A DNA stretch of 64,000 nucleotides from Nitrospira sp. (GTDB lineage: Bacteria > Nitrospirota > Nitrospiria > Nitrospirales > Nitrospiraceae), in contig JABMDL010000002.1 of assembly GCA_015903945.1 (NCBI GenBank), forward strand, positions 1 through 64,000, written 5' to 3'. Positions 1 through 64,000 of this stretch are shown here, in pieces (the stretch's first letter is position 1; each line of letters begins with the position of its first letter). Below the pieces are notes generated by a model, which searched no databases, was not told where the DNA came from, and worked only from the letters and a program-made list of their open reading frames with translations. The position numbers and the translations under genes were made by a program.

Positions 1-407
1 CCCGTTTCGCGCAATGGGAGCAGCATGCGTTTGAGCTCGGTGCCTTCCTTAACGTACCGGGTATAGTCCAGTTCCATTGTGAACCAGGCGATGTCTCCCT
101 TGTGCCAGACCCTGAGCTCGCGGATCGGAATTTCAAACTTCTGAACACTGGCGAACTCTTCCTGCATCTCCCGCTCGAATTCCGACCAGCCCACGTACTT
201 GCGTCCACCGACTGAAAAACTGGTGATATCGGCATCGTGCGCCATGAGACGAGACATGGTTGCCATATCTTTTTCGACGTTGGCTTTGACAAGTGCGCGA
301 ATGACGGTCTCCGGATCGGGTGTCTCCGGTGCCCCCGCCATGACCCCCGGCACCGCAAGCAGGGCACTCAACACGCTGCACACAACCATGGCTGTAGAAC
401 GACCCAT
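1..407 (-). CDS. NTF2/SnoaL-like secreted protein (3' end outside window)
   Basis: The frame stays open to the window edge, so only the first 135 codons are visible. The start is ATG at 407, with a purine-rich GGGGG about 5 bases upstream. An N-terminal hydrophobic stretch of about 25 residues (MVVCSVLSALLAVPGVMAGA) looks like a cleavable signal peptide. The following part (PETVIRALVKANVEKDMATM, then SFSVGGRKYVGW and IAWFTMELDYTRYV) has the pattern of the NTF2-like/SnoaL/DUF4440 cone fold: a helix with small-residue spacing, then strands with a conserved Trp. No catalytic residues can be named. It lies 112 bp downstream of the PP2C gene on the same strand and could be transcribed with it. Substrate and function are unknown. 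Confidence 0.7.
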   Translation of the reverse strand, partial: MGRSTAMVVCSVLSALLAVPGVMAGAPETPDPETVIRALVKANVEKDMATMSRLMAHDADITSFSVGGRKYVGWSEFEREMQEEFASVQKFEIPIRELRVWHKGDIAWFTMELDYTRYVKEGTELKRMLLPLRET

Positions 408-519
408 CGATGTCCCCCTGTGTGTGATGGAACTCTCCGATCGAGAGAATCGGTGAAGAATAGCACTCGAAGCTACACACTCTTGTGGAGCTTGTCAATA
501 TCGGCTCGGAGATCTGGGG

Positions 520-1269
520 TTATGTGTGACCGATGACCACGACCGTGACGTTGTCCGTGCCTCCGCGCTCCAATGAGGCATCGATCAGGTGATCACATGC
601 CCGGATCGGATCTCCTTTGGCATCCCTCATGATATCCCGAATATCGTCGTCCTCCAGCATCTTCGTCAGACCGTCCGAACACAAGAGCAGAAGATCCTCT
701 TTCTCAAGCGGGGAGGAAGAAAGGGAGGGTCTCATCGGCGCCGACATACCCAGGGCTTTCGTCAGGACGTGCCGCTCAGGATGCGTGCGTGCTGTCTTTT
801 CAGTCAGAATGCCACGGGCAAGGTATTTTTCGATCAGCGTATGATCGCGGGTGAGCAGCGTCAGCGCACCGGAGCGGAACCGGTAGGCGCGGCTGTCGCC
901 CACATGAGCCACATGGGCTTCAGGCGTGTCTGACGAGTGGATCAGCAGCATGACGAGCGTCGTGCCCATGCCCTTGAGTGCGGGCTCCAACTGCGCTCGT
1001 CCCAGGATGGCGAGATGTGCCTGTACGATCAATTCGGTCAAGAATTGAGGAGAGGTGGTTTGCCCTTGGCGGAGCGTATCGGCCAATAATTCGGCGTGCG
1101 CTTTGATGCTGGCAATGGCCAATTGGGCGGCCACCTCTCCGCCGGCATGGCCCCCCATCCCGTCGGCGACAGCCCACAGACCTAGGGGGTCGATCGTAAT
1201 GAACGCATCTTGATTCGTTGCCCGTACCAACCCGATCTCGCTGCGTCCGATACCGACCCAGCTGTTCAT
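520..1269 (-). CDS. PP2C-type Ser/Thr protein phosphatase (Stp1-like)
   Basis: A 249-residue stand-alone PPM/PP2C phosphatase, the usual length for the soluble bacterial enzymes that remove phosphate from Ser/Thr kinase targets. Metal-binding motifs are visible: RATNQD near residue 17, ADGMGGHAGGE near 35, GDSRAYRFR near 125, LLCSDGLTKM near 195 and GGTDNVTVVV at the C-terminus. No membrane segment is present, so it should be cytosolic. The start codon overlaps the stop of the upstream YprB-like gene (ATGA, 1266-1269), which points to translational coupling. No Hanks-type kinase gene is visible in the window, so its partner kinase must be elsewhere. Confidence 0.93.
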   Translation of the reverse strand: MNSWVGIGRSEIGLVRATNQDAFITIDPLGLWAVADGMGGHAGGEVAAQLAIASIKAHAELLADTLRQGQTTSPQFLTELIVQAHLAILGRAQLEPALKGMGTTLVMLLIHSSDTPEAHVAHVGDSRAYRFRSGALTLLTRDHTLIEKYLARGILTEKTARTHPERHVLTKALGMSAPMRPSLSSSPLEKEDLLLLCSDGLTKMLEDDDIRDIMRDAKGDPIRACDHLIDASLERGGTDNVTVVVIGHT

Positions 1270-2078
1270 GGTAACGAGGCCGTGAGCGCGTGGTGTGAAA
1301 TCCGTGCGGGGGTGGCTGACGAAGGGCCGAATCGTAACATCATTTCCTTATAGACGAGTGTGGCAAGAGGCACAAGGGTTTCCGTGTCCGCGCGGTTATA
1401 GGCCAACAACATTTCGAGTGCGGACTGGTCTCCGCGGCACCATTGCGACCACAGTCGGACGGCGTCCAGGCCATCCAGGCCGCAAACGGCTGGCGCCCGT
1501 TCGAGGCCAAGTTCCTGTTCCAGGCGCTTGAGCCCTCCGCGCATACCCAAGCGGCGTGCAGCCAGGCACAGGTCGAGGTGGGCCGTGGGGAATCGAAGTC
1601 GGGGGAATTGGGCACGCAAATACGGCACATCGAAGACGGAACCGAAGAAGGTGACCAGCAGCGTGCAACGGTCGAGCTCCGCCTGTAGCCGGTCGGTTGT
1701 CAACGTGTCGCCTTGGACCAACGTGGTTGTGGATCCGTTCTGATACAACCCGACAACCGTCACGGCCCCAGCCGGATCGTGAGGAGAAAGGCCGGTCGTT
1801 TCAATATCGAGATAGAGCGCAGTGGATCGGCAGGTGTCATAGAATCGCCAATGCTCACGGCTTGGAAGCCGCGCGGCGAGCGAAGAGAAGTCCCCGGCCT
1901 CGAATGCAGCGAGGGCGAGCGAGAGGTCCTCGTTATACAGCGATTTTCTGTCCGGGGAGAGCCCGGCAATCCGAGGCCGCTCGACAAAGCTGTGCCAGTC
2001 GAGCACGCCGTCTTGCCACCACCGGCGCTCCGTCACAGGCCCGACGCCTTGCAGCAGGACGAATGTGGAGGTCAGCAT
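1266..2078 (-). CDS. YprB-like ribonuclease H-fold exonuclease
   Basis: A 270-residue protein with the DEDD exonuclease pattern of the YprB/RNase H-like family. Motif I is LYLDIETTG near residue 88, the second motif is TFFGSVFDVPYL near 145 with HLDL following, and the last is AYNRADTETLVPLA near 240. The frame is open back to 2408, but that part overlaps the gene on the other strand and reads like noise, so ATG 2078 (MLTSTFVLLQGVG) is preferred. There is no Shine-Dalgarno sequence. Instead a TACAAT -10 box ends 7 bases before the ATG (see promoter). The gene is coupled to the PP2C gene by a 4-base overlap. The substrate, presumably a nucleic-acid 3' end, is inferred from the fold only. Confidence 0.82.
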   Translation of the reverse strand: MLTSTFVLLQGVGPVTERRWWQDGVLDWHSFVERPRIAGLSPDRKSLYNEDLSLALAAFEAGDFSSLAARLPSREHWRFYDTCRSTALYLDIETTGLSPHDPAGAVTVVGLYQNGSTTTLVQGDTLTTDRLQAELDRCTLLVTFFGSVFDVPYLRAQFPRLRFPTAHLDLCLAARRLGMRGGLKRLEQELGLERAPAVCGLDGLDAVRLWSQWCRGDQSALEMLLAYNRADTETLVPLATLVYKEMMLRFGPSSATPARISHHALTASLP

Positions 2079-2115
2079 GGCGGTGATTGTAGCCTTGATT
2101 TCACTTAGGAGACAA
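2079..2115 (-). promoter_or_regulatory. Promoter of the yprB-like gene, probably leaderless
   Basis: Read on the minus strand: TTGTCT (2110-2115), an 18-base spacer, TACAAT (2086-2091), then 7 bases to the ATG at 2078. Transcription would start about at the start codon, and no Shine-Dalgarno is present. Confidence 0.5.
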
Positions 2116-2177
2116 GTTAGAGTTCGGCACCGCATCAGCGACAGAACGGACGCGTCCGTGGAAAGTTGCACCGCCTC

Positions 2178-2561
2178 ATGACTGAACCGGCGAAGCGCAT
2201 CCGCATTCTGGTGGACGGAGTGCGACTCGAAGCGGAGCTCAGGGGAACGAAAACGGCGGCTGCGGTCTACGCCGCACTTCCGGTTCAAGCCCCGATCAAT
2301 GTGTGGGGAGAAGAATTCTATTTCAAGATTTCCGGTGTGACTGATTATCGGGAGACGGCTACGAATCGGGTCGCAGTCGGAGACATCGCCTACTGGGGAG
2401 CCGGCCAAGTTCTGGCGATTTTTTTTGGACGAACCCCGATGAGCACGGGAAGCGATCCGGTGCCCGCCGATCGGGTGAATGTCGTGGGACGAATCGTCGG
2501 GGATGCGACCCAGTTACGTCGCGTGATGGACGCCTCAACCATCCGAGTCGAGCAAGGATAG
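2178..2561 (+). CDS. Cyclophilin-like fold protein (TM1367/COG2164 type)
   Basis: A 127-residue protein with the features of the cyclophilin-like beta-barrel family (Pfam Cyclophil_like): an N-terminal strand RIRILVDGVRLEAEL, the segment APINVWGEEFYF, then VAVGDIAYWGAGQVLAIFFG and PADRVNVVGRI. Members share the cyclophilin fold but lack the usual prolyl-isomerase signature, and their function is not established. ATG 2178 is chosen over the upstream TTG at 2166; GGAAAG lies about 12 bases before it. It heads a co-directional run with the two DUF507 genes, the first only 4 bases downstream. Confidence 0.8.
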   Translation: MTEPAKRIRILVDGVRLEAELRGTKTAAAVYAALPVQAPINVWGEEFYFKISGVTDYRETATNRVAVGDIAYWGAGQVLAIFFGRTPMSTGSDPVPADRVNVVGRIVGDATQLRRVMDASTIRVEQG

Positions 2562-2565
2562 GGGC

Positions 2566-2847
2566 ATGCGTCTTTCGAAGGAACGGGTGCGGCATATGGC
2601 CGACAGCCTGGTGGGGCGTCTCCAACAAGAGGGTCACATCGAACTGCTCGGAGACCGGCACGCATTGGTCGCCGGCCTTGAGCAGGTGATGACAGACGAG
2701 CTGTCTGTGGAGGATCGGTTGAATGCGGAAGTGCGCCAGCTGCTCAAAGCGTATGATAAGCAGATCGAGCAAGGCCAGGTCGATTATCAGAAAATGTTTC
2801 AGATGGTGAAGCAGAAGTTGGTCCGTGAACGGGGCCTCATCTTATAA
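2566..2847 (+). CDS. DUF507 family protein (first copy)
   Basis: A 93-residue, strongly charged and helical protein that I recognise as DUF507 from its start (MRLSKERVRHMADSLV) and its closing EVRQLLKAYDKQIEQG...MVKQKLVRERG pattern. The family is widespread in Nitrospirota, Deltaproteobacteria and Aquificota, and no function is known to me. It has no signal peptide or membrane segment. It starts 4 bases after the cyclophilin-like gene, with AGGGG just upstream. A second, diverged DUF507 protein follows 74 bases later. Heterodimer formation by the two copies would be a guess. Confidence 0.88.
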   Translation: MRLSKERVRHMADSLVGRLQQEGHIELLGDRHALVAGLEQVMTDELSVEDRLNAEVRQLLKAYDKQIEQGQVDYQKMFQMVKQKLVRERGLIL

Positions 2848-2848
2848 G

Positions 2849-2912
2849 ACGTGAAACGTGAAGCGTATTTCGTGAAGCGTTTGCGAACGACGAGATACGA
2901 GCGACGGACGAC
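2849..2912. repeat. Dispersed intergenic repeat, family A (short copy)
   Basis: The gap between the two DUF507 genes holds GTGAAACGTGAAGCGTATTT, TCGTGAAGCG and ACGACGAGATACGA. The same words, in the same order, recur in the longer intergenic copy at 22381-22550. CGTATTTCGT and ACGAGATACG are near-complementary, so the unit can fold back on itself. Confidence 0.6.
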
Positions 2913-2921
2913 GCGGATCGC

Positions 2922-3197
2922 ATGTTAAGCGAAGACAAAGCCAGTCATTTGTCGCACGTCATCGTGAATGCGATCAAGCGTCACGCGGCGGTCAGGATGG
3001 TGGCCGACGACGAACGGGTGCTGAAAGCGGTCAAGCGTGTCGTGGCCGCCGAGTTGGCGCAGGAAGAAGAGATCGACCGCAAGGTCAAGGCCAGATTGGC
3101 CTCGTACTCGCGCGGCATCGTCGAAGGGAGCGCGGAGTGGGAGGTGCTGTATCGGAAGACGTTCGAGGACGAGATCAAAAAACAGGCCAAGATGTGA
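2922..3197 (+). CDS. DUF507 family protein (second copy)
   Basis: A 91-residue paralogue of the preceding DUF507 protein. It shares the N-terminal LS.DKASHLSHVIVNAI helix, a basic middle region (RVLKAVKRVVAAELAQEEEI) and a C-terminal segment ending in a charged helix (FEDEIKKQAKM). The two are clearly diverged rather than a recent duplication. The ribosome-binding site is weak (GCGGATCGC before ATG). It is 24 bases upstream of the TPR lipoprotein gene. Cytosolic; function unknown. Confidence 0.85.
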   Translation: MLSEDKASHLSHVIVNAIKRHAAVRMVADDERVLKAVKRVVAAELAQEEEIDRKVKARLASYSRGIVEGSAEWEVLYRKTFEDEIKKQAKM

Positions 3198-3221
3198 AGG
3201 GCAGAGGGTGAGGGATGGAGC

Positions 3222-3665
3222 ATGAAACAGGTTGTGATCCTGGGAATGATCATTGCGTTGATGGGAACAACGGGTTGTTTCTCGAAGCGCAAACCTCTCG
3301 TTCCGCTGGCGCTGGCAGACGCGGATGCCAAGTCCCAGGCGGTGTTGCTGACCGAGCAAGGCACGCAGGCCTACCACGCCAAACAATTCGAGGAGGCCAA
3401 GAAATTGTTTGAGCAGGCGGTGTCCATTGCGCCTCAGTCCGGGCAAGCGCATTACAACTATGGCTTGGCGCTGAACGCGCTGGGCAAACAGGACATTGCG
3501 CGGCAGCATTTTCTTGAGGCGGCGAACTTGGCTCCCGGTGACCAGGTGATATGGGATTCGCCCGCCTTGGCGCCCTATGGTGATCCCGAAACGAGAACAC
3601 GCACCAAGGAACGTCCCTATGGAACACAACGGCCCAATTTCGGCGCCCCGTTGCCGCGATACTAG
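3222..3665 (+). CDS. TPR-containing putative lipoprotein
   Basis: A 147-residue protein. Its N-terminus (MKQVVILGMIIALMGTTGC) is a lipoprotein-type signal with Cys19 as the likely lipidation site, although the lipobox TTGC is not ideal. Residues about 45-105 form tetratricopeptide helices: AYHAKQFEEAKKLFEQAVSI, PQSGQAHYNYGLALNALGKQ and DIARQHFLEAANLAP. The C-terminal 40 residues are Pro/Arg/Thr-rich and probably disordered. The start has GGGATGGAGC upstream. It is the last gene of the run that begins at 2178 and is probably envelope-anchored; the TPR partner is unknown. Confidence 0.8.
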   Translation: MKQVVILGMIIALMGTTGCFSKRKPLVPLALADADAKSQAVLLTEQGTQAYHAKQFEEAKKLFEQAVSIAPQSGQAHYNYGLALNALGKQDIARQHFLEAANLAPGDQVIWDSPALAPYGDPETRTRTKERPYGTQRPNFGAPLPRY

Positions 3666-3770
3666 GCGGTTGATAGACGATCGTGATCGATCGCGATAGC
3701 GAACCCAACAGTAGACTCCGCACCAAGCCGGAAGACGTATCATATATTCTGCAGACATGAGGAGTGAGAT

Positions 3771-4238
3771 ATGGCCAAGGATGTTACAGTCGGACAAATG
3801 GCGCCCGAACTCTCAATTCCTGACCAGGACGGTAAGACCGTCACGCTGAAGAGTTTCCGAGGTAAGCAGGTCGTCTTGTATTTTTATCCGAAAGACGATA
3901 CGCCGGGCTGTACCAAAGAGTCCTGCGATTTCCGCGATGTCGAATCACAAATCTTGCGGGCCGGGGGGGCCATCCTGGGGGTGAGCCTGGATGGGCGCGA
4001 ATCTCACCAGAAGTTCATCAAGAAATTTGGACTGCCGTTCCCGCTGTTGAGCGACGAAGACGCGGCTATTTCCAAGGTCTACGGGGTCTACAAGGAAAAG
4101 AATATGTATGGCCGAAAGTATTGGGGCATCGAACGCAGCACATTCATCATTGGTCCGGAAGGGAAAGTCAAAGCGATCTTTCGCAAAGTCAAAGTCGATG
4201 GGCATGCCGACGAAGTGTTGGCGGCGCTAAAAGCATAG
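3771..4238 (+). CDS. bcp: Thioredoxin-dependent peroxiredoxin (Bcp/PrxQ)
   Basis: A 155-residue peroxiredoxin that reduces peroxides using thioredoxin. The peroxidatic motif DDTPGCTKESCDFRD (near 45-60) contains the peroxidatic Cys and, five residues later, the resolving Cys of the PrxQ/Bcp class. The C-terminal IERSTFIIGPEGKVKAIFRK is also typical. A strong ribosome-binding site (AGGAGTGAGAT) precedes ATG 3771. It stands alone between the TPR lipoprotein gene and an unknown secreted-protein gene. Cytosolic, full length for the family. Confidence 0.95.
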   Translation: MAKDVTVGQMAPELSIPDQDGKTVTLKSFRGKQVVLYFYPKDDTPGCTKESCDFRDVESQILRAGGAILGVSLDGRESHQKFIKKFGLPFPLLSDEDAAISKVYGVYKEKNMYGRKYWGIERSTFIIGPEGKVKAIFRKVKVDGHADEVLAALKA

Positions 4239-4269
4239 CCCTCGCCAGTGCCCTCCTCTCACATTGGCC

Positions 4270-5142
4270 ATGCGGCCCATGATTGATCTTGTCCGCAGAG
4301 CCTCTCTCTTCTGTCTGGTTCCGCTTGTGTCCTGTGTCAGCTTCTTGGAAGCCGCAGATAAGACTCCCGCGATGCTTCTGCTCAAAGACACGCTCATCGC
4401 GCCCGGCCAACCGGCGAGGGTAGAGGCGCGGCTCTCTACCACAGGCCTGCTGGCTCCCACGGGATTAGGTGGAGAGCTCCTCGAGCTTCTTGTGGAGGGC
4501 AAAGTCGTCGCGACGGGCATGACCGGCGGGGATGGACGGGCGTTTTTGACCTATCACCCCAAGGCGCAGGGTGTCATTCCGATTCAGGTGCGAGTCGGTC
4601 GCAGTGCCCGCGTCTTGCCGACGGAAGGGCAGGCGAATTTGGTCGCCTGGGAGCGGCGCAACTCCATCCTTGCGATCGAGGTGGCGGCGCTGATGGAAGT
4701 GCGTAGGGGAGAACATCCGCTGTCCGGCATCGGGTCGGTGCTTGAGTCGGAACGAACGCCGATGCCCGATGCGGCCGATGAGCTGGCCAAGTTGACGCAG
4801 TTCCATTATCGCGTCATGTATGTGGCTACAGTTCCGTCGACGAATGCGGATGGCATGCTCGCGACTGCCGAGATCCGAGCGTGGCTGACCCGTCATAAAT
4901 TTCCACCCGGATATATCGTCGTGTTGCCGCCCGGTGCATCCGTGTGGGGGGCCAAGATCGATGAATTACACGGCGCGGGCTGGAAGAGCCTCAAGACGGG
5001 CATCGGCCGCTCGAAGGCCTTCTCGGAGGCCTTTCTTCAGCGGCGGTTGGAGGCCGTCGTGATATCAGACTCGGCAACCGGCGAAGTTCCGAGGAAAGCC
5101 GTAGTCGCGAAGGATTGGAAGGAGATTCGAAAGAAGCTGTAG
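4270..5142 (+). CDS. Secreted protein with N-terminal Ig-like part, family not certain
   Basis: About 290 residues. The N-terminus (RRASLFCLVPLVSCVSFLEA) looks like a signal peptide. Residues about 35-125 look like a bacterial Ig-like or transthyretin-like domain (PARVEARLS...GKVVATGMTGGDGRAFLTY...VIPIQVRVG). The C-terminal half (LTQFHYRVMYVATVPSTNAD, AEIRAWLTRHKFPPGYIVVL, then KSLKTGIGRSKAFSEAFL and AVVISDS) resembles the order of strands in HAD/LNS2-like domains, but no catalytic DxD is visible, so this remains a guess. Possible starts are TTG 4264, ATG 4270 and ATG 4279; none has a clear ribosome-binding site. It converges on tenA with 15 bases between. Confidence 0.65.
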   Translation: MRPMIDLVRRASLFCLVPLVSCVSFLEAADKTPAMLLLKDTLIAPGQPARVEARLSTTGLLAPTGLGGELLELLVEGKVVATGMTGGDGRAFLTYHPKAQGVIPIQVRVGRSARVLPTEGQANLVAWERRNSILAIEVAALMEVRRGEHPLSGIGSVLESERTPMPDAADELAKLTQFHYRVMYVATVPSTNADGMLATAEIRAWLTRHKFPPGYIVVLPPGASVWGAKIDELHGAGWKSLKTGIGRSKAFSEAFLQRRLEAVVISDSATGEVPRKAVVAKDWKEIRKKL

Positions 5143-5157
5143 CAGACTGCGATCGAT

Positions 5158-5826
5158 TCACACCGGCCAGCGCTCTTCCTTCCAGGCCATCTCCCAAAAC
5201 ATCCATTCGTACCGTGAACTGAGTATGAACGATGCTTCCATGCGGCGGCGTGCTTCGTGGCCGGCGGTCTTGGCCCACTGATCGACTTTCTTGCGCATCC
5301 ATCGCTGGACTTCGGCGAACTCCGGCGACGCATAGAGCATGAGCCAGTCACGGTAGGGGTGATTCTTAGGCGGAGGACCGTTCTTGAGCAAGTGCTGTCC
5401 GACCACGCAATAGACCCAGGCGCAGGGGAGGGCGACGACGGTGATCTCCGCTGCGGTGCCCGATGCCGCCACTGCCAGCATGTGTTTCGTGTAGGCGTAG
5501 TTTGTCGGCGCCATGGGAACGGACGCCATCCGTTGCGCCGTCATCTTCCAACGCTTCCCATAATTCTCGTGTAGGCTCCGCTCAACGACGATCGTGTCCT
5601 CGGCCAGTTTGTTGAATCGCAGGGCGGATTCGGCATCCGGGGCTCGCACCGCACAAGCGGCAAACACGCGTGCGAGATCACCGAGAAACCGTGCGTCCTG
5701 CAGAATGTAATATTTGAATTTCCGCTCAGGCAGCGTGCCGTTTCCCAGGGCGACCACGAACGGATGCACAAGCTGTGCATCCCAGATGGGTTTGGCGAGT
5801 TGCCGGAGCTGGTTGGAAAACGACAT
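5158..5826 (-). CDS. tenA: TenA family thiaminase II / pyrimidine salvage enzyme
   Basis: 222 residues, the usual TenA length. TenA hydrolyses aminopyrimidine breakdown products of thiamin for salvage. The family Cys lies in VVALPCAWVYCVVGQHL (near residue 135), and the helical all-alpha scaffold shows YYILQDARFLGDLARVFA near the N-terminus and SSRYEWMFWEMAW at the C-terminus. ATG 5826 (MSFSNQLRQLA) has a strong AGGGAGGT upstream. The longer open frame to 5967 would run into sthA and is rejected. It follows sthA on the same strand with 25 bases between. Confidence 0.9.
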   Translation of the reverse strand: MSFSNQLRQLAKPIWDAQLVHPFVVALGNGTLPERKFKYYILQDARFLGDLARVFAACAVRAPDAESALRFNKLAEDTIVVERSLHENYGKRWKMTAQRMASVPMAPTNYAYTKHMLAVAASGTAAEITVVALPCAWVYCVVGQHLLKNGPPPKNHPYRDWLMLYASPEFAEVQRWMRKKVDQWAKTAGHEARRRMEASFILSSRYEWMFWEMAWKEERWPV

Positions 5827-5851
5827 GGGAACCTCCCTTGGAAGGGCTCCC

Positions 5852-7249
5852 CTACGCCGGCCAGGGTCTCGGCAAACGGTTGATGCCGTCCAGCGCGGCG
5901 ACTCTGTAACATTCGGCCAACGTCGGATAGTTGAAGACGGTATCAATAAAGTAGTGAATTTGTCCATGGTAGGCCATGACCGCCTGGCCGATGTGGATCA
6001 GCTCGGTGGCGCCTTCGCCGATGGCATGCACACCAAGCAGCTCTTTCGTATGCCGGTGGAACAGCAGTTTGAGCATGCCAGTTTCATCCCCGATCAGCTG
6101 GCCCCGCGCGATTTCCTTGTAGCGGGCGATGCCGACGCCGTAGGGCACGTCTGCTTGCGTCAGCTCTTCCTCGTTCCGGCCCACCATGGAAATCTCAGGA
6201 ATCGCGTAGATGCCGTACGGCAGCAGCGAATTGTCGACGCGATCGGGGTAGCCGAACGCGTGGCAGGAGGCGTGGCGGCCCTGTTGCATCGACGTCGAGA
6301 CCAGGGCCGGGAAGCCGATGACGTCTCCGACGGCGTAGATATGAGGAACGGCCGTCTGGAAGTGTTCGTTCACGCTCAGGCGGCCCCGGTCGTCCGGCTT
6401 CAATCCTACAGCCTCCAACCCGAGCCCCTGCGTCGCGCCGACCCGGCCGATCGCGTACATGAGCGTCGTGGTTTGGATCGGCGGGGCGTGTTTGAGACAG
6501 ACGTGAATGGTCTTGCCCGCGTCTTTCTTGATGGACAGGACTTCCTCATCGTGGTACAGGGTGACCCCGATGTCACGCATTTGTTTCTGGAGCGCCTCAA
6601 CGATCTCGGCGTCGACGAACTCCAGCAGGCGGGACCGTTTGTCGATAAGCGTGACAGGAACTCCGATGGTGGCGAGGATTGAGGCGTATTCCGTGCCGAT
6701 GACGCCGCCGCCGACGATGACCATGGAGTTGGGGATGCGTTTCAACGTCAGAAGGCCGTCCGTATCGATGATGGTCTTGTCGTCGAAAGGAATTTGGGCC
6801 GGTCTGGCCGGTTCCGTTCCCACGGCAATGACAATGAAATCCCCCGTGAGTTCGTGCGTGCCATGCTCCGATCGGATGCGCAGCCGATGTGGATCAAGGA
6901 AGCTGGCGGTGCCATAGCACATTTCGATCCGATTTCTTGCCATCTGGTGTTGCACGATCTGAATTTCGTTCTTGATCACGTGGTCGGCCCGAAAGGCAAG
7001 ATCTTCGATCGTGATCGTCTGTTTGAGGCGATAGGCGCCGCCGTAGATACTGCGCTGCCGGAATCCCGACAGATAGAGGGCGGCCTCGCGGAGGGATTTA
7101 CTTGGAATCGTGCCGGTGTTGATGCAGACGCCGCCGACGACCTCCTTCCGCTCGACAATGCAGACCTTTTTGCCAAGCTTCGCCGCCTGGACCGCGGCCT
7201 TTTGACCGGCCGGTCCGGTTCCTATGACGAGCAGATCGTAATAGGTCAT
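5852..7249 (-). CDS. sthA: Soluble pyridine nucleotide transhydrogenase (SthA)
   Basis: 465 residues, the normal length. SthA is a cytosolic FAD enzyme that moves electrons between NADPH and NAD+. It shows the N-terminal FAD motif VIGTGPAGQKAA (residues 8-19) and GGVCINTGTIPSKSLREA (39-56), where a single Cys replaces the redox pair of lipoamide dehydrogenases; this separates SthA from its relatives. The NAD-binding GGGVIGTEYASILA lies near 183 and the C-terminal FAD site IYAVGDVIGFP near 308. The dimerisation domain ends in a complete C-terminus. There is no obvious ribosome-binding site (CCCCACACCC before ATG). Confidence 0.94.
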   Translation of the reverse strand: MTYYDLLVIGTGPAGQKAAVQAAKLGKKVCIVERKEVVGGVCINTGTIPSKSLREAALYLSGFRQRSIYGGAYRLKQTITIEDLAFRADHVIKNEIQIVQHQMARNRIEMCYGTASFLDPHRLRIRSEHGTHELTGDFIVIAVGTEPARPAQIPFDDKTIIDTDGLLTLKRIPNSMVIVGGGVIGTEYASILATIGVPVTLIDKRSRLLEFVDAEIVEALQKQMRDIGVTLYHDEEVLSIKKDAGKTIHVCLKHAPPIQTTTLMYAIGRVGATQGLGLEAVGLKPDDRGRLSVNEHFQTAVPHIYAVGDVIGFPALVSTSMQQGRHASCHAFGYPDRVDNSLLPYGIYAIPEISMVGRNEEELTQADVPYGVGIARYKEIARGQLIGDETGMLKLLFHRHTKELLGVHAIGEGATELIHIGQAVMAYHGQIHYFIDTVFNYPTLAECYRVAALDGINRLPRPWPA

Positions 7250-7268
7250 GGGTGTGGGGAAAGGACAA

Positions 7269-7326
7269 GGCTGAGGTTCAGGTTAAGAACATGCGTCGCC
7301 GGTCGTCCTTAACCTTAACCTCAACC
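7269..7326. repeat. Intergenic inverted repeat (family B)
   Basis: The 19-base arms 7269-7287 (GGCTGAGGTTCAGGTTAAG) and 7308-7326 pair with two mismatches around a 20-base loop. It sits between the start of sthA and the end of tpx, so it could terminate the tpx transcript, although there is no T-run. The arm itself is built from a repeating GGTTMAG unit. Confidence 0.6.
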
Positions 7327-7341
7327 GTGGGCTTGCGCAAG

Positions 7342-8010
7342 CTAACTTGCCGTAATCAACGACCGGGCGATCCGGAAGGCTTCTTCCATATCCGGCAGGT
7401 GCGTCAGTTCCGGCGTGATCTGGAGGTAGCGGACAGTGTTGTTCTTGTCGACGACCATGACCGCTCTGGCGAGCAGGTGCGGACCGCTCAAGAACAGCCC
7501 GTAGGTCTTGCCGAACTCGCCGCCCCGATAGTCGGACAGAAACGTGACATTGTCGATCTTGGCTTCCTGGGAGAACCGTTTCTGCGCGAAGGGCGTATCG
7601 ACGCTGACCGTGATGAGTTCGACCAGCTTGTCGAGCCCTTTGTTCCTTTCACTGAGGTGGTGGGTTTGTTGCTCGCACACCGGCGTATCCAGCGACGGAA
7701 CCACGCTGATGATCCGGACCTTCCCCGCGCCTTTCGTTTGGGCGATATTGATCAACGACAGGTCGTTCTGTGCCACTTTCACGTCGCGCAGGGCATCGCC
7801 GGTCTTGATGGCAGTGCCGGAGAGTCCCAGCGGGCTGCCCTTGAAGAGGACATTGTTGCCTTCTCCGGAAACTGCGCTGCCATCAGCAATCGTGATGTTT
7901 TTATAGTTGAAGCTGCTTTCCAGAGGCGCTCCCATACCGGCGCAACCGGCTACTCCAAGCGTGAGGCTCAGTCCGAATCCGATCCATCCTCGATAGGCTG
8001 CCTGCATCAT
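7342..8010 (-). CDS. tpx: Thiol peroxidase (Tpx-like), lipoprotein form
   Basis: 222 residues, longer than the roughly 165 of cytosolic Tpx because of an N-terminal export signal ending in the lipobox VAGC (Cys near residue 23). The catalytic region VVPSLDTPVCEQQT holds the peroxidatic Cys, and the conserved SVDTPFAQKRF segment follows. In E. coli Tpx the residue after RF is the resolving Cys; here it is Ser (codon TCC), so the enzyme lacks that residue. The rest of the fold (GLFLSGPHLLARAVMVVDKNN) is intact. A good AAGGAG precedes ATG 8010. It is probably a membrane-anchored extracytoplasmic peroxidase; the reductant is unclear. Confidence 0.88.
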   Translation of the reverse strand: MMQAAYRGWIGFGLSLTLGVAGCAGMGAPLESSFNYKNITIADGSAVSGEGNNVLFKGSPLGLSGTAIKTGDALRDVKVAQNDLSLINIAQTKGAGKVRIISVVPSLDTPVCEQQTHHLSERNKGLDKLVELITVSVDTPFAQKRFSQEAKIDNVTFLSDYRGGEFGKTYGLFLSGPHLLARAVMVVDKNNTVRYLQITPELTHLPDMEEAFRIARSLITAS

Positions 8011-8048
8011 GCTCTCCTTTCATCAGACAATGGGTGGAATGCTCGACG

Positions 8049-9065
8049 TTATGGTGCCACGTCGCTGCTCATGGGTGATTGAATATACGCGAACAAGATG
8101 CTGTTGACCAGGCCCGGCTGTTCCCATTGCGGGAGATGGCCGGCCTCAGGGATTTTCACGAGCTGTGATCCTGGGATGGTGCGATGAAGTTCTTCACCCA
8201 CGGACAGGGGAAAGACCCGATCCTGTTCTCCCCAGATGATCATCGTTGGATGGGAGAGTGTGTGAAGGCGCGTCGCAAACCCGGTTTCCCACAAGGGGAG
8301 GACACTTCTCGCGGCCATCAGGGGTTTGATGAGGCCGGGGCGCCGGCGGTTTCGATTGGAGCGTTCGATGACGGCGGGGGTGAGGAGTGCCGGGTTGTGG
8401 ATGAATTCTCGCATGATGGATTCCGTCATCCAATCGCCGAACAGCCAGCTGCCGAATGAGACGACCCACGTTGGTGCGCGGGTTTCCAGGGCTCGCCTGA
8501 TCGACGGGCTCGTGAGCTTGAGGAGAATCTGTGGCGGCAATCCGCCGATAAGGACTAGTTTCGAAACACGCGAGGGGTGTTTCAGCGCCATGCCGATCGC
8601 GAGGCCGGCTCCCATCGAATTACCGACCAACGTGGCGTGGTGGATGTTCGCGGCGTCCATGAAGCCAACGAAGAAGTCCAGAAGTTGGTCCGGACGGTAT
8701 TCGATGTCCGGCTTGTCGGAGAGGCCGGAACCGGGCAAATCGAGAGTCAGGACCCGGAAGCTGTGCGCCAAGACCCGGTGCTGATACTCCCATTGCCACA
8801 TCGATCCCCCGAAGCCGTGGATCAGGATGACGGGCGGCCCGTTCCCCACATCCAGATAGGCGATCCGCTGGTCATGGACGGTGACGGTCTTGATGGGAAT
8901 GCGTTCGAGGGACTCGAAGTAGGGTGGAATCGACGGCGACGACGAACAGGCCCCAGGAAAAAGGGACAGCAGGCAGAGCGTCAACAGCACGTGGCGTGTG
9001 GGACTGTGCGCGTGAGAGGGCGCAGCCGAGACGCGTGGACTATTCCAGTTGGATGACGGTCTCAT
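8049..9065 (-). CDS. Alpha/beta hydrolase, putative lipoprotein
   Basis: 338 residues in the longest form. An N-terminal hydrophobic segment (LLTLCLLSLFPGAC) ends in a possible lipobox with Cys near 40. The alpha/beta-hydrolase core has the oxyanion region VILIHGFGGSMWQWEYQ, the nucleophile elbow VGNSMGAGLAIG, an acid in IIWGEQDRVFPL and the catalytic His in PEAGHLPQWEQP. The start is uncertain: ATG 9065 overlaps the 3' end of pycB by 26 bases and gives a long n-region, while GTG at about 8990, just before LLTLCLL, would give a conventional signal. The substrate cannot be predicted from sequence. Confidence 0.85.
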   Translation of the reverse strand: MRPSSNWNSPRVSAAPSHAHSPTRHVLLTLCLLSLFPGACSSSPSIPPYFESLERIPIKTVTVHDQRIAYLDVGNGPPVILIHGFGGSMWQWEYQHRVLAHSFRVLTLDLPGSGLSDKPDIEYRPDQLLDFFVGFMDAANIHHATLVGNSMGAGLAIGMALKHPSRVSKLVLIGGLPPQILLKLTSPSIRRALETRAPTWVVSFGSWLFGDWMTESIMREFIHNPALLTPAVIERSNRNRRRPGLIKPLMAARSVLPLWETGFATRLHTLSHPTMIIWGEQDRVFPLSVGEELHRTIPGSQLVKIPEAGHLPQWEQPGLVNSILFAYIQSPMSSDVAP

Positions 9066-11004
9066 CCGTTTTCACATTGTCCCCTTCGACGGCCAGGATG
9101 GCTTTGACGGTGCCATCGATCGGAGCAGGCACGCGGCTTTCCATCTTCATCGCTTCGATGATCAGAAGCGGATCGCCGGTCTTTACCTGATCGTCCACCC
9201 CGACGAGCACTTTGACCACCCGGCCAGGCATCGGCGGCGCCACATCGCCCGGCTTCGACGGCCTGGGCCGTTTCGGTTTGGCGCCTTTTCCCGTTTCCGG
9301 GGCCTCTGGAACACCGGCCAGAATTTCCTGGATCGGCTCAAGGGACACCTCTTCCAGCTTGTCGTTGACGCGAATGTAGTACGGCTTGCGTCCATCGGTC
9401 TTACGGCCGGACCCGGACACCTTCACATGGTAGGTTTCGCCGTGTACGGTGACGTTGAATTCCACCGGAGCGAGGTGCAGTTCGTGGGCGACTGACGGTC
9501 CCTTGGGCGCGGCGGCTTCCAGCGGAGGCGGCACCAAGTCGCCTTTCGCACGGGCTTCGAAAAACTCCCTTGCGATGGCCGGGAACAGGGCGAAGGAGAG
9601 CTGATCCTCGACCGATGAGGCGGACTTGGGCAACTCTTTCTTGACCGCCTCCAGTTCCGGCTCAAGCCGGTCGGCAGGCCTGGATTTGATCGGCTCTTCG
9701 TTCCCGATGGCGCGGGCCATGACATCGTTGTCCACCTGCCCCGGTGCCCGGCCATAGAAGCCGAGAAAGTAGTTCTTCGTCTCGGTCGTGATGACCTTGT
9801 AGCGCTCACCGGTCAGCACATTGAGCGTCGCCTGGGTGCCGACAATCTGGCTGGTCGGTGTCACGAGCGGCGGGTAGCCCATTTCCTTCCGGACCCGCGG
9901 GACTTCCTCCAGGACTTCCTTCATGCGGTCCAGCGCGTTTTGCTCGGTGAGTTGCGCAGCCAGGTTGGAGAGCATGCCGCCCGGAATCTGCGAGGTGAGA
10001 ATTTCCGCGTCGACGCCGGTAAAGTCGCTTTCAAACTGCCGATACTTGCGGCGAACCGAGCGGAAGTGCTCGGTGATCGGGAGGAACGACGCCTGATCCA
10101 ATCCCGTGTCGTACGGGGTATTCCGCAGCGACGCGACCAGTGTTTCCGTCGCCGGGTGCGACGTGCCGCCGGCCAAGGGCGATATCGACGTGTCGAGCAT
10201 GTCGAGCCCGCCCAGGATGGCCATGAGCGACGACATGGACGCCATGCCGGAGGTGTAATGGGAATGCAAATGGATCGGTGTCTTGACGGCGGCTTTAAAC
10301 CGGCGCACGAGGTGGTAGGCGTCCAGCGGCGCCAGGAGTCCGGCCATATCCTTGATGCAGATCGTATCGGCGCCCAGATCCTCGAGCTTTTTCGCCATAT
10401 CCACGAACCGGTCGATACTGTGGACCGGGCTGACGGTGTAACTGATGGTGGCCTCAGCATGCTTGCCGCAGGCCTTGACCTCGCGCACCGCCCGGTCGAG
10501 GTTGCGCACGTCGTTGAGCGCATCGAAGATGCGAAAGACGTCGATGCCGTTGGAGGCCGACCGTTCGATGAACCGCTCCAGCACATCGTCCGCATAGTGC
10601 CGGTAGCCGACGAGGTTTTGTCCCCGCAGGAGCATTTGCAGCTTCGTGTTGGGCATCGCGGCACGCAAGGTGCGGAGCCGCTCCCAGGGATCTTCCTTGA
10701 GAAAACGCAGACAGGTGTCGAACGTCGCACCGCCCCAGACTTCCAGCGACCAGTAGCCCACGGCGTCGAGCTTCTGGGCGATGGGCAGCATGTCTTCGGT
10801 GCGCACGCGCGTGGCAAGGAGCGACTGGTGGCCGTCGCGGAGCGCGACATCGGTGATCAACACGCGTTTGCCCGGTGCCGGTTGAATCGTGAATTCTTCT
10901 CCGCGGTCTTTCCGGATTTGCCGGACTTGCGAGGTCTTGAGGGTCGGTGCCGATGGCCGTCCCTTGGCTGTCTGTTTCTTCCCAGGTCGTCGTGTCGTCG
11001 CCAT
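9040..11004 (-). CDS. pycB: Pyruvate carboxylase subunit B (carboxyltransferase + biotin carrier)
   Basis: 654 residues. It carries the carboxyltransferase half of a two-subunit pyruvate carboxylase, which converts pyruvate to oxaloacetate. Residues about 45-330 form the HMG-CoA-lyase-like TIM barrel (ITDVALRDGHQSLLATRVRT, ICIKDMAGLLAP, IHLHSHYTSGMA). The conserved carboxylase domain follows, and the C-terminus is a biotinyl domain with the biotin Lys in IEAMKMES about 35 residues from the end. Oxaloacetate decarboxylase alpha is the close alternative, but the pycA gene directly upstream (41 bases) and the absence of the membrane beta subunit favour pyruvate carboxylase. The role is anaplerotic and fits autotrophic metabolism. 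Confidence 0.93.
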   Translation of the reverse strand: MATTRRPGKKQTAKGRPSAPTLKTSQVRQIRKDRGEEFTIQPAPGKRVLITDVALRDGHQSLLATRVRTEDMLPIAQKLDAVGYWSLEVWGGATFDTCLRFLKEDPWERLRTLRAAMPNTKLQMLLRGQNLVGYRHYADDVLERFIERSASNGIDVFRIFDALNDVRNLDRAVREVKACGKHAEATISYTVSPVHSIDRFVDMAKKLEDLGADTICIKDMAGLLAPLDAYHLVRRFKAAVKTPIHLHSHYTSGMASMSSLMAILGGLDMLDTSISPLAGGTSHPATETLVASLRNTPYDTGLDQASFLPITEHFRSVRRKYRQFESDFTGVDAEILTSQIPGGMLSNLAAQLTEQNALDRMKEVLEEVPRVRKEMGYPPLVTPTSQIVGTQATLNVLTGERYKVITTETKNYFLGFYGRAPGQVDNDVMARAIGNEEPIKSRPADRLEPELEAVKKELPKSASSVEDQLSFALFPAIAREFFEARAKGDLVPPPLEAAAPKGPSVAHELHLAPVEFNVTVHGETYHVKVSGSGRKTDGRKPYYIRVNDKLEEVSLEPIQEILAGVPEAPETGKGAKPKRPRPSKPGDVAPPMPGRVVKVLVGVDDQVKTGDPLLIIEAMKMESRVPAPIDGTVKAILAVEGDNVKTDETVIQLE

Positions 11005-11045
11005 GGTTGTCGTCTCTGTTCGTAACTCGGTGAAGGGCCTGCCGC

Positions 11046-12464
11046 TTACAGCCCTTCGTAGGCTGCAATGGCGGCGGACAGCGCCAGAACCAAGTCTTCC
11101 GGTTGTTGGAATTCGTGGTACGAATACAGGTCCGGGTGAGTGTCCAGATAGGACGTATCAAACCGCCCAGCCAGAAAATCCGGCTCCTGCATGATCGCTT
11201 CCATGAAGGGAATCGTCGTCTTCAGTCCGCGGATGACGTATTCTTCAAGCGAGCGCCGCATGCGGCTCACAGTCTCGTCCCATGTTCGGCCCCGCACGGT
11301 CAACTTCGCCAACAGCGCGTCATAGTAGGGCGGAACCGTATAGTCCTTGTACACCGCACCGTCAATCCGGACGCCGATGCCGCCGGGAGACAGATAGGCC
11401 GTCACGGTGCCGGTGCTGGGCATGAAATTGTTCTTCGGATCCTCCGCATTGATCCGGCACTGGATTGCGTGACCTTGCAGGGTGACGTCTGATTGCTGGA
11501 TGGTGAGCGGGAGTCCCGCCGCGATCTTGATTTGATTTCGCACGATATCAATGGCCGTGATCTGCTCGGTCACTGTATGCTCGACTTGGAGGCGCGGGTT
11601 CATTTCGATGAAGTAGAATTTGCCTGATTGATCGAGCAGAAACTCGACGGTGCCTGCGTTGTCGTACTGCACGGCTTTCGCGATGGCAATGGCGGCGTGG
11701 CCCATCTCTTCCCGAAGCTCCTTGGTCAGAATCAACGACGGAGCGATTTCGATCAGTTTCTGGTGCCGGCGCTGGATCGAGCAGTCGCGTTCGCCCAGAT
11801 GAATGATGTGGCCGTGGCGGTCTCCCAGAATCTGGAATTCAATATGGTGCGGCCGTTCGATGTACTTTTCGATGAAGACGCTGCCGTCACCGAACGAGGC
11901 CTGCGCTTCCCGCGACGAGACCTCCATGTTCTCACGCAGTTCTGCATCCGACCGGACCACCCGTAGGCCTCGTCCACCGCCTCCGGCGCTGGCTTTGATC
12001 ATCACCGGGTAGCCGGCCTTCTTCGCGAAGGCCAGGCCGTCTTTCACGTCGGTAATGGCGCTCTCCGTGCCTGGGACGATCGGCACCCCGGCGGACTCGG
12101 CCAGCTCGCGCGCCTTGACCTTGCTGCCCATCAACGTAATGGCGTGAGGCGAGGGGCCGATAAAGGTAATGCCCGAGGCTTGGCAGAGTTCGGCAAACTC
12201 GGCGTTTTCAGAAAGAAATCCGTATCCAGGATGGATGGCATCGGCGCCGATCCGTTTGGCCAGCCCGACGATCTGCTTGCTATCAAGGAAGCCCTTCACA
12301 GGGCCGGGACCGACCAGATAGGACTCGTCGGCTTTTTTGACGTAAATCCCGGTCGAATCCGCTTCGGAATAAATGGCGGCGGTGCCGATGTTTAACTCGC
12401 GGCAGGCGCGGATGATGCGCATGGCGATCTCGCCGCGATTGGCGACCAGGATTTTCTTAAACAT
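11046..12464 (-). CDS. pycA: Pyruvate carboxylase subunit A (biotin carboxylase)
   Basis: 472 residues, the size of AccC/PycA. It carboxylates the biotin of PycB using ATP and bicarbonate. Features in order: ILVANRGEIAMRIIRACREL (residues 5-24), the glycine-rich ATP-grasp loop ASAGGGGRGLRVV near 160-172, RDCSIQRRHQKLIE near 230 and FIEMNPRLQVEHTVTE near 285. It is first in a pycA-pycB pair with 41 bases between. The sequence alone cannot exclude acetyl-CoA carboxylase AccC; the neighbour decides. GGGAGCGCG precedes the ATG. Confidence 0.93.
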   Translation of the reverse strand: MFKKILVANRGEIAMRIIRACRELNIGTAAIYSEADSTGIYVKKADESYLVGPGPVKGFLDSKQIVGLAKRIGADAIHPGYGFLSENAEFAELCQASGITFIGPSPHAITLMGSKVKARELAESAGVPIVPGTESAITDVKDGLAFAKKAGYPVMIKASAGGGGRGLRVVRSDAELRENMEVSSREAQASFGDGSVFIEKYIERPHHIEFQILGDRHGHIIHLGERDCSIQRRHQKLIEIAPSLILTKELREEMGHAAIAIAKAVQYDNAGTVEFLLDQSGKFYFIEMNPRLQVEHTVTEQITAIDIVRNQIKIAAGLPLTIQQSDVTLQGHAIQCRINAEDPKNNFMPSTGTVTAYLSPGGIGVRIDGAVYKDYTVPPYYDALLAKLTVRGRTWDETVSRMRRSLEEYVIRGLKTTIPFMEAIMQEPDFLAGRFDTSYLDTHPDLYSYHEFQQPEDLVLALSAAIAAYEGL

Positions 12465-12931
12465 CGCGCTCCCGATAGGGGAAAAATGAGCGCGTAAGCT
12501 AGCATAGGATCAGGAGGTCTGTCGAGGGAGGGAGGGTGAGAGGGGGAGGGGCAGGCGCGGCCCGCCAGTGCGGTGAACTTCCACAGTGAAGTGCCAGCTA
12601 CCCTGACCGTCGTTAGGTGTGAATTGTCAGCCGGCGACCGTGTTGAATGACGAGTAGCAGTGGTGCCTTCAGCTGCGCTTAGGGCAGGCCTCCCAATATT
12701 GAGAGCCGATTGCTTCGGAATGATGGACGGCCCGCCGATCCGGCGGTGGGGCTATCGCGAGTGGGATGTGGCGGCAGTTCTGGGCCTGCCCCGATCACTC
12801 TGAGCAACGTATGGACTCGCTTCGCGGCGCGCCTGCGACCGATCAGCGCCTTGGATAATTCCGTCGCCACAATTACGCATGTGTTGTAGAATGCCCTCGT
12901 TCTCAGACCAGGCCTGGATCGGACTTTCTGC
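12465..12931. other. Intergenic stretch, no gene seen
   Basis: This divergent gap separates pycA from the outer-membrane-type gene. It holds a purine-rich tract of about 35 bases (12515-12553, GGGAGGGAGGGTGAGAGGGG) and a small hairpin CCGCCG-ATC-CGGCGG near 12732. Two short open frames on the minus strand show no protein-like pattern. The promoter of pycA should lie at its left end, but no convincing -35/-10 pair is visible. Confidence 0.5.
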
Positions 12932-13954
12932 GTGATACATTCGCAACTATCGGGCGGCAGACGGCATGCCCGTAAAACACGCTATCGTTGGATAACGAGG
13001 GGATTCGTACTGATCCTCTCGGTTGTTCTTGTCATCGGGATTTCCTCTTCCCCGGCCTGGAGTGAGAGTCCCGCGCCGTCGGTTCATTGGGGCAGCACGG
13101 CCTTTCCCGATCAGTACTCCACGGTGACTACGGGGCTCACGCTCAATCGGTTTACGCCGATCGACGGCAACGGGGCCAAATATGACTCGACCGTGACGAA
13201 CACCCTGGGTTTCAACCTCATCACGCTCAGCTGGACGCAACATTGGGGTGGGGACTGGAAAGACTGGAGCACCAATCTGACCGCCGGGATCAGCCCGACC
13301 AGCGATGAACCGAGCCAATTCTTTCAGAACAAGGTCGTGCATCAGCTCCGCCATCTGCCGCCGGTGACCTCTGTTGATCCGCGGAAAGAGACGGATGTGA
13401 TGATCGATGGGTCCGTGACACGGTGGTTTCCGCTGTTTCAACCGAAGGTCATATTTGCGGGCGGTGGGTTTTCGGTCGGCACCATCTACCAACAGGGGTT
13501 TCTGCGCGCCGGCATCCGGCGGCTACAAGTTTCGCCGACGCTCTATTGTAGTGACAGGTGGGGTGATATCAGTTTGCGGGCATCAGTCTTGGGCCGGATC
13601 AGCTATCAGGACAACGGCGCTGCGGTCCACTCCGTGCGGAGTACCGCCGGGCTGGTGCAGCCATCAATCGCGTTCGGCCAGTACCGAACAACCGCCAACG
13701 GCGAGACCATTCCAACTTGGGAAATTGAGTTCGCTTTGATGTGGGATTCTGGAATCTTCGTCAATCCGCTTGGGAAAAGTCAAAAGCAGTTTGCCTGGTC
13801 CTTGGCCGCCTCTACCGGACCGCTACGGTTTGAAACCTGGAATGACAGTATGGGCAATATTGCGACGAGAGACTTTGGCCCGACCTACGGTGCGAGTTTG
13901 ACCCTCGATGTGCTACGAGTGTGGCGCTACTTCTCTCCAGAGCAGAGCGGATAG
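12932..13954 (+). CDS. Putative outer-membrane beta-barrel protein
   Basis: 340 residues starting at GTG (the earliest in-frame start; weak ribosome-binding site). The N-terminus has a basic n-region, a hydrophobic core GFVLILSVVLVIGISS and an AWS|E-type cleavage site near residue 45. The mature part alternates polar and hydrophobic residues, is rich in aromatics and Gly (FNLITLSWTQHWGGDWKDW, VIFAGGGFSVGTIYQQGFL), and has repeated strand-turn units, as in a transmembrane beta-barrel. The C-terminus does not end in Phe. Lipid A deacylase LpxR-like proteins have a similar look, but I cannot confirm that. Confidence 0.6.
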   Translation: MIHSQLSGGRRHARKTRYRWITRGFVLILSVVLVIGISSSPAWSESPAPSVHWGSTAFPDQYSTVTTGLTLNRFTPIDGNGAKYDSTVTNTLGFNLITLSWTQHWGGDWKDWSTNLTAGISPTSDEPSQFFQNKVVHQLRHLPPVTSVDPRKETDVMIDGSVTRWFPLFQPKVIFAGGGFSVGTIYQQGFLRAGIRRLQVSPTLYCSDRWGDISLRASVLGRISYQDNGAAVHSVRSTAGLVQPSIAFGQYRTTANGETIPTWEIEFALMWDSGIFVNPLGKSQKQFAWSLAASTGPLRFETWNDSMGNIATRDFGPTYGASLTLDVLRVWRYFSPEQSG

Positions 13955-13965
13955 CGAATGGCCAT

Positions 13966-14004
13966 CAGCCACCACCCGCTACTCGTGCTGATGCGGGGTG
14001 GCTG
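13966..14004. terminator. Possible bidirectional terminator hairpin
   Basis: CAGCCACCACCCGC (from 13966) and GCGGGGTGGCTG (to 14004) pair with a two-base bulge in the convergent gap between the beta-barrel gene and the HMA-like gene. There is no T-run. Confidence 0.45.
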
Positions 14005-14353
14005 AAGCCGTTGGCATGGTGGCCGAAATACATCCCTCGATGAATTCGACCTTACATTGCCATGAGGAGGCTGCCTCGTTGACACGGTTGATCACATCTG
14101 CCGGCTTCACGGCGCCGGGGGTGATGTCCACAAGCACATGATCGGGAACGCGGTGAAAGTACACGCCGGTCACGCCTGGAATGGCCTGCAAGACCCTGTT
14201 CATCTCCGTTTCTTTGCTGTCGCAACCCGGTCCGCTCATCGTCAAGGGTAGCCGTTCCCTGATTGGAGGATTGGCCGCAGCCGGCAGGGCAAGGGCTAGG
14301 CTGGAGAACACCAGTGCGACCGTCACATATCGTGTGTGCCACAGGGGGTGCAT
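13979..14353 (-). CDS. Periplasmic HMA-like protein without CxxC
   Basis: 124 residues from ATG 14353, which has GGAGGCGGGA upstream; the longer frame to 14509 is less likely. Residues 1-28 are a signal peptide (VALVFSSLALALPAAANP). The rest follows the ferredoxin-like heavy-metal-associated pattern: LTMSGPGCDSKETEMNRVLQ, IPGVTGVYFHR, HVLVDITPGAV and KPADVINRVNEAAS. The normal CxxC metal site is replaced by GPGC with one Cys. Further single Cys residues occur in WQCKVEF and EGCIS, and the C-terminus ends PHQHE. It may bind a metal in a different way, but this is inference. Confidence 0.65.
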   Translation of the reverse strand: MHPLWHTRYVTVALVFSSLALALPAAANPPIRERLPLTMSGPGCDSKETEMNRVLQAIPGVTGVYFHRVPDHVLVDITPGAVKPADVINRVNEAASSWQCKVEFIEGCISATMPTASATPHQHE

Positions 14354-14464
14354 AGGGATCCCGCCTCCGTATCGGGATGATGTCTCTCCTACAAAATACA
14401 CGATGGAAAATTGGTTGTCGAGCCGCTCGTTCGAGGGGCGAGGCGGTATCAGGCTCCTATGAGG

Positions 14465-14545
14465 AGCCGATTCCGGCTGATTGGAAGGATGAGCGGGATG
14501 CTCGTGCACAGGGTGAGCGTGGAGCTACATGAGCCGGAATCGGCT
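14465..14545. repeat. Perfect 14-base inverted repeat pair
   Basis: AGCCGATTCCGGCT (14465-14478) and its exact reverse complement (14532-14545) are 53 bases apart. Each arm is also a small hairpin (AGCCG-ATTC-CGGCT). The right arm covers the last codons of the PilZ gene. The structure sits between the PilZ gene and the HMA-like gene on the same strand, so it could attenuate read-through. Confidence 0.55.
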
Positions 14546-14929
14546 GCGTTGATCGCTCACATTGTCGCGCGAGATGCTTTTCCAAATGAAGCCCTGGATC
14601 CGTTTGCGCTGGTCGTGGCCTAGATCCATGAATCGGACGGAGAATTGACAGCCGGACACCCAGACAACATGCGCCGATGTCAGGACCAGTTGCGGCAGTC
14701 CATCGGGAAGAGCCACAGTGAGCGTCAGCAATGTTCCCCGCGTCACACGTTGGTCGCTGATGATTTGGCACCCTGAGAGGGAGAGATTCTTGGTGAGGCC
14801 TTCGCCTCGATGCGGCTGGGTAGGGATTTCACCGACATAGCGCACTTGGCACGTGAGCGTCACCCGTTCGGCATAGCGGTTATCAAGCGGTTTGTAGGTT
14901 TTTCGGTTCTGCATGGTGAGCTGCATCAT
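14525..14929 (-). CDS. PilZ domain protein (putative c-di-GMP receptor)
   Basis: 134 residues, essentially a single PilZ domain. It shows the N-terminal arginine motif (NRYAERVTLTCQVRY), the second motif KNLSLSGCQI matching (D/N)xSxxG, then the barrel strands GTLLTLTVALP and AHVVWVSGCQFSVRFMDL. These are the residues that bind cyclic di-GMP in characterised PilZ proteins. No other domain is present, so output would be by protein contact. ATG-ATG at 14929/14926 gives two possible starts. The window also holds a diguanylate cyclase at 48208. Confidence 0.85.
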   Translation of the reverse strand: MMQLTMQNRKTYKPLDNRYAERVTLTCQVRYVGEIPTQPHRGEGLTKNLSLSGCQIISDQRVTRGTLLTLTVALPDGLPQLVLTSAHVVWVSGCQFSVRFMDLGHDQRKRIQGFIWKSISRDNVSDQRSRFRLM

Positions 14930-15031
14930 AGCGCGCTTCGGCAGAGTGTCCCAATTATTTTAGGAAAATAGCAGGAGTGTGACTCGTTCGAAGGAGGGAG
15001 ACGAAATGGGTTCCCGAATGCCGGCGATCCG

Positions 15032-15487
15032 CTACTTGGCCTGAATCAGAAAGGCCTTGGATCTGGCGTTGCCGCCGCCGGCAATGATGTCGATGAACGA
15101 CATGCCGGGCCGGACATCGGGAACCGTCGCCTGGATGGTCGTCTCATTCACGAACGTATAGTCGATTGTAGCCTGGCCCGCGGCGCTGAAGGCGACGCCG
15201 TGGAAACATTCTTTTGTGCCGAAGTGTTCCCCCTTGATCGTGATCTTCTGCCCCGGTTTGGCCTCGTCCGGCTCGACCTTCACGATCTTCGGCTGTTTGC
15301 TGCGGTCGCAGACCGGATCTTTTTCGATCTTTGACTCGTCCGAGCCCTGGATCGATTCCACGTCGTAGAGTGTAAAGCCTGCTCCCTCGACGATGGCGCC
15401 GTCATCCTTGGCCGCAACGTCCGTGTGAGCGAAGGCGAACGATATGAAACATGCGACGATCATCAGAACTGGCAGCCTCAGACGCAT
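15032..15487 (-). CDS. Secreted IPT/TIG-domain protein
   Basis: 151 residues from ATG 15487, which has a perfect GGAGGATCC in front; six earlier codons are also open. A signal peptide (LPVLMIVACFISFAFAHTDV) is followed by a short linker with one Cys (DPVCDRSK). Residues about 70-150 form an IPT/TIG Ig-like domain: PKIVKVEPDEAKPGQKITIKGEHFG, GVAFSAAGQATIDYTFVNET and VRPGMSFIDIIAGGGNARS. It lies 21 bases downstream of the periplasmic binding protein gene and is probably co-transcribed with it. Function unknown; likely periplasmic or surface. Confidence 0.75.
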   Translation of the reverse strand: MRLRLPVLMIVACFISFAFAHTDVAAKDDGAIVEGAGFTLYDVESIQGSDESKIEKDPVCDRSKQPKIVKVEPDEAKPGQKITIKGEHFGTKECFHGVAFSAAGQATIDYTFVNETTIQATVPDVRPGMSFIDIIAGGGNARSKAFLIQAK

Positions 15488-15508
15488 GGATCCTCCCTCA
15501 GTCACAGA

Positions 15509-16408
15509 TTACTGGGTGGATAGCGGAACATAGATCTCGCCGACGATCGCTTGGCCAGGCGCAGACCGAGCGAATGTCGCAAACGCCTCGGCCAGCGGGG
15601 ACGGATCCTTCTTTGACAGCAGCAAGAGCGGACGGCGGAGAGGATACCGGCCGTCCTTGACCGTTGGGACTTCCGGCTCCACCTTGTCGACCGGGAGTAA
15701 CCGAACGGCCACCCCGCTGGAGACGGCGGACAGGCCGGTGCTCAACGAGATATAGGTGACAGCTGAGAGCGGAGGAAGCGTGCCGACGACGGTCTTGACG
15801 ACTTGTTCGTCAGGGCCGATTGTCTTGGCTTGGCCGGTCAGTTTCCCGGCAATGCCTAGCTGTGTCTCGAAGGCGTCACGGACATTTTGGTTCCGTGGGC
15901 GATCAATGGGCAGAATCTTGGTTTCCGGTCCGCCGAGCTCGGCCCAGTCCCGCACCTTCCCGGAAAACACGTCGGCGACTTGTTGCTTCGTCACGTCCTT
16001 GGTGAAGTTGGACAAGTGAACGAGAATGCCGATCCCGTCCCAACCGATTTGCGTCGCCCGCAGAGCCGGATCTTCGAAGCCTGTGACGGCAAGCTGGGCC
16101 TGGCCTGTCTTGACCAAATCCAGTGGCGTAGAATCCTCGTCCCAGAGAATGTCGACATAGGCGCGTGGGTTGGCTCGTTCGAAGGCGCGGGCGAGGGTTT
16201 CGATCGTGGCCAGTTCAGGCCCGTTCCCCGCGATAACCAGACCCCCTCTCACCTCGGCGGTGGTCACGGTTGGCAGCAGTAGTCCCATGACGAGCGCAAC
16301 CAACAGCGCCGCACATGCACCGTGCCGTGCTCCCGTCAGCCGTTTCGGCGTCGCGGGTCTGGGAGCAGTCGGGGCGGGTAGGACAGCGAAGCGAGAGCCA
16401 CGTGTCAT
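15509..16408 (-). CDS. PstS-like periplasmic substrate-binding protein
   Basis: 299 residues. A long basic n-region precedes the hydrophobic signal core (ACAALLVALVMGLLLPTVTT, ending near residue 51). The mature part matches the PBP-like phosphate-binding superfamily: GGLVIAGNGPELATIETLARAFE, QLAVTGFEDPALRATQIGWDGIGILVH, VADVFSGKVRDWAELGG and YISLSTGLSAVSSGVAVRLL. No permease or ATPase gene is nearby, so it looks like an orphan binding protein that may act as a sensor or structural part. The start overlaps the stop of the FmdB gene (ATGA). The ligand is unknown. Confidence 0.8.
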   Translation of the reverse strand: MTRGSRFAVLPAPTAPRPATPKRLTGARHGACAALLVALVMGLLLPTVTTAEVRGGLVIAGNGPELATIETLARAFERANPRAYVDILWDEDSTPLDLVKTGQAQLAVTGFEDPALRATQIGWDGIGILVHLSNFTKDVTKQQVADVFSGKVRDWAELGGPETKILPIDRPRNQNVRDAFETQLGIAGKLTGQAKTIGPDEQVVKTVVGTLPPLSAVTYISLSTGLSAVSSGVAVRLLPVDKVEPEVPTVKDGRYPLRRPLLLLSKKDPSPLAEAFATFARSAPGQAIVGEIYVPLSTQ

Positions 16409-16728
16409 GATGATCCAGAACCGGATTCAAATTGGCCGGCAGGGTTCGAGTCGGACGAGGTGTTCGGCGGTGGGACGTTGCGCTTCAGGTTCAGCGGGGG
16501 CAATTTGGCAAATCGTTCCATTCGTTCGTTGTGCATGGCTCCGGCTTTGAGTTCGGCGAACCCCGGTTTATGGTCGCCGACGATCTTGGAGGCAAACGAC
16601 GAGAGCAGTCTCGTTGCCTGTCGAGCGTGGCAGAAGGGGCATTCCGTATCTTCCACTCGGGCATGGACCGATTGTGTGACCTCAAATTGTTTGGCACATT
16701 GTTCACAGCGATATTCGTAGAGGGGCAT
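16405..16728 (-). CDS. FmdB-type zinc ribbon protein
   Basis: 107 residues. The N-terminal 40 residues are an FmdB/CxxC regulatory-type zinc ribbon: MPLYEYRCEQCAKQFEV and TECPFCHARQATRLL, with four Cys in two pairs. The remainder is Ser/Pro-rich and low in complexity (NVPPPNTSSDSNPAGQFESG). It overlaps the next gene, a periplasmic binding protein, by 4 bases. It is divergent from the small acidic protein gene at 16887. Family members are common and mostly uncharacterised. Confidence 0.85.
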   Translation of the reverse strand: MPLYEYRCEQCAKQFEVTQSVHARVEDTECPFCHARQATRLLSSFASKIVGDHKPGFAELKAGAMHNERMERFAKLPPLNLKRNVPPPNTSSDSNPAGQFESGSGSS

Positions 16729-16811
16729 GTTCCAATCTCTTGCTGTCTTTTGGGTACCGCCTCACGTTCCCGCGATGGGAGGTGTGGGCCGAATTCCGGT
16801 CCCCATTACTC

Positions 16812-16841
16812 TTGACCGGCCCGTTCGGTTGCGTTTATTGT
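16812..16841 (+). promoter_or_regulatory. Sigma70-like promoter for the small gene at 16887
   Basis: TTGACC (16812-16817), an 18-base spacer, TATTGT (16836-16841). It would give a leader of about 40 bases before the AGGAGG and ATG. Confidence 0.45.
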
Positions 16842-16886
16842 AGCACAGTTGCGTGTGTTAACTACCAGCATCACAGGAGGGTTCCG

Positions 16887-17063
16887 ATGGCAGTGCTGCT
16901 TCGGCGATACAAAGGCAACAATGGGATGATGCAAGAAGAACGAATTGATGACGATGATCGAATCGAGCGCTACATGCGGCTCTTCGAGAAGGACGATGTC
17001 AAAAAGTTGGAAACAGGGGTCAAGGTTTTTATTGAGAAGGATGAGTGGCAACTCCTCCCATGA
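16887..17063 (+). CDS. Small acidic protein, unknown
   Basis: 58 residues from ATG 16887, preceded by a perfect AGGAGG (16875-16880). The frame is open further upstream, but the ribosome-binding site decides the start. The protein starts basic (MAVLLRRYKGNNGMM) and becomes strongly charged (QEERIDDDDRIERYMRLFEK, then KKLETGVKVFIEKDEWQLLP). No membrane segment, Cys or known motif. A sigma70-like promoter lies just upstream, so it is probably a real single-gene unit. Confidence 0.6.
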   Translation: MAVLLRRYKGNNGMMQEERIDDDDRIERYMRLFEKDDVKKLETGVKVFIEKDEWQLLP

Positions 17064-17158
17064 ATCGGTAATGGATTACAGGTGAAGGCGGCACGGGAGA
17101 TCCGCAGGGGGTCGCGTACTCCTTCACCGCGTTCCATCTCCCCTCTGACCGGTCCACC

Positions 17159-17362
17159 ATGACGTATTGGGTTCACATCGCCCGGTCAATCGATCGTGTG
17201 ACGTTGCATCGCGATCGGTGTTCCGAGGTACCGTCGAATGCCACTTCCAGCGACTTTTGGGAAGGGGGATGGTTCGACTATCCGGATAAGGAGCGGGCAG
17301 TGCACGCCATGGAACAGGCCGGGGCAAACCATCAGCGGCGATGTCCGCTCTGCAAACCATAG
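17159..17362 (+). CDS. Small Cys/His protein, unknown
   Basis: 67 residues: MTYWVHIARSIDRVTLHRDR, then a Cys, an aromatic block (DFWEGGWFDYP) and a C-terminal CPLCKP. The spaced pattern H-x(3)-C...H...C-x2-C suggests a zinc-binding fold. I recall small bacterial proteins of the same shape but no named family. No clear ribosome-binding site precedes ATG 17159. An inverted repeat (GGTGAAGG near 17081, CCTTCACC near 17122) lies upstream. Confidence 0.55.
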   Translation: MTYWVHIARSIDRVTLHRDRCSEVPSNATSSDFWEGGWFDYPDKERAVHAMEQAGANHQRRCPLCKP

Positions 17363-17381
17363 CGCTGCAGGTCTGAGTATC

Positions 17382-17440
17382 GAGGACTGAGGACGCTGTG
17401 GTCATGCCTGGAAGTCCTCAGCCCTCGGCCCTCAGTCCTC
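17382..17440. repeat. Intergenic inverted repeat (family C)
   Basis: GAGGACTGAGGAC (17382-17394) pairs with CCCTCAGTCCTC (17429-17440); a further GTCCTCAG copy lies at 17414. It separates the small Cys protein gene and the EamA transporter gene. Confidence 0.55.
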
Positions 17441-17460
17441 ACTACTCGCATCTTTAGATT

Positions 17461-18345
17461 ATGCCGCGACTCGCCTTGCTCCTGACGACGATCATCTGGG
17501 GCGCGACATTTCCTGCCACCAAGGCGGCTTTGGAACAGATCCCGCCGTTCTCATTCTTGCTGCTCAGGTTTTTTCTTGGTGCCGTGCTTGTGGGGATCTG
17601 GTTCGTGCTGGCACGGCGTGCGTTTCAGCGTGACCGCACGATGTTGAGGGCCAGTGCGATCACGACGGTGTTTCTCTTTCTCGGCTATGTGTTGCAAACC
17701 GTCGGTCTTCGGTATACGAGCGCATCCAATTCCGCCTTCTTGACGGCGTTGTACGTCGTGTTTGTCCCGTTGATTCTCAGGCGATTCGACGGCCGCGTGC
17801 TGCTGGCCACGGCGATCGCGGTGGCCGGGCTCTGGCTGCTGGTGAAACCCACAGCCGGCGTGAACATCGGAGATCTGCTGACGCTGGGGTGCGCTGTCGC
17901 CTTCGCGGGACACATCGTCTGTCTGGAGCGGTTCACCCGCGCGTTTGACGCGCCGTCGCTCTTAATATGGCAGATGGCCGCGACGACACTGCTCCTCATT
18001 CCGGTGACCTGGTGGGAGCAGGCACCGGCCGAGGCCTTTGTCCCCACGGCTGTGCTGTTGATCGGGCTAGGGATCACTGGCGGGTTGGCCACCGGGGCAT
18101 TCGCCGTTCAAATGTGGGTGCAGCAGTTTGTTCCGGCGCAGCAGGTGGCGCTGGTGTTCGCCTCGGAGCCGGCCTATGCTGCCTGGCTCTCCTGGTATTT
18201 CTTGGGCGAGACATTAGATCTCCAAGGATGGGTCGGAAGCGGGTTGATCTTATTGGCGGTGGTCATCGGGGCATTTGAAAGCCGGAAGGAGCCGCCTTCA
18301 GATGAGATGGCGCAGCCGGCCTCACTGGATGCAGCAAAGGTCTGA
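17461..18345 (+). CDS. EamA/DMT-family transporter
   Basis: 294 residues with about ten hydrophobic helices and the internal two-fold repeat of the drug/metabolite transporter superfamily. The first EamA half starts ALLLTTIIWGATFPATKAAL and contains GLRYTSASNSAFLTALYVVFVPL. The second repeats the pattern (LLTLGCAVAFAGHIVCLERF, QQFVPAQQVALVFASEPAYA, WVGSGLILLAVVIGAFE). It should be an inner-membrane metabolite or drug exporter; the substrate cannot be assigned. There is no clear ribosome-binding site before the ATG, which lies just after a family-C hairpin. Confidence 0.9.
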   Translation: MPRLALLLTTIIWGATFPATKAALEQIPPFSFLLLRFFLGAVLVGIWFVLARRAFQRDRTMLRASAITTVFLFLGYVLQTVGLRYTSASNSAFLTALYVVFVPLILRRFDGRVLLATAIAVAGLWLLVKPTAGVNIGDLLTLGCAVAFAGHIVCLERFTRAFDAPSLLIWQMAATTLLLIPVTWWEQAPAEAFVPTAVLLIGLGITGGLATGAFAVQMWVQQFVPAQQVALVFASEPAYAAWLSWYFLGETLDLQGWVGSGLILLAVVIGAFESRKEPPSDEMAQPASLDAAKV

Positions 18346-18378
18346 AGGCCGGATTGAGTTGAAGAAAGAAGGACTCAC

Positions 18379-18849
18379 ATGGCACAAAAATTTGGGAACG
18401 GTCGCTGGGTGCAGGAAGGGTTTTTAGATAATCGCGTCGAGGGTACCGTCGTAGGGCGGGTGGTGTTTGCGGCGATCGGGCCGGTGGACTTTTATCTCAC
18501 CGGTAACTTCAAACCCGACATTGCGGGTGAGGTCATCTGCTTCCGCAACGGTCGATTCGAGGATGAAGAGATGGCTGCGCAGGTGATCGGAGACATGGAC
18601 AATCCTCAGACCGGAACGGTGAATCTCATTTCGTTCGATCCGCACCCGAATCTTGTGCCGCATCCCTATGTGGAATGGTTCTCGGCAAGCAACAACCATT
18701 ACCGGTTTGAGCTCAATCCGGACGAGGCCTGGGTTGTGCCGGCATCGGAGCGCAGCGACATCGATCGGGAAAGCCAGAGGATTCGAGACACCCTGGCCCT
18801 TCGTACGGACGAACCGCGACGGCGCACTGAAGATTCGGAGTGGGTGTGA
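18379..18849 (+). CDS. Hypothetical protein, unknown family
   Basis: 156 residues with a good ribosome-binding site (AGAAGGACTCAC). No signal peptide or membrane segment. The sequence begins MAQKFGNGRWVQEGFLDNRV, followed by a beta-rich part (GTVVGRVVFAAIGPVDFYL, DIAGEVICFRNGRF) and an acidic/basic C-terminus (RSDIDRESQRIRDTLAL). No motif that I recognise. It lies 33 bases after the EamA gene on the same strand and converges on the first desaturase gene with 19 bases between. Confidence 0.7.
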   Translation: MAQKFGNGRWVQEGFLDNRVEGTVVGRVVFAAIGPVDFYLTGNFKPDIAGEVICFRNGRFEDEEMAAQVIGDMDNPQTGTVNLISFDPHPNLVPHPYVEWFSASNNHYRFELNPDEAWVVPASERSDIDRESQRIRDTLALRTDEPRRRTEDSEWV

Positions 18850-18868
18850 GCGCAGGCCGAAAATCCGC

Positions 18869-19912
18869 TCAGGCCGGAATTTCTTCCGCCGAAACAGGCA
18901 CGGTCACCGGAACTTTCATCTCAATCGGCCGGTTGAGCGCGCGCTGCTCCGATTCCTGTTTGCTGATACCTTCCCTCACATAGCGCGGTACGTTACGAAT
19001 GTCCCAGACCATCCCCAACTGCTCCAGCAACTTCAGGCCGTAGTAGGTCAGATCGATTTCCCACCAATAGAATCCCTGCCTAGTGGAGGCGGGATAATAA
19101 TGGTGGTTATTGTGCCAGCCTTCCCCCATGGTAATGAGGGCCAGGAAGAAATTGTTCCGGCTATCATCGCCGGTCACGTACCGCTGCGAGCCGTAGACAT
19201 GTGAGAGCGAATTGATCGTGCAGGTGCCGTGAAAGAGCGCCACGGTTGAGATGAAAAATCCCCAGATCAACATTTGCGAGCCGTTGGTGCCAAGCCCCGG
19301 CGCCTGGACTTCCAGCAACCAGCCCAGTCCGAACATTCCAAAACCGGTGATGGTGGGAATAAGAACATCGAATCGGTCGAGAAACCGAAGTTCAGGAAAC
19401 TTGGCGAAATCGGCGATCGCTTTGAGCCGCGGTGCATAGTACGTTTGCGACATCACCCAGCCCATGTGCGACCAGAGAAATCCCCCCTGCCGCGGGGAGT
19501 GAACATCCTCTGGTGTATCCGACGCGATATGGTGATGGCGATGATGCCCGGCCCACCACAAGGGGCCGCGTTGGGCGCAGGAGCCGCCCAGCAGCGCGAA
19601 TAAAAACTGCACGGTACGCGAGGTCTTGAAGGTGCGATGCGAAAAATACCGATGGTACCAGCCGGTAATGGCAAACATGCGTATAAAATAGAACGCGACG
19701 GCGACAGCGACGGCGGTCCAACTCCAGCCGACCCAAAATACGCCCAAGCACATGAGATGGACGGCAATGAACGGGACGCTGCGGAACCAATCGACTTTCG
19801 GCGGGCCATCCAGCTTCATTTTTTCCAGGCCGGCCCAGGAGTCGAACCAGCGCAGAAACGCATAGAAGCCGGCCTCGGCCTTGTTCGAGTGGAGAGTGCG
19901 CACGTCTGACAT
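18869..19912 (-). CDS. Acyl-CoA/fatty-acid desaturase (copy 1)
   Basis: 347 residues with the three histidine clusters of membrane di-iron acyl desaturases: HRYFSHRTFK, HRHHHIASD and HNNHHYYPASTRQG. Four hydrophobic helices surround them (FIAVHLMCLGVFWVGWSWTA, VAVAVAFYFIRMFAITGWY). It probably introduces a delta-9-type double bond into acyl-CoA or lipid-bound chains, using O2 and an electron donor. CGGAGGTATTCG precedes the ATG. A paralogue at 20256 is very similar throughout, at both protein and DNA level. A promoter with TATAAT at 20083-20088 and a long leader lie upstream. Confidence 0.93.
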   Translation of the reverse strand: MSDVRTLHSNKAEAGFYAFLRWFDSWAGLEKMKLDGPPKVDWFRSVPFIAVHLMCLGVFWVGWSWTAVAVAVAFYFIRMFAITGWYHRYFSHRTFKTSRTVQFLFALLGGSCAQRGPLWWAGHHRHHHIASDTPEDVHSPRQGGFLWSHMGWVMSQTYYAPRLKAIADFAKFPELRFLDRFDVLIPTITGFGMFGLGWLLEVQAPGLGTNGSQMLIWGFFISTVALFHGTCTINSLSHVYGSQRYVTGDDSRNNFFLALITMGEGWHNNHHYYPASTRQGFYWWEIDLTYYGLKLLEQLGMVWDIRNVPRYVREGISKQESEQRALNRPIEMKVPVTVPVSAEEIPA

Positions 19913-20040
19913 TCGAATACCTCCGGGTCAGGGATCGGCGTACGCTGTGCTCTGAACAGCACGCCGAGGTCCCGATTCAGTTGAACGATCTCGCGGCGCT
20001 CGAGTAGTGAAAAATGAGGCAGACCGCAGAGCCCGAATCA

Positions 20041-20057
20041 CCGAAGCGATGCTTCGG
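20041..20057 (-). promoter_or_regulatory. Leader hairpin of desaturase copy 1
   Basis: CCGAAGC-GAT-GCTTCGG is a perfect 7-base stem with a 3-base loop. It lies between the TATAAT at 20083-20088 and the desaturase start at 19912, so it would be near the 5' end of the mRNA. A second stem (GCTGT...ACAGC near 19945) lies closer to the gene. Confidence 0.4.
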
Positions 20058-20082
20058 CATTCAGTCGGACTAATGGACCTTC

Positions 20083-20093
20083 ATTATACACAA
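20083..20093 (-). promoter_or_regulatory. -10 region of desaturase copy 1 (TTGTGTATAAT)
   Basis: On the minus strand, TTGTGTATAAT followed by GAAGGTC. The -10 box matches consensus exactly, but no good -35 is visible. The equivalent spot upstream of copy 2 reads TGTACAATGAAGCAGGTC, so the element is conserved between the two genes. Confidence 0.5.
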
Positions 20094-20255
20094 AACGATT
20101 CAAAAAATGAACCCCGGATTTTGAGGGGAGAATCGGTAGCGTTTCTCTGCGAACGGCAAAGGGTCCGGTTTGGTCGAGCGGGAAGGCTGAGGCTCACCTC
20201 CCGGGATCGTGCCATACGCCATCACCATAGGCCCGTTGCTCTTCAGCCAATCAAC
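20094..20255. other. Rest of the gap between the desaturase genes, no gene seen
   Basis: No coding pattern is visible between the copy 1 promoter and the end of copy 2. The sequence near 20117 contains CCCCGGATTTTGAGGGG, a weak stem. Confidence 0.5.
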
Positions 20256-21230
20256 CTACGCCGCAATTGATTCCAGCTTGCTCTTGCCGTCGCGCACGTA
20301 GTCAGGCACGCCGCGGACATCCCATACGAGACCCAACCACTCCATGGCCTTCAGGCAATAATAGGTCAGATCGATTTCCCACCAATAGAACCCCTGCCTG
20401 GTGGAGGCAGGGTAGTAATGGTGATTGTTGTGCCAGCCTTCACCCATCGTGATGAGCGCCAGGATGAAATTGTTCCGACTGTCGTCGCCGGTTTGGTACC
20501 GCTGCGAGCCGTAGACGTGCGAGAGAGAATTAATCGTACAGGTCCCGTGGATCAGGGCGACGGTGGACACGAAGAATCCCCAGATCAGCATCTGCGGGCC
20601 ATTGGTGCCCAAACTAGGCGCGAAGGTTTCCAGCAGCTTCCCAAGCCCAAACATGCCGAATCCGGTGAGGGTGGGGACGAGGATATCAAACCGGTCCAGA
20701 AACCGGAGTTCCGGGTATTTGGCAAAATCCGCGATCGCTTTCAACCGCGGCGCGAAATGGGTCTGTGAGGTAAACCAGCCGATATGCGACCAGAGAAATC
20801 CCCCGTGGCGTGGTGAGTGGACGTCATCCGGTGTGTCGGACGCGATGTGGTGATGGCGATGATGGCCGGCCCACCACAAGGGGCCGCGTTGGGCGCAGGA
20901 GCCGCCCAGCAGCGCGAATAAGAACTGCACGGTGCGGGAGGTCTTGAACGTGCGATGGGAAAAATACCGGTGATACCAGCCGGTGATGGCAAACATGCGG
21001 ACGAAGTAGAAGGCGACGGCCACGGCCACGGCGGTCCAGCTCCAGCCGACCCACATGACGCCGAAGCACATCAGATGGACGGCGATGATGGGAATACAAC
21101 GAAGCCAGTCCACACGCGGGACGCCACCGGTGTTCATGCGCTCCAAGCCTGCCCAGGAATCGAACCAGCGGAGGATCGTCAACCAGACTTCCTGCGATAC
21201 CGTCGATTGCGAATGACTGATCGAAGCCAT
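20256..21230 (-). CDS. Acyl-CoA/fatty-acid desaturase (copy 2)
   Basis: 324 residues from ATG 21230, which has GGAGGTAAAGGT upstream; the open frame to 21335 has no such site. The histidine boxes are the same as in copy 1 (HRYFSHRTFK, HRHHHIASD, HNNHHYYPASTRQG). A 56-base stretch is identical in DNA between the copies, including synonymous sites (about 19551-19606 here matching 20869-20924), which suggests recent duplication or gene conversion. The N- and C-termini differ, so the two may differ in partner or chain-length preference. A separate promoter exists (see below). Confidence 0.93.
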   Translation of the reverse strand: MASISHSQSTVSQEVWLTILRWFDSWAGLERMNTGGVPRVDWLRCIPIIAVHLMCFGVMWVGWSWTAVAVAVAFYFVRMFAITGWYHRYFSHRTFKTSRTVQFLFALLGGSCAQRGPLWWAGHHRHHHIASDTPDDVHSPRHGGFLWSHIGWFTSQTHFAPRLKAIADFAKYPELRFLDRFDILVPTLTGFGMFGLGKLLETFAPSLGTNGPQMLIWGFFVSTVALIHGTCTINSLSHVYGSQRYQTGDDSRNNFILALITMGEGWHNNHHYYPASTRQGFYWWEIDLTYYCLKAMEWLGLVWDVRGVPDYVRDGKSKLESIAA

Positions 21231-21252
21231 ACCTTTACCTCCACGTCGGCCA

Positions 21253-21286
21253 AGACCTGCTTCATTGTACAGCAAGACATCCGCTT
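21253..21286 (-). promoter_or_regulatory. Promoter of desaturase copy 2
   Basis: On the minus strand, TGGACA, a 16-base spacer, TACAAT, then GAAGCAGGTC. The -10 surroundings resemble those of copy 1 (TGTAYAATGAAG). Confidence 0.4.
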
Positions 21287-21314
21287 GTCCACTATTAGCT
21301 CCCCGGGCGCCAAT

Positions 21315-21344
21315 TTGACAGGCTCGTCTGCCCATCTCTAGAAT
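21315..21344 (+). promoter_or_regulatory. hemE promoter, probably leaderless
   Basis: TTGACA (21315-21320) matches consensus exactly, followed by an 18-base spacer and TAGAAT (21339-21344). Only 8 bases separate the -10 box from the hemE ATG at 21353, and no Shine-Dalgarno is present, so transcription should begin at or next to the start codon. Confidence 0.65.
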
Positions 21345-21352
21345 GCGAATCC

Positions 21353-22378
21353 ATGAACGATCGTTTTCTCAGAGCGTGCCGTCGCGAACCGGTCGACTGC
21401 ACTCCGGTGTGGTTCATGCGCCAAGCAGGGCGCTACATGGCCGAGTACCGGACTCTGCGGGCCAAACATTCGATTCTCGAGATGTGCAAGACGCCGGAGT
21501 TGGCCGCGCAGGTGACACTCCAGCCGATCGACCGATTTCCGCTCGATGCCGCGATCATTTTCGCTGACATTCTCCTCCCCCTGGAGCCCATGGGCCTCAC
21601 GTTAGAATTTGCCCAAGGCGAGGGGCCGGTTATCCACAATCCGGTCCGGGACCGTGCGGCGGTGGAGCGGCTGAAGGTCATTGATGGCGGTGAGCTTGAC
21701 TATGTGGCCGAAGCAATCCGGCAAACCCGGCGCGCGCTCAATGGGCGCGTCCCGTTGATCGGCTTCGCGGGCGCCCCGTTCACGCTCGCCAGCTACGCAA
21801 TCGAAGGCGGAGGGTCTCGCAACTATCTCCACACGAAACAGATGATGTATAGCGATCCCACGGCCTGGCATAAGCTTATGGATAAGTTCGCGCGGGTCAT
21901 TACCGGGTATCTCAGGCGGCAAATCAAGGCAGGTGCTCAAGCCGTTCAGCTGTTTGACAGTTGGGTCGGGTGTCTCTCGGCCGGAGATTACGCGGAATAT
22001 GTGATGCCGCACGTCCAGTTGATTTTCGAAGGGCTCAAACGCGAAGGCGTTCCGCTGATTCATTTTGGCACCGGCACGACGGCCATTCTCCGGCAGATGC
22101 GCGAGGCGGGAGGGGACGTGATCGGAATTGACTGGCGGGTCCATCTGGATGAGGCCTGGACAATGGTCGGGCACGATCGCGCGGTGCAGGGCAACCTGGA
22201 CCCGCTCGTTTTGTTCGCGCCAATCCATGAAATTGAGCGGCGGGTCGAAGACATTCTGAGACGAGCGGGAGGCCGCGCAGGCCATATCTTCAATCTTGGG
22301 CACGGGATTCTTCCCTCGACGCCCGTCGATCATGTCGCCGCGACGATCGACATGGTCCACAAACTCAGCCAACGTTAG
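21353..22378 (+). CDS. hemE: Uroporphyrinogen decarboxylase
   Basis: 341 residues, the normal length. HemE decarboxylates the four acetate side chains of uroporphyrinogen III to give coproporphyrinogen III in haem synthesis. The N-terminal signature PVWFMRQAGRYMAEYR (near residues 22-37) contains the substrate-binding Arg residues. Other family segments are ALDAAIIFADILLPLEPMG-type DAAIIFADILLPLEPM, GFAGAPFTLASYAIEG and LFDSWVGCLS, and the C-terminal FNLGHGILPSTPVDHV. The family start fits ATG 21353, which has no ribosome-binding site and a -10 box only 8 bases upstream. hemH and hemG follow on the same strand. Confidence 0.96.
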   Translation: MNDRFLRACRREPVDCTPVWFMRQAGRYMAEYRTLRAKHSILEMCKTPELAAQVTLQPIDRFPLDAAIIFADILLPLEPMGLTLEFAQGEGPVIHNPVRDRAAVERLKVIDGGELDYVAEAIRQTRRALNGRVPLIGFAGAPFTLASYAIEGGGSRNYLHTKQMMYSDPTAWHKLMDKFARVITGYLRRQIKAGAQAVQLFDSWVGCLSAGDYAEYVMPHVQLIFEGLKREGVPLIHFGTGTTAILRQMREAGGDVIGIDWRVHLDEAWTMVGHDRAVQGNLDPLVLFAPIHEIERRVEDILRRAGGRAGHIFNLGHGILPSTPVDHVAATIDMVHKLSQR

Positions 22379-22380
22379 GG

Positions 22381-22550
22381 AACGTGAAGCGTCATTCGTG
22401 AAGCGTATCTCGTCATGCAGGGTACAGGTTGCTGGTTCCGCGTTGCGTGAGACACGTTGCTCTAACGTCAAGCTCGAAGCGTGAAACTTACAATCCAAAA
22501 CTATTTTCGCTTCCTGCGCTTTACGAGATACGAGATACGAACGACGAGGA
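22381..22550. repeat. Dispersed intergenic repeat, family A (long copy)
   Basis: The gap between hemE and hemH holds CGTGAAGCGTCATTCGTGAA and GCGTATCTCGTC near its left end, and TACGAGATACGAGATACGAA plus CGACGAGGAACG near its right end. CGTATCTCGT and ACGAGATACG are exact reverse complements, so the ends can pair. The same words occur at 2849-2912. The right end also supplies the hemH ribosome-binding site (GAGGAACG). Confidence 0.65.
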
Positions 22551-22553
22551 ACG

Positions 22554-23504
22554 ATGTCTGAACGAACGCGTCCTACCGCGGTTCTCCTGATGGCCATGGG
22601 TGGGCCGGACTGCCTGGAGAACGTCGAGCCTTTTTTGCTCGATGTGCGGGGCGGACGTCCTACGCCGCCGGCTCTCATCGAGGAGATTCGGGAACGCTAT
22701 CGGGCCACGGGCGGGAAGTCTCCCGCGGTCGGCATCACACAGAGTCTGGCAAAAAAACTGGAACAACGGTTGAACGCATCGAGCCATGGCCGCTATCGTG
22801 TATACGTGGGCCTGCGGCATTGGCATCCGTTTATCAAGGAGACCTACGCCGAACTTCTGGCAGAACAGCCTGAACATATCATCGGTATCTGCATGGCGCC
22901 GCAACAGTCGTCGCTGAGTACCGGCGCCTACCGCAAGAAGGTTGAAGACGCGCGGTCGGCCTTTCAGAGCACGGTGCCGGTCACGTACGTCGGCGGGTGG
23001 AACCGGCATCCCAAACTGATTGCGGCGATCGTCAACAGTATCCGGCAGGCACTGTTGACATTTCCGGCCGAGGTGCGTCCGACCGTGCCGGTCCTGTTTA
23101 CGGCGCACAGTCTGCCGGAGCGAATCGTGGCGATGAAAGATCCCTATCCCGAAGAGGTCCGGGGAACGGTCGAAGCCGTAACGGCCTGTTTGGGAACCCA
23201 GCCGACGGTTTTTGCCTATCAGAGCCAAGGGCGATCCAATGAGCCCTGGTTAGGGCCGACCGTCGAGGCGACGCTCGACACCCTGCATCAGGCGGGACAT
23301 CGACATGTGCTGGTGGCTCCCATCGGATTTATCTGCGACCATGTGGAAACCCTGTACGATATCGACATTGAGTTAAAGCAATTGGCCTCCGGCAAGGGTA
23401 TGCAGCTTGAGCGGATCGCCATGTTGAACGACCAGCCGGCTCTGGTCGACACCTTGCTCGATATCCTGGCCGCCCACGAATCGTCACTCTGCCTTCCATC
23501 GTGA
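22554..23504 (+). CDS. hemH: Ferrochelatase
   Basis: 316 residues, typical for bacterial HemH, which inserts Fe2+ into protoporphyrin IX. Visible motifs are AVLLMAMGGPDCLENVEPFL at the N-terminus, VYVGLRHWHPFIKET (with the His used in metal entry), LFTAHSLPERIV and the C-terminal VLVAPIGFICDHVETLYDID with its conserved His and Glu. GAGGAACG precedes ATG 22554. It overlaps hemG by 4 bases (GTGA), which couples the last two steps of haem synthesis. No Fe-S-cluster Cys set is visible at the C-terminus. Confidence 0.95.
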   Translation: MSERTRPTAVLLMAMGGPDCLENVEPFLLDVRGGRPTPPALIEEIRERYRATGGKSPAVGITQSLAKKLEQRLNASSHGRYRVYVGLRHWHPFIKETYAELLAEQPEHIIGICMAPQQSSLSTGAYRKKVEDARSAFQSTVPVTYVGGWNRHPKLIAAIVNSIRQALLTFPAEVRPTVPVLFTAHSLPERIVAMKDPYPEEVRGTVEAVTACLGTQPTVFAYQSQGRSNEPWLGPTVEATLDTLHQAGHRHVLVAPIGFICDHVETLYDIDIELKQLASGKGMQLERIAMLNDQPALVDTLLDILAAHESSLCLPS

Positions 23505-24979
23505 GCCGTCCCCGCACAGTCGTCATCGTCGGCGGTGGTATTTCCGGTCTGGCGACAGCCTTTGCCTTGCAAGAAAAAGCCGTGGCAAAGGGACTTGCTC
23601 TCCAGTGCACGGTGCTCGAAGCCGACTCCTCTTGGGGCGGAAAGATCGTCACGCATCGAATCGGCGATCTGGTCACCGAGGCCGGTCCCGATTCCTTTCT
23701 TTCCCAAAAACAAGCCGGCCTCGAACTGTGCGCGAAGTTGGGGCTCACCGATCAACTGATTAATACGAATGAGACGGGCAAGAAAGCGTTCGTGCTACAC
23801 GGCGGGCGGCTCCACGAATTGCCCGAGGGGCTTGTGTCCTTCGTGCCGAAACAGCTGGGGCCGTTTCTCCGCAGCGGATTGCTCAGTTGGACGGGTCTCG
23901 TGCGGATGGGGATGGACGTGCTGATCCCACGCGGGCCGTCGGATGGCGATGAGTCGGTGGCTTCCTTCTTCCGCCGGCGATTCGGCACGCAAGCCTTTGA
24001 GCGTGTGCTGGAACCGCTGATGGCGGGGATCTACGCCGGCGATGCCGAACAAATGAGCCTCAAGGCCACTTTTCCACGATTTTTCGAACTGGAGCAGCGT
24101 TACGGCAGCATCATCCGAGGGATGACGGCCGAGAAAAAGCAGGCGCCGCCGATCTCCCCGAACGGGCCCAGACGGACGATGTTCGTCAGTCTTAAAAACG
24201 GCCTCAGTGATCTGGTGACGGCGCTAAGAGCGCGGTTGGGGCAGCAAGGGGTGGAGTGCCGATTAGCCTGTCGCGTCGAGGCGTTGCGGGTGAGGTCGCA
24301 TCAGCCGGGCCGATGGATGTACGACCTCATTCTCGAGGACGGGTCGTCGTGTTCTGCAGAAGCTCTTGTCTTGGCGACGCCCGCCTATATCTCGGCGGAC
24401 CTCTTACGGCCGCTGACGCCAATTGCCGGAGGACTCTTGGAGATGATTCCCTATGCATCGACGGCCACGATCGCGATGGCCTATCCGGAACAACTGGTGA
24501 TGGGGGCCGTTGAAGGATTTGGCTTTATCGTTCCTCGCATCCAAGGGCGCGATCTGATTGCTGCAACCTGGACGTCCCTAAAGTGGCCGCATCGGGCTCC
24601 CGCCGGACAAGTTCTAATTCGTTGTTATGTGGGTGGCGTTGGGCGGGAGGCGATTCTTCAGTTGAACGATACCGAGTTGGTAGCGAAAGTCCGCGCCGAA
24701 CTCTCCGCGCTCTGTGGAATCACGGCGAACCCGACGTATGTCGAAGTGAACCGGTGGTGGAAAGCCATGCCGCAATATACGCTGGGGCATCTGCATCGGC
24801 TGGCACAGCTGGAGGCGGCCTTGAGTCGTTATCCCGGCTTAGTCCTCACGGGCGCCGGGTATCGGGGAGTCGGTATTCCCGATTGCATTCGCGACGGAGC
24901 CCTGGCGGCTGATTATATCGTGCGGCATCTCTCGAATGAACCAGACCCGCTGCGCGTGAGGGGACGGACTGACGCGTAA
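23501..24979 (+). CDS. hemG: Protoporphyrinogen oxidase, O2-dependent (HemY/PPOX type)
   Basis: 492 residues starting at GTG 23501, inside the hemH stop. It is an FAD flavoprotein that oxidises protoporphyrinogen IX to protoporphyrin IX with O2. The dinucleotide-binding motif VVIVGGGISGLATAFALQ opens the protein, SSWGGKIVTHRI and TEAGPDSFLSQ follow, then FERVLEPLMAGIYAGDAEQM in the middle, and the C-terminal FAD contact VLTGAGYRGVGIPDCIRDG. These are the features of the HemY-type enzyme rather than the short flavodoxin-like HemG or HemJ. Gene names for this enzyme vary (hemY or hemG). Its use of O2 implies aerobic haem synthesis. Confidence 0.94.
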   Translation: MSRPRTVVIVGGGISGLATAFALQEKAVAKGLALQCTVLEADSSWGGKIVTHRIGDLVTEAGPDSFLSQKQAGLELCAKLGLTDQLINTNETGKKAFVLHGGRLHELPEGLVSFVPKQLGPFLRSGLLSWTGLVRMGMDVLIPRGPSDGDESVASFFRRRFGTQAFERVLEPLMAGIYAGDAEQMSLKATFPRFFELEQRYGSIIRGMTAEKKQAPPISPNGPRRTMFVSLKNGLSDLVTALRARLGQQGVECRLACRVEALRVRSHQPGRWMYDLILEDGSSCSAEALVLATPAYISADLLRPLTPIAGGLLEMIPYASTATIAMAYPEQLVMGAVEGFGFIVPRIQGRDLIAATWTSLKWPHRAPAGQVLIRCYVGGVGREAILQLNDTELVAKVRAELSALCGITANPTYVEVNRWWKAMPQYTLGHLHRLAQLEAALSRYPGLVLTGAGYRGVGIPDCIRDGALAADYIVRHLSNEPDPLRVRGRTDA

Positions 24980-25002
24980 AGACCTTCTCCGTTCACCTTT
25001 GC

Positions 25003-26265
25003 TTACTCGTACATCCATGCACGCGTCAGCGGTAGCTCGGTCGGGCCGGCTGCCTCCTGGCGGCTGGCCAGTACTTGATACACATTCAGCCACCCTTGGG
25101 CGAAGCCGACAGACGAGCCTGCCAGGTATGCGCGCCAAATACGGAGGGTCTTGTCGCCGACCAATCGGCGCGCAGCGTCCAGTTGCGTTTCCAACCGGTG
25201 GGACCACTGTGCGAGCGTGCGGGCGTAGTGGGGCCGCAAGCTTTCAACGTCGCACACTTCGAAGTTCTGCTCGGCCATCTCGCGGATGACCAGGTGCAGG
25301 TGCGGGAGTTCGGTGTGCGGAAAGACATACTTGTCCATGAAAGCACTGATTCCGGAACCGACCGTGTGCCCGTTGGCGTCGGACGAAGTGATGCCGTGGT
25401 TTAGGAACAGTCCACGATCGCGCAACATGCGCCGAACGGCGCCGAAGTAGGCGGAGAAGTTTGTCTGGCCGACATGCTCGAACATGCCGATGCTGGATAC
25501 CTTGTCGAACGAGGCCGCTCCGAACCGATCCGGTGCATCGCGATAGTCCAGCAAGAGTGCCTCGACGCGTCCATTCAAGCCGGCGGCTGCGATGCGCTCC
25601 TTCGCAAGCGCCAATTGCTTCTCCGATAGTGTAATGCCGACGGTGCGCACTCCATAGTGCTCCGCCGCGTGCAGGATCAACCCACCCCAGCCGCATCCGA
25701 TATCTAGCAGCCGCTCGCCGGACTGCAGCCGGAGTTTGCGGCAGACGTGATCGAGTTTGGCTCGTTGTGCAGCATGGATCGTTTCCTCGCCGGTTTGAAA
25801 GTAGGCGCATGAGTAGATCATGCGGTCATCAAGCCAGAGGCGATAGAACTCGTTACCGACGTCGTAGTGGTATTTGATGTCGTCACGATCCTGTGTCGGG
25901 GTATGGATCGCCATGGCTGCGGCGATTCTCGCCGTCGCGGGAGCGCCACCGGCTGCTGCCAGCCGCTCGGCGCTTGCGATCACTTCAATGATGTCGCCGT
26001 CGATATCGATGCGGCCGTCGACGAAGGCTTCGCCGAGCGCGCCCAGGGTCGGGTGGGCCAAGTCGGGGAGCACACCGGGATCACGAATAGACATCACGGC
26101 GCGCGGGTGCAATCCGAAATTCAGACGAGACCCGTCTGGCAGGATGAGGTCGAGCGGCTGGCCGCCGTTCGCGCGGACTGTGTCAGCGAGTTGGTGAATT
26201 CCATGGAGGACGGCTACACTCACGGCTTTGCGGGTCATCTTCGATACCAGACCTTGGTGTGGCAT
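25003..26265 (-). CDS. CFA-synthase-type SAM-dependent methyltransferase
   Basis: About 420 residues, the size of cyclopropane-fatty-acyl-phospholipid synthase. ATG 26265 is chosen because AGGAGG lies 6 bases upstream; GTG 26271 is also open. Features are the N-terminal sterol-carrier-like region, IKYHYDVGNEFYRLWLDDRM, the SAM-binding LLDIGCGWGGLILHAAEHYG near residue 190, GITLSEKQLALAKERI, SIGMFEHVGQTNFSAYF and the C-terminal HYARTLAQWSHRLE. It should methylate unsaturated acyl chains of membrane lipids, which fits the two desaturase genes 4-6 kb away. The exact product (cyclopropane or methyl-branched) is not decided by sequence. Confidence 0.9.
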   Translation of the reverse strand: MPHQGLVSKMTRKAVSVAVLHGIHQLADTVRANGGQPLDLILPDGSRLNFGLHPRAVMSIRDPGVLPDLAHPTLGALGEAFVDGRIDIDGDIIEVIASAERLAAAGGAPATARIAAAMAIHTPTQDRDDIKYHYDVGNEFYRLWLDDRMIYSCAYFQTGEETIHAAQRAKLDHVCRKLRLQSGERLLDIGCGWGGLILHAAEHYGVRTVGITLSEKQLALAKERIAAAGLNGRVEALLLDYRDAPDRFGAASFDKVSSIGMFEHVGQTNFSAYFGAVRRMLRDRGLFLNHGITSSDANGHTVGSGISAFMDKYVFPHTELPHLHLVIREMAEQNFEVCDVESLRPHYARTLAQWSHRLETQLDAARRLVGDKTLRIWRAYLAGSSVGFAQGWLNVYQVLASRQEAAGPTELPLTRAWMYE

Positions 26266-26629
26266 AGCCACCTCCTGTGGGCTGCGACCGAGAATTGCTG
26301 TCGGGCCAATTTGCCTGGTCTAAGCGGAATACCCTCCTTGCTGGTACAAGAGCGGTGATTCCAATTGAAAGAATGCACTCGAAGGCGGTGGATGCTCAAC
26401 AAGCAAGGCTGATGCGAGTCGGAGTAATCCTTTCCTCGATGCTTGTCAATAGGCTCCTGCCGCTGGCCGGCCAGCGAGTGTGATGAGCGAAGAGTGTGCC
26501 TGGCAGAACTACAGATTCAATTCAAATAGTTGAGTAAGGGTGGCGCAAGGCCGCTGCCACAATTGGGGGAGAAATTCCTCATGTGTGTGGCTGCCGATTG
26601 AGGAATAATGCGTCAAAATGGGCGACCGT
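26266..26629. other. Intergenic stretch, no gene seen
   Basis: A gap of about 360 bases between the flavin reductase gene and the CFA-type gene. It includes the ribosome-binding site of the latter at its left end and a weak palindrome CTGGCCGGCCAG near 26464. No open frame looks protein-like. Confidence 0.5.
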
Positions 26630-27358
26630 TCAGGGGAGAATGACGGCCTGCTCCGGATACCCAAGTGCTTTGAGCGTGCCCTCCAGAGCATCGACCATGG
26701 GTGGGGGGCCGCAGAGAAATACACAGGTACCGGGTCCTGGCGCAGGAAGGTGTCTGCGTAGCACTTCAGGCGTCACACGCCCGGCTCCTTGGGTCCATCC
26801 TGCCGGAGGCTGTTCCAACAGGTGGTGACAATGAAAGCTCGGATACTCTCGGAGGTACTGGTCCCATTCGTGCCGACGAATGATGTCCGTCTCGGTCTTG
26901 TTGGCAAAAATCAAAAACAGTTCTGCATCAATCTGCTTCGTAAGAATCCAGCGGATGATGGAAATCATCGGGGTGATTCCGGTGCCTCCAGCCACGAAGC
27001 CGACACGCGTTGCCATGCCGTCGACCCAATGGCCACCGGGGTTCGGTCCGCTCATGAGCACCGAATCCCCGATATGCTGCTGGTGGAGATACTTGGATAC
27101 CACGCCGGATTCATAGCGCTTGACCGTCAGATCGAAGAAGCCGGTCGAGCCCGGCAATGAAGACGGGGTATAGGCGCGTTTGATCGATTTGCCGTCGATT
27201 GTCGTGTGGACGTATAGAAAATCGCCGGGCAGCATGTCCAGCGTGGCATCAGGAGGAAGTTCAAAGCGGAATGTCTTCGTATCGTGCGTGTCGGGTTCGA
27301 TTGCTGTGAGTGTGTAGGGGGCCGGCGCCTTGGTTTTGATGCGAACGGCGGTGTCCAT
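26630..27358 (-). CDS. Cytochrome-b5-reductase/FNR-like flavoprotein
   Basis: 242 residues with the two domains of the ferredoxin-NADP reductase superfamily. The FAD site is KRAYTPSSLPG near 60. The NAD(P)-binding part has VGFVAGGTGITPMISIIR near 118 and the C-terminal CVFLCGPPPMVDALEG. No [2Fe-2S] domain is attached, so it should be a soluble one-flavin reductase. It has no ribosome-binding site and follows the Sel1 gene by 14 bases, so the two are probably one transcript. It might pass electrons to the nearby desaturases; this is context only. Other acceptors are possible. Confidence 0.85.
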   Translation of the reverse strand: MDTAVRIKTKAPAPYTLTAIEPDTHDTKTFRFELPPDATLDMLPGDFLYVHTTIDGKSIKRAYTPSSLPGSTGFFDLTVKRYESGVVSKYLHQQHIGDSVLMSGPNPGGHWVDGMATRVGFVAGGTGITPMISIIRWILTKQIDAELFLIFANKTETDIIRRHEWDQYLREYPSFHCHHLLEQPPAGWTQGAGRVTPEVLRRHLPAPGPGTCVFLCGPPPMVDALEGTLKALGYPEQAVILP

Positions 27359-27372
27359 CGGCGGGGGGAGTC

Positions 27373-28407
27373 TTATGTTTGGCGTCTCTTGGTTTGGATA
27401 TTCATCGGTGGGTTGGAATCGGCAGGACGATATTTGTCCAGGCTCGCGAGGACTGGACCGGCGGCCGGAACCTGATGGGCCATGGCCTGCATCAACCAGC
27501 TCCGAGCCTCCTCTCTATTCTGCGCCACCCCACGTCCGAATGCGTACATCACTCCGAGCACGTACATGGCTTTTCCGTTGCCGGTCGACGCCAAGCGCCG
27601 CAGACCGTCGGAGGCTTTCATGTACCAACTCACGGATTCCGGCGAGTGAGACCCGCTCTGCTGGGCAAAAAATCGGCCGAGACGATATTGGGCAAAGGCG
27701 TCGCCTTGTTCGGCTAGGAGAATATCAGGATTGGCCTGTGTCGGAGTTTGGCTTGCTCCACGTGGTTGAGCTGTCAGGCTCGCAGAGGAGTCGTCCTCTT
27801 GTGTGGATGCCACCAAACGATTCGAAGTGGTGCTGCCGGAGTTGGCCAGGGAAACATTCGGCACTTGGGCGGCCTTGTGTTGTGCCGATAGGAGGCTTGT
27901 TTCAGAAGGGAGAGCTGGCAGGCTCGCGGTGGAGTCGTCCATTTGCGAGGATGCCGCCATACGATTCGAAGTGGTGTTGCCGGAATAGGCCGGTGGAGGG
28001 GTCGATGTGTGGCCGGCATTGTATTGTGCCGGAGCCTGCTCCATCGGACGTTTGGGGGAGGGTGTCGCGATGACGGGCTTGGCGGTACGTGATTTAGCCT
28101 GGCTGCCACGCGCGGATGCGTCTCGAGGAGTCCGTTGACTTGCGATCAACTCTGTTTGAGGGGATGGAGCATCAGCTATGGCCTGCGCTGTTTGGGTACA
28201 ATCCTCGTTCAGAGGAGAAGCGCTTCCGGCATGAGCACCGGGCTGACAATCACGGGTGCGGTCCGATGACGGGAGCCAGATATTCAGTGACGAGAGACCG
28301 CCTATGAGAGAGATGATGAGCAAGGCCCACTTGGCTAAGCGGCGTCTAAGGATTGACCGGTCGCTGGGAGGCACCAGTACAAGTCCTGGATAATCTGGCT
28401 TGGCCAT
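27373..28407 (-). CDS. Membrane-anchored Sel1-repeat protein
   Basis: 344 residues. A single membrane segment (LAKWALLIISLIGGLSSLNIWL, near 24-45) follows a short cytoplasmic tail. A long Ser/Pro/Thr-rich region follows. Inside it, two tandem copies of about 45 residues are visible (AYSGNTTSNRMAASSQMDDS and LANSGSTTSNRLVASTQEDD). The C-terminal 110 residues hold Sel1/TPR-like units: GDAFAQYRLGRFFAQQSG, AMYVLGVMYAFGRGVAQN and EEARSWLMQAMA. A promoter with TATACT lies upstream, and GGGAACAGGT precedes the ATG. It is probably a periplasmic interaction scaffold; partner unknown. Confidence 0.8.
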   Translation of the reverse strand: MAKPDYPGLVLVPPSDRSILRRRLAKWALLIISLIGGLSSLNIWLPSSDRTRDCQPGAHAGSASPLNEDCTQTAQAIADAPSPQTELIASQRTPRDASARGSQAKSRTAKPVIATPSPKRPMEQAPAQYNAGHTSTPPPAYSGNTTSNRMAASSQMDDSTASLPALPSETSLLSAQHKAAQVPNVSLANSGSTTSNRLVASTQEDDSSASLTAQPRGASQTPTQANPDILLAEQGDAFAQYRLGRFFAQQSGSHSPESVSWYMKASDGLRRLASTGNGKAMYVLGVMYAFGRGVAQNREEARSWLMQAMAHQVPAAGPVLASLDKYRPADSNPPMNIQTKRRQT

Positions 28408-28433
28408 ACCTGTTCCCGATTAAATCTGTTTGT

Positions 28434-28462
28434 AGTATATCAGGATATGCGAGTTGTGTCTC
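28434..28462 (-). promoter_or_regulatory. Promoter of the Sel1 gene
   Basis: On the minus strand, GAGACA, a 17-base spacer and TATACT (28434-28439), about 27 bases before the start at 28407. Confidence 0.4.
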
Positions 28463-28510
28463 GTCTTTCCATGGAGGATGTCAAACCCGTCCGGCCACAG
28501 CGACCCCCTC

Positions 28511-28540
28511 TTGTTCTCCCGGCTGGTCGGGTCCTATAGT
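28511..28540 (+). promoter_or_regulatory. Promoter for the gene at 28605
   Basis: TTGTTC (28511-28516), an 18-base spacer and TATAGT (28535-28540) give a leader of about 57 bases before ATG 28605, which has GAGGG upstream. Confidence 0.4.
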
Positions 28541-28604
28541 GTCCTTATGTCCGCTGGTTTCCCCTGTCCTTTTCTGGTCAGGGAGCCTGGACACCTCGAG
28601 GGCC

Positions 28605-29012
28605 ATGGACCATACACTCACCATTTCTGAACCCAGCGGGCCGTTTCGAGAACCGAGGGAGCCTGTCTTTTCATATGACTACTCGATTCAACGCGCCACG
28701 TGGGCGACACCGCATGGAGTTCGTGTCAAAGTGTCGATTCCAGGCGAATTGGACGTATTGAAGATCCGATTAATGGGCCAGGTCACCGGATCCCCAGGGC
28801 AGCAATTGATTATCGGAAACGTGCTATCGCGTCAGATCGCGGATTGGAAGCTGCGTATTGCCGAGACGGAAGGCATGTTGGCTGAACGGCGTGATGTCAA
28901 GATCGAACCCTATACCGGTGCATCGGCCCATCTGTTTCCCAAGCTCGCCCTGTTGTTCGAAGAAGGCAAACACAGGGTGCGCGAGGAGGTCCGAAGACGT
29001 GTCGGGCTCTAG
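28605..29012 (+). CDS. Hypothetical protein, unknown family
   Basis: 135 residues from ATG 28605 (MDHTLTISEPSGPF), preceded by GAGGG; the open frame continues upstream to 28353 but crosses the promoter and the Sel1 gene start. The middle (GVRVKVSIPGELDVLKIRLM, SPGQQLIIGNVLSRQIADW) looks mixed alpha/beta; the end is helical and charged (FEEGKHRVREEVRRRVGL). No motif that I recognise. Its stop codon lies within the first bases of the 217-bp palindromic element, so an insertion may have set or altered the C-terminus. Confidence 0.6.
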   Translation: MDHTLTISEPSGPFREPREPVFSYDYSIQRATWATPHGVRVKVSIPGELDVLKIRLMGQVTGSPGQQLIIGNVLSRQIADWKLRIAETEGMLAERRDVKIEPYTGASAHLFPKLALLFEEGKHRVREEVRRRVGL

Positions 29013-29225
29013 CCCGCATTATTCATGAACGCTTCTACTGCAACCGCCGATACGCCGCTACGACAAGCTTGGCCGTGGTCTCTTCACGGCCAAGCGGGCA
29101 GGCTCGCCCTTCGTGACCTCAACATACTGTTTCAAGTATGCTTCGGTCTCTCAAGGCTCCGCGTGCCCGTCTCACATGGCGTCTTAGCGGTTTCGTGACG
29201 AACCGTCATGAATAATGCGGGCTAG
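29009..29225. mobile_element. MITE-like palindromic element, 217 bp
   Basis: Perfect 20-base terminal inverted repeats (CTAGCCCGCATTATTCATGA at 29009-29028 and its reverse complement at 29206-29225). Pairing continues imperfectly inward for about another 25 bases. Inside is a perfect 10-base stem, CTTGGCCGTG-GTCTCTT-CACGGCCAAG (29068-29094). There is no open frame of note. The size, termini and lack of coding capacity fit a non-autonomous transposable element or a large intergenic palindrome. No target duplication could be confirmed. Confidence 0.6.
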
Positions 29226-29525
29226 TGTCTTCTGAACTCCCTTTGCAACGCCACATGTGAGTCACGCGAGTGCCCTTCAATCCATACCTTCTTCCTGTGA
29301 CCCACAATTGCTGTGGATAGCCCTGTGTACAATTGAATCCGAGGTGGCAAATCCCCGCAATTGAGAGGGGGGTGAACAGCTTGCCCATTATTTAATCATT
29401 GTGTCGGAGGTATCCCGCTCCCCCATATCTTGTAGGAAGGGATTCCCTTAGGGCTATCTTGCTGTAGGGAAAAACCGCTGGGGGTTAACGTGTCGATTCT
29501 GCCGGCTTTGCTTGATGGGGAGTAG
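29226..29525. other. Intergenic stretch, no gene seen
   Basis: This 300-base gap has a lower GC content than its surroundings, several stop codons in all frames, and short runs such as GAGAGGGGGG. I see no gene or clear regulatory motif. Confidence 0.5.
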
Positions 29526-30143
29526 TTAGAAAATGCGGCGAAAGTGTTTGGAATGGACACCTGATTCATCGGCAAAGCCGAGCGATCCGTTATCCGGACT
29601 GCCGGTGTCATTGAGATCGATGCGGTAGTGGGCTCGAACCTCCTCCATAGCGGTTTCAAACGGGATGGCACCGGGATACAGCGTGCCGGGTGCGTGCGCG
29701 CCCCGTGTCAAAGTGCGGAGGGTGTCTGCCTCCGCAAATCGCTTGTCGGAAAAAATATAGATGTCCGCGATCGCGTGGTCGCCCAGTTTGTGTCCGGGCG
29801 TGGTGGCAGGTATCTGCTCGGCAAGGGTGCCGGCCAGTCGATCCTGTTTCAGTCGCTTCAACAGCGCCACAATTTGACTGTCCGTCGCCTGTGGGGGGAC
29901 GACCAGTCCGACGGCATTCATCTCCAGGATCGTCGTCTGTACTTTGAAGATGACCGGTGCCGCTTCCGGGTCTTCGATGACCGAGACGCTGGGGCCTTCG
30001 GTGCCGGCCGCCTGTTTGTTGCGTGAGCTCGGCACGATCATCGCGACGAACAGCCACAGTCCGATCAAGATTCCAAAGACAACCACCAACGGATGCAGTC
30101 CCGCGCGCTTGCCTTCCTGGTACGGTCCTTGATCTTCGCTCAT
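29526..30143 (-). CDS. Single-pass membrane protein, unknown
   Basis: 205 residues. A short cytoplasmic N-terminus (MSEDQGPYQEGKRAGLHP) precedes one membrane helix, LVVVFGILIGLWLFVAMIV (residues 19-37). The rest is exported, mixed alpha/beta (VIFKVQTTILEMNAVGLVVP, AIADIYIFSDKRFAEADTL, TAMEEVRAHYRIDLN). The start overlaps the mazG stop by 4 bases (ATGA), so it is translated together with MazG. I recognise no domain. Confidence 0.75.
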   Translation of the reverse strand: MSEDQGPYQEGKRAGLHPLVVVFGILIGLWLFVAMIVPSSRNKQAAGTEGPSVSVIEDPEAAPVIFKVQTTILEMNAVGLVVPPQATDSQIVALLKRLKQDRLAGTLAEQIPATTPGHKLGDHAIADIYIFSDKRFAEADTLRTLTRGAHAPGTLYPGAIPFETAMEEVRAHYRIDLNDTGSPDNGSLGFADESGVHSKHFRRIF

Positions 30144-31012
30144 GGATGAAGGTCCTTCTTTGGAGTAGCCGATTCGCGTTGCAGGCGCCGCTTTGCCTCT
30201 TCCCAGAGGAGATCCATGTCAGACAACGTCATATCTGTCAGCGACGTCCGTTTTTCGGCCGCTTGGGCTTCCACCAGATGAAACCGGTCGATGAAGCGAT
30301 TGGTCGACCGACGGAGCGCCTCTTCCGGATTCACCTTCACGAAGCGGGCGAGGTTGACCAGGGAAAACAGAATATCTCCTAACTCCGCTTCGATTTCCGT
30401 CTGCCTGCTGGCCCGGTCTGGGGATCCGTCGGCTTCGGCCTGAGCGAGTGCTTCCTTCAACTCGCCGACTTCCTCCGCCACCTTTCCAAAGATCTGTTCG
30501 AGCCCTACGGCGTTGTGCGGCCAGTCGAATCCGACCCGGGCGGCTCTGGCTTGCGTTTGGTAGGCTCGGAGCAGGGCTGGCAAGGTCTTCGGCACACCTT
30601 CCAGTGCAGACCGGGTCCCGCCGGCGGCTTCCCGTTCGGCCCGTTTGATCAGCTCCCATTGGTGTAACACTTGCTCGCCGTTGGTGACAGAGTTCGCCTG
30701 GTCGCCGGTCCCAAAGACATGGGGATGACGCCGGATGAGTTTCTCGGCGAGGGTGTCCAGCACATCGTCCACGGTGAAGGTTCCGGCTTCAGCGGCAATC
30801 TGGCTGTGGAAGATAACTTGAAGTAGCACGTCGCCGAGTTCCTCACGCAGCTTGGCTCGGTCGCCCTGATCGATTGTCTCCAGGACTTCGTACGTCTCTT
30901 CCAGCAGGTAGGGCTTTAACGATTCATGGGTCTGCTTCCGATCCCAGGGACATCCGTTGACGGCGCGGAGCGTCGCCATTACCTCGATCAGTTTGGTGAA
31001 TCGTTCCGACAT
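30140..31012 (-). CDS. mazG: Nucleoside triphosphate pyrophosphohydrolase MazG
   Basis: 290 residues from ATG 31012 (MSERFTKLIEVMATLR); an ATG at 31093 is also open but adds an unusual tail. MazG hydrolyses NTPs to NMP and PPi. Both MazG repeats are visible. The first has CPWDRKQTHESLKPYLLEET and REELGDVLLQVIFHSQIAAE with the metal-binding E-x2-E-x12-E-x2-D pattern. The second has AEEVGELKEALAQAEADG and EAELGDILFSLVNLARFVKV. It is slightly longer than the E. coli enzyme because of the C-terminal tail. Neither start has a good ribosome-binding site. Confidence 0.9.
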   Translation of the reverse strand: MSERFTKLIEVMATLRAVNGCPWDRKQTHESLKPYLLEETYEVLETIDQGDRAKLREELGDVLLQVIFHSQIAAEAGTFTVDDVLDTLAEKLIRRHPHVFGTGDQANSVTNGEQVLHQWELIKRAEREAAGGTRSALEGVPKTLPALLRAYQTQARAARVGFDWPHNAVGLEQIFGKVAEEVGELKEALAQAEADGSPDRASRQTEIEAELGDILFSLVNLARFVKVNPEEALRRSTNRFIDRFHLVEAQAAEKRTSLTDMTLSDMDLLWEEAKRRLQRESATPKKDLHP

Positions 31013-31453
31013 CAGTGTTGCCGAATCATGCAAGGCTCGTTGATACCGCTTGGATAGGCCGTCACTGTATCCTGAGAAGGGCTGCCGCTTCAATGCCGTA
31101 CGCGAGCTACACCCTGGGTCTCGACCTATTGAACCGGTAACGGTTCTGGCGTACAGTTCGCAAACCGTAGCGGCGTGTTCTGCGGACAGAAATGGGTTGA
31201 TCCTGTTCTTATGCGGATCAGCCTCAGCCTAGTTCGGGGAACGAACCGGAACAGAGGCATGACTATCGAGGTGTTCGGGGGCAGAATAAGCTTCCAGGAA
31301 CCATTGACCGCTCAGTCAACACACTTCGAGATACGTGAGCCTCATCGTGATTCGTAAAGATTGTTGGACATCATGTGGCGCCGCCGGCTATTGCGTTTCT
31401 ACCCGCTCAGTCTCTAACGTACCTGTCTGATCTTCATCCCTAGGCTGCCGCCC
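31013..31453. other. Gap between mazG and the TerC gene
   Basis: A divergent gap of about 440 bases with no convincing gene. I looked for the Mn2+ riboswitch (yybP-ykoY type) often found before TerC/Alx genes and did not see its conserved core. A weak promoter TTGCGT / TAACGT (18-base spacer) ends near 31420. Confidence 0.5.
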
Positions 31454-32242
31454 ATGCTCGAACTGCTTGTTGACCCCAATGCCTGGCTCGCGTTCGCGAC
31501 CCTTGCCGGGCTAGAGATCGTTCTCGGTATCGACAATCTCATCTTCATTTCGATCCTGGCAGGCAAGCTGCCGCCCGATCGCCAAGATCTCGCGCGAAAG
31601 GTGGGCATTGCCGCGGCGCTGGTGTCACGCCTGGGTCTGTTGTTCGGGCTAGCGTGGATCATGAAGCTCACGGCGCCGCTGTTCGCGGTCGCCGGCAATG
31701 AGTTCTCGGGCAAGGATCTGGTCCTGCTCTTCGGAGGACTCTTCCTCATTTACAAGGCGACTATAGAAATTCACGACAAGCTCGAGGGGAGCGACCACGC
31801 GCCCACCGCCATGACGCAGGCGACCAGCTTTGCTGCGGTGATCTTCCAGATTATGGTGATTGATGTCGTGTTCTCCCTGGATTCGATCATCACAGCTGTC
31901 GGTATGGTCGCTGAACTGACCATCATGGTCGCTGCAATCGTCACCGCAGTCGTCTTCATGTTTGCATTTGCCGGTGCGGTGAATGAATTCGTAAATCAGC
32001 ATCCCACGATCAAGATGTTGGCGCTGGCGTTCCTGCTCGTCATCGGCGTCGCATTGATCGCGGACGGGTTCGACCTACACATTCCGAAGGGCTATATCTA
32101 CTCAGCTATGGCCTTCTCCATTATGGTCGAGACGCTCAACATCCGGCTGCGCCGGCGTGGCCAGCCCGTGCACCTGCACGGGCCCGATGTGAGGCTGACA
32201 CCCGTATGCCCGACTTGCGGGCAGCCGGTCGATCGGGCGTGA
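31454..32242 (+). CDS. TerC-family membrane protein
   Basis: 262 residues with about seven hydrophobic helices. The two acidic signature motifs of TerC are visible: ATLAGLEIVLGIDNLIFISI in the first third and IMVIDVVFSLDSIITAVGMV in the middle. Family members export Mn2+ or take part in metallation of exported proteins. The C-terminus after the last helix carries CPTCGQPVDRA, a CxxC hook not usual in the family and possibly half of a zinc ribbon. No strong ribosome-binding site (AGGCTGCCGCCC). Confidence 0.9.
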   Translation: MLELLVDPNAWLAFATLAGLEIVLGIDNLIFISILAGKLPPDRQDLARKVGIAAALVSRLGLLFGLAWIMKLTAPLFAVAGNEFSGKDLVLLFGGLFLIYKATIEIHDKLEGSDHAPTAMTQATSFAAVIFQIMVIDVVFSLDSIITAVGMVAELTIMVAAIVTAVVFMFAFAGAVNEFVNQHPTIKMLALAFLLVIGVALIADGFDLHIPKGYIYSAMAFSIMVETLNIRLRRRGQPVHLHGPDVRLTPVCPTCGQPVDRA

Positions 32243-32364
32243 TGTCCCACAAGCGCTTCCAGGCGACCGTCCTCGCGCTGCGCGCTCAGCGCCGTCGGCT
32301 TGCGAGCCGATAGTCCCTATGGTAGGGTACCGCCACGGTGTGGTGAGGGTTTGGAGAGCAGTCG

Positions 32365-32757
32365 ATGACAGAGCAGGAGCAGGGGTTCGTCATTCGGGAT
32401 CGGCGGGCAAGCGGCGGCTCGGATACCACGCCACAACCCGCTGCTACGGCAAAACAGACACCAGCTGCGTCCACGTCACCGGCCGAGACATCCCATCAGG
32501 ATCATCCGCTTCCAGTCACCTTTTCTTCATTCGTTATCTCGCTCGGTTCGTCGTCCCTGATGCTGATGGGAGAACAGCTGGATCCACGCCAGGGCGCGTT
32601 ACCGGTCAATCTCCCGCAGGCCAAGGAAATCATCGATCTGCTGTCTGTCTTGGAAGAGAAGACGAAGGGCAATCTGACCTCCGAAGAGCAGACGGTCTTG
32701 CGCGACATGCTCTATGCGCTCCGCATGAAGTATGTCACTCTCGCCTCGCCGAAATAG
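32365..32757 (+). CDS. DUF1844 domain protein
   Basis: 130 residues. The N-terminal 50 residues are Ala/Thr/Pro-rich and probably disordered; the C-terminal 75 match DUF1844: LPVTFSSFVISLGSSSLMLM, GEQLDPRQGALPVNLPQAKE and IIDLLSVLEEKTKGNLTSEE. The family is small, widespread in Nitrospirota and Deltaproteobacteria, and of unknown function. GGAG lies 8 bases before the ATG. A perfect hairpin CGGCT-TGCG-AGCCG (32296-32309) lies between it and the TerC gene. Confidence 0.85.
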   Translation: MTEQEQGFVIRDRRASGGSDTTPQPAATAKQTPAASTSPAETSHQDHPLPVTFSSFVISLGSSSLMLMGEQLDPRQGALPVNLPQAKEIIDLLSVLEEKTKGNLTSEEQTVLRDMLYALRMKYVTLASPK

Positions 32758-32833
32758 ACGTCGAGTTCCTCTCCCGTCGGCATGGGTCCTGAACCTAATT
32801 CTTGTCCAAGAGACTTCGATTGTCCGGTGGGCT

Positions 32834-32861
32834 TTGAGACTGCTCGGAATTCCGCTATAGT
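32834..32861 (+). promoter_or_regulatory. Promoter of the NtrY-like gene
   Basis: TTGAGA (32834-32839), a 16-base spacer and TATAGT (32856-32861), followed by a leader of about 40 bases with GGAGAGG before ATG 32909. Confidence 0.45.
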
Positions 32862-32908
32862 GTGCTCTGGTATCTGTGCAGGACCGATGGTCCGGAGAGG
32901 CCGTTCGT

Positions 32909-35242
32909 ATGCCGGATTCTGGTCAGTCGCATTACGGGTCGGGCACGGCTTCCATGAAGGCCGGTAATCCCCAGATCGTTGCTGGCGGGGCAAAAGCGCG
33001 TCTGGCGGCGTCTGATCGGAAGCACGAACCCGAGCGGAAGAAACCCCATCTCCGTCCAGTCTGGATCGTCCTGATCCTCCTGATCCCCTGCTTGGCGCTG
33101 ACGTGGTACTACTCGCAGATGGCGGTGCCGGGCGGTGAGGAGAAGGGTTCGCTCCTGCCGACGACGAGCTATGCGGTCGTGTTGCTGCTGGTCAACCTCG
33201 ACTTGATCGGGCTGGTCGTCCTGACTCTGCTGTTATCGCGCAACTTGATCAAGGCGTATTTCGAGCGGCGGCACCAGCTGGTCGGATCTGGATTTCGCAC
33301 CAAGCTCATCGCGGCGTTCATCGGGTTTTCGTTGATTCCAACGGTGCTGTTGGCGATTGTGGCAAGCGGATTTCTCAATAAGGCCGTTGATGTGTGGTTC
33401 AGCGAGCAGATCGAGAACGTGATGAAAGATTCCTCCGAGGTGGCGAGTCTCCAGCATGCGGGGCATATTGCGCTGGCGGTCAACAGCGCGCGGGCGATCG
33501 GACGGGAGCTGTTTCGCGAAGATCTGCTGGCTCAGGAGCAGCGCGATCTGCTGATCGCCGCGATGGCCCGCAAGCGCATGGAGTATGGTGTCGCCGGAAT
33601 CGAGGTCTTTTCGAACAAAATGGAAACGTTGACGAGGGCGCTTGATGCCACTGTGCCGTCGAGTGTGCTGGATTTGCCGGTCAGCCAACTCGTCCTGCAG
33701 GTCATCAATGGCAAACAGGAACTCACCTCGGTCCAGGAAGCGCAGTCCGGGCGTCTGGTGCGGGCCGCCATTCCGGTTTTCTCCGGCGCGAAAACCGATG
33801 AATTGGCAGGAGTTGTCGTTGTTGAAACCTATGTCTCCGAGTCGCTGTTGACGAAAATGGAAGGGATTACCCGCCAGTACACGGAGTACAAGCAGATCAA
33901 AGAGATGAAAAATCCGATCAAGGCCGGCGCGTACTTGGTGATCGCCATTGTGACGGTCATGATTCTCTTCAGCGCCACCTGGTTCGGGTTCTACGTGGCG
34001 CGAGGCATCACGGTGCCGATTCAGCGGCTGGCGGAGGCGACGGAGGCGGTCGCTCAGGGGGATCTTACGGTGCATATCGACGCGCAGGCGACCGATGAAA
34101 TCGGGACCTTGATCGACTCCTTCAACCGAATGACACAGGATCTGCAAGGGAGTAAATCGAAGCTGGAGGAAACCAATCTTACGCTTCAGCAGACCAATGC
34201 CGAACTCGATCGCCGCCGGGCGTATATCGAAACGGTTGTGGCCACGATCGCCGCCGGGCTGCTGTCGATCGATCGGAGCGGTGTGATTTCGACTTTCAAT
34301 CCGTCGGGGGAGCGTATTCTCGGGTTGCCGGTCGACTGGTTGCGGGGGCGCCCGGCCAATGAGGTGTTCAAGGAGTTCGGCCTCGACTTGTTCCAAACCG
34401 CCTATGACCGCATGCAGGCCGACGGCCGTGATGACCTGGCGTTGGAAGGGCAATTGGAGGTCCAGGGCAAACTCATCACGATCGGCTTGAATGGGTCGCG
34501 TATGAAGGACGAGGCGAACAAGGATTTGGGGTTTGTGCTGGTGTTCGAAGACCTGACGGAGTTGATTAAGGCGCAGAAGGTTGCGGCGTGGCAGGAGGTT
34601 GCCAGGCGCGTGGCGCACGAAATCAAGAACCCGCTGACCCCCATTCAATTGTCGGCTCAGCGGCTGCGCAAGAAGTTTTTCGAGAAGTCGCCGGATCTCG
34701 ACCGGGTGTTCGACGAGGCCACGAATGTCATTATCAACGAAGTCGGCAGCCTCAAGCAGATGTTGGATGAGTTCACGAAGTTCGCGCGATTGCCCGCGCC
34801 TCAGATGACTCGGCAGCATCTTCACGATGTGATGCGCGACGTGGCGGCGTTGTATCGGGCGGCGCAAAAGGACATCGATCTGATCCTGGATCTTGATCAG
34901 GACCTACCGCCGCTCAATTTCGACCGTGAGCAGTTGAAGCGCGTGTTCGTCAATTTGTTCGACAATGCCATTCAGGCTATGAATCAAAAGGGCCGGCTTT
35001 GGGTCACGACGAAATACGATACGAAGCGCAAGCGGGCGGTGGTGACGGTGGCGGATGAAGGATCTGGCATAGCGCCGGAAGATCAGGAGCGGTTGTTCGT
35101 CCCCTACTTCACCAGGAAGAAAACCGGTACCGGGTTGGGACTGGCGATCGTACGCCGGATCATTACGGACCATGACGGTCAGATTCAGGCTGGGAACAAC
35201 CATCCCAAGGGGGCGGTGTTTACGTTCGATTTGCCGGTGTGA
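32909..35242 (+). CDS. NtrY-like membrane sensor histidine kinase
   Basis: 777 residues from ATG 32909 (MPDSGQSHYGSG). Three N-terminal helices (WIVLILLIPCLALTWYY, YAVVLLLVNLDLIGLVVLTL, AAFIGFSLIPTVLLAIVASG), an extracytoplasmic region of about 200 residues, and a fourth helix (YLVIAIVTVMILFSATWFGF) are followed by HAMP, PAS (YIETVVATIAAGLLSIDRSG), HisKA with the phospho-His in ARRVAHEIKNPLTPIQL, and HATPase (FVNLFDNAIQAM, DEGSGI, GTGLGLAIVRRI). This is the NtrY arrangement. The cognate NtrX-like regulator follows 107 bases later. In characterised systems NtrY/NtrX controls nitrogen and redox genes; the signal here is unknown. Confidence 0.92.
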   Translation: MPDSGQSHYGSGTASMKAGNPQIVAGGAKARLAASDRKHEPERKKPHLRPVWIVLILLIPCLALTWYYSQMAVPGGEEKGSLLPTTSYAVVLLLVNLDLIGLVVLTLLLSRNLIKAYFERRHQLVGSGFRTKLIAAFIGFSLIPTVLLAIVASGFLNKAVDVWFSEQIENVMKDSSEVASLQHAGHIALAVNSARAIGRELFREDLLAQEQRDLLIAAMARKRMEYGVAGIEVFSNKMETLTRALDATVPSSVLDLPVSQLVLQVINGKQELTSVQEAQSGRLVRAAIPVFSGAKTDELAGVVVVETYVSESLLTKMEGITRQYTEYKQIKEMKNPIKAGAYLVIAIVTVMILFSATWFGFYVARGITVPIQRLAEATEAVAQGDLTVHIDAQATDEIGTLIDSFNRMTQDLQGSKSKLEETNLTLQQTNAELDRRRAYIETVVATIAAGLLSIDRSGVISTFNPSGERILGLPVDWLRGRPANEVFKEFGLDLFQTAYDRMQADGRDDLALEGQLEVQGKLITIGLNGSRMKDEANKDLGFVLVFEDLTELIKAQKVAAWQEVARRVAHEIKNPLTPIQLSAQRLRKKFFEKSPDLDRVFDEATNVIINEVGSLKQMLDEFTKFARLPAPQMTRQHLHDVMRDVAALYRAAQKDIDLILDLDQDLPPLNFDREQLKRVFVNLFDNAIQAMNQKGRLWVTTKYDTKRKRAVVTVADEGSGIAPEDQERLFVPYFTRKKTGTGLGLAIVRRIITDHDGQIQAGNNHPKGAVFTFDLPV

Positions 35243-35349
35243 ATAACTGCTGACTAGCCCGTAGGCTGGCAAGCTGACAGAGCTGCAGACGGGCTTTCAT
35301 GTCAGCGTGCATCTTGCTAACTTGTCAGCTCACCACATTGAGGGGAGAC

Positions 35350-36744
35350 ATGTCGGCATCGATTTTGATCGTGGATGATGAGGAAGCGATCCGCACCTCG
35401 CTGCGCAGTATTCTCGAAGATGAGGGCTACCAGGTAGCGGTGGCGTCCAGCGGACAGGACGCGTTGAAGATTTACGGTACTGATCCGCCGGATTTGATGA
35501 TTTTGGATATCTGGATGCCGGAGATGGACGGCTTGGAGACGCTCCGCCGGGTGAAAGAGTTTGTGCCGACGACGCAAGTCATGATGATGTCCGGACACGG
35601 GTCCATCGAGACGGCGGTAAAGGCCATCAAGTTGGGGGCCTATGATTACATCGAGAAGCCGCTGTCGCTGGAAAACGTGACGCTGCGTGTCAAACATGCC
35701 CTGACGCAGTACCGATTGGAGCAGGAGAACCGGGCTCTGCGGACCAAGGTACAGCAGAAATTCGAGCTGGTCGGGCAATCGCCGGTGATGCAGCGGATGC
35801 GGCAATTAATCGAGACAGCCGGTCCCACGAACAGCCGGGTGCTCATCGGGGGAGAAAACGGCACCGGGAAGGAGCTGGTTGCCCGTGCCATCCACATGCA
35901 CAGCCCCAGGGCGGAGCATCCGTTTGTAGCCGTCAACTGCGCCGCGATTCCTGAAACGCTGATTGAAAGCGAACTGTTCGGCCACGAAAAGGGGTCATTC
36001 ACCGGTGCGACCGCGATGAAGCGAGGACAATTCGAACAGGCAGACGGGGGCACACTCTTTCTCGATGAAATAGGCGATATGAGTCTTAATACGCAGGCCA
36101 AGGTGTTGCGGGCCTTGCAGGAGCAACAGTTCACCCGAGTCGGCGGCACCAAATTGATGAAGGTGGACGTGCGGGTACTGGCGGCGTCGAACAAAGACCT
36201 GGAAAAAGAAATCGGGCGAGGGCACTTTCGCGAGGACTTGTTCTACCGCCTCAATGTCGTGCCGATCGTGGTTCCGCCGTTGAGGGAACGGCGGGAGGAT
36301 ATTCCGGCTTTGGTGCAGCATTTTATGAAGCTGCACGTTCAAGAACAGGGGTTGCGAATGAAGGAGGTCTCGCCTGAGGCGATGGGGGTGCTGCAACATT
36401 ATGAGTGGCCCGGCAACATCCGAGAACTGCGAAACTTGATCGAACGGTTGATGATCATGGTCCCGGGTCCGGTGATTGATGAAGCGCAGGCGGCGATGGC
36501 GCTGCAAGGGCGCACGGCAGGACCGGCCAATGCCGGGACTCCATCCACCACCATCCCGCTTCTGGCGAAATCCTACGATTCGCTGCGAGACGCGCGAAAT
36601 GCGTTTGAAAAGGAGTACATCGGCCGAAAGTTGCGCGATCACCATTGGAATATCTCGCGAACCGCAGAGGATTTAAAGATTGAACGCAGTCATCTGCATC
36701 GGAAAATCAAGCTGCTGGATGTGGAGATGCGACCGGAGGGATGA
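35350..36744 (+). CDS. NtrX-like sigma54-dependent response regulator
   Basis: 464 residues from ATG 35350, with AGGGGAG upstream. The receiver domain has SILIVDDEEAIRTSLRSIL, the phospho-acceptor in LMILDIWMPEMDG and YDYIEKPLSLENV. The AAA+ domain shows IGGENGTGKELVARAIH (Walker A), a GSFTGA loop for sigma54 contact, GGTLFLDEIGDM (Walker B) and YEWPGNIRELRNLIERL. The C-terminal Fis-type helix-turn-helix is LRDHHWNISRTAEDLKIERS. It activates sigma54 promoters when phosphorylated by the upstream NtrY-like kinase. The stop codon touches a 124-bp palindrome. Confidence 0.93.
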   Translation: MSASILIVDDEEAIRTSLRSILEDEGYQVAVASSGQDALKIYGTDPPDLMILDIWMPEMDGLETLRRVKEFVPTTQVMMMSGHGSIETAVKAIKLGAYDYIEKPLSLENVTLRVKHALTQYRLEQENRALRTKVQQKFELVGQSPVMQRMRQLIETAGPTNSRVLIGGENGTGKELVARAIHMHSPRAEHPFVAVNCAAIPETLIESELFGHEKGSFTGATAMKRGQFEQADGGTLFLDEIGDMSLNTQAKVLRALQEQQFTRVGGTKLMKVDVRVLAASNKDLEKEIGRGHFREDLFYRLNVVPIVVPPLRERREDIPALVQHFMKLHVQEQGLRMKEVSPEAMGVLQHYEWPGNIRELRNLIERLMIMVPGPVIDEAQAAMALQGRTAGPANAGTPSTTIPLLAKSYDSLRDARNAFEKEYIGRKLRDHHWNISRTAEDLKIERSHLHRKIKLLDVEMRPEG

Positions 36745-36867
36745 TACGGGGTGGCGGGCCGTTTCAGTGCTCGCCCACCGCCCACATCTGCTGATTGGAT
36801 TCTCACAGTACGGTGAACGATGTGCGCGGTGGATGCGCGCAGTAAGAAACGGCCCGCCACCCCGTAT
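36744..36867. repeat. Large intergenic palindrome, 124 bp
   Basis: Perfect 22-base arms: 36744-36765 begins ATACGGGGTGGCGGGCC, and 36846-36867 is its exact reverse complement. Inner segments CCACCGCCCACATC and GATGTGCGCGGTGG are also largely complementary, so the whole region could form a long hairpin. It starts at the stop codon of the response regulator gene and may terminate it. MITE-like in size, but different in sequence from the element at 29009. Confidence 0.6.
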
Positions 36868-36906
36868 TGAGGAAAGAGAAAAAATCGAAATCACCGCGTC
36901 ACTGCG

Positions 36907-36936
36907 TTGACCCTTGCTACAACCCTCCTCTAAGAT
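36907..36936 (+). promoter_or_regulatory. purM promoter, probably leaderless
   Basis: TTGACC (36907-36912), an 18-base spacer and TAAGAT (36931-36936), with only 9 bases to ATG 36946. The bases before the ATG (AGCGCCCCC) hold no Shine-Dalgarno. Confidence 0.6.
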
Positions 36937-36945
36937 AGCGCCCCC

Positions 36946-37983
36946 ATGACGACCTATCGTGAATCTGGAGTGGATATCGATGCAGGGGATGAGTTTGTCG
37001 ACCGCATCAAGCCGCTGGTGCGTTCGACGTTTCGCCCGGAGGTCCTCACTGATCTGGGCGGGTTCGGCGGACTGTTCGGACTGCGGTCCGATCAGTACAA
37101 AGAGCCCGTGTTGGTATCTGGTACAGACGGGGTCGGGACCAAGTTGAAGATCGCCTTCATGATGGATCGGCACGACACAATCGGCATCGATCTTGTCGCC
37201 ATGTGTGTCAACGATATCGCGGTGAGCGGTGCCGAGCCGCTGTTTTTTCTCGACTACTTTGCAACCGGGAAATTATCCGTTGCCAAGGCGCAGGAGGTGG
37301 TGCAAGGCATTGCGCAAGGCTGCCGCCAGGCCGGATGTGCATTGATCGGTGGAGAAACGGCAGAGATGCCGTCGATGTATGCGGACGGCGAGTACGATTT
37401 GGCTGGGTTTGCCGTCGGTGTGGTTGAAAAGGCGAAGATCGTCGATGGCAAAACGATCAAGCCCGGCGATGCCATCATCGGGCTGGCGTCGACCGGGCTG
37501 CACAGTAACGGCTATTCGCTTGCGCGCCGTGTATTGTTTGACCAGGCAAAGTTGACCGTTGCGAGTCGGCTGCCGGAGCTTGATGGTCCGTTGGGCGAGG
37601 TGCTGCTCGCACCGACCAGAATTTATGCGAAGCAGATTCTGTCTCTCATTCAGGATTTCCCGATCAAAGGCATCGCCCACATTACGGGTGGAGGGATCAC
37701 TGAAAATCTTCCGCGCGTTTTCCCGGAAGGGGTGGATGCGAAGATCAGCCGCAAGGCTTGGCCGGTGCCGCCGATCTTCGACGTCATGAGTCGGTTGGGG
37801 AGCGTGAGTCGAGAGGAAATGTATCGAGTGTTCAACATGGGGATCGGATTGATATTGGTGGTGCCGCCAGAGTCGGTGGCTGCCGTGCTTGCCAAAGTAG
37901 AGACGTTCGGAGATCGGGGGTGGCGGATTGGTGAGACGGTGCCCTCCGTGGGAAAGGAGCCAGGGGTGGAGTATGCCGATTAA
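36946..37983 (+). CDS. purM: Phosphoribosylformylglycinamidine cyclo-ligase
   Basis: 345 residues, normal length. PurM makes aminoimidazole ribotide from FGAM with ATP in purine synthesis. It shows [17 protein letters not shown] near 65-80, [55 protein letters not shown] and [16 protein letters not shown], all PurM hallmarks. purN overlaps its 3' end by 11 bases. There is no Shine-Dalgarno; the -10 box ends 9 bases before the ATG. Confidence 0.96.
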
Positions 37984-38647
37984 GCGGGCAGCGCCGCTGC
38001 GGGTGGCGGTACTGGCTTCCGGGCGCGGGTCGAATCTGCAGGCTGTGATCGATGCGATCGAGGCAGGGCAGATCCAGGCGACCATCGTGGCCGTCATCAG
38101 CAATAAGAAAGAGGCGGCCGCACTGGAGCGGGCACGCAAATACGGATTGCCGGATCTCTTTATCGATCCCAAGCCATTTGCCGGACGGCCGGACAGCCGT
38201 GAAGCCTATGACCGCACGTTACTGGAAGTCCTGGAAAAACATCATGTGGAATTGGTGCTGCTAGCGGGGTATATGAAGATTGTGACCGGAGTACTCGTCA
38301 ACGCCTATGCCAATCGAATGATGAATATTCACCCGTCGCTCTTGCCGTCGTTTCCCGGGTTAGAGGTGCAGAAGAAAGCGATCGACTGGGGCTGCAAACT
38401 GGCCGGTTGCACCGTGCATTTTGTGACAGAAGGGGTGGACGAAGGGCCGATCATCCTCCAGGCGGCTGTCCCGATTCTCGACAACGATACGTCAGAAACC
38501 CTTGCCGCTCGCATCCTTGTCCAGGAACACAAGATTTTTCCCCGCGCCGTGGAACTCTTCGCCGAAGGCCGTCTCCGCGTTGAGGGTCGCCGCGTCGTCA
38601 TCGACGGCGCCGCGCCGAACGGCGAGGCGATCGTCAGCGCGTCGTAA
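37973..38647 (+). CDS. purN: Phosphoribosylglycinamide formyltransferase
   Basis: 224 residues from ATG 37973, inside the purM 3' end, preceded by GGTGGAG; the frame is open further upstream. PurN transfers a formyl group from 10-formyl-THF to GAR. Motifs are [46 protein letters not shown] with the catalytic His, and [18 protein letters not shown] with the catalytic Asp. The C-terminal 15 residues are a short extension. The 11-base overlap with purM indicates coupled translation. Confidence 0.95.
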
Positions 38648-38663
38648 AGGTTGGACACGTTCG

Positions 38664-39557
38664 TCAGCCTGCTCCAAGCGCAGCCGTTAACGCTTGTATC
38701 GTCAACGGTGCGTTCCCTTCGGAACGATTGTTCACCAGTACATAGGCGTTGCGAGTTTCAGCCACGGCTTGTCGTACCAAGCTCACCGTGTCTTTCCTCA
38801 TCTCAGGTAACTCGCCCACTATTGCGTTGTACGGCGCCGCCCGCTTCTTAGCCGCCTCATAGGTCATTCGTAAGGGTGTGAGAAGTCGGATTACGGTGAA
38901 GGGTGTCGTGAATCGTTCCATCCGCCGATGTTGTTCCGCCAGCGGCGGCATCCAGGACCAATGGTTATAGACATGGGCTACGCCATGGTCCTCTAAGACC
39001 TTCCGATACGCGGGGCCGAGCAATGTCGGGTTCCGGATTTCCACTGCGTAGCGGAAGTCTGTCGGTAGTCGGCTGAAGAAGACATCGAGCCGTCCGCAAA
39101 ACTCCTGTGGGGGCATGCTGTGCTGTTGGAACTCAAACAGGAACGGGCCGGTGTGGAGCGTGAATCGCGCGTCCCGATAGGGAGTCAGTACGAGGTCGTT
39201 GAACAATATAGCGTCGAGGAAGCGGGGATTCGGTTGTCCGGCCTTGGGCCCATAGCGAACATGCCTTGCAAAAGCAGGAATGGTAATCTCCTCCCAGACT
39301 TTGCAGCACATCTCGAAGTCTTCGGGAATCTGGCGCAGGTAGCGGCGTAGTTGGTCGGCGGTGGGTGGTCGGTAGAACGTCGCGTCGTTTCCGACCGTTC
39401 GAAAGAGCGGTTCGCCGTCGGAGAGATACTGGCAGTATTCGCCTAAACATTCCCGCGCGAACGCGCTCTTGGCGTAGGACTTCTTGTAGATCTGGCCTTG
39501 CCAGCCTTCGTAGGTCCACGTGGAGGTGCCGAATCGAACCAGCGGGGATCGCACCAT
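38664..39557 (-). CDS. DUF72 family protein
   Basis: 297 residues. It matches the DUF72/YecE family, a TIM-barrel-like fold: VRFGTSTWTYEGWQGQIYK near the start, EYCQYLSDGEP, TFYRPPTADQLRRYLRQIPE, FRYAVEIRNPTLLGPAYRKV and AHVYNHWSWMPP. The biochemical role is unknown. It converges on purN with 16 bases between. ATG 39557 has no Shine-Dalgarno, and a -10 box lies 8 bases upstream. Confidence 0.88.
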   Translation of the reverse strand: MVRSPLVRFGTSTWTYEGWQGQIYKKSYAKSAFARECLGEYCQYLSDGEPLFRTVGNDATFYRPPTADQLRRYLRQIPEDFEMCCKVWEEITIPAFARHVRYGPKAGQPNPRFLDAILFNDLVLTPYRDARFTLHTGPFLFEFQQHSMPPQEFCGRLDVFFSRLPTDFRYAVEIRNPTLLGPAYRKVLEDHGVAHVYNHWSWMPPLAEQHRRMERFTTPFTVIRLLTPLRMTYEAAKKRAAPYNAIVGELPEMRKDTVSLVRQAVAETRNAYVLVNNRSEGNAPLTIQALTAALGAG

Positions 39558-39565
39558 GGACAGGG

Positions 39566-39594
39566 AGTGTACGAGGATTAGACCGCTTCCTCAA
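39566..39594 (-). promoter_or_regulatory. Promoter of the DUF72 gene, probably leaderless
   Basis: On the minus strand, TTGAGG (39589-39594), a 17-base spacer and TACACT (39566-39571), then 8 bases (CCCTGTCC) to the ATG. No Shine-Dalgarno. Confidence 0.55.
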
Positions 39595-39642
39595 TGGCGG
39601 TGGTGAAGTTTCATGAACTTGCGGTAGCGGCTCACGAGTGGG

Positions 39643-39653
39643 TTGTGTATAAT
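39643..39653 (+). promoter_or_regulatory. -10 region ahead of tRNA-Ala (TTGTGTATAAT)
   Basis: An exact TATAAT at 39648-39653 preceded by TTGTG; no good -35 is visible. Transcription would start near 39660, at the left arm of the palindrome. Confidence 0.45.
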
Positions 39654-39661
39654 GCGCGGGT

Positions 39662-39762
39662 CGGGGATACGAGCCAATCTTCCTCCCCGTTCTTCTACCG
39701 CAGCACACGATCTGCGCATTGGTGCGCAATCAATCCTGCAGGTTTCAGGGCTCGTATCCCCG
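39662..39762 (+). repeat. Palindrome in the tRNA-Ala leader
   Basis: CGGGGATACGAGCC (39662-39675) and its exact reverse complement (39749-39762) enclose 73 bases that contain a second stem, GCGCA-TTGG-TGCGC. It ends 11 bases before the tRNA and would form the 5' part of the precursor transcript. Confidence 0.55.
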
Positions 39763-39773
39763 GCTCCCAGGGT

Positions 39774-39849
39774 GGGGGGCTAGCTCAGTTGGGAGAGCAC
39801 TACGTTCGCAACGTAGGGGTCGCGGGTTCAACTCCCGTGCCCTCCACCA
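39774..39849 (+). tRNA. tRNA-Ala (anticodon CGC)
   Basis: 76 bases including an encoded CCA. The acceptor stem GGGGGGC/GCCCTCC has the G3-U70 wobble that identifies alanine tRNAs. The D stem is GCTC/GAGC, the anticodon stem CTACG/CGTAG with loop TTCGCAA (anticodon CGC, reads GCG), and the T loop is TTCAACT. The discriminator base is A. Confidence 0.96.
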
Positions 39850-40321
39850 AATTTATTTCCCCCCGTTCCTTGCCGTAACAAGCCTGCATAATCCCCGGCA
39901 ATCTCTGCGATCAGATACCGTTCCGTCCCCTCTGCCGTGGGGTGGAGGCAGTGTTGCGTAAAACCCCTCGGCCAGCCTACCACTTGGCGCCAATTTCCCC
40001 ATCAGTCATCACTGGTCGCCTTCGCAATTTAACCGATCACTCGAAAAAGAACTGAATAGGCTTGCGTTGCACGCAACGCGTAGCTGGCCAGAGTTTTGCT
40101 TTTTAATCATCCCGTTCAGGTCACGTTTCTGGCTTGGTAAGCGGTGGCTCCGCGGGTGGGAAGACCGGGGAAAGCGTGTGGGCAGTATGAGACGTATGTG
40201 GGTTGTTGCTCGATGAAGTCCCAAAGTCATACGAGTGCCATCTGTGCCAGCTATCCAAGATATTGGGGATGTTTCTTGAATATCGCTTCACGCAGAGAAA
40301 AAGCCCATCAGTGAGAGCCTC
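39850..40321. other. Gap after tRNA-Ala, no gene seen
   Basis: About 470 bases. It contains a perfect short palindrome GCGTTGC-AC-GCAACGC (40064-40079), which could be an operator, and AT-richer sequence than its surroundings. A 73-codon open frame on the minus strand has no protein-like pattern. No second copy of the tRNA 3' end (a possible attachment site) was seen in the following 5 kb. Confidence 0.5.
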
Positions 40322-42094
40322 ATGAACATTGGGAAGCGGACCGCGGTTATTGTAGCCACGATACTTGTCCTGGCCGCGTGCAGTTTCTTAGGGTTGGAAG
40401 GCTGCGGTGGGGGGGACGACGGCAGAACTTGCTCGCCACCGCCACATTTTACATCGGCCCCAGGCACGACTGCGGTAGTGGGCCAGCAATATTTCTACGA
40501 GGTGCACGCGTTTCACCTTTGCGACTCTTTCCTCCCCTTTCCTTGTAGCGACTGGCACGCCATTCAGCTCCCGCCGGGAGCCCGGGTGGATGGCCGATTC
40601 ATTCTGTGGACCCCGACTCCTAGCCAAGCCAATAGGAACTTTCGATTCAAAATTGAAACGGAGCGAGATTGGTGCGGTAAAACTGCGATTCAGGAATGGA
40701 CGGTACACGTCCGTCCGGTGGCCGCTTTTTCCACTAGCGCAGTAGGGGGTTTATCTGGGACTGCTGTAGCATCCACTGACTCAGGAGCCTCCTCAACCGG
40801 TACACCTCCTGATACCAATGCGCCCAGCGTTCCAACTGAATTGAGCGCAAGGCGCATTTCAGCCAGTGAAGTCGATTTGGCGTGGAACGGTTCGTCCGAT
40901 AATGTCGCCGTCGCCGGATACAAGCTCTATCGTGACGGCATGTACGTCAAATCAGTCACCGGCTCAGGTTTATGGACAGGGGACGCCGGACTGGATTTCA
41001 ATACTCAATACTCCTACAGCATTTCAGCGTACGACTTTGCCGGAAACGAGTCTGCGCAGTCCGCTTCAATCGGCATACGCACTCTTGAGTTCTTGCCGGG
41101 AAACGTTGTGCATTGGGGCCTGTCATATAAAGGCAGTCCGGGTATTGACTGGGCCAGAGCCATACCCGATGTGGAAATGGATTGTCGGGTCTCGTGTAAG
41201 AGCTTAGGCAGTGGCAGCGCGATATCGCAGGGAGGAGGCCAGAGTCTGGCGGTGCAGTTAGATGGCTCCGTTTTGCGTTGGTGGTACGGCAGCAGCCCCG
41301 ATTTCCTGTTGAGGAATGTGACCGCCGTCGGTGCCGGAGATGCTCATGGGCTTGCTATTCAATCCGATGGTACCGTCTGGGGTTGGGGCAGCAACTGGGA
41401 CGGTCAACTAGGGGATGGCACGACGAACGATACCAGAACGCCTATACAGATGTTGAATGTGAGCCAGGCTGCCGCCGTTGCCGGAGGCTTTAGTCATTCA
41501 CTCATTCTGAAGTCAGATGGAGCCGTATGGGCAACAGGTGGCAACTCGCTCGGCCAACTGGGGGATGGCACCACAAATGGGCATACCACAGTAATCCAAG
41601 TGCCGACGTTAAGCAGTATCATCGCCATCGCTGCCTCAGCGGATCAGTCTCTGGCGCTGAAATCTGATGGTACCGTCTGGGCCTGGGGTGGTACTGACTC
41701 GAGCTCATATCATTCGACCCCAACCCTCGTCGCAGGTATTTCCAATGTGATCGCGATTTCACAAGGAAGGGGGTTTGCCCTTGCGGCAAAGGCAGATGGT
41801 ACCGTGTGGGCATGGGGAAGTAATAGTGATGGGCAACTTGGTGATGGGACGAATACGGACCAGACAGTGCCTGTTCAGGTCATGGGCCTGACCAATGTGA
41901 TGACGGTTGCTGCGGGATACGACCATGCGTTGGCATTAAGGACAGATGGTACCGTGTGGGCATGGGGAAGTAATAGTGACGGGCAGCTTGGCGATGGAAC
42001 CACGATCAGCAAAAACGTACCCGTGCAAGTTCTGAGGCTTGCCCAGGTAAAAGCCATCGCTGCAGGCTGGCGTCAGTCGTTGGCGTTAAGATGA
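40322..42094 (+). CDS. Lipoprotein with FN3 domain and RCC1 beta-propeller
   Basis: 590 residues. The lipoprotein signal is AVIVATILVLAAC (Cys20). Residues about 38-130 look like an Ig/putative-binding domain (FTSAPGTTAVVGQQYFYEVH, FRFKIETERDWCGKTAIQEW). About 167-257 is a fibronectin type III domain (VPTELSARRISASEVDLAWN, GYKLYRDGMYV, YSYSISAYDFAGNESA). From about 300 to the end are RCC1 repeats of about 50 residues (SDGTVWAWGSNSDGQLGDGT). Two neighbouring repeats are nearly identical in DNA. It is probably a surface-anchored beta-propeller; the ligand is unknown. GAGAG precedes the ATG. Confidence 0.85.
   Translation: MNIGKRTAVIVATILVLAACSFLGLEGCGGGDDGRTCSPPPHFTSAPGTTAVVGQQYFYEVHAFHLCDSFLPFPCSDWHAIQLPPGARVDGRFILWTPTPSQANRNFRFKIETERDWCGKTAIQEWTVHVRPVAAFSTSAVGGLSGTAVASTDSGASSTGTPPDTNAPSVPTELSARRISASEVDLAWNGSSDNVAVAGYKLYRDGMYVKSVTGSGLWTGDAGLDFNTQYSYSISAYDFAGNESAQSASIGIRTLEFLPGNVVHWGLSYKGSPGIDWARAIPDVEMDCRVSCKSLGSGSAISQGGGQSLAVQLDGSVLRWWYGSSPDFLLRNVTAVGAGDAHGLAIQSDGTVWGWGSNWDGQLGDGTTNDTRTPIQMLNVSQAAAVAGGFSHSLILKSDGAVWATGGNSLGQLGDGTTNGHTTVIQVPTLSSIIAIAASADQSLALKSDGTVWAWGGTDSSSYHSTPTLVAGISNVIAISQGRGFALAAKADGTVWAWGSNSDGQLGDGTNTDQTVPVQVMGLTNVMTVAAGYDHALALRTDGTVWAWGSNSDGQLGDGTTISKNVPVQVLRLAQVKAIAAGWRQSLALR
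41793..41979 (+). repeat. Tandem DNA repeat inside the RCC1 gene
   Basis: The 37 bases at 41793-41829 recur exactly at 41943-41979, a 150-base (50-codon) period. Less exact copies of the same GATGGTACCGT start occur at 41366 and 41666, with a further variant at 41516. It looks like in-frame expansion of propeller blades. Confidence 0.75.
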
Positions 42095-43192
42095 CCCCGG
42101 CTGCTGGTGTTTCCCTGGCTGATGCAAGAGGGGCGGCAGAGAAAACATGGCATGTAGGCGGGAGGTTTGCTTATGATGAATCCACCAAAGCGTATAGGCA
42201 GAGTGCGCGGTCCAACTTGTTGAACGATGGGGGAATCATTTGAACTCTTCAATACATCCGTTGTCTGTATTCTGGACTACGATACTCTCGAAGTCCTGCA
42301 CAACAGCAAAGATAAAGGCATCCAGCTCAACGGCAGCGACTGCTCAGAGCAAGGTCAAGCTATGGCAACAACGCAAAGTAGAAGTGAGGCCCCAAGCATA
42401 GGGATAGTCTTGCCGAGTGCTCTCCTCGTGACCTGCCCTGGGTGCGTGGTGTGGTACAAGGATTTTCTGCGATTCGCAGAGACATCTGGGCAACTGGGCG
42501 CGACCGCCCAGCCATGGTGCTCAAACGGCAATCCCAAACTCGATAAACACGGCTGAAAGAGAACGGACGAGACGCGAAAAAGCGGCTGGTAAGCTGTTTC
42601 ACACCCGGTGCCGCGAAGGGAGTAGAGGCGGGGTGGACGATAACGTCCTTTAACAGGAGGGCATATTTCCAGTAAGCAGCGTCAGAGGTGACTGGCTAGT
42701 TGTCGGGGTTCCCCTATTTCGCGCCCATGCCTTTCATCGTTCTCCCTTTCGTCGCTTGGATCGAGGAAGGATCTTCGCTAATGGTGAACCGGCTTACTCC
42801 TCGGCATTCTCCGCAGCAGTGCTGTGGCAAAACACTGCAGTGCGACCACACGTTGAGGATTTTCTCCTCATCCTGACGGGATGACCAGATTTCATCCGTG
42901 CACGCAACTCCGCTCTAACTCATGGCGTTTGCTACCACTTCTCACAACGGTGCTTGTTCCGTGTCTTTAGGCATAGGCGGTGCTTAATACACGGTTACTA
43001 AAGGCATAGCCGGAGAGTTACGCAGAAAGGCGAAAACGTGAGGGCTGTCCACAGGATTAGACGCGGTTGCGCCGATGGCGACCTAAAGGCCGATCGTTTG
43101 TCTGGCCGCTGCTTGAGATGATGTCATCGCGCAATTCAAATACATCACGCAGTCGGGAGATTTCTGTTTCCTGTCCCGCCATGAGGGCTGTT
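42095..43192. other. Gene-poor stretch between the propeller lipoprotein genes
   Basis: About 1.1 kb with no convincing gene. A 109-codon open frame (42227-42556) has a mixed, Cys-containing sequence without signal, repeat or motif, and no ribosome-binding site. The GC content is lower than in the flanking core regions. I see no transposase remnant. Confidence 0.5.
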
Positions 43193-44974
43193 ATGCGCAC
43201 ATGCCTCCTGCCCGCCTATGGTCTCGCCGCAGCGGTGATACTGGTGCTTACGCTGGCGGCCTGCAACGGAGGCGGCGATAGTGGTGGCCCTGGACCAAGC
43301 CTTCCCTATGCCAAGGTATACATCAACGATCCCGAAAGTCTGACTGTCAGGAGAGACAGTATCCATCTTACCGGAAGTGTGCCCTGTGATACCTGTCCAC
43401 AGGGTGAATGGGGGGAACATGTATGTCCAGCAGTAAAGCCTGCTCCCCCTCCCTCCATTACTAATGTGACGTGGAAGAATCGGGCCAATGGGTTCAGCGG
43501 GAGCGCCAATCATTATATTGCTGCAATACCGATTTGGGTCCTTCACCTATGCTACTTAGATTACCAGCATGTGTGGGACGCCACCGTGCCATTAATGATT
43601 GGCGAGAATCTTATCAAGGTCACGGCCAGCGGGGCCGGGTGGGATCCCGGCACGGAGTCCATCACGATCACACGGGTACCAGGAATTGTTGGGAATCTGA
43701 AGGCGGCTTCCGGGAAGCAGCAAGTCACACTCAGTTGGGATCCTGTCCCTGATGCGGCCTCCTACAATATCTACTGGTCTACCTCCCGCGATGTCAGCAA
43801 AGCAACGGGGACCATGATCGCTGGCGTGAATAGTCCCTACACACAGACTGGCTTGGCAGACGGCGATACCTACTACTACATCGTCACAGCGGTGGTCTTC
43901 GGTGTGGAAGGTGAATCGTCAAGCGTCGTCGCGGCAACCCCTGGCTGGGTGGCAGAATCCGTTGCGGAACTGCCATTGATGGATCAGATTCTGGACTCAT
44001 CGATTGCAACAGATTCTGCGAGCAAGGCCCACCTTCACTACTTATCTCTCGACCAGACTGGGACCACGGATATCATCCGCAGCTATTACGTGATGAACGT
44101 GACAGGAGCCTGGACTCCTCTACTGGTCCGTCAGGACTCGGGATCGTATTCTGGTTATTATCCGCCCTCCGCCGACATCGCCTTGGACTCACAGAACACC
44201 GTACATGTGAGCGTTCTGGATTTTAACTCTCTGTATCATGCCATCTATGCGTCTGGAACCTGGAAACCCGACAGCCTAGGTACTGCAACGTGCGGCGGTT
44301 CACTTGCGGTGGATTCTGCCGGCAAGGCGCACATCGGCTACATCGGCGGTAGCAGCCAGGACGAGCTCCGATATGCCACAAACACCTCCGGCTCCTGGAC
44401 TTCAAGCGTGGCTGGCGGAGCAGCGAGAGGGTGCCCTGGCGGATCGACGTCCCTTGGTGTGGATGCAGCCGGCGCTGCTCATATTGCCTACCGTGGCATT
44501 GATAACAGCCTCAAGTATGCAACCAACCAGGGAGGGGGATGGACGGTTTCCGTTGTCGACCAAGGGTGTTGTGTCGTCCGCGTATCTCTGGCGGTGGACC
44601 CAAGCGGAGGGGTGCACATCGTGTATGCAAACTACACCACTGGCCAACTCAAGTACGCACAGAACGTATCGGGAACTTGGACCATTGAAACCATCGATAG
44701 TGAAGACACCTACTATAACTCGCTCAGCGTCCCATCGCTCGGCCTTGATGCAGCTGGCAAGGCGCATGTGAGTTATTACTCCTGTCATGTGAGTAATTCC
44801 TCCTGTGATTACGGTGAACTCCGTTATGCCAGCAATTCTTCTGGAACCTGGCATCTCGCCGCTATTGAGTCTGTTGTCCCGGTGTACGACACAGATATCG
44901 CCCTCGATTCTCAAGGGAAAGCGCATATCAGCTACACCACGAATAAAGGCCTCCGATACGCAACCAACAAGTAG
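43193..44974 (+). CDS. Lipoprotein with FN3 domain and seven-fold propeller-like repeats
   Basis: 593 residues from ATG 43193, which has GAGGG upstream; longer starts exist. The signal YGLAAAVILVLTLAAC ends in a lipobox. An Ig-like part with several Cys (CDTCPQGEWGEHVC) is followed by an FN3 domain (GNLKAASGKQQVTLSWDPVP, SYNIYWSTS, GDTYYYIVTAVVFGVEGESS). The rest is about seven units built on D..GKAH(I/V)SY...LRYATN.SGTW, for example GKAHIGYIGGSSQDELRYAT and GAAHIAYRGIDNSLKYATNQ. This suggests a seven-bladed propeller. Same architecture as the RCC1 lipoprotein 1.1 kb upstream, with a different propeller. Confidence 0.83.
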   Translation: MRTCLLPAYGLAAAVILVLTLAACNGGGDSGGPGPSLPYAKVYINDPESLTVRRDSIHLTGSVPCDTCPQGEWGEHVCPAVKPAPPPSITNVTWKNRANGFSGSANHYIAAIPIWVLHLCYLDYQHVWDATVPLMIGENLIKVTASGAGWDPGTESITITRVPGIVGNLKAASGKQQVTLSWDPVPDAASYNIYWSTSRDVSKATGTMIAGVNSPYTQTGLADGDTYYYIVTAVVFGVEGESSSVVAATPGWVAESVAELPLMDQILDSSIATDSASKAHLHYLSLDQTGTTDIIRSYYVMNVTGAWTPLLVRQDSGSYSGYYPPSADIALDSQNTVHVSVLDFNSLYHAIYASGTWKPDSLGTATCGGSLAVDSAGKAHIGYIGGSSQDELRYATNTSGSWTSSVAGGAARGCPGGSTSLGVDAAGAAHIAYRGIDNSLKYATNQGGGWTVSVVDQGCCVVRVSLAVDPSGGVHIVYANYTTGQLKYAQNVSGTWTIETIDSEDTYYNSLSVPSLGLDAAGKAHVSYYSCHVSNSSCDYGELRYASNSSGTWHLAAIESVVPVYDTDIALDSQGKAHISYTTNKGLRYATNK

Positions 44975-45020
44975 CGGAGTCTCTCACGAACGATTCTCTG
45001 GTGTGGAACAAGAGGACACA

Positions 45021-45139
45021 ATGAAACGCGTGCCTCAGTTTCACCAATTCATCAAGGTCGACATCTGTCCCGCCAATGAGGGAGAATTGCCTGAGAGTGA
45101 TTGGCCTGCGTGGCAGGCCGATATGCAGTGCTGCGGGTG
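45021..45139 (+). pseudogene. Possible short gene remnant, uncertain
   Basis: ATG 45021 has a good AAGAGGACACA in front, and the first 40 residues (MKRVPQFHQFIKVDICPANE, GELPESDWPAWQADMQCCGC) look protein-like. The frame then runs on to 45314 but overlaps the Hpt gene on the other strand and loses that character. It may be the start of a gene truncated by rearrangement, or chance. I do not recognise it. Confidence 0.25.
45103..45119. terminator. Hairpin between convergent genes
   Basis: GGCCTGC-GTG-GCAGGCC is a perfect 7-base stem in the gap between the propeller lipoprotein gene and the Hpt gene. There is no T-run. Confidence 0.35.
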
Positions 45140-45463
45140 CTATCGGTATTCAACCTGGAGGCGGGCGAGGAAATTCTCCAGTTGGGCGATGTGCTGTTCG
45201 GTTGCGGCATGGTCTTGCTGGATGGCTGCCAACTCCATGGCGCCGCCGATCTCGCTGATTAGATCGAAGCCATACCCCCCTCCGTCGCCTTTCATTCGAT
45301 GTCCCAGCGTCTGAATCGTCGCAAAGTCCGCGCTGGTCAACGCGTGACGAAGGGTGTGGAGGTCTTTTCTCCGGTTGGCCAAAAAGATGGGGACGATGTC
45401 TTCGAAGTCGCGGTCGATGCGTACGGTCACTTGCTCGGTTGATTCTGGGTGTGGTGTGTGCAT
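45140..45463 (-). CDS. Hpt-domain phosphotransfer protein
   Basis: 107 residues, a single histidine phosphotransfer domain. The phospho-His is in FATIQTLGHRMKGDGGGYGF, with the usual helix before (FLANRRKDLHTLRHALTS) and after (EIGGAMELAAIQQDHAATEQ). Such proteins shuttle phosphate between the receiver of a hybrid kinase and a response regulator. It starts 2 bases after the stop of the hybrid kinase gene. Cytosolic. Confidence 0.9.
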   Translation of the reverse strand: MHTPHPESTEQVTVRIDRDFEDIVPIFLANRRKDLHTLRHALTSADFATIQTLGHRMKGDGGGYGFDLISEIGGAMELAAIQQDHAATEQHIAQLENFLARLQVEYR

Positions 45464-45465
45464 GG

Positions 45466-48162
45466 TCAGGCCGCCTGTTTGGCATGTCCCCGAAGGATTT
45501 CCAACAGCGTGGCCTTCTTCACGGGCTTGGTGATGTGGGTGGTGCAGCCGGCCTGAAACATTTTGGCGGCTTCTTCTTTGAGCGCAAACGCCGTCAGCGC
45601 AATGATCGGGACGGGTGGAAGATCATGTTCGCGTTCCCACTGGCGGATCGCTCTTGTTGCGCTGTATCCATCCATGACGGGCATCTGCATATCCATCAGA
45701 ATGATGTCGTACTGGCTGTGCTTGAACTGCTCCAATCCGGCCGCACCATTGTCAGTGATGTCCAGTCGATGGTTGGTCTGTTGGAGATAGGCGCGCACCA
45801 AGAGTTGGTTGTCCGGAGAGTCTTCGACGAGCAAAATGCGCAGCCCATGATCGGTTGTGGATGGCGTCGGCTCCGCCACTGTGGTTGGATTCGCTGGCGG
45901 GCTCTTGTTCCCTTTGGCGCGGTGTAAGGCGATGCCGATCGTCTCGATCAAGTCGGATCTGCGAATGGGTTTGACCAAGTAGCCGCCTAATTTCAAGTCG
46001 TAGGTGTGGGCAATGTCGTCGGCCCAGTGATGTGATGTGAGCATGATCGTGACTGGTCGTGGTAGGTCGGATGAGCCATTCAGCTGCTCGATCACCTGGA
46101 ACCCGCTCATGTTGGGCATCTGGGCATCGAGGAGCAGAAGCTCATAGGGAGTCCTTTTCTGGGCCGCGCGAGACAGTTCGTCGAGTGCGGCATTTCCATC
46201 GACCGCTTCGGTCACCGAGGCACCACAGGCAGCGAGGGTTTCTCGGAGAATCAAGCGATTGACGGGATGATCATCCACAATGAGTGTGCGTATGCCGGTC
46301 AGGTTGATACGGGAGTCCGGCATGTGAGTGCCGGAGGGCGGCTGGACCTCCAGTGCCAGGGAACAGTAAAAGGTGCTTCCTTTGCCCACCGTGCTTTCCA
46401 CCCAGATTGTCCCATTCATGCGCTCCGCAAGCTGCTTGGAGATCGGCAGGCCGAGGCCCGTTCCTCCATACTGGCGTGTGGTGGAACGATGGGCTTGAAC
46501 GAAGCGGTCAAAGATGGTGCCCAGCTGATCGGCGGGAATGCCGATGCCGGTGTCGCTGACGGAGAGTCGGATCCTGCCGGGAGTGCGCGCTGCTTCGTCA
46601 TTGGTGACGAGAACGACGACAGATCCTTCCTCCGTGAATTTCAAGGCATTGCCGATGAGATTGATGAAAATCTGTGTCAGCCGTGTTGGGTCGCCGATGA
46701 GCAATGTGGGGACGTCCGGCGCGATGTGGCACACGAGTTCCAGGCCTTTTTCATCGGCCCTCATCGCCAACATCTGCAGAACTTTGTCGATGACTTCGCT
46801 TAGATCGAAATCGATGGCTTCTAAGTCGAGGCGACCCGATTCGATTTTAGAGAGATCGAGAATGTCGTTGACCAAACTGAGCAAGGTGTTGCCAGCACGC
46901 CGGAAGATCCGTAGGTACTTTCGTTGTTCGGCCGTGAGGGTCGTTTCCCATAGGAGATCGGCCATCCCGATGATGGCGTTCATCGGCGTCCGGATCTCAT
47001 GGCTCATGCTCGTCAGGAATTCGCTTTTGGCCCGGTTTGCGACTTCGGCTGCGTTTTTCGCGAGACGAAGCTCCTGTTCCGTTTCGTTTCTCCGACGGGC
47101 TCCCATGGCCAAGGTCACGAAGGTGGTCAATGAACTGGCAAAGCGGATTTCTTCGGAAGACCAGGTACGCGGTCCTCCCACATGTTCGTGGCAGAGCACC
47201 CCGACGACTTTCCCGTCGAGCCGAATTGGCACATCCAACATCGCTCCGATCCCATGCGGTCGCAGGTATGATGCGGCAAATTCCCGGGTCCGGAGATCTC
47301 GGTGGGCATCGTGGACCGCGAGAGCATACTCCTCGTGAAGCAATGTCCGGAAATAATCGGGGTAGGTATGGGCTCGTAAGACCGTCCCGGATGTGTGGTG
47401 AGTCAATGTGTGCTCATACAAATTCAGCAATCGTAAGCTTGCCCCGTTGTCTTCTAGTGTCCACACGCTCGTTCGTTCCACTTCCAACACACGACTCCCG
47501 ATTTCGGTCAACACTTGGAGGGCTTGATCGAGATTGCCGGCATAGACCGCCTCATTTCTGGCCAGTTCGCAAAGCGCGGACTGCTGCAGTTCAAGGAGCG
47601 CCGCGCGCCGGTGCTCTTCATGTTTGATCCGTTTTTGCTCTGTAATGTCTTCTGAAATACCGAGGATATATTGGGGGGCGCCGGTTTTGTCGAAAATGGG
47701 CACCTTCTTGGTATGAAGAAAGCGTTGCCCTTGGTGATTCGTTTCGATGGACTCCTCCGGAATATCGACGACGTCGTGTTGCTGAAGCACCTCACGATCC
47801 TTTTGGGAAAAGAAGTCGGCTTCATGTTTTGGGAAGAAATCGTAATCGTTCTTGCCCAATAGCTCCGCTTCGGTGTGTCCTACCAGGTGCTCCCCCGCAC
47901 GATTGAACCGCACGAACTTGAGGGTCCGTGCATCTTTCACGAAAATCATATGCGGAAGATTGTCGATGATAGATGTCAGAAGATCCGAGGCTTCGGACGT
48001 TTCCTTGGTCGGCGCTTGTGTATTCCGGGACTGTGGCAATGAAGCCTTCTGTTGCCCGGTCGTGGGCGGCTTACGATTGCCCTGAACACGTGTGCGATGG
48101 GGGGGGCGGGGTGGGGTGGAAGTCGATCGTTTGCGACGAGTGGGACGTGGGTGGCGTGGCAT
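45466..48162 (-). CDS. Hybrid sensor histidine kinase, PAS-GAF-HisKA-HATPase-REC-REC
   Basis: 898 residues without membrane segments. A basic, Pro/Thr-rich N-terminus of about 60 residues precedes a PAS domain (SIIDNLPHMIFVKDARTLKF...YILGISEDITEQKR) and a GAF domain (SRVLEVERTSVWTLEDNGAS, VVGVLCHEHVGGPRTWSSEE). HisKA has FLTSMSHEIRTPMNAIIGMA. HATPase has INLIGNALKFTEEG, DTGIGI and GGTGLGLPI. Two receiver domains follow: LIVDDHPVNRLIL with DAQMPNMSGF, and LLVEDSPDNQLL with MDMQMPVMDGYS. It is probably a cytosolic sensor of a small ligand or redox state. It passes phosphate through the Hpt protein encoded next to it. Confidence 0.94.
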   Translation of the reverse strand: MPRHPRPTRRKRSTSTPPRPPHRTRVQGNRKPPTTGQQKASLPQSRNTQAPTKETSEASDLLTSIIDNLPHMIFVKDARTLKFVRFNRAGEHLVGHTEAELLGKNDYDFFPKHEADFFSQKDREVLQQHDVVDIPEESIETNHQGQRFLHTKKVPIFDKTGAPQYILGISEDITEQKRIKHEEHRRAALLELQQSALCELARNEAVYAGNLDQALQVLTEIGSRVLEVERTSVWTLEDNGASLRLLNLYEHTLTHHTSGTVLRAHTYPDYFRTLLHEEYALAVHDAHRDLRTREFAASYLRPHGIGAMLDVPIRLDGKVVGVLCHEHVGGPRTWSSEEIRFASSLTTFVTLAMGARRRNETEQELRLAKNAAEVANRAKSEFLTSMSHEIRTPMNAIIGMADLLWETTLTAEQRKYLRIFRRAGNTLLSLVNDILDLSKIESGRLDLEAIDFDLSEVIDKVLQMLAMRADEKGLELVCHIAPDVPTLLIGDPTRLTQIFINLIGNALKFTEEGSVVVLVTNDEAARTPGRIRLSVSDTGIGIPADQLGTIFDRFVQAHRSTTRQYGGTGLGLPISKQLAERMNGTIWVESTVGKGSTFYCSLALEVQPPSGTHMPDSRINLTGIRTLIVDDHPVNRLILRETLAACGASVTEAVDGNAALDELSRAAQKRTPYELLLLDAQMPNMSGFQVIEQLNGSSDLPRPVTIMLTSHHWADDIAHTYDLKLGGYLVKPIRRSDLIETIGIALHRAKGNKSPPANPTTVAEPTPSTTDHGLRILLVEDSPDNQLLVRAYLQQTNHRLDITDNGAAGLEQFKHSQYDIILMDMQMPVMDGYSATRAIRQWEREHDLPPVPIIALTAFALKEEAAKMFQAGCTTHITKPVKKATLLEILRGHAKQAA

Positions 48163-48207
48163 GGCTGTGTGAGTGGTACAGTTGGACAGTCTCCTGGGGA
48201 GAGGCAG

Positions 48208-49212
48208 CTAATCGTCGTGTGAATCCGGGACCAAGGACAGGGTTCCGGCTGGTTTGGTCCGATTCCGTCCTTCCTGTTTCGCTTGGTACAAGGCTTGATC
48301 CGCCGCTTTGATAAGATCGGTAGGCGAGGCGTGCCTCTGAGGGATCATGCAGGCATACCCGACGCTGATCGTGACGAGTTCCCCCTCCGAATGAATGATA
48401 CCGAGGGACTCAACCCGTCGGCGGAGACTCTCTGCAACCTGTGCGGCTCCGTCGATGGCGGTGCCCGGCAGCACGATGACAAACTCATCCCCTCCGTAAC
48501 GGGCGACCAAATCACCGGGACGGTTCACGGCGCTGGAGATAGCTGCGGAGACCTGTTTCAAACAGTCATCGCCGGCCGTATGCCCTTTGGTGTCGTTATA
48601 TGTTTTGAATCGGTCGATATCGAACATGATGAGGGAAAGCGGGGTCGAGTCGCGGGCGGCCCTCCGCCACTCCTGGTCGAGAAAGTCATCGAACTGCCGT
48701 CGGTTGGTAATGCCGGTCAATCCGTCCAAGCAAGAAAGCCGGAGCAACATCTGGTTCGCTTCCTGGAGTTGGCGCATGACCTCCAGTAGTTCCTGTTCGC
48801 GTGCGCGACGCCGATCGATTTCATGAACCAGGCGCAGCACCGAGCGCACTCGGGTCAACAACTCGATCTTGTTGACCGGTTTGGCCACATAGTCCATGGC
48901 GCCTGCGGCGAAGGCCAGCTGGAGATCCACGGGGCCGGTTTTGACGGTGACCATGATGATGGGAGTATCCCGGAAGCGGTCGACGGCCTTGATTTGGCGA
49001 CAGGCCTCGATGCCGCTCGTGTGGGGCATCAGGATATCCATGAGGATGAGGTCTACGCGCGCGCCGGATTGTTTGCCTCCGTCGAGGCCAAGACATTTGA
49101 ATGCGGCGGCTGCGGAATCCACTGCGATGATGTCTTCATAGCCTGCGGTGGAAAGAATTGATTGGAGCAGCAGGCGGTCATCTGCGGAGTCGTCAACGAT
49201 CAGAATACTCAT
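48208..49212 (-). CDS. REC-GGDEF response regulator (diguanylate cyclase)
   Basis: 334 residues from ATG 49212 ([16 protein letters not shown]); the open frame to 49377 is not supported. The receiver has the phospho-acceptor in [13 protein letters not shown] and [15 protein letters not shown] helical linker ([20 protein letters not shown]) leads to the GGDEF domain: [20 protein letters not shown], the active site [14 protein letters not shown] and the inhibitory I-site RPGD five residues upstream. It should make cyclic di-GMP when phosphorylated, with product feedback. It is 45 bases upstream of the hybrid kinase gene. Confidence 0.94.
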
Positions 49213-49255
49213 AGGGTGTATGCTCACACAGTTGAACTTGGCGGAAGCGTAGCAG

Positions 49256-49894
49256 CTAGTCGCGGTAAACTCCAGGATAAAGCTTTTTGATGCAGGGCTG
49301 ACAGAGGCCGTGACTGAATTCAACCCCGGAATGTTCCGATAAGTAGTCTTCCAATTGTTGCCAGAAGCCGCCGTCATTGCGGATCTTTTTGCACGATGCG
49401 CAAATAGGAATTAATCCCCGGAGGACCTTGACCTCTTTGAGGGCCTGTTGCAGTTCGTCGTTGCTTCGTTGGAGGTCCGCCTCTCGTGCTTTGCGGTGGT
49501 CCATCTCGCGCTTCAGGGTTAATGCCGAGGCTACCCGTGCGAGCAGTTCGACGCTGTTGACAGGTTTGGCGATGTAATCCATGGCTCCAGCGGAAAAGGC
49601 CTCTTGTAAGTTGTCCGCGTCATTCTTGGCTGTGACCATGATAATCGGAATGTCCTTGAGATGGTTGTTCTGCTTGATGTGTCGGCACGCAGCGACACCG
49701 TCCATGTCCGGCATGCACACATCGAGGAGAATCAATTCAATCTGTGGAGAAGGCGATCCGTCAGGGGGAGACAATAACAGAAACGCGGCTTGTGCCGAAT
49801 CTGCCGTTACAATATCGGCATGCCCGGCTTTGATCAGAACGGAACTGAGCAATAGCCGATGGTCTGGAGAGTCGTCAACGATAAGAATAGCCAT
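49256..49894 (-). CDS. Response regulator with C-terminal Cys4 region
   Basis: 212 residues. The receiver domain ([53 protein letters not shown]) is followed by a coiled coil of about 35 residues ([20 protein letters not shown]). The C-terminal segment has two Cys pairs, [19 protein letters not shown] and [13 protein letters not shown], likely to bind zinc. I have seen this C-terminal block attached to many sensor and regulator proteins, but its role is unknown. AGGGG precedes the ATG. It is first in the four-gene phosphorelay run. The receiver is similar to that of the adjacent GGDEF protein. Confidence 0.88.
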
Positions 49895-49983
49895 GAGCTG
49901 CCCCTGTTACGTGTGCATCGGTACCCGCCATTGCAAGGTTTGGCCGGCCCGTCTGGGAGAAGTATAGCAGCGATTCGCAAAAA

Positions 49984-50430
49984 CTAGGCGAGTTTGGCTC
50001 TAACGAGGTCGCTAATCTGTTTGCCGTCGACCGCTTGGGCGGCCAGGCGGGCCATCACGGCTTTCATCACGACCCCCATGTCCTTGAGGGAGCGGGCACC
50101 GGTCTCTTTCAACACCGAGGTAATGATGTTCTCGAGTTCCTGCAGCGAAAGCGCTTGGGGTAGATACGACTCGATAATGGAAATCTCCTTTCGCTCCTTG
50201 TCGGCCAACTCGGTTCGTTGAGCCTTTTCAAACTGCTCGACCGATTCACGGCGCTGCTTAATCAAGGTGGTCATGATCCGGCTCATCTCGGCGTCGTCGA
50301 GATCTTTTTTGAGCTCAACCTCTTTATTCAGAATCGCGGCCTTGATCATCCGAATGACGTCCATCCGAAGCTGGTCTCTGGACTTCATGGCCAGCTTCAG
50401 GTCTTCGGTCAGACGATCACGCAACGACAT
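49984..50430 (-). CDS. GatB/YqeY domain protein
   Basis: 148 residues from ATG 50430 (MSLRDRLTEDLKLAMKSRDQ), which has GTGAGG upstream; the open frame to 50496 lacks this. It matches the YqeY family, which resembles the tRNA-binding tail domain of GatB: LRMDVIRMIKAAILNKEVEL, QRRESVEQFEKAQRTELADK, SYLPQALSLQELENII and the C-terminal VVMKAVMARLAAQAVDGKQI. It is thought to bind tRNA or aid amidotransferase function; unproven here. Monocistronic by position. Confidence 0.92.
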   Translation of the reverse strand: MSLRDRLTEDLKLAMKSRDQLRMDVIRMIKAAILNKEVELKKDLDDAEMSRIMTTLIKQRRESVEQFEKAQRTELADKERKEISIIESYLPQALSLQELENIITSVLKETGARSLKDMGVVMKAVMARLAAQAVDGKQISDLVRAKLA

Positions 50431-50575
50431 AAGTGCCTCACGAGGGAAGAGGAGATCCGCGTGATTGAGCATACGCTGCTGGTATCGGCGAGTCAACGAG
50501 AAGACATCAAAGTGGCCCTCATGGCAATCGCGTCAGGTGAGTAGTAAGATGATGGCGGCAAGAAAGACCGGGTAG

Positions 50576-51241
50576 ATGGGTGCTCGCAGCAATCGAGAGG
50601 GTACGGAGTCTCCGGTGCTGTTCATCCAGGCTGGTGTCATTGTCGGTATGTTGAGCGGCATACTGGGATGCCAAGGCGAATCTTCTCAGGTCGTGCCGTC
50701 GAGTGTGTCGTCGGCCGTTCCGTTCCCGATTCCACGGGAGGTGCAGCGCATTGCGGTGTTGTACCCGAAGTCGGTCAGTTCCGAGATGGCCGATGCCTAT
50801 AATCGCCTAGAGGAAGCGACCTTTGGGTTGAAGGCAGTTCGCCCAAGCTTGAGATTTGTTGATCGATTGTATTTGCCGATTGTACTCGAAGAACATCGAT
50901 TCCAACTCACTGGAGCGGTGGCGGACGAGAGTGCTATTCGACTCGGCCGGGTCTTGGGAGTCGACACGGTCCTGATCTACCGGATCAATGGCCCCTCGAT
51001 GCGGGATCGGATGTGGGCACGGTCTCACCGGGACCTGCCGCCGGTTACCGTCACAAGCAAGATGATCAGGGTGGAAAGCGCCGAGGTGCTCTACCACAAT
51101 ATTGTGGAGACTGAGATCGAGGAATCGACCGCTTGGGGCCGATCCTTTTGGGACAGAACCGAGTATCAGCGGTTGAGCCGAGAGGCCATGGAACGGGGCA
51201 TCGCGCAAACAGTCTTAGAATTACGCCAAGCACTCAAGTGA
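50576..51241 (+). CDS. Putative lipoprotein with CsgG-like domain
   Basis: 221 residues. The signal region (FIQAGVIVGMLSGILGC) has a lipobox with Cys near residue 32. The domain that follows has the order seen in CsgG/curli-assembly-type lipoproteins: EVQRIAVLYPKSV, SLRFVDRLYLPIVLEEHRFQ, LTGAVADESAIRLGRVLGVD and TVLIYRINGP. Such proteins sit at the outer membrane. The ribosome-binding site is weak. A 73-residue lipoprotein gene follows after 37 bases. Confidence 0.68.
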   Translation: MGARSNREGTESPVLFIQAGVIVGMLSGILGCQGESSQVVPSSVSSAVPFPIPREVQRIAVLYPKSVSSEMADAYNRLEEATFGLKAVRPSLRFVDRLYLPIVLEEHRFQLTGAVADESAIRLGRVLGVDTVLIYRINGPSMRDRMWARSHRDLPPVTVTSKMIRVESAEVLYHNIVETEIEESTAWGRSFWDRTEYQRLSREAMERGIAQTVLELRQALK

Positions 51242-51278
51242 GTTGTGGCGGGTCCGACCTGCTAGGGGAGGGGGTATA

Positions 51279-51500
51279 ATGGCGAAAGAAACGCTGGGGC
51301 AAGTGAGTCCGGAGAGACGCCTGATGACGGGCTTGGTGAGTCTGGTGCTGGTGTGGTTCAGTGGCTGTGCCGGTGAACAGCCGAAACCGTCTGGGCCGAC
51401 AGTGACGCCTGAGCAAGTCCGTGGCCATGCGGACAAGTCCTTCGACAAATTGAAACAGGAAGAACAGCATCGGACCGTCGCTCCGGCAACGGGCCCCTAA
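51279..51500 (+). CDS. Small putative lipoprotein
   Basis: 73 residues from ATG 51279, with an excellent AGGGGAGGGGG upstream. The hydrophobic segment LMTGLVSLVLVWFSGC ends in a lipobox. The mature part is 40 residues, polar and Pro/Lys/Glu-rich (PKPSGPTVTPEQVRGHADKS). No motif. It is likely co-transcribed with the CsgG-like gene. Its stop overlaps the convergent MFS gene stop by 4 bases. Confidence 0.6.
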   Translation: MAKETLGQVSPERRLMTGLVSLVLVWFSGCAGEQPKPSGPTVTPEQVRGHADKSFDKLKQEEQHRTVAPATGP

Positions 51501-52900
51501 CGGCGGCGGAGTGTGAGTTGTCGCAAGGGCTTCAATAACGGAAGTTCCCACAATAACCGATGATGAGCACGCGGTTCCACCGCACGAGGTTCCTGGAAAG
51601 TGCGGAGCAGCGTCGCCGAGACAATTAAGCGGAGCAGACCGGAGATAAAGAAAAGAAACGGAAGATTAGAAACCGGGTGCAGAGCCAAGGCACCGAGTTG
51701 CAGCGAGGCCGGGACCGTGCTGATGAGCCAGGTGCCTAGGAGCGTCCCCAATGCCCATCCGATCGCGTTGACAGTCGTTGACACCGCGACGGCTTTGGCT
51801 CGGTCCGCAGTGTGTACCGCGTCGAAAACATAGTTGTTAAGACCGAGTCCGAGTCCCGCCCAGACGACCCCTCCAAAGAAGTTCACCACAACGAGGAATG
51901 CCCATGCTGTACTCAGTAGATAGAGCATCGGCAGGATGGCCACGATCAGTCCGGTAAAGGTCAAGAGCGCTTTATTGCCGAAGCGGTCACCGAATTGGCC
52001 CCATGCGGGTAATGTGACGAACTGCCCGATTATTCCTGCCCCAAGCCATGCGCCATATTCCCAATAGGCAAGGTGGAGATCCTGGATCATATAAATCACG
52101 AAGAACGGGGCGGTCATCAGGACCGCCAGGTGCATCAGGCTTGAAAAGAGCAGAAATTGCTTGAAGTTCTTCGTGATTCCAGTGCGGAAAAATACGCGAA
52201 AACCATCGGTGCTGTCCTTCGATTCAGGCTGGGGTAAGTCCGGTACTTTGAGAAGGAAGAACGCCGAGGCGCTTCGGCAAAGTCCCGCGGCAAGAAACAT
52301 GACGGCGAAGCCAACCCAGAGGGCTTGCCGCTGTTCGCAATAGCTCAGTAGCACCCCGCCGGAGCAGAGTGCAAGAAAGCTGGTCAAGGCCATGATGCGC
52401 GATCGGCTGGCGAAATACATGCCGCGCTCGTTCGCGTCGAGACGGTCGGTAATGAAGCTGTTCCACGCAGGCGATGTAAAATGGGTGAAGGTGAAATACA
52501 ACGCGACGCCAGCGATCAGCAGCCAGGGGCCGAATTCAGGCCACAACAAAGGAAGGGCCAGAATCGGAATCCATGACAGGGATTGTCCGATGAAGCCCCA
52601 GAAGATTTGAGTTTTGCGGGTATCAAAACAGTGGGACACCTTGACTGAGACGAGTTGTGCCCAAGCTCCCAGTAGCTGCGGCATAGCAGAGAGAATGCTC
52701 AAGTGCAGCGGTGTCGCGTGGCTGAGGAGCGCAAAGGCGGACAGATACTGTTCGCCTCCGCCTTGCGTGACGGCTTGAAAAAGTCCGTCGCGTATGCCGA
52801 ACCGGCGCCCCGGTTCTTGGTGGCGTGCATGATCGGACGCGGCGTGATTCTGTGAGCCGAATGGGGTCTGTTTCGACAATGTTGTGTCGGGCTCCGTCAT
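51497..52900 (-). CDS. MFS transporter
   Basis: 467 residues from ATG 52900 (MTEPDTTLSKQTPF); the longer frame to 52981 overlaps the promoter of the divergent gene. About twelve hydrophobic helices; the loop after helix 2 carries VSVKVSHCFDTRKTQIF and the region near 310 has LPAWGQFGDRFGNKALLTFT, the standard MFS loop motif. The N-terminal 45 residues are polar. The MFS family covers many substrates and nothing here points to one. It faces away from the secreted-protein gene at 53024. Confidence 0.88.
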   Translation of the reverse strand: MTEPDTTLSKQTPFGSQNHAASDHARHQEPGRRFGIRDGLFQAVTQGGGEQYLSAFALLSHATPLHLSILSAMPQLLGAWAQLVSVKVSHCFDTRKTQIFWGFIGQSLSWIPILALPLLWPEFGPWLLIAGVALYFTFTHFTSPAWNSFITDRLDANERGMYFASRSRIMALTSFLALCSGGVLLSYCEQRQALWVGFAVMFLAAGLCRSASAFFLLKVPDLPQPESKDSTDGFRVFFRTGITKNFKQFLLFSSLMHLAVLMTAPFFVIYMIQDLHLAYWEYGAWLGAGIIGQFVTLPAWGQFGDRFGNKALLTFTGLIVAILPMLYLLSTAWAFLVVVNFFGGVVWAGLGLGLNNYVFDAVHTADRAKAVAVSTTVNAIGWALGTLLGTWLISTVPASLQLGALALHPVSNLPFLFFISGLLRLIVSATLLRTFQEPRAVEPRAHHRLLWELPLLKPLRQLTLRRR

Positions 52901-52988
52901 CTTAATTCGGTGTCGTTGGGGGGCTGGTGAGCACTGTACCATAGATTGCAGGGGCGACAAGCGTTGTCCGGCCGGCATCATTTGACGA

Positions 52989-53017
52989 TTGACCGGTCAT
53001 CCGTCTGCCGATACGAT
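52989..53017 (+). promoter_or_regulatory. Promoter of the gene at 53024, probably leaderless
   Basis: TTGACC (52989-52994), a 17-base spacer and TACGAT (53012-53017), with 6 bases (CACGCC) to the ATG. No Shine-Dalgarno. Confidence 0.6.
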
Positions 53018-53023
53018 CACGCC

Positions 53024-53677
53024 ATGATCCGACGAGGCAGCCATCGTGTATCCGGGTGTTTCATAGGAAGTTCTGTTGCTGCCGCCATGCTGTGGCTTGG
53101 ATTGTGTGGTGGGCAGGCCAGTCCCGCGAAAGATCTCCTTCCACCAAAGGAACAGGAAACCACTGAAGTCGGCGTGACGCGGAGTCCGTCGTTTGACGAA
53201 CAGCAACAGGGCGTTCCGCAATCACTGTTTACCTGGATCAGAATGGCGCAAGGCTATGAGGTGGAGTGGGATACATTTGGGCGACAGGGATGGTATACAC
53301 AGGACCCCCGGTTGAAACCGGTGAACCCAGGTTCTATCTTTACGCCGCAGACGCCGGTCGTCTACATCGTCTTCGAGGTGGCCCCGCTTGAAGACCCTAC
53401 CCAGTTCGGTGTGCAATGGTTCAGGGAACAGTCTGATGGACCGTTGAATCAACGGATGGGAGGCAACGATGTGCTTGAATTGCCGGGTCATGAACGGTAC
53501 GGCTTCCTTGAATTAAAGAAGCCCGGTGAGGTCTGGCCGGTCGGAAATTACGTGGCAGAATTGTATATCGCTCCGTTGGGACAACAGCCGTTTCATGCTG
53601 TGAATCGAGTTGGAACGATGCGCTTTGCGATTGTTGAGGCTGATCCGCCGCGACGCCCACTGATTCAGTCAAAATGA
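53024..53677 (+). CDS. Secreted protein, unknown
   Basis: 217 residues from ATG 53024 (MIRRGSHRVSGCF); the open frame to 52946 has no support. A hydrophobic segment (IGSSVAAAMLWLGLCGGQAS) looks like a signal peptide. The mature part (FTWIRMAQGYEVEWDTFGRQ, TPVVYIVFEVAPLEDPTQFG, PVGNYVAELYIAPLGQQPFH, VGTMRFAIVEADPP) has strands as in an Ig-like sandwich. No known family. No Shine-Dalgarno; the -10 box lies 6 bases upstream. The gene at 53724 follows after 46 bases. Confidence 0.65.
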   Translation: MIRRGSHRVSGCFIGSSVAAAMLWLGLCGGQASPAKDLLPPKEQETTEVGVTRSPSFDEQQQGVPQSLFTWIRMAQGYEVEWDTFGRQGWYTQDPRLKPVNPGSIFTPQTPVVYIVFEVAPLEDPTQFGVQWFREQSDGPLNQRMGGNDVLELPGHERYGFLELKKPGEVWPVGNYVAELYIAPLGQQPFHAVNRVGTMRFAIVEADPPRRPLIQSK

Positions 53678-53723
53678 CGAGCTCCGTAACAGGGTAGATC
53701 ATCTGCGGTGAAAGGGTATTGGG

Positions 53724-54008
53724 ATGGTTGCGTACGTGAAAGTGACCGATCCGGAAAAGCTGGCGTTGCTCTATGAACGATTTCGGGATGTGTGTCTCGT
53801 GGAAAAGGAAGTGTGGAAGGAGATCTTTCTGCCCAGAGAAATCGCTTCAGGTCCGGTCCGGACGAATATCCAGGACAGGTATGTCGTTGAGATTGACGAT
53901 CCCGCAGTTGAGGATGCCCTTGACGCGAACATTCCGCGCGGGGCAGCCACTCTTGGCGCAGCCATCCAAGAGTACCGTGCGCAGATTTCGTTTTTCAGGA
54001 AAGGATGA
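53724..54008 (+). CDS. Hypothetical protein, unknown
   Basis: 94 residues with AAAGGG upstream of ATG 53724. Mixed alpha/beta: MVAYVKVTDPEKLALLYERF, RDVCLVEKEVWKEIFLPREI, RYVVEIDDPAVEDALDANIP. No signal, membrane segment or motif. Co-directional with the secreted-protein gene. Confidence 0.6.
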   Translation: MVAYVKVTDPEKLALLYERFRDVCLVEKEVWKEIFLPREIASGPVRTNIQDRYVVEIDDPAVEDALDANIPRGAATLGAAIQEYRAQISFFRKG

Positions 54009-54024
54009 CGATGGATGCTGGGAG

Positions 54025-54058
54025 GGCACGGCAGCGACGGTTTCGCCGCTGCCGTGCC
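54025..54058. terminator. Strong hairpin between convergent genes
   Basis: GGCACGGCAGCG (54025-54036) and CGCTGCCGTGCC (54047-54058) form a perfect 12-base stem with a 10-base loop. It lies between the gene ending at 54008 and htpX, which end toward each other, so it can end both transcripts. No T-run. Confidence 0.7.
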
Positions 54059-54083
54059 ACCGCCGGGCTCAGGTACGGGATCG

Positions 54084-54971
54084 TTACAGGTGTTCCAGCG
54101 CCGCAATGCGCGCTTCGATCGGCGGATGTGTCGCGAATAAGCTCATGACCCCGCCGGCTTGGCCGGAAATTTTCATCGTTGCGAGCGCGTCCTGCGGTGA
54201 ATGTTGGAATTGCGTACGAGTCACCCATCGATCAATGGCGCGGAGCGCACCGATCATCGATTCCTTCCCGTACACCTTGGCTGCAAACGCATCAGCCCCA
54301 AACTCCCGGTGACGTGAAAACCAACTGATGACGATGGAGGCCAGGATGCTCACAATGATCTGTAGCACCAGGGACAGGCCAAAACCTAAGGCCGCCTGAT
54401 CCCGCTCCTCGAAGAAACGCCGCACCCACATGGCAATGTAATAGACGAAGGTGTTCATCAGGCCGGCCAGGACGGTGGTCGCGAACATGTCGCCGTTATA
54501 CACATGACCCATTTCATGAGCCAGGACTGCCTTGACCTCGTCTTCTTTTAGGTTCTGCAGTAATCCGGTCGATACGGCCACCATTGAATTGTTCTTGCTT
54601 GGTCCTGTCGCGAAGGCATTGGGGTCTGGAGAGTCGTAGACCCATACCTCGGGCATGGTAATGTGGAGTCGCTGGGCGATTTCCTGCACGGAGCCATAAA
54701 TGATCTGTTCGGCGTGAGAGCGGGGTTGGGTAATCTGCTGGCAGTTGAGCATGGCGCGCGCCATTTGCTTGGAAAACGCCAAACTGATGAACGCCCCGCC
54801 AAATCCAAACAGTGCGGCCCATACCAATGTCGTCAGATCAACGGAGCCGCGGACGTCAATTCCGAACATCGGCAAAATCACATTGATCACGATCGGAATC
54901 GTGATTGACAGCGTCACCATGATAAGGATATTTGCGATCAGCAGCAGGCTGATACCTTTGAGCCACTTCAT
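54084..54971 (-). CDS. htpX: Membrane zinc metalloprotease HtpX
   Basis: 295 residues from ATG 54971, with AAGGAGGAATTCG upstream. HtpX degrades damaged membrane proteins. Two N-terminal helices (ISLLLIANILIMVTLSITIP, LVWAALFGFGGAFISLAFSK), the zinc motif VLAHEMGHVYNGD near 140, two more helices, and the third ligand in FSRHREFGADAFAAKVYG. The C-terminal THPPIEARIAALE is also typical. An exact TATAAT (55033-55038) preceded by TTGTG lies about 60 bases upstream. Confidence 0.95.
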   Translation of the reverse strand: MKWLKGISLLLIANILIMVTLSITIPIVINVILPMFGIDVRGSVDLTTLVWAALFGFGGAFISLAFSKQMARAMLNCQQITQPRSHAEQIIYGSVQEIAQRLHITMPEVWVYDSPDPNAFATGPSKNNSMVAVSTGLLQNLKEDEVKAVLAHEMGHVYNGDMFATTVLAGLMNTFVYYIAMWVRRFFEERDQAALGFGLSLVLQIIVSILASIVISWFSRHREFGADAFAAKVYGKESMIGALRAIDRWVTRTQFQHSPQDALATMKISGQAGGVMSLFATHPPIEARIAALEHL

Positions 54972-55032
54972 CGAATTCCTCCTTCGCGATTCGTCTTCAT
55001 CTGAGAACGCACCCCAGAAAGAACCTGCCCCT

Positions 55033-55043
55033 ATTATACACAA
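55033..55043 (-). promoter_or_regulatory. -10 region of htpX (TTGTGTATAAT)
   Basis: On the minus strand, TTGTGTATAAT followed by AGGGGCAGG. No clear -35. The same 11-mer occurs before tRNA-Ala and before desaturase copy 1. Confidence 0.5.
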
Positions 55044-55357
55044 ACGGCCTATTGGGAGTTACTGTGTCGAACTCTTATTGTCATCTAAGCAATAAGGACG
55101 TGCTTCAGAAAGTCAAGATTGTCGAAGTCCCTGAAACTACGCCGCTATTGTTGACCCATTCCCGCAAGACCTGTTAAGAATTTCTTATGCATGTCGGCTG
55201 GTAGCCTGTTGCGTGTGCGGGATGTCGGTGCAGGGAACACCGTCGTAGTTTCCTTCGCCCCAACTCAGGTTGGCTTCTTTTCCTGCTTTCTCGACAAGCG
55301 ATTGTGGCCACAGCCGAGCCATTGAGAAAAAGGGAGAGAAGGCATTTGTGAAGTAAC
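55044..55357. other. Gap between htpX and the squalene/phytoene synthase gene
   Basis: No gene seen. A possible promoter for the synthase gene is TTGACC (55152-55157), an 18-base spacer and TAAGAA (55176-55181), giving a leader of about 170 bases. Confidence 0.4.
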
Positions 55358-56413
55358 ATGATGGATTCTGCCACGACACCGCCCGTTCCCAAACAGGAAC
55401 TGCTCCGAGACCTGCTCAAACAGGTCTCGCGGCTGTTTTATACCACGCTGGTTGTGGTGCCGGCTGATGTTCGCGAACAAGTCAGTCTTGCCTATCTCTT
55501 TGCCAGAGCCGCCGACACGATTGCCGATACGGATTTGATCGAGCGGTCTCGGCGCTTGGACTTGCTCCGCCAACTTAAGGGACAGTTTGTCAGCGATCAG
55601 ATTGTGTGGAGGCAGGTTCAGGATATCCAGCGGGCAGTCGGGCCGCTCCAGCGCGATTCGGCGGAACGAACCTTGCTCGAGCGATTGGGCGAGTGCTTCA
55701 GGCTCTTTCAAGACTTTTCACCGGATGATCGGCGCCGGGTACAGCAGCTGATGACGACCCTGACGCTAGGCATGGAAATGGATTTGAGCCTGTTCCCCGG
55801 AAAAGCCGTGGAAGATCTTGTGGCATTGAAGACGCTCGGTGACCTGGACCGGTATACCTATTACGTCGCCGGATGTGTGGGTGAGTTTTGGACGGACTTG
55901 ATGTGCGCCCATCGGAAGGCACTGGCCTCGTGGAATGTGCGGGAGATGTCGGAGGTCGGTGTTCGGTTTGGAAAGGGCCTGCAATTGACGAACATCGTCA
56001 AAGACATCGCCCATGATCTTCAGAAAGGCCGCTGCTATGTACCTGAACCGATGCTGGCCGAGGCAGGATTGAAGCCGGGGGACTTACTTGATCAGGCCAA
56101 CCTGCCGCGGTTTCGGCCGGTGCTGAGCAAGCTCGTCCGTATGGCGACAGAGCATCTCGACCAAGGGTGGCTCTATACCATGTCTATCCCGCGCTATGAA
56201 ACCAGGTTGCGGCTGTCCTGCATGTGGCCGATTCTCTCTGCAGGGGAGTCGCTCAAGCTGGTCCTGCACTCGCCCGACATCTTGAATCCCTCCGTGAAAG
56301 TCAAAATCCCACGGAGCAAGGTCTATCGCATTATGGCGATGACGACCGGTACGGTCGCATGCGGGTATTCCGGCACCGCATACTGGGGACATCTGCGGAA
56401 ACAGATTGCGTAA
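55358..56413 (+). CDS. Squalene/phytoene synthase family protein
   Basis: 351 residues. Such enzymes condense two prenyl diphosphates head-to-head. The first acidic motif region is LAYLFARAADTIADTD (near 47-62) and the second QLTNIVKDIAHDLQKGRCYVP (near 209-229); both are somewhat divergent from the textbook DxxxD forms. The conserved YYVAGCVGEFWT is present. C-terminal KVYRIMAMTTGTVACGY. No other carotenoid or hopanoid gene is visible nearby, so whether it makes squalene or phytoene is open. ATG 55358 or 55361 can be the start. Confidence 0.85.
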   Translation: MMDSATTPPVPKQELLRDLLKQVSRLFYTTLVVVPADVREQVSLAYLFARAADTIADTDLIERSRRLDLLRQLKGQFVSDQIVWRQVQDIQRAVGPLQRDSAERTLLERLGECFRLFQDFSPDDRRRVQQLMTTLTLGMEMDLSLFPGKAVEDLVALKTLGDLDRYTYYVAGCVGEFWTDLMCAHRKALASWNVREMSEVGVRFGKGLQLTNIVKDIAHDLQKGRCYVPEPMLAEAGLKPGDLLDQANLPRFRPVLSKLVRMATEHLDQGWLYTMSIPRYETRLRLSCMWPILSAGESLKLVLHSPDILNPSVKVKIPRSKVYRIMAMTTGTVACGYSGTAYWGHLRKQIA

Positions 56414-56468
56414 CGTCTCGGTGGGACGAATGATCACGCGGCCACCTTTTATTCCTGCCATGCTTCCA

Positions 56469-56474
56469 TATAAT
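56469..56474 (+). promoter_or_regulatory. Possible radA -10 box
   Basis: An exact TATAAT lies in the gap 44 bases before the radA start; no matching -35 is seen. Confidence 0.3.
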
Positions 56475-56517
56475 ATGCACGACATTCTCTCGTGATCATC
56501 TGTGCGAGGCACATCCG

Positions 56518-57879
56518 TTGAAAGCCAAAGTCAGTTTTTCTTGCCAATCGTGCGGCCACCAATCACCCCGCTGGCTGGGCCGCTGCCCCGACTGCGGTGG
56601 CTGGAATACCATGAAAGAGGAACGGCAGGCAGCGACCGGAAAGGGCCGACCTGTCGCGATGAAGACAGGACAGGTGCGGGCCACACCGATTGGTGAGATC
56701 GAGGTGGTTGGCGAGGATCGACGCCTCACGCGTATCGGCGAGTTCGACCGAGTGTTGGGCGGAGGAGTCATCCCCGGCTCGGTGATCTTGATCGGGGGCG
56801 ATCCTGGAATCGGCAAGACGACGCTACTGCTTCAGGTGTTGCCACGATTGGCGTCCAAGGACCAACAGGTGTTGTATGTGTCCGGTGAAGAGTCCCCGCG
56901 CCAGATCAAGATGCGGGGCCAGCGGTTAGGTATTGAGCATCCGGGTCTGTTGATCTTGGCGGAAACCTCGCTTGAACAGATCCTGAAGGCCGTTCAGGAA
57001 CTCCAGCCGGCGGCGGTGGTCGTTGATTCGATTCAGACAGTGTATACGGAACAAATCACATCGGCGCCAGGCAGCATCAGCCAAGTGCAGGAGGTCGCCG
57101 GACAGCTCATGTGGTTCGCCAAGCGAGCTGGCGTGCCGGTCTTTATTATTGGCCATGTGACGAAAGAGGGGGCGATCGCCGGGCCACGTTTATTAGAGCA
57201 CATTGTCGATACGGTACTGTACTTCGAAGGCGACAAGGGGCACAGTTATCGGATTCTCCGCGCTGTAAAGAATCGATTCGGTTCGACCAATGAAATCGGC
57301 GTGTTTGAAATGAAAGATTCAGGATTAGATGAAGTTGTGAACCCCTCGGAGCTTTTCTTGGCCGAGCGCCCACAACGGAGCACTGGTTCGGTAGTTGTGT
57401 CGAGTCTTGAGGGCAGCAGGCCGATCCTGGTCGAGTTACAGGCATTGGTGTCTTCGACGAGTTATGCCATGCCGAAGCGAATGGCCAATGGCGTGGAGCT
57501 GAATCGAGTGTCCTTGCTGCTCGCTGTGATGGAGAAACGATTAGGATTGCACCTGTCCGGCCAGGATGTCTATGTGAATATCGTCGGAGGTCTGCGCATC
57601 GATGAGCCGGCAATTGATCTGGGCATCGTGGCGGCGGTGACATCGAGCTTGCGCGAAGTGCCGGTCGAGCCGGGTCTTTTGATCCTCGGCGAGGTCGGGC
57701 TCGGCGGGGAAGTCCGCGCTGTCAGCCAGGCAGAGCTGCGAATTCGGGAGGCGGCAAAAATGGGATTCAAGCGCTGTTTGTTGCCCGAACGGAACTTGAT
57801 GAAGCTTGAACCAATCGGTGGTATTGATTTGGTCGGTATTCATGAAGTGGGAGAGGCTTTGGATGTCGTCCTCGCCTAA
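56518..57879 (+). CDS. radA: DNA repair protein RadA
   Basis: 453 residues starting with TTG 56518, which the family N-terminus supports (KAKVSFSCQSCG), with GAGG upstream. RadA is a hexameric helicase that promotes branch migration in recombination. The N-terminal zinc ribbon has CQSCGHQSPRWLGRCPDCGG. The RecA-like core has GGDPGIGKTTLLLQ (Walker A) and AAVVVDSIQTVY, the RadA-specific KNRFGSTNEIGVFEM, and a Lon-like C-terminal domain. The gene for a LolB-like lipoprotein overlaps its 3' end by 17 bases. Confidence 0.96.
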   Translation: MKAKVSFSCQSCGHQSPRWLGRCPDCGGWNTMKEERQAATGKGRPVAMKTGQVRATPIGEIEVVGEDRRLTRIGEFDRVLGGGVIPGSVILIGGDPGIGKTTLLLQVLPRLASKDQQVLYVSGEESPRQIKMRGQRLGIEHPGLLILAETSLEQILKAVQELQPAAVVVDSIQTVYTEQITSAPGSISQVQEVAGQLMWFAKRAGVPVFIIGHVTKEGAIAGPRLLEHIVDTVLYFEGDKGHSYRILRAVKNRFGSTNEIGVFEMKDSGLDEVVNPSELFLAERPQRSTGSVVVSSLEGSRPILVELQALVSSTSYAMPKRMANGVELNRVSLLLAVMEKRLGLHLSGQDVYVNIVGGLRIDEPAIDLGIVAAVTSSLREVPVEPGLLILGEVGLGGEVRAVSQAELRIREAAKMGFKRCLLPERNLMKLEPIGGIDLVGIHEVGEALDVVLA

Positions 57880-58717
57880 CAGTTGTGCGCGCTTCGCCTG
57901 GCGGGCCGCACAGGGAACCGCCGTGTGTCTGCTGCTGGCCGGATGCGCGCTGCTTCGGCCTGGGCTTGATATGCCGCTCAAGCAGGCTACGGCGGAAGAA
58001 TTGACGACGTTACTTCGTCAACGAGAGGCCGCCATTCAGTCAATGAAGGGGCTATTCAGCGCCAAGGTGCGTGGAGGGGGGATTCCCATCGCATCCCGTG
58101 TCGAGGGTACTGTGTACTATCGCCGCCCGAATGCCTTGAGGCTCAGGGGGTTTAATCCCATCGGCGGCGAGGTGTTTGAATTTGTTCAAGCGGAGGATTT
58201 GTACAAACTCCGGCTGCCGACGATGGGGCGTGTGCTGATCGGACGGGAGTCTGAGATGGAAGAAATGGGCAAGCTCGCACGTCCGTTTCAATTGAGTGTC
58301 TGGGCAGTGAGCGGGGTGTTGGGCACCAGTTCGCTCGGATCGGGAGAAACTGTGAGGCTGGTGGAGGACGGGGACCGGTATCGTCTGGATGTGTATGCAA
58401 CTTCGAATAGTGCAGTGCGTGAACGGATGCTGGTCCGCCGATTGTGGTTTGATCGACGAACGTTGTTGGTTGTTCAGGAAGATCGGTTAGGGGGGGGCGG
58501 TGAGGTGGATGCCACCATTCACTATGAAGACTTCCGACCGCTCGACAATCAGGCCGACAGGCCCTTGCCGGGAAAGTCCGCATCGGTGCCACTTTTGATT
58601 CGTCCGTTCAAAATTTCTCTCGAGGATGGGCGAGAACAGGTCAGTGTCCAGGTCGTGTTCCATGAAATGCTGCCGAACCAACCAATTAAACATGAAGAAT
58701 TAGGTCAGGTATTTTAG
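57863..58717 (+). CDS. LolB-like/DUF4292 outer-membrane lipoprotein
   Basis: 284 residues from ATG 57863, inside the radA end, with GGGAGAGG 6 bases upstream. The signal is AAQGTAVCLLLAGC with a clear lipobox. The mature part resembles LolA/LolB-type lipid-binding half-barrels: AIQSMKGLFSAKVRGGG, VEGTVYYRRPNALRLRGF, YKLRLPTMGRVLIGRE, RRLWFDRRTLLVVQED. DUF4292 is the closest named relative I know. It probably handles lipoprotein or lipid transport at the outer membrane. Translation is coupled to radA. Confidence 0.75.
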   Translation: MSSSPNSCARFAWRAAQGTAVCLLLAGCALLRPGLDMPLKQATAEELTTLLRQREAAIQSMKGLFSAKVRGGGIPIASRVEGTVYYRRPNALRLRGFNPIGGEVFEFVQAEDLYKLRLPTMGRVLIGRESEMEEMGKLARPFQLSVWAVSGVLGTSSLGSGETVRLVEDGDRYRLDVYATSNSAVRERMLVRRLWFDRRTLLVVQEDRLGGGGEVDATIHYEDFRPLDNQADRPLPGKSASVPLLIRPFKISLEDGREQVSVQVVFHEMLPNQPIKHEELGQVF

Positions 58718-58760
58718 CGAAGATATGGCAACGGCAATATAAGATCAGAACGCTATTTTT

Positions 58761-59567
58761 ATGAAAATCTTGGCGATCGAGACGGCCACCGCATGGCAGA
58801 GCGTTGCGATTCTTGAGGAGAACCGGGTCCTGGCTCGACAAGACCAGGACGCCAGTGGTGCACATGGGACGCTGCTGCTGCCCGCGATTGAACGTCTACT
58901 CATGGAGACGCAATTGCGGCTCAACGATCTTGACGGACTGGCTTGTTCAGCGGGACCTGGGTCGTTTACCGGGATTCGTGTGGGGCTGGCAACGTGCCTC
59001 GGATTGCGAGCGGCGACCGGCCTTCCGCTGGTCCTCGTCCCGACATTGGAAGCAATGGCATGGGGTGTGACTTCGTCGGTTCTTCCCATCTGTCCCATTG
59101 TGACGAGCCGTAGAGGGGAACTCTATTGGGCGGTGTTTCGACGGACAGGAGACGATCAGTTGCATCGCCTCATGACGGAATGCGTCGGTCCTCCGGCTGC
59201 CTTGGCTCGGAGTCTTACCGAGCACACGCTGGTGTTCGGTGACGGATGGTCTGCGATGAATTCACAGATTCGTGCCGCGTTGCCCGTCTCTGTCATGGTT
59301 TCTGTGAGTCCCCTCGAGGTTAAGCCGTCGGCAGCGAGTGTGGCAGTTCTTGGGATGCAGCGGTTCCGTCGGGGAGATATTGCAGGCAATCGAGTGGAGC
59401 CGCTGTATGTGCAACGGGCTGAGGCCGAGCTTCAATATGACCGGTCTGGAGGGGTGTCACCGGTGATGCGTCGCCAAGAACGAGTGACGAATAAGATTGC
59501 GCAACGACTGGCGAGAGGGCGGCAAGGACGGCAGTCGGCAACTCAGCTGAGGAGGAAACATGCCTAA
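58761..59567 (+). CDS. tsaB: tRNA t6A biosynthesis protein TsaB
   Basis: 268 residues. TsaB is the non-catalytic ASKHA partner of TsaD in making threonylcarbamoyl-adenosine on tRNA. It shows MKILAIETATAWQSVAIL, HGTLLLPAIERLLMET, LDGLACSAGPGSFTGIRVGL and LVPTLEAMAWG. A basic C-terminal tail of about 35 residues (RRQERVTNKIAQRLARGRQG) is an extension. There is no clear Shine-Dalgarno. rimI overlaps its end by 8 bases, a common pairing in bacteria. Confidence 0.95.
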   Translation: MKILAIETATAWQSVAILEENRVLARQDQDASGAHGTLLLPAIERLLMETQLRLNDLDGLACSAGPGSFTGIRVGLATCLGLRAATGLPLVLVPTLEAMAWGVTSSVLPICPIVTSRRGELYWAVFRRTGDDQLHRLMTECVGPPAALARSLTEHTLVFGDGWSAMNSQIRAALPVSVMVSVSPLEVKPSAASVAVLGMQRFRRGDIAGNRVEPLYVQRAEAELQYDRSGGVSPVMRRQERVTNKIAQRLARGRQGRQSATQLRRKHA

Positions 59568-60099
59568 CCCTCCCTTCCGAATCGTTCCAGCCACGGCCGA
59601 CATGCTGCCGGACATCGTGCAATTAGAAGAAGCTTGCTTCTCAGCCCCGTGGACGCGCAAAATGCTCGAAGCAGAACTGACGGGTAACCAGTTTGCCCGC
59701 TTTCTCGTCGCGGTGGGATGTGAAGAAGGAAAGACCACCGAGTCGATTATCGGCTATCACTGTTTTTGGATTGTGTTCGAAGAGCTTCGTTTGATGAATC
59801 TGGCAGTTCGGGCATCCATGCGTCGCGAAGGAATCGGACAGGCGCTCGCTCTCGAGGCAGTTCGTGTCGGTGCAGGACTTGCTGCGAGCCGAGCGTTGTT
59901 GGAGGTGCGGGCTTCGAATGAGGCTGCGCAGGGTCTGTACAGGAAACTGGGCTTTGTGCCTATCAGCACTCGCCGCCAGTATTATACGAATCCCACGGAG
60001 GATGCGGTGATTATGGAGTTGGTCCCCCTTGTTGTGCCGGAGAACGAACGGGAGACCCGTTTGTTTCCGGTGGGAGGTGGTTCGGTCTCAGCACACTAA
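59560..60099 (+). CDS. rimI: Ribosomal protein S18-alanine N-acetyltransferase RimI
   Basis: 179 residues, a GNAT fold. The acetyl-CoA loop is MRREGIGQALALEAVR; the N-terminal LEEACFSAPWTRKMLEAELT and the C-terminal EVRASNEAAQGLYRKLGFVP are RimI-like. It acetylates the N-terminal Ala of S18, although some homologues have wider substrates. It overlaps tsaB by 8 bases, so the pair is translated together. Slightly longer than E. coli RimI at the C-terminus. Confidence 0.92.
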   Translation: MPNPPFRIVPATADMLPDIVQLEEACFSAPWTRKMLEAELTGNQFARFLVAVGCEEGKTTESIIGYHCFWIVFEELRLMNLAVRASMRREGIGQALALEAVRVGAGLAASRALLEVRASNEAAQGLYRKLGFVPISTRRQYYTNPTEDAVIMELVPLVVPENERETRLFPVGGGSVSAH

Positions 60100-60119
60100 C
60101 CTAATCCAGGAGGTGTCGC

Positions 60120-60362
60120 ATGTTGACGGATGAGGCAATTCTCGAACAACTTCGTCAATCCAACTCGGAATTTCGCGAGCTGGAACTTTCTCACCATCGG
60201 TTGGATCTTGAGCTGAATGAGTTGCAAAAACGCCATGTGCTGACTCCGGCTGAAGAACTCGAAAAAAGACGTATGCAGAAAGAAAAACTGGTCAAGAAGG
60301 ACAAGCTGGCGGAACTGATCCGCCTGTATCGTGAGCACGGGTTACAACCTACTGCGCATTGA
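60120..60362 (+). CDS. DUF465/YdcH family protein
   Basis: 80 residues, fully helical and charged. Matches the YdcH/DUF465 pattern (SEFRELELSHHRLDLELNEL, MQKEKLVKKDKLAELIRLYR). A perfect AGGAGG lies 7 bases before ATG 60120. The role of the family is unknown. It lies 20 bases after rimI and 45 bases before tatC, in one run. Confidence 0.88.
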   Translation: MLTDEAILEQLRQSNSEFRELELSHHRLDLELNELQKRHVLTPAEELEKRRMQKEKLVKKDKLAELIRLYREHGLQPTAH

Positions 60363-60407
60363 GGAAACCGTTCCGCCGCCGGCGCACCCGGCGGTGGAAC
60401 GCTTGCC

Positions 60408-61184
60408 ATGGACAAGATTGTCAATCCGCTTGCCGCGCATATTCAGGCCGTCAAGCGCCGATTGATCATCATCGGATTCACCATTCTCGCCTCGTTAATC
60501 GGCACCTTCTCGTTCTCGTCAGACATGGTGGCGTGGTTGAACCGGCCCTTCCAGAATCAGCTGGTGTTCTATGGGCCGACGGAAGCCCTCTTTGCGTCGA
60601 TTAAAGTATCGTTGCTGGCGGCGGTCATCCTGAGTCTCCCCGTTGTCTTCTATCAATTCTGGAAATTCGTCGAGCCGGCGCTGTTGCCGAAGGAACAGCG
60701 TTGGGCCATTCCACTGTTTTGTCTGGCTGGCGGTTTTTTTACGATGGGGTTGGTGTTTTGCAATCTTGTGATTCTTCCCCTGGTGATCGATTTCTTTGTG
60801 AGTTTTGGACTGGATCGGGATGTGACCCCGCAGCTGAGCGTCGGTACGTATATTGATTTTAATGTGAAATTCTTGCTGGTCTTCGGCTGCGCGTTCGAGC
60901 TACCGCTGGCCATGACGCTGCTTGCGGCAACAGGGGCGGTCTCGGCGCGAGGCTTTGCGCAGTACCGGAAACATGCCATCTTGTCCAGCCTCATCCTCTC
61001 GGCGGTCGTAACACCGGATGCGACGCTGTTCACGATGCTGCTGATGGCGGTGCCGTTGGTGGTGCTGTATGAAGTCGGTATTCTCGGAGCCCGGCTATTT
61101 GGCCGTGATCGGAATGACGGCCCCATCGATCTACCGCTTGATCCGAATCTGCCCATGGGAACTGCAGGGAATCGAGTCCGATGA
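60408..61184 (+). CDS. tatC: Twin-arginine translocase subunit TatC
   Basis: 258 residues with six helices. TatC is the receptor that binds twin-arginine signal peptides of folded cargo. Typical parts are the N-terminal HIQAVKRRLIIIGFTILASL, FYGPTEALFASIKVSLLAAV, YQFWKFVEPALLPKEQRWAI and the later TYIDFNVKFLLVFGCAFELP with its conserved Glu. No tatA/B gene lies next to it in this window. The next gene overlaps its stop by 4 bases (ATGA). Confidence 0.95.
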   Translation: MDKIVNPLAAHIQAVKRRLIIIGFTILASLIGTFSFSSDMVAWLNRPFQNQLVFYGPTEALFASIKVSLLAAVILSLPVVFYQFWKFVEPALLPKEQRWAIPLFCLAGGFFTMGLVFCNLVILPLVIDFFVSFGLDRDVTPQLSVGTYIDFNVKFLLVFGCAFELPLAMTLLAATGAVSARGFAQYRKHAILSSLILSAVVTPDATLFTMLLMAVPLVVLYEVGILGARLFGRDRNDGPIDLPLDPNLPMGTAGNRVR

Positions 61185-62221
61185 CATCGGCAGGCCACAG
61201 CATGTCGGGCATGAGATTCTGTTTCGCGGTGATGCTCCTCATTGGTTGCGCCGCCACTGGTGCGGATGCGGAAGGGCCGGCGGCTGGACCGTTTGATCGA
61301 TCGGCCACGAGCGTCCAAGCCTTGGCGATCGCGGGAAATGGGGCAGTCTACGCAGGTTCCTTCGGCCATGGGATTTTTCGCTCAAGCGATCGTGGTGCAA
61401 TCTGGGAGCCAGTAGGGATTGGTGTCACCGATCCCTATATCTTGAGCTTGGCTGTGACCAGAGAAGGAATCGTGTATGCCGGCACCTTTCGCGGGGGCAT
61501 ATTTCGTTCCCGCGACGAAGGCAAGACATGGCAACCTGTGAATGCAGGCCTCAAACGGCTGGAGGTCAAAGCGCTCATGGCGGTGGACGAGGAGCTGTAT
61601 GCGGGAACCGGCGACGGTGTGTATCGGCTCCAGGGGTCGGAGGATCGGTGGTCGGTCGTGACGACGGGGTTAGACGACGTACTGGTTCATGCACTGGCTC
61701 GCTCTTCGGATGGGACCTTGTATGCCGGAACCTCTGGCAAAGGGATTCTGCGTTTCAAACGCCAGTCATCCGGCTGGGTTCGGCTGCAGCATGGTTTGAA
61801 GAATCATGAAGGGATGATCGAGAATTTTATCCGGGTGATCGTCGTGGACCAGGAGCAGGGAATTCTAGCCGGCACGTTCGATGGCGGGGTGTTTCGGAGT
61901 GCGGACGGCGGTCAGACATGGCGAGGGATCAGCCGAGCGTTGCCGAACGATTCGATCCGCGGAATTGCTCTGCTTGACCAGGGCTTGATCGTGGCCACGG
62001 GGAACGGTATTTTTAAAACCATGGACAACGGCAAGCAATGGGTTCCCGTGAACAAAGGGCTGACGAGCCCGGCAGTCCAGTCGTTGATCGCTTCCGGAGA
62101 CGGAAGTTTTTATGCGGGGACGAGCGCGGGGGTATTCCGCAGCGACGACGGAGTGACCTGGGTTGCCGTCAATCAAGGTCTTGAGGCAGGCGTTGCACCG
62201 CCGCCGTTTCTCTTTCGATAA
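61181..62221 (+). CDS. Secreted BNR/YCF48-like beta-propeller protein
   Basis: 346 residues from ATG 61181, in a 4-base overlap with tatC; ATG 61202 or 61211 would give a neater signal peptide (MRFCFAVMLLIGCAATGADA). The rest is at least six BNR/Asp-box-like repeats of the form VYAGTFRGGIFRSRDEGKTW and IFKTMDNGKQW. Similar repeats occur in sialidase-like and YCF48-type propellers. No catalytic residues are evident. It is probably a periplasmic scaffold. Confidence 0.85.
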   Translation: MTSAGHSMSGMRFCFAVMLLIGCAATGADAEGPAAGPFDRSATSVQALAIAGNGAVYAGSFGHGIFRSSDRGAIWEPVGIGVTDPYILSLAVTREGIVYAGTFRGGIFRSRDEGKTWQPVNAGLKRLEVKALMAVDEELYAGTGDGVYRLQGSEDRWSVVTTGLDDVLVHALARSSDGTLYAGTSGKGILRFKRQSSGWVRLQHGLKNHEGMIENFIRVIVVDQEQGILAGTFDGGVFRSADGGQTWRGISRALPNDSIRGIALLDQGLIVATGNGIFKTMDNGKQWVPVNKGLTSPAVQSLIASGDGSFYAGTSAGVFRSDDGVTWVAVNQGLEAGVAPPPFLFR

Positions 62222-62248
62222 CACAGTCACCGTGAAAGGATCGATATC

Positions 62249-62758
62249 ATGGCCGATATGACAGAAAAAACTCAGGCACGGATCGCCCTGGCCAGCAAAG
62301 GGGTGCCCATGGGGGAGATCGTGATCAGATTTTTCCCCGATGTGGCACCTGGCCACGTCAAGAATTTCGTGAAGCTGTCGCGGGAAGGGTTTTATAATGG
62401 CACAACCTTTCATCGAGTCATCCCCGGGTTCATGATTCAAGGCGGAGATCCCAACAGTAAGAACCCAGACCGATCGATGCATGGCATGGGCGGCCCGGGC
62501 TACAAGGTCAAAGCCGAGTTTAACAGCAAGCCGCACAAACGTGGCATCGTATCGATGGCCCGGGCAAACGACCCGGACAGCGCCGGCTCACAGTTTTTTA
62601 TCTGTGTGGCGGACGCCAACTTTTTGGATTGGCAATACACCGTGTTCGGGGAAGTCATCAGCGGCATGGACGTGGCCGACAAGGTCGTGAGCATGAAACG
62701 AGACGGGCGGGATAATCCTCTGGAACGTGTAGAAATGACCGTGACTATCACGGAGTAG
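62249..62758 (+). CDS. Cyclophilin-type peptidyl-prolyl isomerase
   Basis: 169 residues. The catalytic segment is FYNGTTFHRVIPGFMIQGGD with its conserved Arg and Phe, followed by MARANDPDSAGSQFFICVAD and YTVFGEVISGMDVADKV. This is the single-domain PpiB-like cytosolic form, without signal peptide. AAAGGA precedes ATG 62249. It lies 27 bases after the BNR gene. Confidence 0.94.
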   Translation: MADMTEKTQARIALASKGVPMGEIVIRFFPDVAPGHVKNFVKLSREGFYNGTTFHRVIPGFMIQGGDPNSKNPDRSMHGMGGPGYKVKAEFNSKPHKRGIVSMARANDPDSAGSQFFICVADANFLDWQYTVFGEVISGMDVADKVVSMKRDGRDNPLERVEMTVTITE

Positions 62759-62810
62759 ATGTCGAGTGGTGACTGCTAGGTTAGAAAGAAAACCATACGG
62801 CTGGCTGCCA

Positions 62811-63515
62811 ATGTATCGCCGTGTCTCAGCACTCAGCACGCTGCTCTCAGTACTGATTGTGTTGGCCGGCTGTGCGACCCCGCATGTGCCGTCGCGAATC
62901 GTCTATGAAGATCCGGTCAACTATGTGCGGTTAGAAGAGGACCAGACAGTTCTGCCGGAATGGCCGCAAGGCCATTTCTCCCATCCCGCAGTGTTAGAGA
63001 AGGAGCTGATGCGGACGATCTTGTCGAGCCTCAAGGTCCAAGAATATCGCATCGCGCCGCAACGGTGGCTTCAAGGCGAGGCGCCGCTCGTTGCCGTCTT
63101 CACAGAGGATGAGCTGGCGTTGTTGTCGGCACAGCTGACGGATGGGCTGGCACAGGCTCAATACAATGAGCGGGTGACATTTTATTTGAGCCAGCCGCTG
63201 ACCTTCATGCGACGCACCATTACATCCGGCGGGGTTTATGTGAGAGGGAACGAGTTGCACCTTCTGTTGGGTAATTGGCGGATCATCTACGGAGTTCCCT
63301 CCTATGGGATGATTTACGATCGTCGATATCCGATGCGACCGACGGCTGCCAAGGGGTTCAGCCTGTTCTTTGAACCGGCGGATGCCGTAATTGCGCAGGA
63401 AAGCAGTTTCGTGGACGATCTCTTCGCTAATACAAAAGATGAATTGGTGATCGATTTGAGCAAGGTTCAGATCGCAGATCCTGTGCCGAGCTTTCGCTCC
63501 CCCAGTGTGTTCTAG
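62811..63515 (+). CDS. Putative lipoprotein, unknown
   Basis: 234 residues from ATG 62811 (MYRRVSALSTLLSVLIVLAG); GTG starts up to 62766 are possible. The lipobox is LAGC with Cys near 21. The mature part is mixed alpha/beta (VYEDPVNYVRLEEDQTVLPE, FSHPAVLEKELMRTILSSL, VAVFTEDELALLSAQLTDGL, VYVRGNELHLLLGNWRIIYG). No family that I recognise. Many Nitrospira envelope lipoproteins look like this. Confidence 0.7.
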   Translation: MYRRVSALSTLLSVLIVLAGCATPHVPSRIVYEDPVNYVRLEEDQTVLPEWPQGHFSHPAVLEKELMRTILSSLKVQEYRIAPQRWLQGEAPLVAVFTEDELALLSAQLTDGLAQAQYNERVTFYLSQPLTFMRRTITSGGVYVRGNELHLLLGNWRIIYGVPSYGMIYDRRYPMRPTAAKGFSLFFEPADAVIAQESSFVDDLFANTKDELVIDLSKVQIADPVPSFRSPSVF

Positions 63516-63553
63516 ATGATCGGACGGCTGATCTGCCGCGGTGGAGTGGATAT

Positions 63554-64000
63554 CTACCGGTAGGCCGATGTCCGCCAATACATACGCGGGACTTCTTTAA
63601 TCGCTTCAAAGATCGTAGGCCAGCCAAGTTTGCTGTGACCGTGAATACGGTCCCGGAAGCGGATCGGCAGCTCAGTAATTACCCCACCTGCCTGGAAGGC
63701 TCGCCAGGCCATTTCAACTTGGAAGACATAGCCCTTTGCCTTGACCCGGCCCAAATTCATTTCCGCTAATAGTTCTCGGCGGAAGCAGCGGAATCCTCCG
63801 GTCCAATCACGAATGGTCGAACCAAGAAACAGGCTGACGTAGGCATTGCCCAGTCGTGAGACTAAGCGCCTACGCTGATCCCAGTTTTCCGTTCCTCCTC
63901 CTGGAATGTAGCGGCTTCCAATGACCAAATCGGCCGTTGCGCTCTTATGGACCATACGCGGTAAGTCCCAAGGCGCATGGCTGAAGTCGCAGTCCATCTC
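63554..64000 (-). CDS. Glycosyltransferase family 2, polyprenol-phosphate type (5' end outside window)
   Basis: 149 C-terminal residues are visible; the frame runs off the right edge. MDCDFSHAPWDLPRMVHKSA is the DxD metal/nucleotide site of dolichyl/polyprenyl-phosphate mannose synthase (DPM1) relatives. IGSRYIPGGGTENWDQRRRL, DWTGGFRCFRRELL and the final PIRFRDRIHGHSKLGWPTIF fit the same group. It should transfer a sugar from a nucleotide donor to a polyprenyl phosphate at the membrane. The nucleotide and sugar cannot be told. Confidence 0.88.
   Translation of the reverse strand, partial: EMDCDFSHAPWDLPRMVHKSATADLVIGSRYIPGGGTENWDQRRRLVSRLGNAYVSLFLGSTIRDWTGGFRCFRRELLAEMNLGRVKAKGYVFQVEMAWRAFQAGGVITELPIRFRDRIHGHSKLGWPTIFEAIKEVPRMYWRTSAYR

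Follow-up and report, generated by a model that had tools for sequence, protein, structure and literature searches.

A family of non-autonomous elements (MITEs) with IS1380-type ends and a 4-bp YTAR target duplication in Nitrospira

The window analyzed in this study, a stretch of 64,000 nucleotides from Nitrospira sp. (assembly GCA_015903945.1, contig JABMDL010000002.1, positions 1 to 64,000), carries at positions 29013-29221 a non-autonomous element (MITE) with 16-bp inverted repeats and a duplicated CTAG, most likely moved by an IS1380-family transposase in trans (probability about 0.85). The element belongs to a multi-copy family, 4 bp of its target are duplicated, a relative possesses the corresponding empty site, and its ends resemble those of IS1380 elements. 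Mobilization in trans by an IS1380 transposase is suggested by sequence comparison; this family is the most likely mover because IS1380 genes of relatives lie between ends of the same kind beside CTAG and one such gene in another phylum is accompanied by an exact end. The initial annotation, which had read the region as a non-autonomous element moved by a transposase encoded elsewhere, is thereby supported and was essentially right, each of the checks it had suggested having turned out in its favor.

The 217 bases at 29009-29225 comprise the 209-bp element (CCC...GGG), delimited by its copies in the own genome and in relatives and by alignment, and a 4-bp CTAG duplication on each side (29009-29012 and 29222-29225, neither assigned to a strand). 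The element lies on the plus strand with its left-type end first. It starts with the terminal inverted repeat CCCGCATTATTCATGA (29013-29028, plus strand) followed by the left-type subterminal sequence ACGCTTCTACTGC, and ends with the right terminal inverted repeat (29206-29221, minus strand), whose right-type subterminal sequence ACGGTTCGTCACGAA is read on the minus strand. With 209 bp and perfect 16-bp repeats, it lies within the size range of MITEs (<600 bp, with terminal inverted repeats). The perfect 20-base ends described in the initial annotation are exact, 29009-29028 and 29206-29225 being perfectly complementary, but only 16 of these bases form the repeat and the remaining 4 are the palindromic CTAG target duplication. 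The palindrome itself is real: the region folds as a near-complete palindrome, far beyond shuffled sequences (z of -8.9 for DNA and -11.2 for RNA; 0 of 200 shuffles as good). The internal stem previously given as 10 perfect bases is present with a length of 11 bp (GCTTGGCCGTG/CACGGCCAAGC, 29067-29095, plus strand) and is joined by a second hairpin with a 6-bp stem (CATACT-GTTTCA-AGTATG, 29123-29140, plus strand); both are supported by compensatory changes across copies. Coding content was rightly denied: an open frame spans much of many copies, with codon-position variability flat and frames not conserved as coding, and this possibility was rejected. The overlap with the upstream stop codon was likewise correctly seen. 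The TAG of the upstream ORF (28605-29012, plus strand, 135 aa, no match in Pfam and NCBIfam) lies inside the left CTAG, and the end of this gene is intact.

The own genome (2.95 Mb in 116 contigs) has 27 places that match the 217 bases. These are nine full-size copies including the one in the window, five copies of 183-195 bp, and fragments. The eight other full-size copies are 84-89% identical to the window copy. The end alone, allowing up to 2 mismatches, occurs 36 times in this genome versus once for a reversed control. The family was also found in 73 out of 146 relatives, among them members of further genera within the taxonomic family and some genomes from elsewhere in the order, and the loci of the named collection that share both the MITE end and the subterminal sequences carry titles of Nitrospira or Nitrospirae. 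Two pairs of identical copies, each pair at unrelated flanks, were present in the relative G067, and copies 98-99.5% alike in G010, G065, and G031. Thus, the family has moved recently in relatives, as G067 shows, whereas no recent burst is seen in the window's genome, where the best pair of copies is 91% identical and identical repeats collapse in a draft assembly. The earlier suggestion of recent activity is therefore borne out by relatives and not by the genome in which it was made.

The flanks of 139 distinct copies were compared. CTAG on both sides was the commonest arrangement (39 copies), and 51 copies had identical 4-bp flanks, 9 of them the non-palindromic CTAA. The fourth base of the right flank can be predicted from that of the left flank (Fisher P 3e-6); the same applies to the first base (P 3e-4). 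The target duplication is 4 bp in length, YTAR and mostly CTAG, since bases outside the TA also covary between the flanks, which would not be the case for a 2-bp duplication of TA. The latter, known from the IS630, IS5 or Correia type, appeared likely on the first few copies and was rejected on the 139.

Empty sites, which the initial annotation had proposed to look for, were found in close relatives with a single CTAG at the corresponding position. G060, 93% identical over the flanks, has one CTAG, and the TAG that closes its upstream ORF is the same one; the insertion hence left the upstream gene uncut. This single CTAG and the 4-bp duplication over the 139 copies define 29009-29012 as the left target duplication. 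The site is also empty in G062, and the empty sites of three other copies hold one YTAR each (TTAA, CTAA, and TTAG). The window copy was inserted after its lineage split from that of G060, into the CTAG holding the upstream stop codon, and duplication of this CTAG restored the stop. In G046 (L276, contig C31, 12145-13470), about 1.3 kb of unrelated DNA replaces the intergenic stretch at the position of the window insertion.

Insertion at stop codons is a frequent feature of the family. Among copies with enough flank, the duplication coincided exactly with the stop codon of an ORF of at least 90 aa in 33 out of 69 cases, versus 121 out of 636 nearby unoccupied YTAR sites (P 4e-7; P 0.005 among non-coding sites). 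After orthologous sites were merged, this was so for 27 of 65 independent insertions. The best interpretation of this excess is that harmless insertions have survived, because a stop codon is re-created when the YTAR on it is duplicated, and on both strands at once where the ends of convergent genes overlap; a targeting preference for stop codons is another possible reading. An orientation bias at stop codons (24 vs 7 at first) was dropped after merging of orthologous sites (17 vs 7, P 0.06). In several species, copies of partly differing sizes (L075, L079, L085, L098, and L318) abut the stop of apparently orthologous ORFs of about 367 aa, reflecting either one old insertion that these species have in common or several insertions at the same site.

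The "inner decay" noted initially is a poor description of the element's interior, as compensatory changes preserve part of the pairing there. An RNAalifold consensus of 73 aligned copies contains 38 pairs, 26 of which show at least one double (compensatory) change. Double-change cells numbered 127 versus 27 in shuffles, and covariation was 0.192 versus 0.104, with 0 of 500 shuffles as high. Sliding the partners by 1-3 columns reduced paired cells from 96% to 30-43%. Together with the 27 independent copies abutting stop codons, these changes would fit a structured functional element that is spread by transposition and kept for its structure, for example as a 3'-end RNA hairpin of terminator-like or stabilizing function or as a single-stranded DNA or cruciform signal. 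Several results argue against this explanation, which we consider improbable. G-U pairs were not preferred over A-C mismatches in the aligned copies (61 vs 48, P 0.25), and hence selection on one RNA strand left no visible sign. A search with Rfam covariance models yielded no match at E up to 1, no T-run terminator was found at the element's end, the orientation bias is only 17 vs 7 without orthologous sites, and copies come and go between species. Paired changes can also arise by template switching in hairpins, and both this process and the relatedness of the copies can contribute to the covariation signal. Selection on a folded single strand in the wider sense is rather unlikely, whether it served transposition, with the folded DNA being recognized, or some role at the 3'-ends of genes. 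If it did occur, a mobile element would have spread a structured 3'-end module abutting stop codons across many Nitrospira species.

A transposase gene with the same kind of ends, the partner expected for a non-autonomous element, was found in relatives by searching for PF13701 genes. One PF13701 subgroup forms elements of 1.69-1.74 kb bounded by CTAG and MITE-like ends. Its transposases belong to IS1380 according to both NCBIfam NF033539 (332-372 bits, cut-off 180 bits) and Pfam PF13701. The ends of these elements are CCCGGATTATTCATGA in L107, CCCGGATAATTCACGA and CCGGGATTATTCATGACGGT in L110, and CCCGGATAATTCAGGA and CCCACATTATTCATGACGGT in L388. Within the genus they match the 16-bp MITE end at up to 15 out of 16 bases, and no IS1380 element with exact CCCGCATTATTCATGA at both ends was found there. 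The right-type subterminal bases CATGACGGT are common to the MITE, L388, and L110, and the right end of L388 (CATTATTCATGACGGT) extends its match into these bases. In contrast to the IS1380 elements, the MITE has 209 bp and lacks a transposase gene, and similarity comprises the ends and a few subterminal bases, with no interior homology found beyond them; a type I origin, by internal deletion from an IS1380 element, may be considered. Outside the genus, a Krumholzibacteriia MAG (L209) contains an IS1380 gene, and the exact 16-mer end lies beside TTAA at about 120 bp upstream of it. According to the proposed mechanism, an IS1380-family (DDE) transposase would recognize in trans the CCCG(C/G)ATTATTCATGA end and the YTAR target, cut out the MITE, and insert it at YTAR with a 4-bp duplication. 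The own genome encodes an IS1380 transposase (L111, contig C25 of G000) that is 79-83% identical to L108-L110 and L388 and is preceded by CTAG-CCTGAATAATGCACGA. This copy may be dead, since about 14 residues of its relatives are missing and the right end of the element is off the contig.

Over 87 genomes, 37 contained both the MITE and a PF13701 gene, 32 only the MITE, 3 only the gene, and 15 neither (P 0.007, kinship ignored). No PF13701 gene was detected in the copy-rich genomes G082 (130 ends) and G023 (37 ends, one contig), and none of the 80 listed cross-phylum loci encodes an IS1380 relative beside the MITE. These observations would suit a mover from another YTAR-using family, for instance IS701, known from ISfinder to use such targets as well, or a domesticated transposase encoded by the host. 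The only transposase genes found between such ends in the PF13701 search are nevertheless IS1380. Moreover, a MITE is expected to persist longer than the transposase that helps it, and IS copies, when repeated, frequently drop out of draft assemblies. Copy-rich genomes without the gene could reflect loss of the helper or gaps in the assembly. A different mover is quite improbable. A palindromic regulatory site that occurs once and is conserved at a fixed position has no evidence in its favor, is refuted by the multiple copies and by the empty sites in G060 and other relatives, and has practically no probability left.

The preferred reading, a MITE moved by an IS1380-family transposase, places the family among elements of known kind. 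The piggyBac transposons of animals are related to IS1380 and have the target TTAA. They share with the Nitrospira MITE a palindromic, TA-centred duplicated target of 4 bp, and TTAA is among the MITE targets; the MITE differs in being bacterial, in its ends, and in its consensus target CTAG. Correia elements of Neisseria and TIMEs of Pseudomonas likewise are small, non-coding elements with terminal inverted repeats, a target duplication, and a strong predicted fold (PMC4133298). TA is given as the usual duplication of MITEs, and Tn3-type TIMEs of Pseudomonas duplicate 5-6 bp (PMC4133298), whereas the Nitrospira MITE has a 4-bp YTAR duplication and IS1380-type ends. The literature was searched for the end sequences, for MITEs associated with IS1380 and for MITEs in Nitrospira, and neither a description of the family nor a printed end sequence emerged. 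As no earlier description was found in the papers searched, the family is apparently undescribed. Nitrospira, the main nitrite oxidizers, thereby gain a MITE family with a defined YTAR target, a proposed IS1380-family helper, and clear empty sites.

Some loci contain MITE ends farther apart. In L068 (2805-3378; contig C72 of G000), two ends lie about 565 bp apart around a 106-aa ORF, which by its sequence looks like an antitoxin-type regulator and possibly represents a passenger gene in a MITE. In L137 (969-3069; G061), two ends, each beside CTAG, are located 2.1 kb apart around a 391-aa ATPase-like gene. This may be a rearranged locus rather than a mobile cassette, because a segment of about 50 bp is repeated outside and inside the end-to-end interval. 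Long two-end intervals (C62, 27334-31086; G061, 3733973-3736064) were rejected as transposase carriers, as they contain ordinary genes.

Near-identical ends on short elements were also found in Myxococcota, Planctomycetota, Gammaproteobacteria, Acidobacteriota, and other phyla, and hence MITEs of the IS1380 type could be far more frequent than the searched literature suggests. Among the listed loci L153-L272 (e.g. L160, L169, L178, L192, L196, L223, and L225), which come from these groups, Krumholzibacteriia, and others, the 20-mer CTAGCCCG(C/G)ATTATTCATGA bounds short elements, mostly of 150-225 bp with differing interiors. A second end was located within 700 bp in 64 of the 120 loci listed with this end. 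The smallest form seen was in a Myxococcales MAG (L198, 2043-2076), where two ends face each other head to head, separated by hardly any sequence (CTAGCCCGGATTATTCATGAACAATCCGGGCTAG).
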